Shown in pieces: positions 1 to 64,000 of a stretch of DNA of 64,000 bases. The stretch comes from Polytrichum commune (taxonomy: Eukaryota; Streptophyta; Polytrichopsida; Polytrichales; Polytrichaceae). Position numbers and translations under genes: made by a program. The DNA is taken from NCBI GenBank assembly GCA_950295325.1, contig OX485808.1:36972527-37036526 (forward strand), read 5' to 3'. The notes beneath the pieces are model-generated. The model was not told where the DNA came from. It was given only the letters and a program-made list of their open reading frames with translations, and searched no databases. Positions within the stretch are counted from its first letter, which is position 1; each line of letters begins with the position of its first letter.

Positions 1-1538
1 AGGCCAAAGGGGTTGAATGTATAGGATGTACAATTGAAACTTTGGACACGATTCCTACGAGTCCTCACCAAGAATTCTTATCAGATTTTCTATATTCATG
101 GGTCTGGAACTTTTTTTAGTCCATTATCTTAGTACATCAAGGAAAAAATATATAAACTAAAGTTTGACATGTGTGGCATTGATGATCATCATAATAAATA
201 TATATGTATTTGCATACAAGAGTTCAAGATAGGTTTGTGAATTGTACTTGAACCCCAAGCTTCAATTACATTAAGATATTCAGCCGATTAAAGAAGTGCA
301 CTTGATGAATGAGTTTGATTATAAATAGGATCACATTGGACACAATTAACCAAAAATGGAAGCATATAACTCAAATACAAGTTTTCGTGCATGGAGAGGC
401 CCAAATTAGGGCTCTCAGATGCTTACGGGTTAAGATAGTGTGCTCAATATAGGGGAAAAAATTCCATCTTGAGTTACTGACGTTCAATTGAACTCGGGTT
501 TCCTTCAAAAAAATTATTCAAAGGCAATCATTTGTTGCAGTCTTGTCTACCTGAGGATTCAATAATTATTCGGAGTATGCTGGTTTTGTACTCTTTGAAT
601 CGGTAACTTGGTGAGAGGAACGAACAGGAGAGTTACAGTTCGCCAGACTTGTCCGAGTAGGCAATTTGTTGAGAACTTATTTGCGAACATGTAAATATGG
701 ATCACGAACAAACAACTTAGTTTCGTGAAATCTGCATCACGCGTTCAAATTACGTCACAAGCATCACTGAGCTGGGCATGGAAAATGCTCAAGCAAAGCA
801 TATTGTGTTTAGGTCTGGAACATTCATTTGGACCCCGATGATGTTGAATCTCTAAAATGTTTAATCCTTGGTCTTCTCTGAGAGGAGAGGGCGGAAAGAT
901 TTGGTGGCATGATATAATTCGGAAGGTGTCCAGTCCTACCCAATTTTTCACCTCCGGAAAAGATGACGGAGTTAACGCTGTGCTATACATCCTATCTGTT
1001 ACTTAGTTTCTGCAATTGGCAACAAGTGTCGAAGATTGCACCAAAGTAGCAATGCTTGAATCTATACTTGTTCAGGCTGATGAGTTGCTAGTTGCAATCA
1101 AATTTGGTCAATGGCGAAGTACAGTAAATTTCTCTTTTCGGTTGGAGATTGAGGAATGAGCTGCTATGAAGATCTTTGCACGACCTGATCAGTGAGACCA
1201 AAAATAAATAAAGATTTAACTCGCCTATCAACATTTGTTTTGTCTCGAGAAGATGCTCCTGGTGTTTACGAAGTGAATTTGCAATTTGCAATTTGGTGTC
1301 GATTTGCGTTCCATACTTGGAGGATAGGAGTGGTACGAGAATTCGAAAAAATTTAGAGGAATCTGGGCTTTGGAGCTGGACCCAATTTCAGCAGGGCTTT
1401 AGGACTGGACATAAAGGTAGAGTAAACCACACTTTAGGGTCTGCCAAGAAGAAGCAATATGCACGGAACATTCTTCGCCGATTTTGCATTTGGTGCGCAA
1501 AGGGTTGAATCAAATTTTCCATCTTATGATGTGACATA
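1..1538. other. 5' flank of the phosphatase gene, no gene recognised
   Basis: No exon of a recognisable gene was found on either strand here. The short open frames lack family similarity and splice support. The stretch directly precedes the PAP-like gene and probably holds its promoter and 5' leader, but no core promoter motif could be assigned with confidence. Confidence 0.5.
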
Positions 1539-4445
1539 ATGTTATTTGTGCACATGGCTGGCATCATGGCAGGCATCAGAATGGTGCATGTGTGCCTTCC
1601 CCCCATTTTCGCCATGGTCACCCTGATGCAGGGTTTAGTTGGCGCAATCACACTGGAACCATCTCCCACAACAATCAAAACCTCAGGTGACAACCTCGTC
1701 ATTTCATGGACGGATGTGCCTTCCCCATCCAATTTCGACTGGCTTGGCATTTACATGCCTCCGGAGTCTGCGCACGAAAACTACATCGGCTATGTCCTTC
1801 TCGCCTCAGTCGATGGCTGGGAAACTGGGAATGGCTCGTTCGCATTTCCTGCAGGTAAATTCTTGATGTGACCTAATTCTGTATGTGTGACTTCCATATC
1901 TCGGATTCGCACCTGTTCCCCAGAAATTTGTGGTCCTGAGTTTGAGGACGGGTTGGATATCTTGCACTTCAACAATGTATTTTATGTGTATTCCACCTAA
2001 AGATGCTGGAGTTAAAGCCAGTTTCAGGGGAGGTAACCCTACTGCTGATGAATATGCTGCAGAAGCAGCAAAGCATATGATATGTGTGTGTTATGTGGAT
2101 TATGTGTTAAGATTTAGGAGGACAGAGTAGTAGTCTGGAGTTTCGGAGCAACGGTCTTCTCGTAGCAAATTGCATATTCAGATGTTTTTTTTTGGGTTTA
2201 CTTTTGCATTTTGCCATTGGCAGTTAATATGCGTGCACCTTACGAGTTTCGCCTGTTCCGAGGATACTCGCCCGGCGAAGAGACAGCAGTTGACGAAGAT
2301 CGCCAGCCATTGCCAAACTCAAAGACACTCCTGGCTGTCAGCCCAGTTGTGGAATTCTTAAACTACAACGAACCGACTCAAGTACACATATCGCTGACCT
2401 CACTCCCGAAACAGATGTCTGTGATGTTTGTGACGAAAGACCCAATTAAGGCCTCCGTTAGGTATGGAAAGGCAAGTGACAAATTGGACCTCAATGGCAG
2501 TGCACAGTCACGAACTTATAAACAAAAGGACATGTGTGATGCACCGGCTAATTCAGCGCTTGGGTGGCGGGACCCGGGTTACATTCATTCTGCTGTCATG
2601 GTGGAGCTTAATCCGGGAGAGCGATACTTCTACCAGGCAAGCCCTTCACCTGTGTTTCTGCAGGTTTCTCCATGGCCGAGAAATCTGTCTTCATCTGTGA
2701 ATTTCAATAGGGAGCCAAAGGTTGCTGTCCGTTTCTGAGAAATAGTTGACGTCGACGCATTTCTGATACAGAAATTAAGGATCGCTCATAATCTGTGATT
2801 AAGCATCATCGGATTGATTTAGAGGGTTTCGAATCAGAGCTCCATGACAGTCCAACGATGGTCATTGTCATGTAGATGAGCAATTTTCTCCGGTAGCAGA
2901 TTGTCTCGAAAATTGAGGACTTGTTAGAGGGGATAAAGTAGATGAATCCAGGCTCATATTTAAGCAGGAACTCGATGTGAGTGTCATTGAAGATTAGATG
3001 ATATGCAATGGAATGCGTTTCATCTGCACGCACTGGAGCTACTTCTCACTTGAGAGACTGTTTTTGCATATCATGTCCTTTGATCATTTGTTTTGTCGTG
3101 GGATTTGGAATCTCTTTTGAGTTTGTGATGGAGGTCCAAGGTAGGTATTAGATTTTGCCTTCCAGTATGATTGATGTGGTAAAATTGACAGGTGGGAAGT
3201 GAAGAAACTGGGTGGAGCAAGATGTACAGCTTTGTGGCCTCTCAAGTGGCTGCGACAGAGACGGATGCGCTCCTGTTCGGTGACATGGGCACATATGTTC
3301 CATACAAAACTTTCAACTGGGTGCAATACGAGAGCATGAACACTGTGAAATGGCTGCAACGGGACCTCGACATGCTTGGAAACCAACCTACTTTTGTTTC
3401 ACTCATTGGAGACATCAGCTATGCACGAGGCTACTCGTGGTTATGGGACAATTTTTTCACTCAAGTTGAGCCAATTGCGGCTCGTGCACCATGGCTTGTC
3501 TGTATAGGTAACCATGAGTATGATTGGCCTGCTCAGCCTTGGAAACCTAATTGGGCACCTTATGGTAAGGATAGTGGTGGCGAGTGTGGCATCCCGTATA
3601 GCATGAGGTTTACAATGCCAGGGACATCATCTTTACCTGTCAGAACCGATGTTCCTGACGTTCCAGAGACAAAGAATCTATACTACTCACTCAATTTTGG
3701 AGCTGTGCATTTCATCTACATTTCGACGGAAACAGATTTCTTGCGAGGAAGTGATCAGTACAATTGGATTGTGGAAGACTTGAAGGCCACCAACCGGCAG
3801 CAAACCCCCTTCATCGTCTTCCAAGGTCACAGGCCCATGTACTCAACTGACAATAGGTGCATGAAGGCACAGATATCAAAGATGATGGTCGAGCATCTTG
3901 AGCCATTGCTCATAGAAAATAAAGTGAGTTTAGCACTTTGGGGTCATGTGCATAAGTATGAGCGAACATGTCCACTGCAAAACTTTACTTGTATGGAACA
4001 CATTGGGGCGTTTCCTGTGCACATGGTGATTGGAATGGGAGGGCAAGACTGGCAGCCAATTGACCAGCCACGGCTGGAGCGGCCTGATGCACCTATCTTT
4101 CCACAACCAGCTTGGTCACTCTACCGAAGTTTCGAGTTCGGGTACATTCGGCTCCATGCCACAAAGAGGCTCATGACAGTTTCGTATATTGGAAATCACG
4201 ATGGCCAAATCCATGACACAGTTAACATTCCTTCCCCACTGGAAGTTACTGATCTCGTGGTTCTCAAGACACAAAATCTCTTGAAGACCTGGGTTGACGA
4301 CAAGGATGGTCCTGTGCTCGAGCGACTGTATGGTGCATTTCATCTTGCTGTGGCCTTCACCTTGGGTGCAGGATTGACAGGCATTATTGTCATATTGTAC
4401 GCACATAGGGCATCAGAAAGGGCCTATAGGCTCAGAGCAGGGTAA
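1539..4445 (+). CDS. Purple acid phosphatase, PAP2/PAP9-like, tail-anchored
   Basis: A metallophosphoesterase of the plant purple acid phosphatase family. Three exons are supported: 1539-1854, 2224-2636 and 3192-4445, giving 660 residues, close to Arabidopsis PAP2. The exon 1 to 2 join gives FPAVNMRAPYEFRLFRGY and the exon 2 to 3 join gives RYFYQVGSEETGW, both as in the family. All five metal-ligand blocks are present: GDMG (near 274), GDISY (317-320), GNHE (near 350), GHRP (His near 456) and GHVH (495-497), so the enzyme should be active. The N terminus is hydrophobic (signal-peptide-like). A hydrophobic segment at about 626-647 lies just before the C terminus; in Arabidopsis PAP2 such a tail anchors the protein in chloroplast and mitochondrial outer membranes. 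Localisation here is inferred. Intron 2 uses a GC donor. The start could be a later in-frame ATG near 1554-1581. Confidence 0.93.
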
Positions 4446-5464
4446 CAAAACAAACAGGTTCACCCAAAATGCAAGTTTCTGTGCTGCTATTCAATCATAT
4501 TTGTCCTCTTACTAAAAGCATTAGGATTCTTGGCAACCAAGCATTCTTTTCAATTAAATCTGCCCAGCATATCACCTCTGTATGCAGGACGACCCAAGGA
4601 GTTGCTCACCCATTCAGTAGCAAGGATCACCTGAACTGTGACTAGGGACTGCATATCATTTCATGTGCCCTAGTGCATGCAAGAGCTGAGGCAGTCAACC
4701 CAAAGGATTCAAAACTGCATGTAAGAATCCAGTTGGTAATGTAGTCATAATAGATCAATGTACAAATGTTGACTCCTAACTCTTGTGGTAATGAGTTCAA
4801 TCAATGGTGACTCAAGATATAGGGCAGATAGATGCCTAATGTGTTGCTTCAGGGGGTGTTCATCTCATGTTCACAACATAATCAGCCTGTAGGGTTAAAT
4901 TCACTGATTCTTTTGAAACTGTTGCAAGAGATGCCAAATGCACACTCTGATGATTGCAAAGCATGGCTTCTCAATGAATTTTGAAGTTTGTAATGATGAT
5001 CAGGTGTAAATTAACATGAGCAATTAGCAATGAGGATATCAAGGTGAGCAATTGACATTGAATTGGAGCAAACGCTAGTAACAAGAAATTTCTGGAGATG
5101 TGCACAACTCAAATGGTAAACATTCACCGAAATTGGCATAGTAAGTTCACATCACCTTTGACAAGAGATTGGACATATATCCTATTCCATTCCAGTCTTG
5201 GATGCTTCAGAAGTAGGAATGTATGTTCTGAAGAAATTTGAAAAGGCAAAACAAATACAAGTGTATGCTTCTTGTGGTCCTCTACACCTTGGTGTAAACG
5301 AACTAAAGTACCTGGATATTGAAGTCCATGCCTTGTTTTCCCTCAACACTTCTTATTTGCAGATAGTTTATCTCACAGTTGTTCTACTATATTACAAAAG
5401 CTGAAAGATGATTCCCTGAACTTCAATAAGAACCTGAAACAGAAACCAGTGTGCTCAAATGTGA
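4446..5464. other. Convergent spacer between the PAP-like and LPA1-like genes
   Basis: About 1 kb between two genes that end facing each other. It probably contains both 3' UTRs. No exon, RNA gene or repeat copy was recognised in it. Confidence 0.5.
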
Positions 5465-8400
5465 CTATGAACCAGCCCGAGGACTGGGTGACCCACCACT
5501 CCCCTGCTCGATACACTGCACAAAAGCAATCCAAGAAGACAAGCTTGGATCAGTGGATAAGAAATCGGCAACCTGGCTACTTTGTTTATTTTAAAAGTTC
5601 AAATTGCAGGAAACATGCAAATAATTCATATAGACCTCATTTCAGTGAGTCAGGGGCTGCCATTAAGTTACCTGCAAGAGGTAGCTATGCAACCAATCGA
5701 GTGTTTGGGGGAAAGTTGTTGCGGACAGATTCACCACTGTCAATCCCTGCATATCGCATCCAAGGGTGTTAAATATTAAACCATTTTTAAATCTCGAATA
5801 CCTGGTATCCCAGATTCCTACAAATATGACTGGGGCTAGAGAAGAGCGTCAAAGTTCTCCACACATACCTGTGATTCAAAAGAGGTGATGTACTCTTGAA
5901 TTGTTTGGAGCTTTCTAACCAAAGCATCTTTATCCTGCACAAAGCAGAGAGCTCTCAACTTTCAATAACCAATATGCAACAAGATTGAGACATAAGGATC
6001 CCTTGTGGTCTTGTCAAGGAACCTTGAGGAAATCTAGAAAAGTGATGGGTTAGATGTACCTCCAAAGTAGTACTGTTGCCACTTTCTGCTGCCCGACATG
6101 CTATCCACTCTTCCAGTAGCGTTTGGTGATCAACATCAGCCATCTTGAGAACGATGGGTACCACAATGCACTTTGGTGCAGCTGGTTTCACTGGCGATGA
6201 TTTGGTTTCTTCCTTGTTCTCCACAGCTTCTCCAGCTACTCCTAGAAACAGACATGACATAGATAAAGATGTGAGCTATCTGTATATAGTGCTCTCCACC
6301 TTTCTCAAGTTAAATGTCATGTCTCAACCTTGATAGGTAAATATAGCAGGCAATGCAGAGATTGGCAATACAGCAGAAATATCCTTTAATTCAACGGGAC
6401 TTCTGGTCGGGAGTTGGTTGTTTTGCATACAACACCTTCCATCTTAGGTAAATTTTTGGTGCATGCTCGGAGGCAGTGTGGAGATTTGCATGAAAAACAT
6501 TCTTTATTGGTTCATCAAGGGTCAAACTTATTTTGGCATGCCAAGAGGTGCTAAATTGGGTTTGGCCCTCAATGTACCAAAATTGGTTGCTCTCCATGTA
6601 TATTCAAACACTACCTCCAAGAAAACACAAGTGGAAATAAATTATTGGCTTTGTATGCAAAATAACCATTTAGAAATGATAGAGGACCGACTCCCAATAA
6701 AGCCACATTGAGGTGTAGGATAACTCTAGTATCAGTATTGGGAAACATTATTCCAGTTGGAGGAAAACGTGGAACAGTTACATACCACTGCTGGCATCAG
6801 CTTTGTCCTCTTTCTCAATAGCAGCCACAGCTACTGTATCAGTAGATGTTGAGGGTAAGGCCTTCATTTGAATTGCACCACTTCCAAAGCCTCCACTTTC
6901 TTCATTCATGAGATAAATGGATGGATCCAAATGCAGTCCCTAAATACCAGCCCACTAAGTTAGTATACTGTGCCCTCTTGATTTTTTGGATTGAGGTCAA
7001 ACAGAGACGATTGTACTATGCATGAGGAAGTAAAGCTCTCATACTGGAACTACTTTGATTGTTTACAGATGAGAAACAAAGTCTTGAGGGAGCGTAACCT
7101 AACCTCAATAATGACTGGCTTGCCATCCTTCATTGCTTTCTTCAAATCACCATCAAGACCTGCACTACCCAGATTTAGCCTGTCAGCCTGAGTTCTTCAG
7201 AGAATTACCTGACATGTTGAGCCCATAAAATAGCAACAACGTGGCACTAGTGACAAATTTGGAAATAGAAGCAGTGAAGAAGACCTTTGCGCACAATACG
7301 ACATTCTCGACAAAACTCTGTGACCAGCTCCTCAGGCGACGCAAAGTCTCTCGCCCACACAGGTGTTGATGCAAGAGGGGCACTGTCACAAGTCCACCAA
7401 TATTGTTACAAAAATGTATAGAATCTCAAAACCCTCGAAAAGAAAGGAAATAGTGGAACTGGAACTGGGGGACAGAGTCTTTGCACAAAAAGTGAAAGGG
7501 ATGATTGTGTAATTACTCTGTTGACGTCCGGAGGAGTTCGTACACCATATCTGTCTGCGGTCATACAACCAAAGTGGACGATGAGCACATCACAGTACTA
7601 TCTGGTGCAGATCAATAATTAATGCTCAGTGTGTTTTGTAGGGAAACGAGCCCTGAGAGAAAGAAAACAAACCTGTAACACGTTTGGGAGATTGAGGCGC
7701 TGAGCAAGCTGAGTGGCAATTGTGGACTTTCCAACACATGCTGTGCCACATACAAGGATGATGAGCGGCAGTCTTTGATGATGGAACCTGTGTCATAAAA
7801 AAGTTGTTAGTTGAAATGATCCAGCCCCTGACATAAGGAGAATCTGATTTCAGAAGTCAAAGCGATGTGAAATGAACGGATAGAAAATGTGTTTGCTCAA
7901 AATCTAATGTGAGGTGAAATGTCTTGACTATGGAATTAACCTGGTCATCATCTTGTATCGCTCAATGTATTCAGCACCATATCCTCGTCGCTCCATGAGC
8001 TGCTTGCATGAAACGAAGTTTAGTGAAGCATCTTAAGAATTACATTCTGTTCTTGTCCAACTAAAAATGATACAAGTTGCCACAACATGAAGGTTATGCT
8101 TGGTACAAGTGAAACCCACATCTACAGAGCAGGGACCAATTGGTCTTATACAACTAATACTTCTGTAGAATCCTCTTTTACAAACATTCAGTTCGGTTTA
8201 TGAAATCTTACAAAAGATCTTGTCTGCAACAAGCTGACTTAAGAAAGGAGGTGGATTCTTACCTTGAACAAATTAGCCTCAAGGTCTGATTGGGATCTGC
8301 CAACATCAACACATCGCAATCAGATCACAATCATAACATGTTAATGATTGGAGCAAAACTCTAATCCAAGCCAAAACACCATTCAAGGGAAATTTCAAGG

Positions 8401-10913
8401 GAACGGGCAGGAAAGAAGCAAAAGCAACAACTCAAATTGAAGGAAACTACAAGGGTCAATAAATAACAACACGAGCAACAAAAAAACACATTCTTACACA
8501 TCTAACAAGCTGTTATCAATGAGAAGTTTCTTGAGCTCCAGAGATATCTTGATAGCCACATGATTCGGGATCTGATGTCATCACAGAGTCTTTCTTAGAA
8601 CAAGCCATGACAAGATATCAGAAATTGATGTAGAAACCAGGAACCATGAAAGTCAGCAATTGCTCAATAGGCTTTGCAGAAACAATTCACAAGCCCTTCT
8701 TCAAACACTTTTGTGGAATTACCCTCAAACTCTCCAGTGGTTTACATCTATTCACCATTTCTACAATTTGCAGTAGACTATAACACTGAAATCTGCGATC
8801 TTTAATTCAAGTATGAACCTCGGTGACCAACTAATATCTCACAACACGTTTGTCTCCCGGTTCTTGAAAAGATTGTTGCCAAGACCTTCTTTGCATTTTT
8901 CCTGAAAGCTATCTTGAGGTCTAGCTCAATTTGCAATTCATAACACAACCTGAGTACTGAAATCTGCAATGCTCTCTTTGAAAGTACGCACCTTTGTGAC
9001 AAGAAGCATGCGGCTGACTAGAAACCGCGAAAGGACATAGTAATGATCTGCATTGGTGCCCAGCCACACCTTTACCTGTCCACCATTCCAACCACCACAT
9101 ATCAGCATTTCATAACCATCGCAACACCATTTAGAGAAACGAGATGTGGATTGCACTCATTAGACTCAGCAATTCAACATCTACTTGATGGATTCAAACA
9201 CTTTGCAGACGTCATTCACTTGGTTGCATGGAGGTTAAATGATCCACAACAACTTGCTCATCGCAAATTTCCAAGTCGGACAGCAATATCCCACCTCTAA
9301 CCTCTCAAAATATTAATAAGTACAAGAGTTTCAAGATCGAATCTCTACTCAAGGAATTCGTGCAGTTTGATCATGGAATCAACCCTGAACTGTCTCATAG
9401 GTTTAATATGATCCACAACAGCTCACTTATCTTAATTTTCTCAAGTCAGATAACAATGTTCCAGCTCTAAACTCTGTAAATATTTGCAAATCTCTTTGCA
9501 CATTTGCAGGTTCGTAATTCCATGCAGTCATGCAAAGATGGCACTCCAAAATATGGATGAACCTCAAAAAATTCAAAGCATGTTTTGTTACACTGCCATT
9601 TGCAGTTGTTTACCTTGACAAAGTCATACTGAGAGGCACTTTGTTACCTTAAGACAAATTCAATCTCTAGTCTAGGAGGGACTCATGCAGTTTGATCACT
9701 TTCTTCGCATGGCTGATGGATAAAATTAAACCTAAGCTGTCTCCAGAGGTTAAGTATGATCCACAAAAACTCACTTATCACAATTTTTTCCAAGTCAGAC
9801 AACAATATTCACCTCAATTCAAGGTATTAATATGTGCATGAGATTATAAATTCAATCTCTACTCAGGAAATTCATGCAGTTTGATCACTTTTGTCACATG
9901 GTTGATGAATGAAAATAACCCTAAACTGTCTCCAGAGGTTTAATGATCCACAACAACTTGCTTATAGCAATTTCCAAGTCGGAGAACAGCATTCCACCTC
10001 TAAACTCAAGATATTGCAACATACATGAGTTCATAAACTCAATCTCTACTGGAGGAATTCATTTAGTTTGTTCACCTTCTTCACATGGTGGATGAATGAA
10101 ATAAACCCTAAACTGTCTCCAAAGGTTTAGTATGATCCACAACAACTCGCTTATCGTAATTTTCCAAGTCAGATAACAACATTCCATCACTACACTGAGT
10201 CTTACATGAAGTTATAGATTCGAAGTCTACTCCAGGATTTTGTGCAGTTTGATCACATTCTTCGCATGGTTGATGAATGGAATTAACCCTAAACTATCTC
10301 CAGAGGCTTAGTATGATCAAAAACAGCCCGCTTATCACAATCTTCCAAGTCAGACAATAATATTCCACCTCTTAACTCAAGGTATTGGAATGTCTACGAG
10401 TTGACAATCCAAAGTCTACGCGAGGAATTCATGCAGTTTGATCACCTTCTTCACATGGTGGGTGAATGTTATTAACCCTAAACTGACTCCAGTGGTTTAG
10501 TAGATCCACAGAAACTCACTTATCACAATTGTTCCAGCTCTAAACTCTACAAATTACTTTGCAAGTTTGAGGTTCATAATTCCATGCAGACATGCGAAGA
10601 CAGCACTCCCAACGATGGATGAACCCCAGAAACTCTAAGCATGCATTGTTTTGCTGCCATTTGCAGTTTCTCTTACCTTCACAAAGTCATACTTGGAGGC
10701 TGTGCCTCGAGGCGGCCGAGCGATGTTGCCGCTGCCTCCCCCACTGGAGAGCTGGGGTGCAAGTGGAGCCGGTGGTTCACTGCCGCTACCGCTACTACCT
10801 CCCCCTGCTCCTGATCCTGAGCCTGACCCCGACCCCAATCCTGACCCTCTTCCTAATCCTACAATTGATCCCTCCTCCGCAACTGCGCCTTTACCCTTCC
10901 CATTCGTAGCCAT
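5465..10913 (-). CDS. LPA1-like P-loop protein (2-phosphoglycerate kinase family)
   Basis: Fourteen exons on the minus strand, all with matching phase: 10677-10913, 8992-9075, 8498-8571, 8263-8296, 7941-7999, 7673-7787, 7517-7554, 7285-7382, 7104-7159, 6786-6939, 6060-6241, 5869-5934, 5672-5746 and 5465-5515. The product has 440 residues. It matches the plant 'P-loop NTPase domain-containing protein LPA1 homolog' family, linked in rice to seed phytic acid level. The KYDFVKVKVWLG, IPNHVA and SQSDLEANLFK blocks lead to a Walker A GTACVGKST (177-185), then TPVWARDFAS, GLHLDPSIYLM and FPQTLDWLHSYLLQ. The N terminus (about 20-70) is Gly/Ser-rich. Angiosperm members are commonly over 700 residues with an extra N-terminal region that is not seen here. 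The substrate is unproven for plant members. The exon 8 donor (GTCTTC) is weak but needed for frame. Confidence 0.93.
6379..6726. mobile_element. Fold-back MITE family B, copy 1 (intronic)
   Basis: A palindromic element of about 350 bp in the LPA1-like intron 6242-6785. Outer arms start with (GAGT)TATCCTTTAA and end with GGATAACTC followed by TA. The middle is a second hairpin around CTCAATG...CATTGAG with the TTGGCATGCC motif. No coding capacity. Confidence 0.8.
8780..9010. repeat. Partial direct duplication at the exon 2 donor of the LPA1-like gene
   Basis: Sequence near 8787-8836 resembles 8957-9003, which spans the 3' end and donor of exon 2. Both share ACTGAAATCTGC followed by a degenerate AAGTA-G--CCT--GTGAC block. 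The unit length is about 170 bp. The outer copy has lost the coding frame. Confidence 0.5.
9225..10560. repeat. About 185-bp tandem repeat array in intron 1 of the LPA1-like gene
   Basis: At least six diverged copies of a unit containing GAATTCATGCAGTTTGATCAC, then CTTCTTCACATGGTTGATG, AACCCTAAACTGTCTCCAGAGG and TTTCCAAGTCAGA. Unit starts lie near 9353, 9685, 9869, 10053, 10239 and 10429, with a partial copy near 9225. The array fills most of the 1.6-kb first intron. Confidence 0.85.
9614..9637 (-). other. Duplicated exon-1 end with intact splice donor
   Basis: On the minus strand this stretch reads A-S-Q-Y-D-F-V-K followed directly by GTAAAC. The real exon 1 ends A-S-K-Y-D-F-V-K followed by GTAAGA. 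The surrounding 9500-9650 copies 10560-10710. It could be a relic, or an alternative exon end, since frame and donor are both kept. Confidence 0.6.
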
Positions 10914-10928
10914 CTTTCAGAGTCCGAA

Positions 10929-11293
10929 GCTTCGAGACCTTCTTGCACTTCTCTGCACTCTTCTGCACACCTTGCGCACACACAACCCGGAGCATTTGTG
11001 AGAAATTTGTTATAAACCATTAACCCTAAGCACAAGTAAACGGTTCGTGATCAATCTACAAGTGCTCAGATCGGAGCTCGTGATCGAGCAAAGTCACAGA
11101 AGAGAGATTATTGCAGGTTCGAGACCTGCTCGCACTCTTCTTCGGTGCACCTTGTGCACACAAAACCCGGAGAATTTGTGAGAAATTTGTTGAAAATCTT
11201 TAATACTATGCAAAAGCAGGTAACCGGTTCGTGTTCGATCTGCAAGTGGCTCAAGTCCCTGCTCGTGATGACTCGAGCAAGCATACAGAAGAC
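10929..11293. repeat. Direct duplication of the LPA1-like 5' flank (about 185-bp unit)
   Basis: The block 10929-11102 is repeated at 11113-11293. Shared landmarks are TTCGAGACC, CACACAAAACCCGGAG(A/C)ATTTGTGAGAAATTTGTT, ACCGGTTCGTG and CTGCTCGTGAT. It lies just upstream of the start codon, in the presumed leader and promoter. Confidence 0.85.
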
Positions 11294-12555
11294 ATTGAAG
11301 TTGAAGCTCTAAGCATTGCTCACCAAATTCCGGATATGTGTGACTTGGTTCGCAGCGTTTCTCGTAGTCAACGGCTCCGAGGAGCAGTGCTGCACATGTG
11401 CTGTAATACACCAAGCCGAGGAAGCAACATCCTAATGAGATTTGTTGAGGAAAAGTTTGTAAGTTCCGAGGAAGACTCCGGGAGTATGGAGATTCCCGGG
11501 GCCCACCCCACCATAGCCGACATGGCCACCCTATATTAGTATCATACCTAGCCTCAGAAATCCAGGGAAAAAAATTAGTTGCAATTCTCACTGTGGTAAG
11601 TTGCTTTTCCGCGCCCTCGGGCGGTGTGAAATTGCGGAATTCGGCGGACCCACCAGCGGAATCGTCATCGCCATCGCCATAGCCATAGCCATCAAACTTC
11701 TCCTTACTAAACACTGGCCATGGCCTACTTTCATCCATCCAAGAAAGGATGATTTTGCGGAGAGGGATGGAATTATCGCATGCGATGGTAACCTCTCATT
11801 CATCCAACATAAACGCCCTGAGGTAGTTGGAAGCCTAGATGTTGCCATTTTGAGTTAATATGACACCGGAGTTGGCTTTGAAGACTTTGCATTAATTTAG
11901 TCAAAGTCATTTGAGATGAATCGGACACAAACATATTAAGGGGTCAAGTCTTTCATTATCTTGGATGAATGAGAGCTATTGTTCTCCCTTTTTAATAAGA
12001 CACGTTTGGCCGCATAGAGAAAGTGTCGCATTATCCGAATGTCATAATCTCGGTAATATGACACTTTGGCCTCAAATGTCGTACTATCAATGTTTATCAA
12101 GGAAATTATCTATTTCAATGTAAAATGTCAATTTGTATACATAGTAAATGGAAAAACCGTTTGTATTGAAGAAATATGTTCACAATGTTCCTCAAGGTTC
12201 CCCTACATGTTCCAAAGTGCTAATCACATATATGAACCTTGAAATACATGTGGATCCCACCACTCATGCACATTAGTTACCTCTGTTGCATTACAAATCA
12301 AGTCTAAAAATGCCGAATTACAAGCATCATAGCCACAATATGGAGGTAAATTAACACTAGAAAGTTTGGTCAACAGGAAATGCATCATATGGTTGAGGTG
12401 TTGTATAATCAAAGTGTTGCAGTATGGAGGCAAGATTGTACTCTCGTATGCAATAATTACATCTTACCTAATTCTACTTGAAATTCAAACCCTACGATTA
12501 CATTGCTATTAGTGAGGTATACTAATATTAAGAAGTCATATATTTTTCTCTTTGC
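11294..12555. other. Intergenic, no gene recognised
   Basis: A minus-strand open frame (11094-11738, 214 residues) crosses the duplicated flank. It has no recognised domain and its lower half is made of the repeat, so it is not called a gene. A short CCATCG/CCATAG tandem run lies at about 11666-11692. Parts near 11760-11990 resemble 21060-21290 (CATCCAACA and GGATGAATGAGAG motifs), which suggests an old dispersed repeat. Confidence 0.4.
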
Positions 12556-12860
12556 GCCCACTTCTCGTAGGATATGAAACACACAATAAATGTGCAAGAT
12601 GATTAGCAAATCCAAATCAAGCATGTCGTTATTTTGCTCATTTTGGAGATCATGTGAATATCTTATTGATTATCAAAGTGATAAGTCTCATGTGTTAGTA
12701 AATGGTCATGTAGCATCCCCCCCCCCCCTCAATTACATTGACGAATGAGCCTAAAATAATAACATATTATGAACATCTAGTCTAGTCTCTTTTGAGCATG
12801 CATTTTTTTGGTGTATGTTCTTAGATTTACATCTAACCACACACCACTCAAATGTAAATG
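12556..12860 (+). repeat. Dispersed repeat C, copy 1
   Basis: It shares with 31188-31460 and 37842-38128 the ordered landmarks CGTA(G)GATA--AAAC, GATGATTAGCAAATCCAAAT, ATCTTATTGATTATCAAAGTG and TTTTTGGTGTA. A C-run (12717-12728) interrupts this copy. Confidence 0.75.
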
Positions 12861-13094
12861 CCCATATCACAGCTATGTTGGATTAATACATCTCTACCTT
12901 TATTTAATTACATGTACATTATATTATGAAGAGTTGCACAAAATTGTCTAGATGCCTGGAAATGTCATCCATCCATCCTCAACATGACACTATTTGTTAA
13001 TGTATTTATTATTTTGATGCTTATGTCTTTTTATAGTATGCCATTTAGAGTGGCACATTGAAATGTTTGAGATGACCATAGTTCTACGTTTTTG

Positions 13095-13175
13095 TATACA
13101 AGAAGAAGATATTAATGCCAAGTGTCATGTATGTTTGCACTAATGGTCATCAATGTAACCTAGGCATAGGACTCA
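13095..13175 (+). repeat. Outlying copy of the 15.6-kb minisatellite unit
   Basis: It contains AATGCCAAGTGTCATGT and GTCATCAATGTAACCTAGGCATAGGACTCAT, as in the units at 15620-15895. Confidence 0.6.
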
Positions 13176-13445
13176 TAGAGTAAGTGACATTATCAAGGCC
13201 CACAACATCCACAACCACAATGTCACCATTAGATTACTTGAACCCTTCAATGTGCGAGGAGCCTAAACATCAACTATGAGCCTAACTTAAGGTAATCTCA
13301 TCATTGTAGGCATCTAATAAATGTAATACATATGATTTGAATGAGAGTTGGATACAAAAGAACTAGTACATATGAGTAAACCAACAGTTGCTCTATCACA
13401 CCACGTCTTTGTAATTTATTAATGCAAGTTAAAGATTCATCCTCT

Positions 13446-13460
13446 GGGGGGGGGGGGGGG
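13446..13460. repeat. Poly-G tract
   Basis: An uninterrupted run of 15 G. It immediately precedes the AT-rich inverted-repeat stretch that follows. Confidence 0.9.
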
Positions 13461-13483
13461 CACTCACCAATTAGGTTGAAATT

Positions 13484-14405
13484 TTAGCTCACCTAATAAG
13501 CTAGTTGAGTAAAAGTGGGTCCACACTAAACATGGTTACAAAACCCAACTATTAGTGCGGATGCTTAAAAGGCTTGTTGGTTAGCCAACTCCCTAGGGTC
13601 CGGCCACACGTCCTAGTTAAGGCTCTAGTTAGACTAACTAACCACTCATATTAGGCATATTGTACATGCACTACCGATTAAAAGAGTTAATTAACATATG
13701 GGGTAGCTAACCTAATGAGAGCTAATCTATCTCACATTCGCACCACCTAGTTAAAATGAAAGTTAAAATACAAGCTATCAAACTAGAAGTTAGCTAACTT
13801 TTGGGACCTTGCTTTTGTGAAGAAATCTTAACTCATTCATACCTCAAATGCTAACTAACTTTTTCAAATGAGGAGTCCAAGTTTTTTCCTCGAATGCCCG
13901 CTTTTCAATTTCTTCATTTCTTCTTTGTTTTGCTACGAGGTGGACCACATTGTTTCTTACATCATTCTAAATTAGCATATATTTAATTCAATAAAAATTA
14001 TTTCAATGTTATATTTTATTAAATAATATTTCAAATGACCAACTTAGATAAATATTATTATATAATTGTGATTACTATATCATATTCTATTTAATCATAT
14101 TGAAATACAAATGGTGTGGCCCACAATATTATAATGTACCATAATAGGATCATGTTCAAAACTTGGGCAAGTTGAACAAAACTTCTCTTAGTCAACCTTA
14201 ACTCCTCTCTTAAATTGGTCAACCTTTGGTTAGTGGTAACCGGGATGTGTGGCCATGCAATCGGTTAGCTAGCATATGAGTTAGTTGAATTCACTATCTC
14301 ATATTGTTAGCTAAATCTCCTAACTAAGTAGTGCAACCATGATGTTAAGTTAGCTAGAATTTTGGTTGGCTAATCTTCACTAGCTTGTAATTTAGCTATA
14401 GTAGA
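13484..14405. mobile_element. Probable degenerate inverted-repeat element
   Basis: Left and right parts are related in inverted orientation. GGCCACACGTCC near 13600 has an inverted partner at GGATGTGTGGCC near 14245. AAGCTAGTTGAG near 13498 has a partner at CTTCACTAGCTTG near 14375. Clusters of TTAGCTAAC motifs recur on both sides of an AT-rich centre. No coding capacity is seen and the exact ends are uncertain. Confidence 0.4.
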
Positions 14406-14874
14406 GGTGCCTATTCCGATCGATTAGGACCCAATTTGCAATCTATAGGGTATTATAATTTCAATCAAGTTGGGTCTCAATTTCAATTAGGTTGGGACTC
14501 AATTTTGATCGGATTGGAACCAATAGTGCTATGACACATGTCATGGTTTTGAGTGCTAAAGTGAGGAGGAATGAGAGGATTTAAAAAGCGGTTATGGCAG
14601 ACTCTAGACATTAGTAATTTGTTAGGGCCAACTTTTGGCTTCAAGATTTCACAATAATTTCAATTTAAGGAATAAAATTACCAATAAAATTGCAATCCTC
14701 CTTATTTCTATCTTCCTACATGGAACTTTTTTTGCACCGCCTTATACTTCTCCAGATTTGACGCATAATCTCTTAAGTGATCAATGATGGGCGCCTATGG
14801 TCTAACTAGTGTCATAGTCATCTACCCAACCGCCTGACAGGCATGATGAACGGGGAGAACCGACTGCTAGTTAC

Positions 14875-15045
14875 ATATGAACATGTTGAATTTGAGAAAT
14901 AACCAATTGAAGTTAAAGACTTCAAAAAAAATATTGATCATTGTAGAGGAATTTAAAGATTATACATAGTTTTTAAGAAAGAAAAACCGAAAGATGTCAA
15001 CATGTAACCAGTTGGACTTGGAAACACTAGGATATCTACCAATTA
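14875..15045 (+). repeat. Dispersed repeat D, copy 1
   Basis: It aligns with 60590-60770 over about 170 bp through GAAATAACC, AGACTTCA, TTTAGAGGAAT, CAACATGTAACC-GTTGGACTTGGAAACACTAGG and ACCAATTA. Confidence 0.85.
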
Positions 15046-16580
15046 ATGCTCAAAATTCTTCCCGGACATTGGATGGGCATGAAGCTCCTTCCTCATGGGT
15101 GGAGGTTTAGTGCCTTTTGTGGTTGGACTCCGGAGACAATGCCAAAATCAAGGGATAATTGCAATGTTGATGAGAAGCACTTAACCCAACAAATATGTGT
15201 ACGATTTCAAGTTCCGTTCCTCTTATCAAATTTTACACAAACAAGAGTTTGGGTAGTGATTGCAAGTATGTTGAATATCACATTCAATCCAAGTAATGTC
15301 ATGGAATAGAAATATTCCTATGATGGTGATTGCCATTGTGGTTATTACAACAAAATGAATAAACATACAATGCTCTCAATTCCCACATTTTCTCACTTTC
15401 TTTGTTCAGCCATGACTCTCCTTCAAATAGGAGTTAGTAATGAGGACATGCATCAATCCAAGTCACGGCATCTCTAGATGAAAGTCTTAAGAAAAAGAAA
15501 AAAATATTAATCATGATAGGAATTCCTCAACAATTTAACACGTTGATTTCTTCAAAGGTTGATATCTTTAGTGAAAGTATTTATTAAGCTGTTGAGTTTG
15601 GCTCTTCAAATATTATGGAGTAAACTAATGTCAAGTGTCATGTGTTTACATTGTTTGGTCAATTTGTTGACCATCAATGTAACCTAAGCAAAAGCTTCAT
15701 ATATAATTAATGAGCACACTAATGCCAAGTGGGTGCCAAATGTCATGTGGCTACACCAATCATCTTCACGGTTGACTGCATGGAACCTAAGCATAGGCCT
15801 CATCATATTTTGAGCACACTAATGCCACATGGCATGTGGTTATATTGATCGTATACTTTTTGACCATTAGTGTAACCTAGCATAGGGTAATTGACAGTAC
15901 TAGATTGGCACAACACTAAAGAATGCCTTAAACAATGTAGTGTGTAATAGGTTCAGTGGTTGATGTGTCATTATCTAAGGGTTGCAATCCTCTCCGGAGA
16001 TTGTGAGGTTAACATTGGCAATGCTTGAAACATCACCCTCAATGGGATCCAAACAACAAGAACGACAACATTGACAACGATTTGGACACCACCGCCAATA
16101 AGATATGGAACAAGAGCACCAATTACATCGCTACCATTGAACATTTGTGGAGCATTCTCCATTTTCATGACAAGACAATCGCCATGGCCACAATGACATC
16201 CTTCTTTGGATGACTGCGTGATCTCATCATCATCACTGGCACATGGAACACAATGACAAACATGGCTCAATGTACATATGCGACACACCAAAAATAACTA
16301 CAGCTATAGGTGCCAAGCACTTGAAATAATTGGCGTGCAAGCAATGAACAAGCAAATTGACCTAAAATACATGATAAAAAGTGCAAAAAACAACAACAAT
16401 GTAACTACAAAATACATAACATTGGCAACACATAAACTAGAATGATAAATGTCATAAGAAGACAAATAAAGGAAAGAACTAAGATTGCATACACATGAGT
16501 AGCATACTGCAAGTTTAGCATTGTCAAGTAACTAAAGTTGGTCATAAATTTATAATTTTATATGCAGTCCACTACCTAAC
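15046..16580. other. Intergenic with a three-unit minisatellite (15620-15895)
   Basis: Units of about 90-110 bp near 15620, 15715 and 15805 repeat GAGCACACTAATGCCAAGTG, CATGTGGTTACA-TGATC and GACCATCAATGTAACCTAAGCATAGG. A weak minus-strand open frame at 15971-16291 has hydrophobic stretches but no recognised family, so it is not called. Nothing else was recognised. Confidence 0.5.
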
Positions 16581-17261
16581 TACACTAAAAAGGATATTTA
16601 GTGTTTGATACACTAAATGTCAATAACCCTATGAAAGTAAGTGACATTAAATATTAACTCAAATACTAAATATCAATTATGATAATATATGGAAGTTACA
16701 TATTCAAATTTAATGTTAGTAAGGATATGAAATCCATGCTTCACATGAAAGGAGGTCATCGTAGGAAAGGTAGCGGCACATTTATGAGTAACACTAAGGG
16801 CCGGTTTACACTACGGTGGAGAAGTCCACCGGTGATGAAAAAAAGGGCGTTTCTCAATTGTGATTGGTCGAAAATGCAACTCTTGACCGGTGGGTGTTTA
16901 CACTAGGTGAAGAAAACAATGGTGGTGAACTTTTCTCATGGATGATAAAATGACATGGCCGCCTACATGGCGGCACTTTTTGGAGTTGGGCTTCTCCGGA
17001 GGAGGAGTTTCTTGTCCGGCCTCAAGAGGCCGGAGAAGCCCAACTCAATAAAAATATTTTATTGCCTTTAATTCTTCTCCGGCACATCCACCATCTGCCT
17101 CATATAACCATGTCTTGGCCAAGCATTCTTGACCGACCGGAGGCCTTCTCCACCGTAGTGTAAACCGGCCCTAATTGTCAAGAATTGAAAATTAGTGTTG
17201 AGCAGGGTAAGGTGGTAACAACATTAAATATAATCAAACACTAAATATCCTTTTTAGTGTA
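16581..17261. mobile_element. MITE family A, interrupted copy
   Basis: Perfect 29-bp terminal inverted repeats, TACACTAAAAAGGATATTTA and onward, at 16581-16609 and 17233-17261. Subtracting the 374-bp insertion leaves about 307 bp, close to the uninterrupted copy at 24363-24687 (325 bp), to which it aligns in inverted orientation. No coding capacity. Confidence 0.93.
16798..17171. mobile_element. PIF/Tourist-like MITE nested in MITE A
   Basis: It starts GGGCCGGTTTACACTACGG and ends with the exact inverse. It is flanked by TAA on both sides (16795-16797 and 17172-17174), as expected for the 3-bp duplication of PIF/Harbinger elements. A strong internal hairpin, GAGTTGGGCTTCTCCGG with its inverse, lies at about 16982-17045. 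Confidence 0.9.
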
Positions 17262-20200
17262 CTAAACGACCTGACATATTGAAGTCTAGAAGTGGCTAAA
17301 TTACTCAACAAATTTATAAGTCAAGCAGGATCCCTTTGACCAAATGTTGCACTGATGAATATCAAATGTTTGGTGCACTTTGGATCGAAGACTCCTAATT
17401 AAGGATCTATTCTAACATATATAGTTACTAGAGGATCTTGAAAATTATCTACCAAATCAATCCATTGCACGCAAGAGAAACATCTCAAATATTCTCAAGT
17501 ATCTAAATATTGGGGACGAAGACGACATGATCGATGATGCTCACTTCACACACTACTTCAAGCCACGTTCAAGATTTGCAAGTTTGCTTGGCCCATGAAA
17601 GAGAATTTGGATTCTTGAATGTGCATACACCACATTAGAAGGAAATGGGAAGGAAGTTGTTTGGTTGCCATCAATTTCATGTGCCCTATATTTATGATCC
17701 CGTGTAAAGCGCAAACATTGCCCATGTTATGAAGATTGAATTGAATTTTTGGAAAAAGGGAAACAAAAGCTCCAATCAATTCAACTAGAAGCTTGAACTC
17801 GGCCTTGAAAGTTTCCCGATTTGGTCTTGACCTTGAAAGAGAAACCTTTACTAAAAAATCAGGGACCAACTTGAGACAAAGCACTTCAAACATTTAGTTA
17901 AGGATGCCTTTAAACATGTAGGAAATTTAAGACCATGAAGAGGTCTACATCCACTTCCCTCAAGCTTTGAAGTTTTTGGACAACAAAGAATATGTGTTGA
18001 AAAGAATGACAAGCCTTTCAACCCTAGCACCTACATCCATTAACCACAATGTGGTCTCTTTGGACATGAGGGTTTAAAGAAACACACTTTTAAAGTGCCT
18101 TTGAGTGACAACATGACAAATGTATCATGCAGTTACCTTGGCAATTATCTTAACAATGCAAATCTTAGTGTTTGCTTTCAGTCTTGAAATAAGATTGTAA
18201 AGTGGAAAGGATCTCACTGGCTCTTGGAGGCCAATATCAACAATGCTCTCCATAAATTATTGTGGTTTAACAAATGATTTTCTTCCGTTCAAAGCAATGA
18301 GCCTCCTTATATAGTCAAAATGGATTTTTGCCCCTTTGTGTGCACCGAAGAACCCTCATGTATTAGCCCACCACAAGGATAAGCATCAAAATTTTAGGCA
18401 ACAAGGAGTGACCTCTCACTCAGTGGTGCATGAGGGAAAAAACACACCCAATTTGTAGTTATTTTCACATCTATAGCAAGACTAGTCACAAGGGGGGAGC
18501 ACAATCCAATATACACAAAGAGAAAATGGGCATTGCACAATCATGAGATAATTGTTAGACTTTGAAAAAAATTCCATGTACTATTAGTTATTTAGCTTTT
18601 TAAGTCACTAACATAAACACTACATACTGTCAAGTTGTAAGATCAAGTTTTGAGTTTCAACCTCTACAAACACAGGGAGGCCAAACCAACCCATATATTG
18701 GTTTCTTGTTGGATGATTGCATCCATGCCTTCATTGTACCAATGTACATGTTGTTTCGCCCCATCCCATAAACACTAAGATGCACATTCCAAAATTGGGC
18801 AATGTTGATCTTTATCTATCCCCCCCCCCTGCCCCTCACCTTGTCCAAATGTGGTTGCACCATAAATGATCAAACATGTTAAGTATTGAAAAAGGAAGAG
18901 GAAAGGAATATAGTGTCTATGACCAATATTTTAGAGCTAATATTCCTTGTGATGGAAGCAAGCACAATCAACTATACAAAAAAATGCTCCGGTATATTAA
19001 AACCATCATTTTTTTGTTCAAACTCCTAAAAGTAGTAGCAAAGTGTTGTTGACTTTGATTTCTTTTCACGGTACCCTCTATTATTGTGTTAGGTACTCAA
19101 ATATAGAATATCAAGATGAGATGTTCGTAATTCATCATTAAAAATACTACTCAAAAGGCAATGGCTAAACATGGTTTTGGACATAGATTTCATGACCTTA
19201 AATATTTTGAAGTTGGGTTTCTTTTTCATATTGCTTAAAATCGTTATAAACTTGAAGGCATCATTACAAAAATTTGTAAGAAAACATCAATTTAATGTAG
19301 TTTTATCATATTTTAAACAAAATTAGATAATTATGTGGTTCAATATACCTATGTGCACACCACTTGTGCCGTCGTCGAAAAAATGTATAATTTACTTGAA
19401 AAATCATTGTTGACATAAATTTCTTGGCTTTGTGGATCAATATATTTATGAAATGTTTATGAGTTCTTCCTTCACAAAACTCAAAGTTAATATATATTTT
19501 TGAATCACTTTCATTTAACCTATGCATGGTAATGGAGTTGTGTACTTGACAATGCTTGCGCCCTGATCATAGAGTCAATTTGGGGTTCAATTCCCATAGC
19601 CAAAAGATAACATCCTCTACCTCAAACTTGTAGAGATTCAAACAAACAAATACAAAAATTATACTAACAACAACCATCTTGAAGCCATCGTCATTACTTT
19701 CTTTGCCCGCATTTAATAAATATGATTGAATCTTGTTTGCAATTGACATGATATGTTGTTTGGACAAACTTAGGAACAAAATAAATGAAGAATAATATGG
19801 AAATTAAAATATTAGCTCCATGCAACACTCTACATAGTACATGCACAAAATGACAATATCATTGTGGAGATATAGCTATACGGAGATTATTCATAGAAAA
19901 TATTGAGGTAACATGAAGGAGCATGACATCATACAACAATTTTGCCCACCGTTATTGAGATATACCTTCAACATGGGCACGTTCTAGCCATAAACCTCTT
20001 CATTGTATTTAAGCTTACTAGTAGGACGTCAACACTTTTCAACTTGCATCCAACAACTCGTTTCCTTATTGAGATTGATCTAAATTCAACAAAATTGAAA
20101 CAATTTGTGCGTGACGGGATTTGTTTAATGACAGTCAATGGTGAGACATGGGAGAGACATAATATAGGTAACCGGATGAGATATGCATGCTTACCCTTAC

Positions 20201-21307
20201 CCTTATAAGTAACTTTGTGGCTGATTTGTTCCAACTCAATCTTACTAGACAACTTATCTACAATGTTAGTTCTAAAGTCAATGGGAAATGGTGAAAATAA
20301 GTTATCATTATATTCGTTAATTTGGGACTTTTACGGCATTTTGAGACAGTTACAAATATAAGAACGTGGATAAAATCACACAGATATTGGAGAATGTTGT
20401 AAGATGCAAATACTTTGAAGCGGGTGTTCATATCAAGATGGTTTAGGTAGGACGACCCAAACATTAGACCATGTTGTTGTGGTCCATATATTAATTTGAG
20501 ACAAGAGAAAGTCTCAAATTAACGAATACAGTGATAGTTGCAACTGTTGAAAAGAGTGGCTTGAAATTTGTGCTATATATTTCAGAGATGAAGTGGAGGG
20601 AATGATGAGGAATGCAAGTTATTCCTTGTAAATAGTTCCCAAAGAGGCAAATTAGTCGAACCCCGTATTGTATTGTAGAGTCTCCATAATTTGAGGCATC
20701 AAAACATCCTACTCTGCATGCGAATGTACGAAAATTGGTTACCTCAATGGCACCCAAAAGCGATCGTAAGTGACGTGAAACATGACCTATATGGTTAATC
20801 ATTGCAACCTTTTCATTGAATTATTGCATCTTTTACGGGCCACCACTTTTACAATTAACCATTTTGGGCAATTTTGGGTCCACACAATAATCACTCTACT
20901 CCTAGTCTAGTGCATCATTAGTGGTCATCCATTGTCTTTCATTTTTCTACCTTAAATACCTAAGTGTACAAAGTAGAACATGTTACCAAGTTCCAATGTA
21001 GTTGCTTTCAATGGACAACCATGGTGGGACTCATGGCATGGTCTATACACAAAGGAGAGAGGGAAGTATCGCATATAAGCGTACCTTTTGTTCATCCAAC
21101 ACCAAAATCTTGAAATAACATGCATCCTTGGAAGTATCAATTTAAGTCAAATTGACACCACAATTGGCCTTTTAAGACTGCAAGTTCGTCTAGTCCTAGT
21201 CATTTCAGATAAAAATCGGCAACAAACCTACATGGGAACAAGTTATGATGTTGGATGGATGAGAGATACGCTCATATGCGTTAATTCCCTCCCTCCAATA
21301 TACTGAA
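17262..21307. other. Gene-poor intergenic stretch
   Basis: No exon with family similarity was found. It includes a C-run (18820-18829). At 19590-19606 there is a GGGTTCAATTCCC box resembling a tRNA B box, a possible SINE relic. The 21060-21290 stretch resembles 11760-11990. Confidence 0.4.
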
Positions 21308-21835
21308 GTACACAAATGGGCTTGGGATTAGTGGTGTCCATGTAAACTCATCCATTATGGATGAAGGGGCTAGAGTAAAAACATGCCCCCCCCCCTACAA
21401 GGTTGAGGACCGATTTAATCTAGGTATATTCCACTAGTCTCATTCAAGCTTTCCAACATTATTTTATGGAGTTAAATTGTCTTAAAACATTCTTATACAC
21501 GCTATAATACATTTTATTGCATTTTCACCTCCGTAATGGCCATGGATTCCTGGTGTCTACGTAAGCTCATCCATTGCAAAGGCGAAAATGCACCGACTTA
21601 TATCATAACCTACACATAACTATTTTCAGACTAGTTGACTCCGAAACTGAGTCAGAGACCCCAAGTGAAGCTAGTGATGTCGAATTGAAATGAATCAGTC
21701 CTCATTCTTTTGTAGGGGAATTTTTTAGGTTGCACCTCCTTCATCCATGATGGATGAGTTCACACAAACGGCACGAATCCCAAGCCCTCCGAAATGGATG
21801 AACTTACGTAGACACCATGAATCCGTAGCCATACA
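21308..21835. repeat. Inverted repeat cluster with CATCCAT...ATGGATG cores
   Basis: 21310-21430 (GGGCTTGGGATT, AACTCATCCATTATGGATGAAGG, CCCCTACAA, GAGGAC) is matched in inverted orientation by 21680-21790. 21537-21585 (GGATTC-TGGTGTCTACGTAAG-TCATCCAT) is matched in inverted orientation by 21785-21835. A C-run lies at 21386-21395. Confidence 0.7.
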
Positions 21836-22865
21836 AAATGAAGGTCTTAGTCTATTTTACTATAAGAAAGACCAAGTTAGAATATCCTTTCCCATGGACT
21901 TTTGGGAAGTGGGCCAAATCTCCGGATTTTGTGCAACCCATGAACTTAGGGGGTGCGAATCTCTATATATACTTTCACCTTTGTACACTCAGATAATATG
22001 AGTACTGTACTACACTAAATTGTATTTAGTGTCGTTTGGGATTCTATTTCAGTCGGGTAACTTTTCTAATGACCCTTCTTACGAATACATTTACAAGTAT
22101 TGTCACGAATGATTGAAATTTGGATGAACATTTATATCAAATATTGAAATAAAGTTTGGTATATTCTTCATCCTAACATTTTGTAATGAATATATTGTCG
22201 TGGGTGATTGAAATTTGGATGAGAGATCACTTAACAAGTGAAAATAATTGCAACATTCTACTTTTGTAATGCATTTTTTAAGTAAATAAATTATACAAGG
22301 AATGGCAAATAACGTTAGGTTTACATTTTGTGTTGGTGACACTACACGAGCGGTTTATGATCAGAATTGAGCAAGACAAATAGAGTTGGTGACAATAAAT
22401 ACAAATTTTGTGTAATAATGAGATGTAATCAATAACGATGGACTTTGTCGGCAAATTGGAGTTTCATGAGGCATGAGCTTCCATTAGCTTGGCCTTAGGC
22501 CTTGGCAACACCATTTTTAAAACACGCAAATGGCAACCTCGGAGTTGTCTTTCTTTCCTTTCCCTAAGCTTGTCAAGAAATTGTCATTGACATTCAAAAC
22601 ACAACTATGGTTCTCACTTTTGACATTCTAGGTTATTTCTAAGTTAACATGTCAAACATTTCTCAACTGATGAGCTGTGTTCGTGGGCCCAATGATAGAG
22701 TAGAGAATAAAGACTCCGGATGTCAGAATCACACTTCTTCAAACTGAATATGAAGTCAAGGCAACTCAACACAAACTCATCAACCGAGTAATGTTATGTG
22801 CTTCGAGACCGGCCCAATGGCTAAGTTACCTTGGGTGTCACCTCAACGCTTCCGTCATTCAGGTA
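21836..22865. other. Intergenic, no gene recognised
   Basis: AT-rich sequence. A short ACTACACTAAAT motif near 22009 resembles the tip of MITE A. No exon or RNA gene was recognised. Confidence 0.4.
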
Positions 22866-23362
22866 CTCCCTCCATCCCAAAATGATTGTCCTACTTCCTT
22901 TTCTTTCTTTTTTAATAATTTTAATTTTTAGGTCTCAAGATGATTGTCTGGTTTATTTGCTCGGCCAAAAGTTTGAGGCTCAAAGTCAAATATTTTCGCG
23001 CCAAACTTCCTATATCAAGAACTTTGTTCAACACCGCAACTTCTGGGGGCATTATGGAGTAGTTGGTGTTTTTTATTTTAAGAGTCATACTTACAACTAC
23101 TTGGTCAATGGTCAGTGGGCTTAAGGGCCGGTTTACACTATGGACCGTGAAGTTGGACCATGGAAGATGGACTTTGTTAATGGTCTGAGTTCATGGTCGG
23201 ACTTCCATGGTCCGAGTTCATAAAAAATAAGTTTTGAGAGCCTTGGGCCCATCACTAGGTGTAAATTGAATGTGGACCAAGAAGAATGACCATGCACCAA
23301 AAAGTGAAGGTGCTAATATGTTCAATGTAATTTACATGTGACATGTACCTTGTGTTGTTACT

Positions 23363-23470
23363 ACACTAAATAGGATATTTAGTGTTTGATTGTATTAAAT
23401 GTTGTTACCACCCTACCTTGCTCAACACTAAAGTTCAATTCTTTGATAATTAGTGTTAGAAGATTTCCCA
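23363..23470. mobile_element. MITE family A, truncated copy
   Basis: It begins TACACTAAATAGGATATTTA and continues through GTTACCACCCTACCTTGCTCAACACTAA, as in the full copy at 24363, then similarity stops. It lies inside the 917-bp element. Confidence 0.85.
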
Positions 23471-23569
23471 TTGTGGTTCTTTTGACCACCCTGATCTACA
23501 GTCACTATATGATTACAGATTTTTCTTTTTCATTTTTCAACTGTAATTTTAGAATTTCGTGAGGCACGT

Positions 23570-23618
23570 AATATACCGTTGGAAAGGTATTTTCAAGACC
23601 TTTCTAACGGTATATTAA
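23570..23618. repeat. Short near-perfect hairpin
   Basis: AATATACCGTTGGAAAGGT and ACCTTTCTAACGGTATATT pair around a loop of about 9 bases. It lies within the 917-bp element. Confidence 0.8.
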
Positions 23619-24362
23619 AATCCCCTAAATTCCAAAAATTTTAGTTGGTAGAGCAAAAAAACAAATCTTCACTTAGATTCTTGAGTTTTAGATGTCCCAC
23701 GTTGTTTGGTGAAACACATGGGAGCCGGTTTAAGGGGTAGGGAAAATTAGTAATGGTACATGGCATGGGCTATGATATGATTAAGGCATATTTCTTTGCC
23801 ATGGGCCCATGCCTTTTCCTACTAGACCACCTCTCTTGCCTCTCTCACCGCAGAACCTGTTGGACCATGTCAATGCATTTATTAGGCCTTAAAAAGTATA
23901 TTTTGGGGACCTCGACCTTCATGGTCCCTTGGACATTTTTTCCTTAGTGTAAACCAAAGTTGTCCCGGGACAACTTTAGCAACCAATCAGCTGCCTTCCA
24001 GAGCCCTGGTCCAACTTCATGGTCCATAGTGTAGCCGGCCCTTAATCTCGCCAATGTTACAAACGCGGACAATCATTTTGGGACGGAGTGAATATCAAAT
24101 TTCTTTTGACAACTCAAAGTTACTTGCTTACTCTAAGTTAGTCCTTGGGTCTGAGCTGGCGCCTTTTGCACGACCTCTGCCACAAGATTTTTGTATCCTA
24201 GTTTTTTTTAAATAAAAATAAAAATAAAAATATTGATTTTTAGATCCAATGAAGTTTCACTCTGATTTTCTTTCGGAATCAGTGCATCAGGCAATGAGTT
24301 CAATTCCATAGCATGCAAATTTTCCAGTTACCCTCCATATATTTGCTCTAGTGTCGCCCAAC

Positions 24363-24687
24363 TACACTAAATAGGATATATTTAGTGTTCGATTATAGTT
24401 AGTGTTGTTACCACCCTACCCTGCTCAACATTAATTTTCAGTTCCTTGACAATTAGTGTTAGACATAAATGTGCTGCTACCTTCCCTACTGTCACCTCTC
24501 TTATTATATCATTTTTTGTCATATCTTTACTAACACTAAATTCAAACATGTAACTTCCACATATTGTCATAGTTGATATTTAGTGTTTGAGTTTACATTT
24601 AATGTTACTTACTTTCATAGGGTTATTGATATTTAGTGTATGCGTTTGTATTTAGTGTATCAAACACTAAATATCCTATTTAATGTA
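24363..24687. mobile_element. MITE family A, complete copy
   Basis: Terminal inverted repeats TACACTAAATAGGATATATT and its near-inverse AAACACTAAATATCCTATTTAATGTA. The interior contains CACCCTACCCTGCTCAACA and GTAACTTCCACATATTGTCAT, inverted relative to the 16581 copy. No coding capacity. Confidence 0.92.
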
Positions 24688-24935
24688 GTTTATCATCAAC
24701 CCATGTAAGTGATCTTGCAGGTATTGGGTGACAACCAAAGGGTTTGGGATGGGACGCCCCAATCTAGTGCAAGGAGACTCAAATAAGGGCTCAATTTGCA
24801 CTAGGTTGGGACATCCCATGGTTATATTCTTAGGGCTCACATAAACGAACTCATATTGCTTAATACTGTTATGAGTACTCCACAATTTAATAGATGACAA
24901 AAGCGCTTTCACACACGCTATTTGCCAAATCAATT

Positions 24936-25007
24936 GGGCACTTGGTCTAGTGGTATGATTCTCGCTTTGGGTGCGAGAGGTCGCGAGTTCGATTCTCGCA
25001 GTGCCCC
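24936..25007 (+). tRNA. tRNA-Pro (anticodon TGG)
   Basis: The acceptor stem GGGCACT pairs with AGTGCCC, and the discriminator base is C. The D arm holds GGTCTAGTGGT. The anticodon stem CTCGC/GCGAG encloses the loop TTTGGGT, giving anticodon TGG. The T arm GCGAG-TTCGATT-CTCGC is perfectly paired. No intron. A TTTT run at about 25036 may end Pol III transcription. It closely resembles standard plant nuclear tRNA-Pro. Confidence 0.97.
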
Positions 25008-25069
25008 TCCCCTCTACGAATAGGCTCTTGCTATCTTTTGAATATTGGAAATGGGTGATGGACATACTA

Positions 25070-25280
25070 GAGTTATCCTTTAACTCAACCATAGTTTTGG
25101 TCGGGAGTTGGTTGTTGTGCATATGCAACTATCCATGTTTGGAAAGTTTTCAGTTTATGTTTGGAGTTGGTGTGGAGGTTTGAACCATGGATTTTTCATA
25201 TTGGTTTGCTAAAGCTCAAATTCATTCTAGCACCTCTAGGCATGTCAAAATGAGTTTGAGCCTTAATGTATGAATATAGA
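25070..25280. mobile_element. Fold-back MITE family B, copy 2 (half element)
   Basis: It starts at TA-GAGTTATCCTTTAACTCAA and runs through the first arm and central hairpin (CACCTCTAGGCATG-CAAAATGAGTTTGA), then ends. The right arm is missing. It lies about 60 bp downstream of the tRNA-Pro gene. Confidence 0.8.
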
Positions 25281-25558
25281 GAGTTCCTTGAACTTATAGA
25301 TTGCACCATCAACTTGTGTGCTTCTACGAGTTAGAGTTTTTCTTTTTTCTTTTTTCTTTTTTTCCTTGCAAAGTTACACAATAATGAGATCACACTTGTG
25401 TGATGTTGATTGTGAATGACGATGACATTATATCATTTTAATTTAATCAACCTAATCATGTCATTATTAAGCTAACAATGTGCTATAAGCTCATGTTTTG
25501 CAATAGCCTCGTGAAGGGATGAGGACTAAAGTAGAGGGTGTCATAACGAACACCACAT

Positions 25559-27296
25559 CCAAAACCAACATCTGTGTACACCTCTTAACCCCATAACAAA
25601 ACACACCTTAAACCGTCTAAATGTCTCTAGGATAATGTAGGGCAAATTTGGTCACAAAAGCGGGACAATTTCGAGACAATGCAAGGTTGGTTTTGGACAA
25701 AAGTGGAATTGGAATTAGCAAGCATTGGAATGTTGCTAGAGGTGGGTTACTGTGTGTGTGTGTGTGTGTGTGTTATATAAGATCTATCATGCAAAAGATG
25801 AAAGGTTTCAATAAATTTATTGGGTGGAGTGTTGGTTTTAGTGAGAGAGTGGTTTGGACAAAAGGTGGGGGCGATTTGGGAGAAAGTAAGGTTGGTTTTG
25901 ATGTTTAAGGGACGTTGGTTTGCCCATTACAATTCAAATAAAATGTGTATTGCATAACACAAACTTTTACCCGTACTTCATCAAAATTTTACACTAATTC
26001 ACAAATAACTCTTGTAGATCTCTCCCACCTCCCCTATCAGGACATCCATATTGATCATGGCGACCATAGCATCTAAATCCATTGAAGTAAGGTTGACGAT
26101 GCTTATATTTGGAGTCCATGTGCATTAGTGGTATGCACGAGGCATTAGCAAAATTGGCTTCGACATTGTAGAAATATACATATAATCAATGGCACATTGA
26201 CATATGAATATGTTACATTCATTTTGAAGTCACTTGATTTCCTAAACCCCTTCCCTCCAATTTGATTTGGTAATATTGGTTGTAGCTAAAATCCATATGC
26301 TGCATATTGTTGTTATTTTCAAAGTGGTGTAGGTGTCCAATTTTAGGACCATAGAGATCGCACCTTGGAACCAAGCATTTGATGGGAACATACTTGCAGG
26401 AGCTCTCACGGTTGTGTTTCTAAGCAAACTTCATTAAATGATCACACCTGTATACATAGTATTTGCACATTACCTGAAGCGAGTCAACCAATCTTTCAAG
26501 TGCTAAGTTCCACATTTTCCCAAGTTCTTGCGAGTAGAAGGGGCACATATTGTTCAATTTCCCTTAGCACAATGGGCACACTACATGACTGTTGATACAC
26601 TAATCCAACCAACAACAAAACTACTTCACATTAGGGATACCATCTCCTCATTTTTCTTTACTCAATAGGGATTTTATCAAATATAATATCCATAGCTAGA
26701 AGAAAATGCACATGTCAATCTCAAAGTACAATGTCATTTCAAGAGTGTTGATACAAATTCTGTTTTGCACTTAAATTTTTCTAGGTATATTTGATCAAAG
26801 AATACATGTAGACCTATTATGCAAGTGCCTCATATAAGACTTCCGTAACATAGCTTTGAGGTTACAGTCAATTCTCCAAGAAGAATGTTGATTTCAACCT
26901 CGGTCAGGACATCGGAATATTTTAGACCCACACTTTTCCCCTACAAACACCTCTCAAAACCATTCTTGACACTTGTCCAAAACCAACCCCATTTTCTCCC
27001 ACAATAGTCCCCCACCTTTTGTCCAAAGTATCCCCACACTAACACCAACATTCCATCCAAATATAAATTTGAAGCCTCAAAATTTTTGCATGCGAGTTCT
27101 TGATATAAAAAACATAGAATTAACCCATCCCTAGCTATATTCCAATGCTTGCCCAAAACCAACCCTGCATTTCTCCCAAAATCGCCCCACTTCACACCCA
27201 AATCCACCTCCACTTTGCATTGGAAACATTTGAATGATTTAAGGTGTGTTCTAGTTATAGAATTAGGAGACATGTATAAGTTAGGTGTTGGTTTTG
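25559..27296. mobile_element. Long-TIR (MULE-like) non-autonomous element
   Basis: Two arms of about 350 bp in inverted orientation, 25559-25912 and 26941-27296. Shared blocks are CCAAAACCAACA at the tip, ACACACCTTAAA, GGTTGGTTTTGG, AAGCATTGGAAT, GGACAAAAGGTGGGGG and GGGAGAAA. A GT microsatellite (about 25751-25773) sits in the left arm. The interior of about 1 kb has no transposase but contains a peroxidase-like fragment. No clear target duplication was seen. MULE is the best guess from arm length only. Confidence 0.7.
26000..26095 (-). pseudogene. Peroxidase 3'-end fragment
   Basis: On the minus strand it reads A-M-V-A-M-I-N-M-D-V-L-I-G-E-V-G-E-I-Y-K-S, matching the intact peroxidase C terminus (AMVAMTNVGVLTGQKGEIRKS). 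It lies inside the long-TIR element. No other peroxidase exon parts were recognised beside it. Confidence 0.7.
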
Positions 27297-27334
27297 ACTT
27301 GGGCGTTGGTCATATAGCTCCCTCTACCTTAGGG

Positions 27335-27830
27335 GATTCATCAATGGCCACATGTACCAACCAATCAACGAATGCTCAATCTTCCTTTTAATGCCGAAGT
27401 TACCGTGATGGATCACAATCACCTAAAGTTTTGGTTCGCAAATCTGCAACACATTCAACATGGCCACCACCATAGCCTCCCCAAACTCACGGCTAGATTA
27501 GTACTCCACATTCAAGCTCTTGTACACTAAAGGCCCGATTTGCCTTGGTTTTTATTTCATGATGTAGGGGACATAAAAACCATGGCTCAATCAATGAATG
27601 GTCAATCTTCATCTAAGAAAAAAAGAAAAAAAGAAAAATTAAAGACTACATTTGCGAACACCGCTCACTCTGAAACCTGCTTAATCGATCCTACACTCAT
27701 AGCTTGTTCACCTGGTTCTCCTTGTTTTGATTTCATGCGACAGGGGGCACAAAAATTCGTGACCCAATCAATGAATGCTTCATCTTCGTCTAAGGAAAAA
27801 AAATTCAGTATTGATGTCCGAACTATCCCT
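27335..27830 (-). pseudogene. Tandem peroxidase 3'-end debris
   Basis: At 27445-27545 the minus strand reads GPLVYKSLNVEY, a stop, then S-R-E-F-G-E-A-M-V-V-A-M, matching PFVYKSLNPSYFGRQFGEAMVAM of the adjacent gene. Three copies of a 3'-flank motif (GACATAAAAACCATGGCTCAATCAATGAATG-TCAATCTTC and variants) lie near 27340, 27560 and 27735. This indicates repeated local duplication of the gene's end, now decayed. Confidence 0.7.
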
Positions 27831-27890
27831 CATCGATCCTCTCATAGCTGAATTAGTTTTCCGCGATGGATCATCAGATCCTTCCTACTT

Positions 27891-30356
27891 TCATGTGTTC
27901 ACAAATCGGCAGCTTTTACGAATCTCCCCCTTCTGCCCTGTCAAGACACCCACATTAGTCATGGCCACCATCGCCTCCCCGAATTGACGCCCAAAGTAGC
28001 TCGGATTCAAGCTCTTGTAAACAAACGGCCTGGTCCGCTTATCGTCCAGCAACGTTTGATCCGAAGTGAGCAACCCCTTTCTTTTTGAAATGTTCCGCCA
28101 GTACTGAATGTCGAATTTGCCAGGCGTCTCCACGTCCAAGGGCAAGGGGTTGAGGGCGCTGGTGGAGTTATTAGGGCACTTTTGTTGCAGGAAATCCAGA
28201 AACCCCTCGGGAAGCCCAGGGTCGGTGTGGGAGGAGCTGGGATAGTTGAAGAGCCTGTTGAAGATGAAGAAACAATGAGCGATTCCAATTGTATGTGACC
28301 CTGACAGGATGGTCATCTGCTTGGCGCTCAATCCCTTGCGGTTGAACATGGAGATGAGCTGAGCTGCGTTCATATCCGGTGTGGGTAAGTTCGAGGGAGG
28401 TTCTGAAGCTCTGGAGATTCTTCCGTCCCTCCTGCCCGACGGAACTTGCCATCCTTTCCCTCCGCTCAGGATCACGCTGTCGCGGCTGGCGAAGGCTAAG
28501 ATGTCTGCGCAGGATACCACTCCGGGACAGACCTTCTCCAGTGCAGATTTCACTGTGTCTATGGTGTCGTATCCGTGTAGGCCCGCGTTGATCGGCAGTG
28601 CTGTCTTCTCCGAGTTGGCTCCGTCCAGAAGCAACGAGCCATCGCACCCCTGGCATTACGATTAAACCACCGACATGAAATCATTACAGTTCAGTCGACA
28701 CCAACTTTGAATCTATTTTTTCCGGCGACAAACGAAATGTCAAGATTTATTTCTTTGCCAAAAAACATAGAAGGCCACCAGGAACCTAAAGAAGAGAGCA
28801 GCGAAACTCTCTTGGGTGCATCGGCTGGAACCACGAAACCCAAAGAAAGGTGAACAAATTAAGCATGATCAACTAAGCCAACCTCGGCCGTTCGATTGTT
28901 CCACATGATTTTAGAATTCGACCTGTGGTAGAGGAGAAGGAGAACGTAGCATCAAATTTAGCAATGACATCATCATAAATGATCTCCTCTTTGAGTCTTT
29001 GAGAGCTTTTCCCCAAGCAATTCAAGCATAGTAAAGAAGACCTTACCAACTTGTTTGCTTCATCTTATTAGCATCCCATTTAATGTTGTTGAAGGTGAGA
29101 TCTTTCCTCTCAATTCAAACGGTCCAAATGTTAAAACACCAATTAAAGTAGACGTGTTGTAATCCAACATCTCCGATAATGGAACACCTACTTCAAGATT
29201 GAATAGTGGTACTCCACGTCAGTAAACGGTTGCTCACCTTCCAAGATCGTCTTCAGCCTAGAATGAGACCATGGAACAACATTTGAAAGTGGACACGCCC
29301 ACCAATCACACAAATTTCTCATACGGTGGTATATTCAGGGTGAATGGCCACCCAAAATACAGTTTCGATGCGGCTGATCAACATGGAAGTGGTATAGAGT
29401 GTATTCTAAGCAACAAAAAAGTTTTCCATGAGACAACGCACATGGCTATTTTATGAATCTTTTGTTTAGAAATACCCACGTACTCTATATCAGTATTAGA
29501 TCTTCGCAAGTAGCTCAAGTGTTGGACATCCCCCACTAGAGGGCTTCAACCTCAGAAAATTTTCCACTTCAGACACGACTACCTTATACCGTCGTATTTC
29601 TGGCTTGGGTCAGAGGTGGATCGCGTCCACAGATATCAGTAGAATGAAGAATGGATCAGGGCAAACAACTTATGCTCTATGGTACCCTACCCCAAGCGAT
29701 TTACCACCTGTCATTCACATTGCTCAAGAGCCTATTATTTTTGGGGACTTTCCTAAGTGTTGAACCAGACATTGAAACACTCTACGGGGGGCAATGGGAT
29801 GAGATCCATTCCACTGAGTCCATCGGGTAAGTGCTGTGGATCGCCTACTACCCACAACTGCTCGACGTAGAAAGTGTGGTTGGACACAGAAAATTTAAAT
29901 TCTGAGGAAGAGGTTTCCATTTCTCACACTGGTGAAGATTCACTGTTGAATCTTACGTGGTAAATTACTTTTCGGGCATGTATATATATATTCGAAGTGT
30001 CGAACCAGGAAATGCTGTGATGAATCGCGGCCTCCCTACTAACACCTTACAGAAATTGATGAGTACCGATGAAGGTCCGGTCAGGAAATGGGTTTACTTA
30101 CCCGCACGAAGCAGTCGTGGAAAATGAGCCTGACAATTCCAGGAGCAACGGTGCGGTCCACGGCGTATGCCTCCTGCATCTCCCGGAACACAATCTTCTC
30201 TGCATTGGGACACGATTTCTTGTAGAATCCATACTTCAAGCTGCCAGACCTACGGGCCTCCACATGACTGTTAGGTGATGATCCCATCCACAATATTGTG
30301 ACCAGCAGCAACATTGATATTGATGCGGCATTATACCACAACCCCATCGTGCGCAT
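27891..30356 (-). CDS. Class III (secretory) peroxidase
   Basis: A heme peroxidase that oxidises phenolics with H2O2 in the apoplast or vacuole, in wall cross-linking, lignin-type polymers and defence. Two exons: 30102-30356 (a possible upstream in-frame start at 30425) and 27891-28649, joined in phase 0 as HDCFVR/GCDGS, the classic intron position. From the 30356 start it has 337 residues. It begins with a hydrophobic signal peptide (ISMLLLVTILWMG), then SCPN, the distal IFHDCF (His about 80), GCDGSLLLDG, CPGVVSCADIL, and the proximal ILSGSHTIGIAHC (His about 204). All eight disulfide cysteines are present. No C-terminal vacuolar extension is obvious. The 1.45-kb intron carries dispersed repeat E. 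Peroxidase debris lies downstream of its 3' end. Confidence 0.95.
28730..29160. repeat. Dispersed repeat E, copy 1 (in peroxidase intron)
   Basis: It aligns with 31485-31940. Landmarks are AAGCATGATCAACTAAGCCAAC, CGATTGTT-CACATGATTTTAGA, TTTGAG--TTTGAGAGCTTTT and TAGCATCCCAT-TA-TGTTGT. Minus-strand translation is broken by stops but has Lys-rich stretches, so a retroelement origin is possible and unproven. Confidence 0.75.
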
Positions 30357-31187
30357 GTTTCCAGTCCCCAGACCTGATCCTCCACAACTACAACAACAAC
30401 TAAGAGCTAATTTCAATGTAAACACGAGTCACGGCTATGAGATCTGTAATATACAACTCATGTCAAGTTCGCCCAACTGGTAATCGGTTGCTGACTGATT
30501 CATACAAACTTGCTGCTGCTGAGTCTGTATGACAGCTTGAGTGCAGTTGCCACGAACTCGGATCACTGCACTGCTTTCCTGGAATTGCTGGCTCCATGTT
30601 ACACTCAGCTACTGATGAGGAATTATTGGATTTTGTATTATTTAAATGTTTGAGGGCTTTGAAGTTAAGTTGAGCCCCCCCGAATATAGACCCAGTGCAC
30701 ATGGCGACTGGTTTGGCTCCAGATGATTGCTTGCATTGCATTGTGCACGCCTGCTTTGGCAGATTGCCATTCTTAACTCAACAAAAATGGCACAGAAACA
30801 GCTAACTTTAAATGAACTGTTTGCTGTTTTCGTGCACTGATCTGCCGGCCGCCAGCATAAGTGGCCCGGTAAATAGTATCCGTTTGGTAAGCATGTCATG
30901 GATTCGATGCCACTAAGGCGGGGATGGGTCTTAAATGGTTACTTTCTTCCTGACCAGCCCACACCCAATGTGAAAATGCAGTCAATTATATTGTAGTCTA
31001 AATTTAGCTTTTGAAAGACTATTTGACCTCTGGATTAGCATCAGAGTCCCTGAATTAGATTGGAAGGTGCTATTTGAGATGTAAAAATCACATTTATCCA
31101 TGGGGGGCTCATGTTTTTAATTAGATTTCTTTTTACCTCAATAATGGTGATGGGGGCCCAACTCAAAGAGAGTGGGTGTCTAGCCCT
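30357..31187. other. Peroxidase 5' flank
   Basis: Presumed promoter and leader of the peroxidase. A possible tRNA-derived SINE relic lies around 30860-30915 (GGATTCGATGCC resembles a B box). No other gene was recognised. Confidence 0.35.
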
Positions 31188-31460
31188 GGCCCACTTCTCG
31201 TAAGATACAAAACATATGATTAGTATGAGATGGTTAGCAAATCCAAATTGAGGTGGCCGACCGTAGCCACATTTCTCATAGATTTTGGAGCTCATGTGAA
31301 TATCTTATTCATTATCAAAGTGAAGAGTCTTGTGCTCATTGCATAATTGGCCATGTGGGTCCCTTCACTTTATGTTGACTATTGAGTCTATTGATTAACA
31401 TGCTATATTGAGCACGTTGTCCAATCAAATTTGACTACATGTATTTTTGGTGTGCTCTTT
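31188..31460 (+). repeat. Dispersed repeat C, copy 2
   Basis: It matches 12556-12860 through CCCACTTCTCGTA-GATA, GATGGTTAGCAAATCCAAATTG, ATGTGAATATCTTATTCATTATCAAAGTGA and TTTTTGGTGTGC. Confidence 0.75.
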
Positions 31461-31484
31461 ATTTTTTTATTCTTTTTGAGACAA

Positions 31485-31940
31485 ACGAACGAAGATTTAA
31501 TTCATTGTCAAAAGAACATACAATGCCATCAGACCTAAAAATAGAGAGGGTTGACTTTCTTGAGTACACTTGGTGGACCCACAAGATCCCAAGAAGGTTA
31601 ACAACCTAAGCATGATAACTAAGCCAACATTGGGCACCCGATTGTTTCACATGATTTTAGAGTTCAACCCATGCAAGAGGAGGTAGTTGATGGCCCACAT
31701 AGCATCAACTTAACAAGGATATCATCAAAGATGACCTCCCTCTTTGAGTTTTTGAGAGCTTTTTCTTAAACAATTCTAGCATAGTCAAGAAGGCCTTGCG
31801 AGATAATTTGCTTCACCTTCCTAGCATCCCATCTAGTGTTGTGGAATGTAAAATTAGGTGTGCTTTCTTGGATACACACTTAACTGCATACCCCTCAAGT
31901 ATAGGTGTCCAAATCTTAAGACAAGTAACCGAATTAGGCA
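31485..31940. repeat. Dispersed repeat E, copy 2
   Basis: The longer copy of the repeat in the peroxidase intron. It begins GAACGAAGATTTAATTCATTGTCAAAAGAACATACAATGCCATCAGACC and ends near GGTGTCCAAATCTTAA. Confidence 0.75.
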
Positions 31941-33124
31941 AGTCTAACCTAAGTTCTTCACAAGTTCACAATCCTCATATAATATCTAGACTCTTTCTCA
32001 CATCCAGAATTCGTGAGTGCCTACTATGATTGCTGCATCTCACTGCAGTCTAGAATCTAATAGTCTAGTATACTATGAAGCCAAAGCCACAAGCAACTAC
32101 CCGAGTGCATAACTTACTTTAATGTATAATCCAGCCCCATCCGATCATGGAAGTTCACAGCTGGAAAAAGGATATTCCACATTTCAAAGTATTTCCCAAA
32201 TCATTGGTCTCTAAATGGAGTCATTCTGTCGGATACGTGACCAAGAGATGGGCATCAACTCAAAACGTAAGTGGTTGTTCAACAACAAATTCGGGAATGA
32301 AGGTGTCCATCAAGGTGCCAAATGATTATGATATTTTTAGTGTTCCGAACTCAAGTTTTATGACATTCATCTTACGGGTCAATACTAGGTTATGTGTTAC
32401 CAGTTCTTTCAGATCTATACCCATATTACATGGGTTAATGAGCTCACTTATAGAGAAGCCACTCAAAAGCTGATCGCATGTGTAGCAAACTGGTCAACTG
32501 CAGAACTCACAAAATTACATGTTAGTTGGCAGAAAGAGAAAGATGACCTGAGGGGGCTTCCTGGAAAAGCATCAAAGTAGGTTGTTCGCTACATAAGTTT
32601 CTGTCTTCTTGCCTATTGGCACACTTCCATCCTTTGTCGAATGGGGTAGAAGCATTCAAATGAGAGAATATGCTGGACCTCTTTGGGTTGAACACTTTGG
32701 CCTAAACCTACCTATTTTTTAACTAAATGGATAAGACATGAAGATACACTGCAAACGGAAAGCACAAAAAAGAAGAAGCTGTATTGACATGATTGAAGAA
32801 CCCATGATGAAAAGTCTTGGTGTGAGGTAGTCGATTGCTGGAGTCCTGTATGTACGGCTTTTTTACTAGACTTTTTTGTCATATTTACAGACTTATGATT
32901 ATTGATTTTTGGCAATCTAGAAGTGCATTCCTGTGCATGTTGTTAGCTCTACCACTACTGTCTAAAGAAAATCCTACATCTGACAACAAGCGATCACAGG
33001 CCAAGTGAGCTTTGTAAATGGCATCTAGCAAAACCTGCCAAACAAAGAGGTATGTATAAACTGCAATCTACCTGATTTCACAATGGGGAGTGAAGGAAAA
33101 AACAGAGCATCCTGTTGATATGTT
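31941..33124. other. Intergenic, no gene recognised
   Basis: Nothing with family similarity, repeat structure or RNA features was recognised. The last part is probably the 3' UTR of the cysteine-rich membrane protein gene. Confidence 0.4.
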
Positions 33125-36100
33125 TTACAAAATGGGCGGAGTGTAACCCATGCTATTGAGATCCACGTATTGAGATGGGTTCTGGCGGTCGCGGTGAATC
33201 TTGACGGCAGCAACAAATGCACCTGTTGCAATGAACATGAGGATGATGAGAACAGTCCACAAGCCAGTGTGACCTCCACTCTTCTTTTTCCCACTTTCCC
33301 CATTTTGTATCCAGCTCCAGCCTGTTCCTTCTTTCATTTTCTCGCCACCTGCTGCCACCAAGATCTCCTCCAAGCCACCCTGCAAGACCACAGAGAAACA
33401 TTTGTCACCTTCCAGATTTTTACGAGGTATCTGTGTGTGATCCTGTGGCAGCACAGTAATATAACTAGAATATTACCTGAAATATTAAAGTTATCCTTTA
33501 AATCAATGGGATTTTTCGTCTGGAGTTGGCCCCTTATGATTTTTTATTGGTTTTTTTACATACATTATATTTCTTTCCAATCGTGGCGCATGCTTGGAGG
33601 TAGTGTTTAAACTTGTATGAAGCAACCCGTATTGTTTCAATGAGGGCCAAACTCGTTTTAGCACCTCTTGGCATGCCAAAATGAGTTTGAACCTCAATGA
33701 ACCAATATAGAATGTTCTTCGGTAAAACCTCCACAATGCCTTCAAGCATGCACTGCAAACTTACTGAACATAAAAGGTGCTGTATGCAAAACAACCAACT
33801 CCCAACCAACATGTTGAGTTAGAGGATAACTCTATTATCTGCAGTAACAGTTACTCGTTATTCAGGAGTGTTAGGGAGTGGAAACTTACTTGCATCAGAC
33901 CTGAAATGCTCCGGGCCATTTGAGCAACTATCTGCTCGTGAACAAACTGTGGCCTTGCAGCATTACCTTTGCACCATGAGCATTGAGGTGAGGACTCTGG
34001 CACGTTGCATACTCCAGTGAACCCTGGCAAATTCTTGTCTGCAAACAGATCACAGACAGGCTTGTCCCAAACTTTCCCAAAAATGTCCTTGGCTGTTGAC
34101 AGTGACATGTTTGTGTTGTACATGTCTCGATGTTTGCCACTTTGGAGAGATACCATTACCTGCAGACATTTTGAGGACAGTGTTTTACCTCAATTAAAAG
34201 CTGGTCTGACAAATTAAGGATGTCAATTTGAAAATATTGCTCATGGAAGTGCTATATTTGTGAGTGGAATTTCCATATAACTCTCATCATTCTTCCTCAA
34301 GAGTGAATGTTCCTAATGCAAGAACTCAAATCTAAGGGGTTGGATTCTTGATTACTAAACATTTCATCTGGGGATTCCATCCAGCAACCAGTACCCCAGA
34401 ACACTACCAGAGAGCGTAGAGATGCAAGAGAAATAAACACCTACCTCTCCAAAATTGGCTGCTTCACCACAACCACAAGTATCCGTGATGGCATTACACA
34501 TCTGCTTGCAAGGAAGACCCAAACTAGCTGCCTGCAGCATGCGAGGCACCACTTGCTGAAGTGCCAATGATGCTTTCTCCTTTCGTTCCGCAACAGCTGC
34601 CAACAGGGGCTAAATTGACACAAAAGGACAAAATGAGTTTCTGCAGTTGACCTGCCCTTTTGAATAAATTGCATAGCTGTTTCATGTAATATGACCCAGA
34701 CCTTGCTACACCAAATATCGCCATCACTCTGGGCCACAGTGATTGTAAATAACGACTTGGTGTGGAATTTATATTTTTATAGAAATATTATATTGTTAAA
34801 GCCAATCCAATAGATCAGTAATATTAATATTGTATCAATAAAACCTGCACTAATCATCCATGAATATGGAATCGTGTGACATCAACCCACACTAATGGTG
34901 ATATTCTGTGTACTGGATTCTCAAAAAGCACACTTCTCAAGGATCAGTTCAATGTAGCCCTGATATTTTAATGTGATATATTTCTTCAAAGAATAAAAAG
35001 GGATAGTATTACATCCTCATGCCAAATAATCCAAGAGATTGCAATGAGTGTTGCGAAATTTACCAGAATTTCATCAATGACCTTGTCAAATGTGCCACAT
35101 GTGGGTACAGTCTGTGCACACCAGAAATGGTGCATGTTTTTGTAGCATTCATGGCATTCACCAAATCCTGGTAAAATAAACCAACAACATCAATTAAACT
35201 ACTTTGCCAAATACACATACAAAATTCATCTCTGTCCCAACTGCTTGTGTCCTTTACGAAGAAGCCAGCCACCCAACAAGCCTCCAAACTCCCAAAAATT
35301 TGCATTACTGTACGAATACATCACAACCAGATTGAAAACAAATCATAAACTTAAAACGTGTAGCACTCATCTGTAGCTTTCCAAAGTCACTCATGATGTT
35401 GCTACAACAGGAAATTATTCTATTAGAGTTGGTATTACCTTCTTTTTCAAGTGTTCTCATAAAGTGTTTTTCAGGATCCTTGGAGATGTGTTCTGTGGCT
35501 GCCAATTTGAATGCACAATCCACTTTCTCATTGGCCTCCGTGCAATGTTTTGCATAGTCGGAGTCTGAGGGGATAGGTTCACATGCCATCTGACCTCCAA
35601 AGATATTGCAACGATGCTCATCAACCTTTGCATATACATTTCCAATCTCTTTGAGTAACATTTTTTGTGAGTGCAATGGGAGATGCACTGCGGTTGTCAG
35701 CAACTTTTCAATGTCATCCATATTCTTCCACTCTGCACAAAATAACTCCCACAATGATGTAAAGTTGTTGGCAGTTCACAACCCCTTTGGACACAAGTGG
35801 ACGTTAGTTGACCTAACCAATCATTGCCAGAAGATTCAGTTAATGAACTGCTTCGACATTCTCTTAAATTACAGGAAACATAACCTACCACCCGATTCTC
35901 CAGATAGGATCATCATGTTCACTATCTGTGAAAAAGAAAAAGAACAAAAGACACAATTTCTCCTCACTCTAGTATCAATCTGTGAGTCTTGACTTCCATC
36001 ACGAATTCCAAGCACTCAACCCCTTTACCCAAGAAGTAAAACATCAAGCTTTGTAATTCTGAGGTACAAAATCATAGCAACAAAACAAGGATGCAAAATG

Positions 36101-36251
36101 AAGTCACAGATGTGATGAGGAAGTGCGAGAGCCCAAAAGTCTCACCAGTTTCGAGTAGATGAGGTACGCGAGGACTGAACTTTGCAGTCGTCAAAGTGCT
36201 GCTCCAGAGGACCAGAGCCACAGCCATCCAGGTCCATCTCAGGCACTCCAT
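33125..36251 (-). CDS. Cysteine-rich type I membrane protein, FZ-CRD-like
   Basis: I do not recognise a named family. Six exons fit in frame: 36146-36251, 35439-35732, 35064-35167, 34445-34609, 33890-34159 and 33125-33379, giving 397 residues. Residues 1-23 are a signal peptide (MAVALVLWSS core). The lumenal part has many cysteines: C77, C86, C99, C108, C138, C141, C150, C157, C202, C206, C213, C215 and more. One membrane span lies at about 353-372 (WTVLIILMFIATGAFVAAV), followed by a short basic-start tail with YVDL and TPPIL. The patterns FWCAQTVPTC (C-x6-C) and PCKQMCNAITDTC (C-x3-C-x6-C), plus an upstream CEPI, reproduce cysteine spacing of frizzled-type CRDs. This is inference from spacing only. 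Start choice: the ATG at 36251 gives a clean signal peptide, while one at 36302 would add 17 basic residues. Confidence 0.88.
33488..33832. mobile_element. Fold-back MITE family B, copy 3 (intronic)
   Basis: It fills most of the 510-bp intron 33380-33889 of the cysteine-rich gene. Left arm AGTTATCCTTTAAATCAATGGG, right arm GTTGAGTTAGAGGATAACTC followed by TA. The central hairpin carries CACCTCTTGGCATGCCAAAATGAG. Confidence 0.9.
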
Positions 36252-37265
36252 GGTCGATTTTCGACTTCTAAAAACACGAATTTGTGTTTCGAAAAGCCTC
36301 AACCAAGCCCCATTAAACTCTCTCCTTTCCTTCCTTCTGATTCATCTACAATTCTGTACCAATGCATCACATCAGAACTGTGTCCACATTTTTTGTCGAA
36401 GTCCAAATTTAGTTTAAACTGCCAAGTCATCCCCAAATTTAGGTCTCCACATAACCCGCAGATGGCTACACATTCTTAAAGAAGGAATTTGCAACTAACC
36501 TGCAGTTTACATGGTAGTAGCTTGACCAACAATGTGAAACGTAACTACGATCCTTCCTAAAATTTCAAACTCAAAATCTTCTTTTTTTAAAACATGTGAG
36601 AGAAAGTAAATTCGGTCCGGATTCAGGTCCATGAAATTCCTCTTCCTTGGCATTAATTTCACAATTCTCAGCCCGCAGCCATCACTCTTAATAAGGTCGC
36701 AAAAGCACACTAACAAAATTTACACCAAATCCACACAAGGAAAAATCTTTTATAAAATTACAAAGAGTTCAAAAGATAGGCCGCTGCAACCCAAAAACCA
36801 CCATGTGCACCACAGACGCAACCTAAAGGTCTACAAAAATGCACAGAACTCCCAGAAATGAACTCCCAAAGTAAAATTGCGCAAAAACAGTACCTAAGCA
36901 GATGGAAATTAGAAAAGAAAGACATACTCACAATGCGGCTACGGCGATCAAAACAACGACTAACAAGCCAAAATTCGCACCACACACAACGGATCCGAGG
37001 TCCACAAATTCCCAAATAACTATCCAAGAATTAAGCGGTCCTGATAAAATAAATATAAATAGTGTATGTCAGGGAGAATTGCGAGCGTGGAGGAGCTCAC
37101 CGGATGGCTTGGCGATGGCGATGGTGAGCTTGGGGTTTCGCGATGCCGGGATGAAGGATTTTAGGGTTTGGGGAAGCTGGCAAGGAAAGGAAGGTGGGAA
37201 TGGTGGGTCCACATGGCTGGTGGTGGTGGACCCATGTCATGAACTTGAGGGGGCTTGGACTTTAG
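36252..37265 (-). promoter_or_regulatory. 5' leader and promoter of the cysteine-rich membrane protein gene
   Basis: On the minus strand AAACCCTAAAATCC (a telo-box-like motif, 37156-37169) is followed by a C-rich leader that ends in CCATCCG/GTGAGC at about 37100. That is a good splice donor for a 5'-UTR intron, with AG acceptors near the ATG. No alternative coding exon was seen. Confidence 0.5.
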
Positions 37266-39457
37266 AATAGCATGTATGAGTGTCTAAAGTTAAGGGGGAT
37301 ATTAATTATTGGTGCCTGAAGGGGCCCATTCTTAGTTAGAGATAACCTTATAAGGTTCCGCACTCATTGATTGATTTCAACATCTTCCAAAGATGTGGAA
37401 TGAATCAAGTTGGTGAAGGTAAGGTAGATGTACCTAATTTGAATACGTCCCTTAATCGGACACCTAGATTTGAGTGGTATATGATTAGGCATGACCCCGA
37501 GAACAGATACCAAAGAGACATGTGTTTAAAAGAGGTTGGACTATATGCTCAAATATGGTAACCATTCTAGGTTCCATAGTCAACCTGATCGGGGGAGCCT
37601 ATATGATCGTTTAGTGAGCACAAGAATCTTCACTATGATATTGAATAAGATATTCATGTGTGTTCTAAAATTATGAGGAAAGTGGCTACGATCTTGATTT
37701 GGATTTGCTAACCATCTGGTACTCATGGCGTGTTTCATATCCTAGGAGAAATGAGCAAATAAATAAATAAAATTAACCATTTAAGATCCATTTCCCTTGA
37801 TTGGCCCTTAATTAGGCCTTTTCCCACCCTCCATCCACTTTAGTAGGATACAAATCACACAACTAGTGTGAGATGATTAGCAAATCCAAATCATGACCAT
37901 AGCATTTTCCTCATAATTTTTTGAGCTCTTATGAATTATCTTGTTCATTATCCAAGTGGAGATTCTCTTTCTCCTTGAGTAATCATATAGGTCTCTCCAA
38001 TTACGTTGATTATCAAACCTAGAATGGTCAACAAATCTTGGGCTCTTAGTCTAATCTCTTTTGAAGCACATGTCTTTTGGTATCCATTTGTAGATTCACA
38101 CGTAACCACACGCCACTCAAATATAAGTGTTTGTTTAAGAGAACGATTTGAATGGATCCACTTACCTCAGGTGAGTGTTTGCAGATTGTTCGGTCTAATT
38201 TGGTTGATCTCCACCTCTTTGGAAGATGAGAAATGAATGAAGTTGGTTAAGTAGTCAAATTTTGGGAGATTAGTTTGGTCTAATTGATTGATCTCAGCGT
38301 CTTTGAAAGATGCAAACATTTTGGGATAGAAAACTTCGGGGGGCAGGACAATCAATTTGGGACAGAGAGAGTATCAAGTTAGTTAAGTAGTTGACTTTGG
38401 GAGATTGTTTTGGTCTAATAGAGTTATGCATAAAGTCTTGGGATCGAGCTCCTGTTGAGTTGGTTAAAACATGAGTTTAAGAGCATAATTATGAAGTTAG
38501 AGTTTTTTTAAAAGTTCAAATCAACATGTTTGAAAAGTGATGTTGGCATATTAAAATAAAGTTTCTAGCTTGTCATACCGGGATAGGATGGCGAGCCCCA
38601 TGGACAAACCCTAAAGTTAGATCCTAAAAAAATTCTCAAAGTTGTTTGGATGACAAGAGGAGGTCCAAAGGATTTCATTGACCATTTTGAATAGGCTTTG
38701 ACCCACAAGAACCTCACGAGCTCATAATATAATTCTCTTTCAAAGAAGGATCGAACCCATGATTTCATCTCTCTCTAATGTGGAGGGGCCTAATTGAATC
38801 ATAATTTCAAAAATGCGGGTTGTTGTTTTTTAAGTGTGTCGTGAATAGGAGAAGTGTGGATCATGTAGTGGTCACTTGTGAACGAGTTAGAATGCATCTC
38901 ATTGATTTCAAGAGAGCAATGTCAACAATTTGGCACATCTTAGCATCCTCCAATTTGTCTTTTTAAATTTAATTTTTGTTTTTCTTCTTCTTCTTCTATA
39001 AGGTATGGCATGGATATTTGGATAAACATGTGTCTTATAAAGTTTGTTTTTAGATTGGCACCTAACTATTCATCGTTTAAATACAAGTTCATGATGAAGA
39101 ATAGTAATTAAATAACATCTGCGTATGTTAAGGATGAGGGAAAAAAAAAGGAAACCTAAACATACGGAGTTCAATTGACGTGAACTCAACAGGGTTAAAT
39201 CTCAAATCTCTAAGAGTGTTCTTTGAAAATTGAGATGAAAATTTTCAATGCTCCAAAATTATTTACACCCAAAAAAAAAATTGTTGGAAATCACTTCCCT
39301 TTCACTTTAGAGATTACATCTATACATTTGCAACCCTCACTAAGTTTACTCATTTCTCGTTTAAGTCCATTACTAAGGTCCTTAGGTATAGGTATATGAG
39401 AGCACACCTAAAAAAATGTGATCTTTAACTCCATCATTTATAAACAATTTACAGTTT
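37266..39457. other. Intergenic repeats, including repeat C copy 3 (37842-38128)
   Basis: 37842-38128 matches repeat C (GATGATTAGCAAATCCAAATCATG, CACATGTCTTTTGGTATCC, CACGCCACTCAAATA). 37445-37570 holds part of the same family in inverted orientation (CACATGTCTCTTTGGTATCTG when reversed). 38343-38372 (GGACAATCAATTTGGGACAGAGAGAGTA) resembles a lone Stowaway-like right end. A GGTTCGATCC B-box-like motif lies at 38750-38759 on the minus strand. No gene was seen. Confidence 0.45.
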
Positions 39458-39575
39458 TCTAGGGTTTGGGAAGGAAACCAAAAGTAGTAATGACGAGACC
39501 GGAGGAGATGGTGGGCCAAATACCACGATGTTAGTGGTGGTCGGCCCAACCTATGAGCTTGAGGGGTTTAGTAAT
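39458..39575 (-). repeat. Diverged copy of the 37.2-kb leader/promoter segment
   Basis: On the plus strand TTCTAGGGTTTGGGAAGG, GATGGTGGGCCAAAT, GTTAGTGGTGGTCGGCCCAACCTATGAGCTTGAGGGG follows the same order as 37160-37260 (TTTTAGGGTTTGGGGAAG, AATGGTGGGTCCACAT, GGTGGTGGTGGACCCATGTCATGAACTTGAGGGGG). Confidence 0.65.
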
Positions 39576-41140
39576 CCAAGGCCCCAACTACATAGTCAAC
39601 CAGGTGCTATTTATGTTGAAACTTTAGGAATCAAGGTTGCATCATACTTAGATAGAGTAAGCTGCTGGATTATTATGAGGTTTTGGGAAACGTATTTTGC
39701 TAAGGATAACACAACTCCGACCTTGTCTTTTAGCTCTTTAGATAAGAATCCATGAGAGAAAAGCGTATAATTTTAACAATATTTAGATTAACAATTGGCC
39801 ATGACATATAATCACAACTTTCAAGCTGTCAAAATTTATTTAGTCTTAAATGCCATTTTTTTGGTCATTGAATCCTACGTGGAAAAGACTTGATGGCACT
39901 CAAAGAAGTGAACCGTATACAACTTTATGCAATGATTAAAATATGAAGTACATACATTTTTTTAAGATAATTAAATTAAAAAATTATATACATCTATTTG
40001 TAATTTTTTCTTTAAATTTGAAAACCCTTCCATACAACAAAGTATCTTGTCATCTCAAAAGTCAATGTGTGAACATTGTCACATCAAGTTAAGCATTTCT
40101 AGGAGGCTCCCCAAGTATGCCATGTAAAATTTGTATGCTCCTTGCAATATGGAAATGACTTGCTTCAAAATCCCTTGCAATCTCATCACACATGTGTTTG
40201 TGTCTCTTCAACTCTCTACTTACACACTCATACTTCCGGCGGTTTTGCGATTAAATGTCATTATTCCAGCTCCACGAAGTAGGTTTCATCACTCAATTTT
40301 GCAAGGTTGCACAAATTTTGTTTTGTTAAAGCATAGAAGATTCATTTTTTTTCTTTATTTTTCCTCATAGTTTACGTTGCAAAGATCCAAAGAGAAGAGA
40401 TGGCATGTAAGGTTGAAGGATGCAAGGGGGTGCTAAAGAAGAAAAAGAAATCCACAAGACTTAAAGGAAGAACTGCCATTGAGGTGGGTTTCTTGGAAGA
40501 TTGTCATAAATGCTATGTTAGTGTGTGTCACGAGGCCTCCACTAAAAGGTGGCAATAGCCTACATGCAAAAATGCTCTTCATTCATGCTTGCCACCTCGA
40601 GCTCCTTTCAAGAATTAAATTTCTTTTATACTTCTTATCTATCTACAATGTTTGTGGAAATTTTCAGCTTTTCACTATCATACTCAAATGAAACTGAGGT
40701 TGCATATTGTTTTAGCTCGTCACTATTGACTTGGAACAATCTAACGCATTTGTTGTTGTACTTAATAATGTAAAGAAGAGCTTGGGTTGTATTCCAACAA
40801 ATAATCACACACCCATGGGGTCCAAACGATTGTCATTGTAATATTTAAATTCAAGAATGTGATTTGACCTAATATGAGATAAAACAATGTGAGAGGAGAA
40901 AACAATGGTAATCCAAGTGAGAGAGAAAGACATTTTACTTGTGGGCATGGTTGATTGATGTCTTGTCTATGAATATGAGTTATACTTATCCACAAGAACA
41001 TCGCATTTTATGTTGTAAAATAGAAGAGAAGAGATTGGAGATTAACGTTCAATGTGTGGCCCATAGCCGCCAAAATATTAGGGTTACATAGTATTTCCAA
41101 ACAACTTGTCAAAAGAAGAATATCAAAAGTGTGAGGAACA
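39576..41140. other. Upstream of the TTLL gene, with a candidate extra exon at 40400-40483
   Basis: 40400-40483 encodes ATG plus 27 codons, Lys-rich and ending TAIE/GTGGGT, a fair donor in phase 0. It could be a first exon of the TTLL gene if spliced to an AG at about 41155, but TGA lies in frame just before the ATG at 41141, so this join is uncertain. The rest is AT-rich with no gene seen. Confidence 0.3.
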
Positions 41141-44100
41141 ATGGGAAGATATAAGTCAATGTTGGTGTTGATTCCGGAGCAAGTGAGGGAAGTGTGTAAG
41201 AGAGAAGAAGAAGAGAGGCACAAAAAAGAATGGAGGCGAAGGGTGAAAAGGGAGAGGCAAAAGCGGCGACTTGCATCTATCGAGGGTATGAGGGCTCCAA
41301 ATGTGAACCTTTGGAAGTCACAATTGGTAGAGAAGCACCACTTGTTATCGTTGTGGATGAAGGATGTGGTTATACTGCAAAACATGAAATTTAATGCAAC
41401 CAACTTAGGCTTCATTCCTGAAGGGGATACCTTCCCAAATTTTATGGTGAGGGTCGATTGATGCATGTTTTTTGGCTAAGTCTTCCATTGTTGTATGATA
41501 TTTCTAAATGTAGATATTATATTAACTCTAAGGTGCTGAATTTTGATTCTATCAGTGTCATGTTAAGTACCACCATGACATTTGGGGTGCCTCTCTATAC
41601 ATCAACATCAACCCATGTCAAGCATATGTAATTTGTGTCCATTGTTGAAAGGTGATGATTGCATGAAAGCAAAGAAACTCTCCATTCATCCTTGCTTCTT
41701 CAAGAATCTAACATTGTATTATTTTATTTTATTTTTAATGTTATCATCATTTTAACAAGTCAATTTCATGAATCATTAGATCAAACACGGTTTTACAAAG
41801 ACTAATGTGAAGAAAAAGTGTTTTGTGCCTCCTTGTTGTTGATAGGGAGTTACAAAAATAATGCCACATTTTTGGAAAGGAAACAACATACACAAGAAAA
41901 AATGGATTTTCATTTGCTCTTTGTAGGCATGTCCATCCTTGTAGGGGTTAATGGTTTTAGTGCTCCACCTTGTTCATATGTTGCATATATTGTTCCAAAA
42001 ATTTATGAACTTGACCTCTTTGTGATGACTTCATTGTATAAATGGTTTTAAACAAATGAATTTGGTTCGGTGGAGGTTTTAGTTTTTTTTGCTAAAGCAT
42101 TGTTGCATTGAATCATGCCAAGAATGTTGATGATGTGTGCTAGTTGTGAAGTGCATGTGGACTTGCAGAAAGTAGCACAAAAGAGGTTAGGTTCTTCATA
42201 TTCTAAGAAAAAGGTTAGAAAAGATGTTCCTGTGGTTGATCTCTCCAATTGCAAGTATGAGGTTCTCCGAATTGTTCTCCGCAAAAATGGATGGGATGAA
42301 GGTGGCGAGGATGATAAGAGATGCCACCTCATTTGGACTGGTATGGCACATATTGAGCATTAAGAAAAATGATTAAATATCAAGGAAATGTCTTTGTGTT
42401 ATTGGTAGCAAGTGTCATCTACATTATAACTATTAAGAAAGAAAAGTTAGTTTGTAAGTAGTTGATGTGGAATGTCTAATCAAGCTCTGTTATCGATAAA
42501 CTTGGTTGTTGATATGCACGCAATGTCTTTTGTGCACCATGCAGACTTGTCGGTTGGTGCTGAAAGATTGATGACTATGAAAAAAGGACAAAAAATCAAT
42601 CATTTTTATGGAATGCTTGCAATATGTAGGAAAAAATCCTTATTTCGTAGTCTCTCGACAATGCACAAGTATGCTCATTAACCTTTGACATAGACATCCT
42701 CCTTCATTCCTACTCATAAATAGATTATGTTTCCCTTATATTCTTCAATGACTATCACATGGGTGAAATTTTGATTTTTGATAATTGATTTTACATTATG
42801 GTTCACTAGACTAAATTAAGGTTTTTAATATAAATTTTGGTGTCAAACTACATAAAAAGAAAATAAGTAGATGTAGGTTGTTTCACTTTGCTTACACCCA
42901 AAGTTTATTCTAGTATTTGTGATAAACTATTATTGCACATTGATATTGCACATTGATTTGGCAGGTTGTTTCCAACTCATTATAAGTTCTATCCGCGAGC
43001 ATTTATTCTACCCAACCAATTGTCTGATTTGCTTGGATGCTTGAGCACTAGCAAAGTGAGGACGTATATTCTCAAGCCCGATAATGGTAGCCAGGTCTGC
43101 TCCAATTGAACTCAGTTGGACATCTTGATCATTCTTGTGTTCGATGTAATTTGACAATTAAGTCCGGTCATTGAAAAATCATTAGCATGCAAATGAATTA
43201 CATAGGAGCTCTTAATTTATGCATCTTTCCTCATGAAATTGACATCTACATTATTTTTAAGAATGATGTTGTGAGTAATTATGTCTTGTTGAAGTTGAGA
43301 TTTTTGTGGGTTTTGTGTGTAGGGTAGAGGAGTGGTGTTAGCCCAAAGTGCTGCAGATATTCGGAATGCAATCGACGGGTATCCAGGGTCCAATTTATTG
43401 GCCCAAAAGTACTTGGCAAGCCCAATGCTGCTTAATGGCTACAAATTTGACCTTCGCATATATGTACTTATCCTCTCATGTGATCCCCTTCGCCTTTATC
43501 TCTACAGGTTTTACTTTTGGTCTATCCTTGGTGTTCATTTGCTTCAATGCCTTCACACAAAAAAATGCACTTGGAGAGGATTTCACAAGTCAAACAATGT
43601 ACATGATGGCTCCAACTCTTACCTTAGTTCCTTGTGCATGAATTTGTACATCCCCATCAGAAAAAAAAGAAAAAAGAAAGAAAGAACAAATGAAACATGA
43701 TATGAAGAGAATTGTGATTGAGAATCTTGGAATATCTCTTCACACAAAGACTCTTCCTGACTTTTGAAATTACCCCTCTGTAGAGCCTCTGTAGCAAACA
43801 TGAATATCCAATTGCAAGTGAATTTAAAATATTAACTTATATTGAATATTGCTTTTGAGGCATAAACTTCATAGAATGCCACCTTGATTTGGATGTTTCC
43901 AAAAGGAGTTATTGCTCTCGAACATAGACTTGAACAAGATGCAATGATCTTATGTCAATTGAATCCCCCTATAACAAATGATATTGAGAACAAACTCATC
44001 ATACTCGTATAACCAAAGAAAGACATCCTTAATGCACATGCATCCAAGTTTGATCAACAATTTAATTGATGAGTGGGTATAGAATAATGAGCAAATAATA

Positions 44101-45765
44101 ACTTTGGTTCGGAACTTGAATAAATCTAAATGCCACAAAGACATTGAGTCATCAATGTTGAAAAGAAAATACCTCCTCAAGCCTAACTATGTTAGGTTTA
44201 CAAGTGCATATGTAGTGTAGCCTAGATACACTATCATCATTCTTCTTATATGGTCTTTGTCTAATTTGGAATAGATTCAGTTTGATAGTGCATCCAGGTA
44301 GTGTACATAAGCTTATTTTATTCTTCAGATTTGGATGGATAAATATGAACATGTATGTGAAAATTAATACTAGCATGAACATAAACATTATTTGATATAC
44401 AATGTGATGTTTGTATAGAGAGGGGATTGCACGATTCTGCACTGAGAGGTACCAAAAGCCTGGACCAGGGAATTTGTCAACAAGTTGTATGCACTTGACA
44501 AATTATGCCCTCAACAAATACAACTCCAACTTTCACTTTAACACAAATGCAAATCAAACTAACCAAGGCCACAAATGGACCTTGACTTCGTTATTCAAAG
44601 CTTTATCAATTCGAGGGTTTGATGTAGCAAAATTGCACCAAAAAATCAGTCAAATTGCCGTGATGACTATCATACCCATTGTGCCCCTCCTCCAACATAA
44701 TTATAAAACTTACCTTGGTGAAGATGATCAAGGTCAAGCATGCTTTGAGCTCCTAGGGATGGATGTGTTGATTGATAACAAATGCACCCCATGGCTATTG
44801 GAGGTATCACACCTCTTTGACACCATAATTTCTTCACATATCCCATCTTGTAATGATTGATTTTTTTCCCTTGATGTAGATGTTCATAAATGTCAGTAAA
44901 TATAATTGGTTTCAAAAAATAAAAATATTCTTAACTAACTAATGTATGTAGCCACTTTGATTAGAACTGGTAGTGTTAGTTTAAAGTTTTATAAGATAAT
45001 ATTCATCTTAAAAATAACATCGTCAATTTTTGATGCACATGTATGCTTGCTAATTGCATAAATTTCATGATGTATATCATGAGTCTAGTTGAAGTGTTCC
45101 AAAAAGCAATATTAAACTTCAATTCTGAATGGTGTTAATTTATCGCAAATGCCCTTCTAAGATGCAAATATTATTTGATTGACCATGGCAAATTTCGATG
45201 CATGTATAGGTGAATCACTCACCATCTTTCTCGATTGATACACCTTTGGACCTTAAAGTAAAGGAGAGTCTCATCACCGATACACTAAAGCTTGTGCGCA
45301 TGGATCCTTCTGGATATTCAAAGTTGAGAACACAAGTAATTTTAGCTCAAAAATTCATGGTTGTAACAAATTCTTATGTTTGTGTGTAATACTTGTCAAT
45401 ATTGCACATTGAACAAACTATGTTTGGTGCACAAGGGCTCCGATAATGTCAAGATTTTAGGGTTACCTCTCAAGTCTCACTATAGCAATTGTATTATTGC
45501 AAAGTTTTAGGTTTACTTCATGCAAGTTGTGTCACGGGTCTTCAATGTGGAGGAACTCACCCAAGGATATATCACTAGTGTAATTTTAGTGAAACCATAT
45601 ATGGGTGCCAAACAACCCACATATTCCAACCCCTCAACTAATAGCTACGTCAGCTTAGAACATATTATCCGTAAGCCACATGCAAGCCAAACACTACACC
45701 CAAATCACAAAGATTGTAATGCAATGAACATCCAACCAATATTGATCACCCACCAATGTTTTTAA

Positions 45766-45797
<32 letters not shown>

Positions 45798-48700
45798 CCT
45801 AAATCTTTGTTGTAGTGGAAATGACTTGTAAATGTGAGTTAAAGTAAATTTTTTTTGAATGATAGTGGAATATAATATAATAAAAAATCAACCATCATTA
45901 AATAGCAAGATACATTTGCCCAATAGTCCCTTTGGTACCACCCAATGTTCCCTAGTGTGAGTAATGGGGTACATGTGCTAAATAATGAATGAATCTAGAA
46001 AGTTCTTTTTGCTAACATTACCCCTTCCTTGAGCTATCGTTTTTGTGCCCGAATAGAAAGCAACTCAATTTTACAACTTCAACATAAATTCGCTATGGCA
46101 AAACCTCTTCCTACTCTCAATTTCCATATTTTACTATTATTGTTGCTTGCATTTGGATATTTACCCTAATTTGTTCTTCCTATTGTGATATATAATTTTG
46201 AAATGCAACTAGCCTAAGAAACATTGGATATGTTTGCTAAATTGCAGTTTTGCCACAATGCATTTGATGCATCCAACTTAAAGTATTGAAGCTAATTACT
46301 TGAAATTGAATTAATCAATACCTCATTTTACATGTCATAATTGCCCAATCAACAATCGAGCAACTTGTAATTGCAAGAATGGATGCAGGATAGGAAAGGT
46401 GCACGTAATAGATTATATGGACGCAATTCTCCTCACGAAAAACCAAAGACAAAGCTCCCAAATCACCGACACGTGGTGTTCCATCTCAACCACGACTTTG
46501 AGGAGCATGAGGCGAAGAACATGGGGAAGTATGACCGTATTTACCCGAATGATGATAGGAAGACACAAGAGTTGTACGACATCCTCTTAGCGGGGTCCGA
46601 ATCGGCCTTCAAGCACTCATTTGACATGAAGGTGAAGGATACAATTGCTAAGGTGCGTGAGGACCGCAAACAAGAGCAACTTGCAAAAGAAGAAGAAGAG
46701 AAACGAAGACTTAGGGCGACACAAGAATTGCGCAAAAGAGCTCAACGCAGTGCACGTGCCGTTGCTTTAGCAGCCCTTACTACAAGTGCCAAAACTTATT
46801 CTGCTTTGAACGATTTGACAACTAATGTGTTGCTCTCAGAGCGCACTCGAGAAAAAGAGGTGGTGTAACAAATCCTAAAATTAAAATCTATCAACTTAGC
46901 GGCACATTCCTTCCACAAGGCCTATTAATTAAAATCCAACATGCATAAGAAAACTTTTTGTGATTTTGTTTCTTTTCATATTGAACCACTTGTAGGTGTG
47001 TCAACTTAACTTCATTCACATGAAGGTTTTGCACTTTATAGGTGGACGGCAGTACTCGAGCCAATATCAATTCACCCAAGAGCTTGAGAGAGGAGCACAA
47101 ACAAGAAAAATGGCCAACAGATTGGTCACGTCTAGAGCAAAGACAAACAATATCTGATCATCCTCAACAACTTGGTTGCATGCATGAGCGTGTTGGCACA
47201 CCATTGGGGTCAATTTCAACTCAAGACTTTGATAGCATGACGGAGATGACAGTGCAAGAGAAAGTTGAGCATTGGAATCAAACAGGTTGTTTCACAAGGA
47301 TCACACTTATTCCATTTTGTGTGTCACATGCTTAAGTCAGGACACCCTATGAATATGAAAATAATAACATATTTGATTTTTGAATATTGGACATAAATCT
47401 TAGGTGATCTGCATCTTTTATTCAAATGCATGTAAATCTTTAAAACTATATGAATGACCTCCTTGGGCAGGTTGTTTTGGGGCTTCACATGAAGCTATCC
47501 TTTTGGACTTGAGCCAACGAAGGGAAAGTGATGCGGTCTTGGATGACAAAGAGAGTCTTCACGATGCAGTGCCCATAGAGCGGATATGGAAAACCGATAG
47601 TGACATGCTTCTCATGCTAGGGCAAGGTGAGGAACAATTATTGTTGGAGCAAGTAGCAGCACATCAACAAGAACATAGTCTCAACCATGAATGTTTGTCC
47701 AAAGAACCACAACCAACTAAACCTAAAAGTCTTCAGGTTAGAGGCAAACTTGAAGGTTTGAGACTTCACTCAAGAAGATCCATGCGACATGTGAATGTTC
47801 AAAAAGAAGGTAGCAACTCATTTAGGGTTCACGGGCGCCAATCTGTGACAAATGCTTGTTGCAAAGAAAGAGGTAATTAATCTATTACCTTTGATTGATA
47901 GATGTGAATTCATTTTGAAGAAAATTACCATGGAATGTCTCATTATAAAACGCTCTTACTGTATACTTGATAGATCAATAGCTATAAAAGAGTTAAACAA
48001 CTAACTCTATGGATCCACACAACTACAATGTCATTGGAATGATTGTGCATTTACAAGTTTCATCAAGAGCTTTATTTTTGTTCTCGGGCTGTCAATGCTT
48101 TGCAACACATCCTTGAGAAATAAACACAACCAATGCACTGTCACTTACATTGATATATATATATTTTTTAAATATAAATATATTGGTTAAACTTAAGCAT
48201 GTGTTGCACTCAATGAATCAAAGAATTTTTCTTTGTGACAATTAAATTTTCTTTCTTCATTCATGCGATCCGTGCAGTGTACCGGTATTAAGTTTCCATC
48301 AAACACCAACCTCCTATTTCCATTGACATGTTGGGGATTTTGTCGCAGGGCAGTTGATGGCAAAGAAGCCAAGCAAAAATGTCAGAAAACAAATCATGAC
48401 ATTGAAATTGCCGCCGGTACACAAGATTAACGCAAAGTCATCATCTATCCCGAGCCCGTCATCTGATTTCTTGCTTCATTGGGAACCACCTACAAAGCCT
48501 TTCATCGAGTGCAAGTCCCTATTACCGGCTCCTCAACCACATGAACTTGTTATCCGAAATCAACTCAAGATTTGTGTCAACCAACAACCTCTCAAGCAGG
48601 TCGTTGAGGCAATTGAGAAGCCGAACAAGTTGACGGTCACCCGCCGCTACCATGGCAGACTCCCCGAGCTCGTCCGCAATAATGCGTTTTTCACAATCCA

Positions 48701-49163
48701 AGGGTATAGCCTCCCGGCATCCATGGCCCACATGGCTAAATTTTCTCCCCGAACGCCAAGGAGCCACGAACATTTCATGATCAAGAGGCGTCCCTTGTTC
48801 CAAAGCAAGAACGCCACACCCATCCCAACATTAGTCAAATCCTTGAAGTCTAAATCAAGGACAAATAGCGACTACATCAACAAAGCAAGGTACCGTGTTG
48901 AGCAAATTGACAAATTATACGAAAGTTGGCCGTGGAAGGCCAAGACGGTTTTCTTGAATTCAAAAAGAAGTCCATCTCCGAGTAGAGAAATTAGCAACAC
49001 CACCCGAGTGGAGCGACTACCCACAAGTCCTTCACGGCGTGTGGAGTCTTTGAGTGTAGGAAAACCCGATTTGCGAACCGCTATAGTGGCCACCACTAGC
49101 TCCACAAAAAATCATGGTTCTCATGGGGCACTTAGGGTGCCCTTATGGTACAACACCCATTGA
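41141..49163 (+). CDS. Tubulin tyrosine ligase-like polyglutamylase (TTLL6-clade)
   Basis: It adds glutamate side chains to tubulin, mainly in axonemes and basal bodies. Eleven exons fit in phase: 41141-41446, 42169-42340, 42545-42668, 42965-43094, 43323-43507, 44419-44803, 45210-45335, 46389-46859, 47042-47285, 47471-47872 and 48349-49163, giving 1119 residues. The TTL domain runs from about 130 to 480: NCKYEVLR, GQKINHFYGM, KPDNGSQGRG (237-247), KFDLRIYVLI (285-294), CMHLTNYALNKYN (329-341), CFELLGMDVL and WLLEVNHSPS (to 440), so the ATP/Mg residues are intact. The N-terminal 100 residues include a charged helix (KREEEERHKKEWRRR). The roughly 640-residue tail has FEEHEAKNMGKYDRIYP, a charged coiled coil, then basic disordered sequence. 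In plants such a gene fits flagellated sperm. First-exon choice is uncertain and the rest is firm. Confidence 0.92.
45767..45792. repeat. (TA)n microsatellite in a TTLL intron
   Basis: An alternating TA run of about 26 bp in the intron between 45335 and 46389. Confidence 0.9.
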
Positions 49164-50931
49164 AAAGCTCCGGCTCACACCACTCTACCTCTAGTAGCAA
49201 GGGTGAAGTGTTGAATTGTGTTACTTACACTTCATTCATTCCAAATTAATGACGAATCATTGTGTGGAAGGTCCACTACAGGTTTGTTTTGAGCGGACCC
49301 TTTTTTGGTTCCCTATGTGGTATTGTTATTGTCCATTGCCTTCTACCACATACACCCTTTTGAGAAGGCCAAGGGGAATCATTACATGTGAACATCATGT
49401 AATCATTCATCTAAAGAAAATGACTCTCTCTTATTCAATATGACATCAAACTTAGCTTCAAACACTCCCAAAGTATTAAGTCAAGACCCACTTTGAGATG
49501 AATAAACCACATACCAACAAGGGATAAGTATTTAAATTTGGATGGTTGAGAACTACGCTCATACGCAACAATTAACTTTAACTTTAATTGACTGTAACTT
49601 TGATTGTGATGCGAGACCACTTCGCATTGCATCTTCGCACACCATTTGAGGTGCCTCAATTGGCAGCTCATGACTCATGTTGCTCCAATGTCCGATAAAT
49701 GTTAGGTTCACAAATAGGTCAGCGTCAATGGGAGGCTATAACAACATCGTCGTTTCCGAGGACCTCACATGTTGCGCAAGTTTAAATGTATACCTATTCA
49801 GTATTTCCTCGATTGTTAGTCTTGAATTTTTCACATATGCTACTTAGCACTGTATCATATCTATGGAGGAAGGACCGGCTGCGTTATTCTCTTCAAGGAT
49901 ATCAAGGTCTACCACGTGTCATCTTCTCACAATCACTGCAAGTGTAGCATTTGGATCTGTGCATTGAAACCATGTGGCTAATGTAATCTTACACACTATA
50001 CGTTGAGTTTGTCTAGATACCGACGTTTATAGACCTGGCAGCTCAGTTTTTTGATGTTGTTCTACTGTTTTGTAACGAAACTTTGTCAATATAGTGCACT
50101 GCCGCCATGCCATGTCCCTGCCATGCCATTGACCTTTACAGACAGTGGACCGAATCTATGTCTAAACAGTGAAAGTTTTCAGAAGCCTCGGGAATTGAAG
50201 TGTACTCTTGCAGAAGAAAAAGCCCGACCCAACAGTCCTAAAGATGCTGCCTTACTTGTTTTAAAATCACATTCAAATGAAGTCTAATATGATGAGAAAT
50301 TTTAAATCTGCCAGGTACATCGCACAGAAATTTTCCAGCGCATTAGACAAGAGTTTCACAACCAGAGTGACAGATACATTGTCTGTGCAGCTTGAACCTT
50401 GAAAACTGTGAATGTATTACAAAACTTTTCAGTGTCGAAACAGAGTACAAAAACTATGGATACAATGGAACAGATGAGCTCAATGGCATCAGTTGAATGT
50501 TCTAACATCAATTCCCAAGCAGGATATTTCAACAAATAAAATCCTGTTGGTATTTTCTGGCTTATGTGGCGCACTTTTCAATTTGTAGTACACTAATACA
50601 AAAATACTTCAACGTCAACCCTGTCTGGAATGACAATCCTAACTCAGAAGCACCTATTTTAATCCTCAGGGCTTAATCGAAGCCCTGAACATTATTGTAC
50701 AAAAAAAAGAAAAAGAAAAAAGAAATGTTTTCCTGAAAGGATAGCCTGTATATTCAGCTCCCGCTCCTTCTCTGACCTCTGTTGAATCAAAGACGGCGGA
50801 AAAGAGCTATTTCTCGAGTTCAGGCAAACAAAGAATTCGCCAAGGAAGTTGGCCTATATGTTACACTAGACATTTACCTTACAAACTAAGTAATCAACAG
50901 AGTGATTCATGTGCATCTCTGAAACCTAAAA
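49164..50931. other. Convergent spacer between the TTLL and USP-kinase genes
   Basis: Contains the presumed 3' UTRs of both genes. Short open frames here lack family similarity. No repeat family or RNA gene was recognised. Confidence 0.45.
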
Positions 50932-53900
50932 TTAGTCATTGAAACTGGTTGATCGACTGAACCGTCCCTCCAGATACTCTTCAAGGTACTTACTCGAATG
51001 TTGCAAGTCTACACTGCAATGATCTTCAACACTCCCTTGCGACGTCGTGTCACCGTCCACTCCAAGCATTGCAAGGGCCAAGTGTGTCTGAAAGTCAGTC
51101 TCACCTTCCTCGGATGTTTTCGGACTCGTCGTCCCATCGACACTGCTATCTTCCTCCTCTTCAAGGTCCATGGACACGGTATCTTCATGCATCCCAGAAA
51201 TGCTTGGACTCTCGCCATGGTCACCACAGAGCAATCGAAGTATCTGTACAAGAAAATCCAGCAAAATCTTTATTTCACTTTAGAGCTCATTTTGACAAAC
51301 AAGAAGGCAGTAGAGTTATCAATGGACTTTCCATCAGGAGTTGGTCCCTTCCGATTTTGTATTGGTTGTTTTGCATGCAATATCGATAAATTATTTTCAT
51401 TTGTGACAGTGCATGCTTGGAGGTAGAGTAAAAATTTGAATGAAGAGCAACCTATTTTGTGAGGTTCATTGAGGGCCAAACTCAATTTAACACCTATTGA
51501 TTGCATGCCAAGTGAGTTTGATCCTCAATGAACCAATATACAATGTTCTCCATTCAACAAGCATGCACCAAACATGGCAAGTGTTTTATGCAAAACAACC
51601 AAATCCCCCACGAAAAGTCCCTTTGAGTTGAAGGATAACACTATTATCTATCTGCAATTCCTGCAAGGTCTGCGGTATGACTCTGTTGGTAGACAACGTT
51701 GGTCAATCAGGCCGTGCAAATACATACCCGACTCATTCTTGGTCTATGATGAGCAGATTGTCGAACGCACAGAGCCGCTGCAAGTATCATACAGTTCATC
51801 TCATCCACATTGTAATCACCTTCAAGTCGTGGATCCAACAACTTGTCCAAATCCCTTTTCTCCAACAGAGGCCTCGCCTGTTTTCAATTTGCATAAGGTA
51901 AGGTCAGATTTTCACACAATCTGCTTGTAAATGTACATTTAAAGGAAACTGGGCACTTTTTAAAGAAGTATTCGAGTCAGGTTACAAGAACGAGGAGAGA
52001 TGCATACCCAATTGACAAGGTTTTCTTGGCCCTTGGGTTTCGTAGTGTCTATCGGTTTTCGGCCAGTGATAAGTTCAAGTAGCACTATGCCAAATGCATA
52101 TACATCGGTTTTGTAGCTGACTCTTCCATACATGAAGTACTCTGGTGCCAAATATCTGGAAGAACAGATCAAATTCAATGAGCACACCAAAAAACCTAAA
52201 GTCATACTCAACTGGAAAATTAGAATTAAACTTGAAGAGAACTGTTAAAAAGGAACTACGTACTTAATCATCTGTAAAGAATGGAACATGATGTAATTAC
52301 CCAAACGTGCCAACAACGTCGTTGCACTTGATATGTGAAGCTGATCTTGGAGCCCACTTTGCAAGCCCAAAATCCGATAACTGAGATTCAAAGGTGGCTG
52401 TTAAAAGTATGTTAGAAGCCTTGACATCTCTATGAATCACTGGCCGGAGGCAGCCGTCGTGAAGATGGTCCAGAGCTTTCGCAACACCAACTGCCACTTT
52501 GTACCGCACTTCCCATTGTAGGACTGGTGCCTCCTTTCCTGTTGCTGTAGTGTCCATGCATATCAGCTCATCAGCAATTACAGCCTACATATATTTTGGT
52601 CGCAAAACCTTAAAAGAATTTCACAAAAATGGTCCATTTTGGACCAACGTTGAGAAATTTCGGGTGCTTACCATGGAGATGATCTTCCAGGTTTCCTTCA
52701 GGCAAGAAATCATAGACGAGAATTAAGTGGGAGGAATCGACACAGTAGCCAAGCAGGGATACGATATGAATATGCGATAGTGAAGTGTTGATTTCAATAT
52801 CAGTTAAAAGCTCTTCCTCGGCTTGTGGACCCTGGTTTAAGCGTTTCACTGCCACCAACCTCCCATCATACATTTCCCCTCTGAAGACTTCACTTCCACC
52901 TCCACGCCCCACCACATTACCTGTGCAGAAAAATAAATCAGATTGGAGTTTCATATTTACTCACCCACATTTGCAAAGCAATAGTCTAGTTATCCTTTAA
53001 CTCAATGTGACCTTTTGACAGGAGTTTGTCCCCTATGATTTTTCATTGGTTTTTTTGCATACATAATCATAAATTTTTTTCCACTTGTGATGGTGCAAGC
53101 TTGGAGGGAAGTGTTTGAATTTGAATGAAGAACAACCTATTTGGGTTCATTGAGGGTCCAAAATTAACTTTAGCACATCTTTGCATGCCAAATTGAGTTT
53201 GACCCTCAATGAACTGGTATAGAATGTTCTTCACTCAAACCTTCACTCTGCTACCTCCAAGCATATGCCAAAAACATACCGAACACGGAAAGGTGTTGTA
53301 AGCAAAACAACCAACTCCTGACCAAAAGCCATGTTGAGTTTGAGGATAACTCTAGTATTCTTGACGAATGCATATAAAACCCAATCAATTAGTGAAGATA
53401 AGATGGCCCCACTTACTTGGTGAGAAACTCGATGTTGCATACTTGAGCTCCTCATATGCAAATGAAGTGCATGGTCGATCCAAACAGAGGCAATCCACCC
53501 GTTGTGCTAATGTCAAACCGTGACCTGTACTATGATGTCTGAAATGCTCGCCATTGAAAGGGTCCTTTGTGAAGGAGTTTGGTGACAACGGCGGTTTGTG
53601 GCCCCCACGCTCTGGTAATTGCAAAGCCCACTTCACAACTGACAGGTTCCGATCTAAACTAGGGGCTGATGATTTTTTCGTCTTGTCAAATCCAATTGTG
53701 TGGTTAAGAAGGGGCCATCCTGGAACAAGACCATCATCGGATGATGATGTTCTTGGCAATTCAGTATTATTTTTTCTTGTAGACCTGATAGAAGAAGAAT
53801 CGAGAGTGCTTTCAGGTGAAGTAACTGAGTCTGCATCAGTTCTGTCATGGCCAAGAAGAAACATATCTGTTCTCTGATGATGAACTCCTACTGAATCTGA

Positions 53901-56900
53901 ACTAAAAACTCTGGCAGTTCCACCTGTTCGAAGTCCTTGTGCACGCCGTTTAGAAAATGACATTCGAAGTGCCTCAAATCCTGATGTGCTGTTACGCCTT
54001 TCCGAAGAAGGAAGAACACTTATTGGTGAACTGAAACACTCTTCATGAATGATGGATGAGCATGAGCCAAAGCTTTGGTCGAGATCAAAGCTTGACTGGT
54101 CCATGCATCCTTTTGTTTGTTGTTGATCTTGAATTCTCTCAGATATTGTGAGTTGTAAGGTTACACTTGGTCGTGCTGGATCGTCATCTGGTTCTTCTGA
54201 TCCACCACTTGCCACCTTCTTGCTCCTTCCTATACTCCTTATGCTCCGTAGAACTTTGAGCATTCCCATCCCTGAACATGAAAAAAAAGTGGTCTCAGAT
54301 CACACATTACTGCAGGAGGTGAAGGGGAAAAATGGTGGAGCAAAATAGAGTTCTCCTTTAACTTGATGGGATTTCTCATTGGGAGTTGGTCCCCTAAGAT
54401 TTTTCACTGGTTGTTTTGCATACAATATCAATAAGTTGTTTCCACTCGTGATAGTGCATGCACAGAGCTAGCGTTTGAATTTGAAAATAGAGCAACCTAT
54501 ATCAGTTTATTGAGGGCCAACCTCATTTTAGCACCTCTTGGCATGCTAAAATGAGTTTAACCCTCAATGAACCTATATAGTATGTTGTTCTTCACTCAAA
54601 CCTCCACACTACCTCCAACAAGCACGCACCAAAAACTTACCAAACATAGAAGGTGTTGTATGCAAACCCACCAACTCTGACCAAAAGTCATTTCAGGTTA
54701 GAGGATAACTCTAATGTAGTCACACAGTGCACATGGGAACTGTTGTCTTGAATTTTGTTTACAGCTCAATGCGATGAAAGCAGAATTTCAAACACATTAT
54801 TCTTGTGTGATGACCCAAGGATGTTTAAGAGCATTACTCGCCATGTCGTCACCAAGAGTTCCCTTTTTGTCGAATATTATTTCTCCTTGCTCAAGGATGA
54901 CCACAGTGCAAGTGGATGGCAGCCGCTTCAAGCAATACTTTCCAAGTGCTGCAGGCCCTCTGTCGCATACATCCATATAAGAATTACCTCAAAAGACAGT
55001 ATGGGGATTTCACCGAAGTGGAAAAAAACCAAACTCACATACAATGGGGAGAAATGAGAAACTGCCAACTGACCCCACAGAGAAGTGCTTGTCACTGGTG
55101 CCCACAACAAGCTTGGAGGCATCATAAGTCTTTGCAACCTCCACCAGCGTTTTCTTCACCTTCACGCCCTTCACAATCTCCACTTGTAACTTGATCTGTT
55201 TTCCCCATGGAAGAACTTCAAAAGTTAGAAGACACGCAACATCCAATTCAAGCAAGGCCCTTCCTTTCCATTAGACATCGATTGAGGTATAAATAGTTCG
55301 GATAAATTGCTACCTATGCAGGAAGGAAGCAAATGAGAAAGGTGTCACTTCTCCGAGATGAAGATGAGGTTCAAAAAGAGATCACATCAAGGATGATGCA
55401 TCCTGCAGTTCTTCACATAAGCAAACTCACTCTCATCATGTAGATTTAGTTACATAGACTTGAAGATGAATCCCACTTACTTGTTTCAGACTACAAAGGC
55501 TTTCATAGACAGAGAGAACACAACGCAAGGTGCTGGCCAGCTGCTTAATATGTGTCTCTTGCTCCTTGTCAGTTTCCCCTATTTGCAACAACCACCACAC
55601 ATGCAAAAGAACGTCATCAGCTTTGGAACTCCAAAGAATCTCACTAAGAATCCTCCACAGATTGATCACGGACATCATGGGGATCACCAAGTCAATCACA
55701 ATATTTGGATTGCAAGAATTGAAAAGTGTGATCCAGCACCTCTCTCAAGTACTGGATCACACTTGGGTGGAAAAGTGGAGTTATGAGCATCAAAGGCTAA
55801 CACTACATATGAAGACTTTGAGAGGAATTGGACACTTGGACAGAGAGTTGAGAGAGAGAGACGTGCTAAACTCTTCTTCCTTGCAGGACAGGAAGATTCT
55901 TCACAAACATTTGTGTATAAACTAGCGGGGAAGAAAGAAAGAAAGATATAACAAGAAGGATTTGGCAGGCCAGGCAAGAAAAGGATAAGAAAAACAGACA
56001 GGCAGAGATATCTTGTGGAGAATGGACTTCGTGTGCACAGGTCTTCTAACTTTAAGTTGGTGAGCATTGATGGATGGAACGGTTCCAGAAGCAGCAGCAA
56101 TAGCAGCACAACCACCAGAAATGTTGATGGAGAAGCAAACAAAGGGACATGTGAGAGAGATGATGATGGTGAATGGTGATGGTGATGATGATTCATGGTA
56201 TGTGTCAGGTGAAGAAGGGTGAGCCGGAAGAAAAGGCAACAAAAAAAGTGAGATGGGAGAAACCGTTTGACCCCTTCAACACGACTCCCGAGGGCGAGGA
56301 GAGAATATGCACATGGTGCCAATCATGCTGCCCGTGGGGTCCCCCTAAAGCTTGTCCGATGAGGAGCTATAAGTGAGCAAAGTCATGAGGTCCCACGGAA
56401 TGGACACACACGCGCAGATCGCAGGGCTGTTGTACCGTTGTAACGGACTCGGCAGGTCTCATGGTGGTGCTGGGTTATGTATCTATCTATGTATGTATGT
56501 ATGTATGGGTCACTTTCTTGTCTCTCTCACCCTCGCCTACTGAAAAGATCAAAGGCTCCTCTACCATACATGATGCTTCCATCCCCTTTTTGCCATTTTT
56601 TGGGAACTTGAGATGATAGGGTGGAGATGAAAGAAGCTCTCGAAAAATATTGCACCAACTTCCACAGGAAGTGGAGAGAGAGAGAGAGAGAAACAGCTTC
56701 GTGATCACCACTTCGGAGATGCTGATTCTGGCAATAGTGAGAGTTTTCGGAAGATTTGGGAAGAATTAGACAGTAGAAGAGAGTGATATCTTTGTATGAG
56801 GGTACGGGTAGGTGGAGATAGTGAAGAAACTCGAATACAGGAGGGCTCGGTGAGAGATGTAGATCAAAAGCACATAGCTTGAGGGTGAGGATTGCAGAAC

Positions 56901-57514
56901 TTGGCAAAAGTGAGAGGACGAAGAATTTTCGTGAAGTTTTGGAAGAATTAGGCGGTAGAAGAAATTCAACAGAGGAGGGAGAGAGAGGGAGAGGGAGAGA
57001 GAGGGAGAGGGAGAGATGCAGATCAAAAGAACATAACTTGCGGGCGGTCTCAGAACTTCGCAAAAATCAAGGACAAAGATTGTTCGTGAAGTTTGGGAAG
57101 AATTAGCCAGTAGAAGAGACCACAACCTCAATGTATGAAGGTAGGGGTAGGTTATGGAGACAGTGAAACCAGCTCGAACAGAGGGGGGAGGGAGGGCTCG
57201 GAGAGAGAGAGAGGGAGATCAAGCAAGAAGATATGATATGTATAATAAGTTGTGAAGAAGAACTCGTAAAGAAAAAAGGTGTGAATGAGGTTTGGTAGGT
57301 TTTGGTTTACTTGGAACCTACCTGATTGCGAGGAAGGAAGCGAGGAGACATGAACAGCGAGAATGTGATCTCCAGGCTGAGCGAGCTTGGCGATGGTCCA
57401 GGTGAGCATTTCTCTGCAAGATGTAGTGAGCTTCATGCCAACTAAAAGCTTGCGACCTGCAATCATCTTGCAGCCCTTCACGGTCGATCCCACTTTCACA
57501 TCCTCTGCCACCAT
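50932..57514 (-). CDS. Receptor-like cytoplasmic kinase with N-terminal USP domain (RLCK VI type)
   Basis: A soluble Ser/Thr kinase of the plant group that couples a universal-stress-protein (adenine nucleotide alpha hydrolase-like) domain to a kinase. Ten exons fit in phase: 57322-57514, 55481-55578, 55074-55195, 54853-54959, 53417-54271, 52672-52920, 52301-52544, 52008-52155, 51728-51877 and 50932-51243, giving 825 residues. The USP part (1-173) has [34 protein letters not shown] (split by the known fold), VVGTSDKH and [19 protein letters not shown] Ser-rich linker (about 175-440) precedes the kinase: [11 protein letters not shown] (463-473), VK484, HRDVKASN (579-586), DFG (599-601) and YLAPE (624-628). 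It is an RD kinase with all key residues. The C-terminal tail is acidic. No membrane span. Three introns each contain a family B MITE, and intron 1 has GA-rich tandem repeats. Confidence 0.95.
51313..51641. mobile_element. Fold-back MITE family B, copy 4 (intronic)
   Basis: It lies in intron 51244-51727 of the kinase gene. The ends are TA-GAGTTATC and GGATAACAC-TA. The central hairpin (CATTGAGGGCCAAACTCA...TGAGTTTGATCCTCAATG) is intact. Confidence 0.9.
52989..53351. mobile_element. Fold-back MITE family B, copy 5 (intronic)
   Basis: It lies in intron 52921-53416 of the kinase gene. The ends are TA-GTTATCCTTTAACTCAA and TTGAGTTTGAGGATAACTC-TA. Confidence 0.9.
54348..54711. mobile_element. Fold-back MITE family B, copy 6 (intronic)
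   Basis: It lies in intron 54272-54852 of the kinase gene. The ends are TA-GAGTTCTCCTTTAACTTGA and TTAGAGGATAACTC-TA. Central CACCTCTTGGCATGCTAAAATGAG. Confidence 0.9.
56640..57215. repeat. Three-copy tandem repeat with GA runs in kinase intron 1
   Basis: About 170-190-bp units near 56740, 56925 and 57085 share GTGAAGTTTGGGAAGAATTAG-CAGTAGAAGAG, GGGCTCGG and GAGATGCAGATCAAAAG-ACATA. GA-rich runs (56677-56690, 56975-57015 and 57199-57215) separate them. The minus strand is open across this area only because of CT-rich low complexity. Confidence 0.8.
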
Positions 57515-60010
57515 CTTCGTTTCTATCTATCTATGTATCTATGTATTTGTTCCTGCCGATGGAACCAATGCTACCAAGTTCCAACTCTACTCCTCCAGAA
57601 AGTAATAATATTAGTGTACCACTAAGGTAGCTAGTACGAGTAGCCGATCACTCAGAATGTGACTACCCCTCTCTGCTTCGGAGCCTCGGTAGTTGCATCC
57701 CTGTCAACAACATTAAAGTATTATTTCCATGAGTACTAAACTTATCCCTGCCTTTAGAGAGCATTGCCGCAACACCCAACACCCAACACCCTGCCTGATC
57801 GCTCTGCCTGTGGAGGTGGAGGGAGGAATCTGCTGCACAAATGAACCTCCCAAATTCAATCTCCCGATGCCACTCTGACACTGATTTGGTTTGTCAAGTG
57901 TCAGAGAACGTCAATAATTCACCAAACCTATGACTCTCTGAGTTCTCTTTCTCTCTCTCTCTTTCCCTTCTCTCTTCCTTTGTCTGTATTTCTGTCTGTC
58001 TCTCTGGCTGGCTGGCTTGGTTTGAGGATTCTGGAGGATCTCTCAGAGTAGTTGGAGCGTGGCAGATATGGCAATGTAGCATTTTTATTGCAATCCTCAC
58101 TCTTACTGCAACCTTCGGCACCAATGCCTCTGTCCTTCCTCCATAGCCACCTCTGAGACTAAAAACGTCCTTCTCTGCTTCACCAACTTCGGAGTTGGTA
58201 TTTCTATAGCGAAAACTGGCTCAGATTGAACTAAGTTAAGTGCTACTCGTCGTTGAGAAACTTGCTGGAACTAATAAGCTAAACCTACTACCACTACCGG
58301 TGCACCAAATGGCAAGTGATCAGCAGCCCACGAGAATTGGGGTGCACAAACATTGAACTTGGAAGTTTGGAAACTTGCAACTAAGTTATCTCATCTCATC
58401 ATGAATGGATAGACACTTCCTTCCTAATTCCAAATTCCAAATTCCTCCCGTGGCCAACGGTGCCACCTCGTCTTTCTCGGAGATCCACTACACAAACATC
58501 GGAGTCCATGTTTTTGTTGGCCTATGTAGTAAGGCTTGTCTCCACTTTCTAAATCCAAACTCTAAAATTATGGTTTCACGTGGCCGGGATCCTCGCAATG
58601 TACAACACAGATACATGCTATACTATCTCCTCCTCACATGTTCAGAAACTTACTATCCTACCCCCACCTCCCCACCGCTACAGCCCTCTTCAGCAAGTTA
58701 GCTCATGGAAGCTGCAGCAACTTGCTCACCGAAATTTTAGGTAAGTGTTAGTTAACCTGGTCGCAGGTTTATCAAGCATAGAGTGACACGTATGACAGAT
58801 TCTTAAGCAGTAGATAGCCTCTTCGCACTCGCTGCTTGCGGTACTTAAGCTTATGAAATTGCCTTCGACACTTCAGATTTGTTTTAGCAAACACCCACGT
58901 TGTTGCAGACATCGACGTTCAGCAAGAAATTGAAGGAAGTCGTGAAGTTGCTTACGGATTGTGGCTTCAACCCTACTTAAGCTGGAAGAAGCAGTTGGCA
59001 CGCTCCATGGTGTACTCAGAGCTTCCAAGGCTCATACCTTACAAAAACGTCTGTGGATAAGCTTCACAAATCCCTAGCTTCTTCTCCTGTCACCACTTGA
59101 GAAACAAACTCACAAACAAATTGAGTTACCCACAACCATCTCTGCACAGCTCTGTACTGCTCCACGAAAATCCATTTCTTTTCATGAGTTGGGTTGTGTC
59201 CGATTTGCATGAAACTCTTCATGCATAGAATTTTTGGATGAAGAAGCATGCCAATGACAGGACACACGTTTGTACTTCCGCAGACACATTTGCGGACTCA
59301 CTCAAGCATTCGAATCGTGTCTGCGCCTATATCTGGACAGCTGAATTTGCACTTGGTGTCGGACAACACTTATACAGGATTAACCATTTCGACATGCACT
59401 TGATCACACACTTAAAAGACTGCCAGCTTAGTTCAGCTTCAAGCCTGTAGCATCACCACCACCACCTCCATCGCCATTGCCAACGCGCCAAATTCTACCA
59501 AAACCTCACTTCTGTTTCCTCCTCACACCACTGTGACTCTCCACATTTCCCCTCCAGTAACAGAACTCCACAACACTTCCACAACTGATGATCCCTCCAA
59601 ATTCACAAAACCTCAAATCACGCCCAACAATTGACACTGCTAAGAAGCTAACTCCTTTCTTCTTGCTTCCTGCAACCAATCAGCAAGTCATTTCACTTCT
59701 TTCTCCTGATCCCTTCAAACACGCAGAAAATCTCAAATTAACACCCTACTCCCCCCACCCCCACACTTGAGTTTCTGCACCCTCCTCAAACTACTTTGCA
59801 ACTCCACTTGATAACCAATTTGTCATTAAGAAGTTGCTTCTTGCTTCTTGCTCAAGCAAAGCAACAGTGTGCCTCAAAACCTATAAAACCTCTCAAACAT
59901 CGTCACAAATTGCCCAACCGACACCCTATGAACCCTCGATCAGCAAGCCAACAAAATACAAACAACTCTCACCAAAGGTCCAGTTTTTCCCAAACCCACA
60001 AAAGAATCAC
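57515..60010. other. 5' flank of the kinase gene and intergenic sequence
   Basis: The CT-rich run at about 57945-57990 (GA-rich on the kinase strand) may be part of its leader or promoter. No exon of a further gene was recognised up to 60 kb. Confidence 0.4.
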
Positions 60011-60020
60011 TCACAAAAGT

Positions 60021-60021
60021 G

Positions 60022-60050
<29 letters not shown>
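60021..60050. repeat. (CT)n microsatellite
   Basis: An uninterrupted CT run of about 30 bp. Confidence 0.95.
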
Positions 60051-60053
<3 letters not shown>

Positions 60054-60229
60054 CCATCTCGCATTCTTTTGCAATCCTCCGCACAAAATTTGAATGCACA
60101 AATGATGAGGCTTTGAAGCTTAGGTGTTGTTCCTTCTTTTGTTGGTGTTTGTAATTTTGTAATATGTTTGTTTTGTTGGCTCTCTGTGCGTTCTTTCTTT
60201 TGTGATGTTTTGATCTTACTAACCGCTGC

Positions 60230-60394
60230 TGTTGCGGGTGCATAATTTGTGTCTGAGATTGATGGCGGCCTGACAGAAAAGGAAGGAGACGTTGTATCAT
60301 CAGTGCCCGGATCATCCTCTGGCTGATGGTCATCATGGTCGTCATCATCATGATGATGATGGTGATGATGATGATGTTGATGCCGATGGGCCAT
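60230..60394 (-). other. Candidate His/Asp-rich first exon, unproven
   Basis: The minus strand from ATG 60394 encodes MAHRHQ followed by a run of nine His, then DDDDHDDH and a Pro/Ser/Thr-rich stretch. A good donor GCG/GTTAGT sits at about 60230. The His run comes from an ATG/ATC-type microsatellite (60327-60372). No downstream exon was identified, so this is not called a gene. Confidence 0.2.
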
Positions 60395-60486
60395 GAATGC
60401 TGTCCTTGCATGGATGGCTCACCATCATCATCATGGTGCATGGATTCTCATGCACCCCTCTATCTCTCCCCCCCCAAAAAAAAACT

Positions 60487-60528
60487 GGATAGATGGATGG
60501 ATGGATGGATGGATGCATGCATGCATGT
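60487..60528. repeat. (GGAT)n and (GCAT)n microsatellite
   Basis: ATGG repeats followed by ATGC repeats. Confidence 0.9.
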
Positions 60529-60589
60529 ATCCATTCCCACACCATCCACATGATTCTCATCATGAGTTCAATTGTGTGATATAACGTAC

Positions 60590-60770
60590 AGGAAGATGAA
60601 CCGATTGAGCTTTAGAAATAACCGGTTGAAGTTCATCAAGACTTCAGGAAAATCACTCGTCATTTTAGAGGAATCTATGTGAATATTCCTCGAACTAATA
60701 AGGAGAAAACCAAAGGATCACAACATGTAACCGGTTGGACTTGGAAACACTAGGGTTTTGACCAATTATG
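60590..60770 (+). repeat. Dispersed repeat D, copy 2
   Basis: It aligns with 14875-15045 (GAAATAACCGGTTGAAGTT, GACTTCA, ACATGTAACCGGTTGGACTTGGAAACACTAGGG). A C-run (60779-60788) follows directly. Confidence 0.85.
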
Positions 60771-63700
60771 GCCCCACACCCCCCCCCCTCTCCCAAACGG
60801 TTAGCGGAGGCCATTAGGTGAACACACGATTCTAAAGGAGACCAAATCCACATTATGGTCATAGTAAGCAAGTACACCAATATGTGCAAATAGGTGGTCC
60901 CTCGCTAATTTATCGGCGTCTCGCACTAATTTGAATATTTAGTACCACGGTAACAAAACACACCTGAATTGTTTCTTTACTGGATGAGTAAACAAAGTTA
61001 CGAGTTTATGTGATCTGGTTTTGACCCAAGGTAAGAAAAAGATAGCTTAATCGTGAAGGCAACCCAAATGCACGTATCAGTATTACTTGATTGGAGCTCC
61101 TTTGTCTTTTAAATGATCGTAAATGATGGAGCCTCTGGTGATTTCTACTCATGAGTCTTGAATGGTTAAAACCAATCGAGTATTTAGGTGGTCCGATCAT
61201 CTTTTATACACATGTCTTTTGGTGTAGGTTTCCACGCACCACTCAAATGTAAATCTATGTGTCCAATTAAGGTAAGTGAATGAATTATGCCCATTTACTT
61301 TTCAAATGTTGATTAGACACCAGTCTATGTATAGAGAGAGATTTGAACACCAAAAAGACATATGTTACGATGAGATTGGATTTGTGTGCTCTAGTGAACT
61401 TGGAGAAAGTTTGAACCAATTCAATCAAAATGCCTACTCCTTCAATGTCAATTTGTTGCTCGTTGAGATAGTCGGAGCATTCCTTACATGTTTACTTGGA
61501 ACATATTTTGAGTTTTTCAAAATACAACTTGATGGGTACCCCAATGTTTTAAAGTTTCAAATTAGATTTTGAAAATAATAATTACACCCTCACGTATGTA
61601 ACTACACTTATTATCCCAATCAGCAAGGGAGGGAAATTAGTATAGGTGGTACTAAATTTCTTTATGATGTGTTTAGTGTCAATTCATCCCAACATTATTT
61701 ATTGAAAATATTGTTCATAACAATACATTATTTATTGAAAATATTATTCACTACAAGTACCAACAATATTCACTGACAAATGCATATAAATTTTAATCAC
61801 TCTCCAAGCCTCTTAGAGCACACATTAATTTTCTTGAAATGTATGATAAATGAGCATGTATTCATGAATTTAGTATCACTTCGTAAAAAAAATTAGCCCT
61901 CCCTAATTTTGAGACTTGGCAAAACAATGTGTCTTTCGGGAAGTAGTATCACACACACTAATTAGGACAATCAATGTAGTAACCGGGTCTTTTGATTCAT
62001 TGATGTGATCAAAACATGTTAACCATCATAGGTTCAATTGTGAACGGAATTGGGAGAGCCCAAGTGATCACATAAGAGGAAAAAGAAAGAAAGAAAGAGA
62101 ATGAATAAATAAATAAATCTTCACTTTGACCTCCCATGAATTTACATTTCAACTTTCAACCATGATACTTGGAATGAGGGTCGTTTTACACATGTGACCA
62201 AGGGCCATGAGGAAAAACAATTTAAGGTTTCTTGTGGTCATAATTGGCAATCCGGAGGCCATGACCAAGATGAATCCACATCACATTACAAAAGCCACGG
62301 TCAAATGATAAAGAGTAAATTACACTTGGACAAAGATGCGGTATTCTAAATATGAACATAAAAATCAAATTGACTAAAAGTAAGATGTTGTCCAAAATAA
62401 TTATGTTGACAATATATGTTGCTAGGAATATACATTGTCAAAATAGGAATTTTGTTACAAGATCACTTCATTATACTAATTAAGATAACCTAATTGGACT
62501 CTCTAATTGCAAAATTCGGGGTGACCACCAAAGATTGTCCACTTTTGGACATGCACGATTTCATGTCACTTTCTCATCCATTTTACCATGATCAATCTTA
62601 TTTTTGGTGACCCAAAATTTGGACTGCTATTATTTTCTCAACCAATAAAGGAATTTGACAAGTGGGGGGGGGGGATTCTTGGTTTGTGGTCACTAGTAAA
62701 AACATGCCTTGACAATATGCACGACCATATGAAATGATTTCCAATTCAATTCAACAAGTAATACTCTATGTGGAGTTTGAAATGCACACCATAAGGTTGC
62801 ATACCTTAGCAATTACACTATGCCATGAGCGCAATTGTGGCAATCTTTGAAACCATACTATGGCATTTTATACTCACATTGTAGGCATTAGACATCATCC
62901 ACATTCAAATGTGATTATGCTTCGATTGTGATGCACTTCAACTACGAGCTTTGTAATAAAGCAAGGGCATAACTAAACAAAATGAGTTTGACATAGAAGC
63001 ATCTTAATAGTCAAGTGACTTCATCCATGCACTTTTAGTCCCATCGTAAGCTCTAACCAAAACACTTTTAACATTCCAAGGCCAAAGTGTGAAGTATAGT
63101 GTGCGGTACATGCATATGGCCGCCGAGACATAGAATTTTTCATTTCTAGTGAACCATAGTTGTAGTTCAACTGTCATGCACACATAGTGTAAATGTTTTG
63201 TAAATGGCAATATTTCTCTTCTACTTCTCTTATTGTGTTTGTTACGAGGATGATTATGGACTACATAAACGCAGGGAGTGGACGACAATCTATAACAACT
63301 AGCAATGATTTGGTGACCTATTTGAGTCATTTATGAGGCATGGCATAATTGCTTGCGGACATATTCTAGAGATTATGGATGGAATGCTTTTTGTGTGGAT
63401 AGGCGGGGCACGTGTGTTGGCTCTCGTTAGCGTCTTGGGGTCTAATGCCCCCCCCCCCCCTCCATCCATCCTAGTGTCATGTCCTCCAAGACAAGAACGC
63501 TAGGGCAAGGCCACTTATGTATCACCACATTCAGTGTAAAGAAAACGAGCTCTCTTTCACACTTGGATGTGTTATTCATTTCTTTCCCTTTCCTTTTTGT
63601 GTGATGATGAAGAATAAGTGTTGTTGTTGTTGTTGTTGTTGGAAGTGCTATGCACGGGAGGTAACGATCGGACATTGCATGTCACCAGAAAAGAAAAGAA

Positions 63701-64000
63701 AAACGACACATCGACGTTCCTAAGCCATGTGCCAACCCTTCCCTTCGGGGTGGGTTTACAATAGGGTCAATGTCCAAGAAATGTGGGGTCCAAAACACCC
63801 CTTAATGGACCTTACCTTTGGGTTCAAGGTTACACCTAAGTTTGAAGGCAAGTTTTTCAAACAAGGAGGAGTATTTTAAAGAGCATGGACTCTTGGGATT
63901 TGAGGAAAGTGATATTACATTAGTGCCACTTTAGTTTGTTCATACCTTAAACCCAAACCCATGTATGAACTCCTTGGGTTCAATTTTTTTGCTTTCAACC
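60771..64000. other. Intergenic end of window, no gene recognised
   Basis: It holds a repeat C fragment at about 61205-61260 (CACATGTCTTTTGGTGTAGG, CGCACCACTCAAATGTAAAT). A short tandem duplication lies at 61691-61745 (CATTATTTATTGAAAATATT). There is a G-run (62664-62674), a C-run (63448-63460) and a (TTG)n run (63619-63641). The short open frames have no family similarity. Confidence 0.4.

Follow-up and report, generated by a model that had tools for sequence, protein, structure and literature searches.

Among the ligands and partners of proteins in the CRD superfamily are Wnt, sterols, folate, and ion channels. For the Frizzled type (FZ-CRD), the parts of PMC4256011 used here give the cysteine pattern as C*C*CX8CX6C*CX3CX6,7C*C*C (the pattern also appears in PMC6938638) with the disulfides C1-C5, C2-C4, C3-C8, C6-C10, and C7-C9, and place the CRDs of the NPC1 N-terminal domain and of the folate receptor in the same superfamily. 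For Mid1/FAM155 proteins, the excerpts of PMC12412391 considered describe a ubiquitously conserved cysteine-proline after alpha 3 as well as a model search of 185 eukaryotic proteomes, including Diaphoretickes (plants and stramenopiles), which located homologues in Metazoa, Fungi, and Cryptista and missed a known apusomonad homologue. Among the matches listed in a literature search, no description of a plant Frizzled-like CRD was recognised by title.

Here, we compare with these systems a gene of Polytrichum commune, located in a window (the whole stretch of DNA analysed) of 64,000 nucleotides. The explanation that we regard as reasonably probable is that its product, a presumably sorted plant membrane protein, carries a divergent domain of the CRD superfamily (Frizzled/Mid1/NPC1) with a helical insert.

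Gene Model and Protein Architecture

The predicted gene occupies 36251-33125 on the minus strand and comprises seven exons that form one open frame of 408 residues with 17 cysteines; all six introns are of the GT-AG type. Its coding part ends exactly where an earlier, sequence-only reading of this DNA had set the limits (33125-36251). Exon 1 (36146..36251; all exons on the minus strand) supplies the start codon and a signal peptide, the latter recognised by inspection of MECLRWTWMAVALVLWSSTLTTA. The short exon 2 (35889..35921; 33 bases, 11 residues) could be skipped without a change of frame. Cysteine numbers in the sequence-only reading are 11 lower than in the 408-residue model, presumably because this exon had been omitted, and the frame holds both ways.

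Exon 3 (35439..35732) encodes a lumenal stretch in which C88, C97, C110, and C119 are candidates for C1 and C2, a role that finds no support in the controls below. C149 and the first core block, C152-x8-C161-x6-C168, are encoded by exon 4 (35064..35167), an assignment that draws on the gene model and the Pfam matches. Exon 5 (34445..34609) contributes a predicted long helix that makes up most of the insert, followed by the second core block, C213-x3-C217-x6-C224, on a second predicted helix, and by C226; here, gene model, Pfam, shuffles, and structure prediction all contribute to the assignment. In exon 6 (33890..34159), the stretch from WDKPVCDLF (C270) to C285 holds the candidates for C9 and C10, a homology that is likewise unsupported, together with C294 and C297. 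Finally, exon 7 (33125..33379) encodes the membrane span, the basic KIHRDR, and the cytosolic tail up to the stop codon; the tail is about 25 residues long and contains a YxxPhi-type motif, YVDL, at residue 395.

The protein has a single hydrophobic span near residues 358-387 and one N-glycosylation-type site at residue 251, and it is probably a type I membrane protein. The signal peptide, single span, and short cytosolic tail that the sequence-only reading had described thus recur in the complete model, and either role that it suggested, receptor or sorting protein, would agree with this topology and with the YVDL motif of the tail.

Five further open frames of the window were scanned against Pfam, three of which gave a match: a purple acid phosphatase-like gene (3189-4445, plus strand, E 1.1e-15), a peroxidase gene (27891-28655, minus strand, E 3.7e-66), and an exon of the tubulin-tyrosine-ligase (TTL) family (44408-44860, plus strand, E 1.3e-23). 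This gene content is consistent with a plant, and the TTL exon may point to one whose sperm are flagellate. The long frames at 48327-49163 (plus strand, 278 residues) and 53385-54299 (minus strand, 304 residues) had no Pfam match at E 0.01. The window also holds a tandem array of 4.6 copies of a 189-base unit (9676-10536) and a tRNA-Pro (TGG) at 24936-25007 on the plus strand. No functional hint for the CRD-like protein was seen in these neighbours.

Cysteine Pattern of the Lumenal Domain

The three blocks that had originally drawn attention to this protein are all found on the minus strand of 33125-36251: CEPI at C97, WCAQTVPTC at C161-x6-C168, and PCKQMCNAITDTC at C213-x3-C217-x6-C224. With C152, which the sequence-only reading had not listed, the last two complete a core of C152-x8-C161-x6-C168, 44 residues, and C213-x3-C217-x6-C224, in which the claimed Frizzled-type order and spacing is exact at all six core positions of CX8CX6C ... 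CX3CX6,7C, measured against the pattern as it is given in the part of PMC4256011 used here. Also the claim of an insert longer than in animal FZ is borne out, since the blocks are separated by only 10 residues in Frizzled-8. Beyond the core, cysteines stand at plausible spacing for C1/C2 (110/119) and for C9/C10 (270/285).

Such a pattern might conceivably have arisen twice, with an unrelated plant helical disulfide domain in which C-x8-C-x6-C and C-x3-C-x6-C are independently evolved helix-to-helix staples. When 16 cysteines were placed at random on the 334 lumenal residues, with 5-60 residues between the blocks, the ordered two-block pattern appeared in 37 of 200,000 cases; when the actual spacers were instead put in random order, it appeared in 1,413 of 200,000, a frequency that leaves room for convergence. 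Both figures overstate the surprise, because the pattern was picked after the sequence had been seen.

Profile Matches and Controls

Against Pfam, the whole protein matched the Frizzled family (Fz) with E 0.45 (11.5 bits) and residues 77-314 did so with E 1.4 (9.9 bits), in both cases behind DUF1247 (see below). For residues 134-235, Fz (E 0.022, 15.7 bits) and Mid1 (E 0.04, 13.5 bits) became the two best matches; the latter aligned positions 15-91 of this stretch to model positions 314-396 and hence ran across both blocks and the insert. After deletion of residues 175-206 (32 of the 44 between the blocks), Fz rose to E 3.2e-6 (28.1 bits) and Mid1 was listed at 2.9; both this deletion and the 134-235 stretch were chosen by hand around the motif. 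Even so, 28.1 bits on a hand-shortened sequence was the best value with real flanks, compared with the Fz gathering score of 32.1, and filing the protein under the Pfam Fz family is therefore not justified, as this cut-off was tested and missed. Mid1 was unlisted for the whole protein and for residues 77-314. The families of the NPC1 N-terminus and the folate receptor were unlisted at E up to 10, in a scan where few matches above about 0.1 pass the HMMER filters. An NCBIfam scan returned no family, and PDB sequence searches at E up to 10 yielded only two and three weak, unrelated sequences, respectively.

For calibration, the Frizzled-8 CRD matched Fz with E 2.9e-36. The CRD of FAM155A, which is known by structure, reached only E 9.3e-4 (18.8 bits) with Mid1 in a like scan and was unlisted for Fz, which means that weak scores do occur within the CRD superfamily; in a PDB sequence search, FAM155A matched Frizzled-3 at E 0.12.

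Sequence shuffles that kept all cysteines in place bear directly on convergence. The 102-residue stretch was shuffled 24 times and its shortened form 30 times, and no shuffle of either set had a reported match to Fz, Mid1, or DUF1247 (E up to 10), so that the Fz match does not come from spacing alone. These figures are counts of reported matches, because the filters hide most of those above about 0.1. Lone E-values near 0.02 are not rare, as each set contained one shuffle that hit an unrelated family, with E 0.018 among the 24 and, for a different family, 0.028 among the 30.

The flanks tell a different story from the core. Removing only the first insert from residues 105-290, with the flanks kept, gave Fz E 5.6e-4 (20.9 bits); removing the second insert as well, again with real flanks, gave E 2.4e-5 (25.3 bits, profile positions 43-109 of 110). 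When the flanks of this doubly shortened form were shuffled, six versions scored 22.5-28.4 bits. Three of these exceeded the version with real flanks, and four were listed for Mid1, for which the real one was not. Taken by themselves, neither residues 75-175 nor residues 240-300 were listed for Fz. Since real flanks do no better than shuffled ones, the Fz signal resides in the core, and C1, C2, C9, and C10 are unsupported. Pairwise Smith-Waterman alignments were not significant either: the score against Frizzled-8 was reached by 261 of 2,000 cysteine-fixed and 181 of 2,000 full shuffles, with an alignment out of register past the first block, and the score against FAM155A by 148 and 101 of 2,000, respectively. 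Between Frizzled-8 and FAM155A themselves, the corresponding counts were 33 and 9 of 2,000.

Convergence is thus favoured by the unsupported outer cysteines, the insignificant pairwise alignments, the lack of a meaningful PDB match, and the fact that DUF1247 outscores Fz in the whole protein, but it is opposed by the loss of the Fz and Mid1 matches in cysteine-fixed shuffles and by two separate CRD-superfamily models topping residues 134-235. On balance, we hold it to be unlikely, though still deserving of weight.

A narrower alternative is an ancillary subunit of the Mid1/FAM155 type, with the CRD sitting atop a plant cation channel and aiding its arrival at the membrane. The Mid1 alignment across both blocks and insert speaks for it, as does LPCKQMC in the plant protein next to IPCKQYC in FAM155A. 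Yet 13.5 bits stand against a Mid1 cut-off of 28.6, the conserved cysteine-proline is missing (C224-G225-C226, if CX3CX6C is taken as the alpha 3 equivalent), and the survey, in the portion of PMC12412391 considered, names no plant homologue, which together make this subunit very improbable. A plant cell-surface receptor that signals upon ligand binding, as the sequence-only reading had proposed, would suit the signal peptide, the lumenal CRD-like domain, and the single span, but a cytosolic tail of only about 25 residues and the absence of a kinase or other signalling domain from the Pfam report leave it the least credible of all.

The divergent CRD-superfamily domain accordingly keeps our preference, and the relation to FZ stands in part: residues 134-235 match Fz and Mid1 better than any other Pfam model, in register, and these matches vanish on shuffling, whereas no Pfam cut-off is reached, DUF1247 outranks Fz both for the entire protein and for residues 77-314, and neither the outer cysteines nor the pairwise alignments lend support.

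Other Candidate Relatives

DUF1247, which we take to be a baculovirus family, matched residues 115-162 (exons 3-4, within 35064-35732) with E 0.0074 in the whole protein, 0.0038 in residues 77-314, and 0.0016, 0.0012, and 0.001 in other longer stretches. In two short stretches (residues 134-235 and the version shortened by deletion), E was 0.068 and 0.039. The match fell below the family's own cut-off throughout and was gone in all six flank shuffles; it is probably due to chance. In a search of viral contigs, two loci (L001 and L002) matched residues 47-86 (40 residues, 40 percent) with an E of 6e-4 that is relative to the candidates only, one seed being EWKNMDDI, and both were judged chance. 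Neither a second scan of the viral contigs with exons 6-7 as query nor one scan of the genome contigs collection gave relatives. A SPARK domain, considered as another possible identity, was absent from the Pfam matches, and no paper joining SPARK and 'frizzled' was found.

Predicted Structure and Possible Role

Single-sequence prediction of exon 5 alone gave a helix at positions 2-29, comprising most of the insert, and a second one at 34-45 on which C213, C217, and C224 lie. Mean pLDDT was 72.2 for the best model (pTM 0.44) and 57.2-72.2 across the five models. The result agrees with a CRD helix that has an extra helix in front of it, although it does not single out that arrangement. Presumably, fold and disulfides of the lumenal domain are of the CRD type, and an extra long helix would be inserted between the fifth and sixth core cysteines. 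Because CRDs do so in other proteins, the disulfide-braced helical domain would most likely bind a partner protein or a small hydrophobic ligand on the lumenal or apoplastic side. Through its short YVDL tail, the protein could be sorted by clathrin adaptors between Golgi, endosome, and plasma membrane.

Taken as a whole, a separate plant branch of the Frizzled/Mid1 CRD superfamily, recognisable by a long helix that separates core cysteines 5 and 6 and borne by a single-pass membrane protein that is sorted, is possible but on the doubtful side. If true, the protein could be a lumenal lipid- or channel-binding subunit that family models have overlooked because of the insert. A plant CRD branch without Wnt would help to show the role of the domain before its use in animals, and this protein provides a concrete gene for a knock-out.

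Comparison with Known CRDs

The nearest likenesses to the fungal Mid1 (PF12929) and animal FAM155/NLF-1 CRDs are C-x8-C and C-x3-C-x6-C, the PCKQ-x-C common to FAM155A and the plant protein, and the 83 Mid1 model positions aligned to 77 plant residues, insert included. Unlike Mid1/FAM155, the plant protein lacks the cysteine-proline after the last core cysteine and scores under the cut-off, and it has x6 where FAM155A, by our assignment, has x10 between the fourth and fifth core cysteines; FAM155A has no long insert. From the NPC1 and folate receptor CRDs, it differs in that their Pfam families are unlisted for it.

With the Frizzled CRD (PF01392), the plant protein shares CX8CX6C followed by CX3CX6C, a proline ahead of the C-x3-C-x6-C block, and, in HFWCAQTVPTC as in FFLCSMYTPIC of Frizzled-8, a proline two before the last cysteine. 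It differs in its unsupported C1, C2, C9, and C10, in reaching no Pfam cut-off, in the far longer spacer between the blocks, and in crossing the membrane once, whereas Frizzled does so seven times. The protein is probably a distant relative of the old Frizzled domain family rather than a Wnt receptor. Pei and Grishin are said to have reported FZ-CRD proteins in plants already in 2012, so that a CRD in plants may not be new as such; the novelty of the present protein, compared with these systems, may lie in its insert and in the type of protein that carries it.
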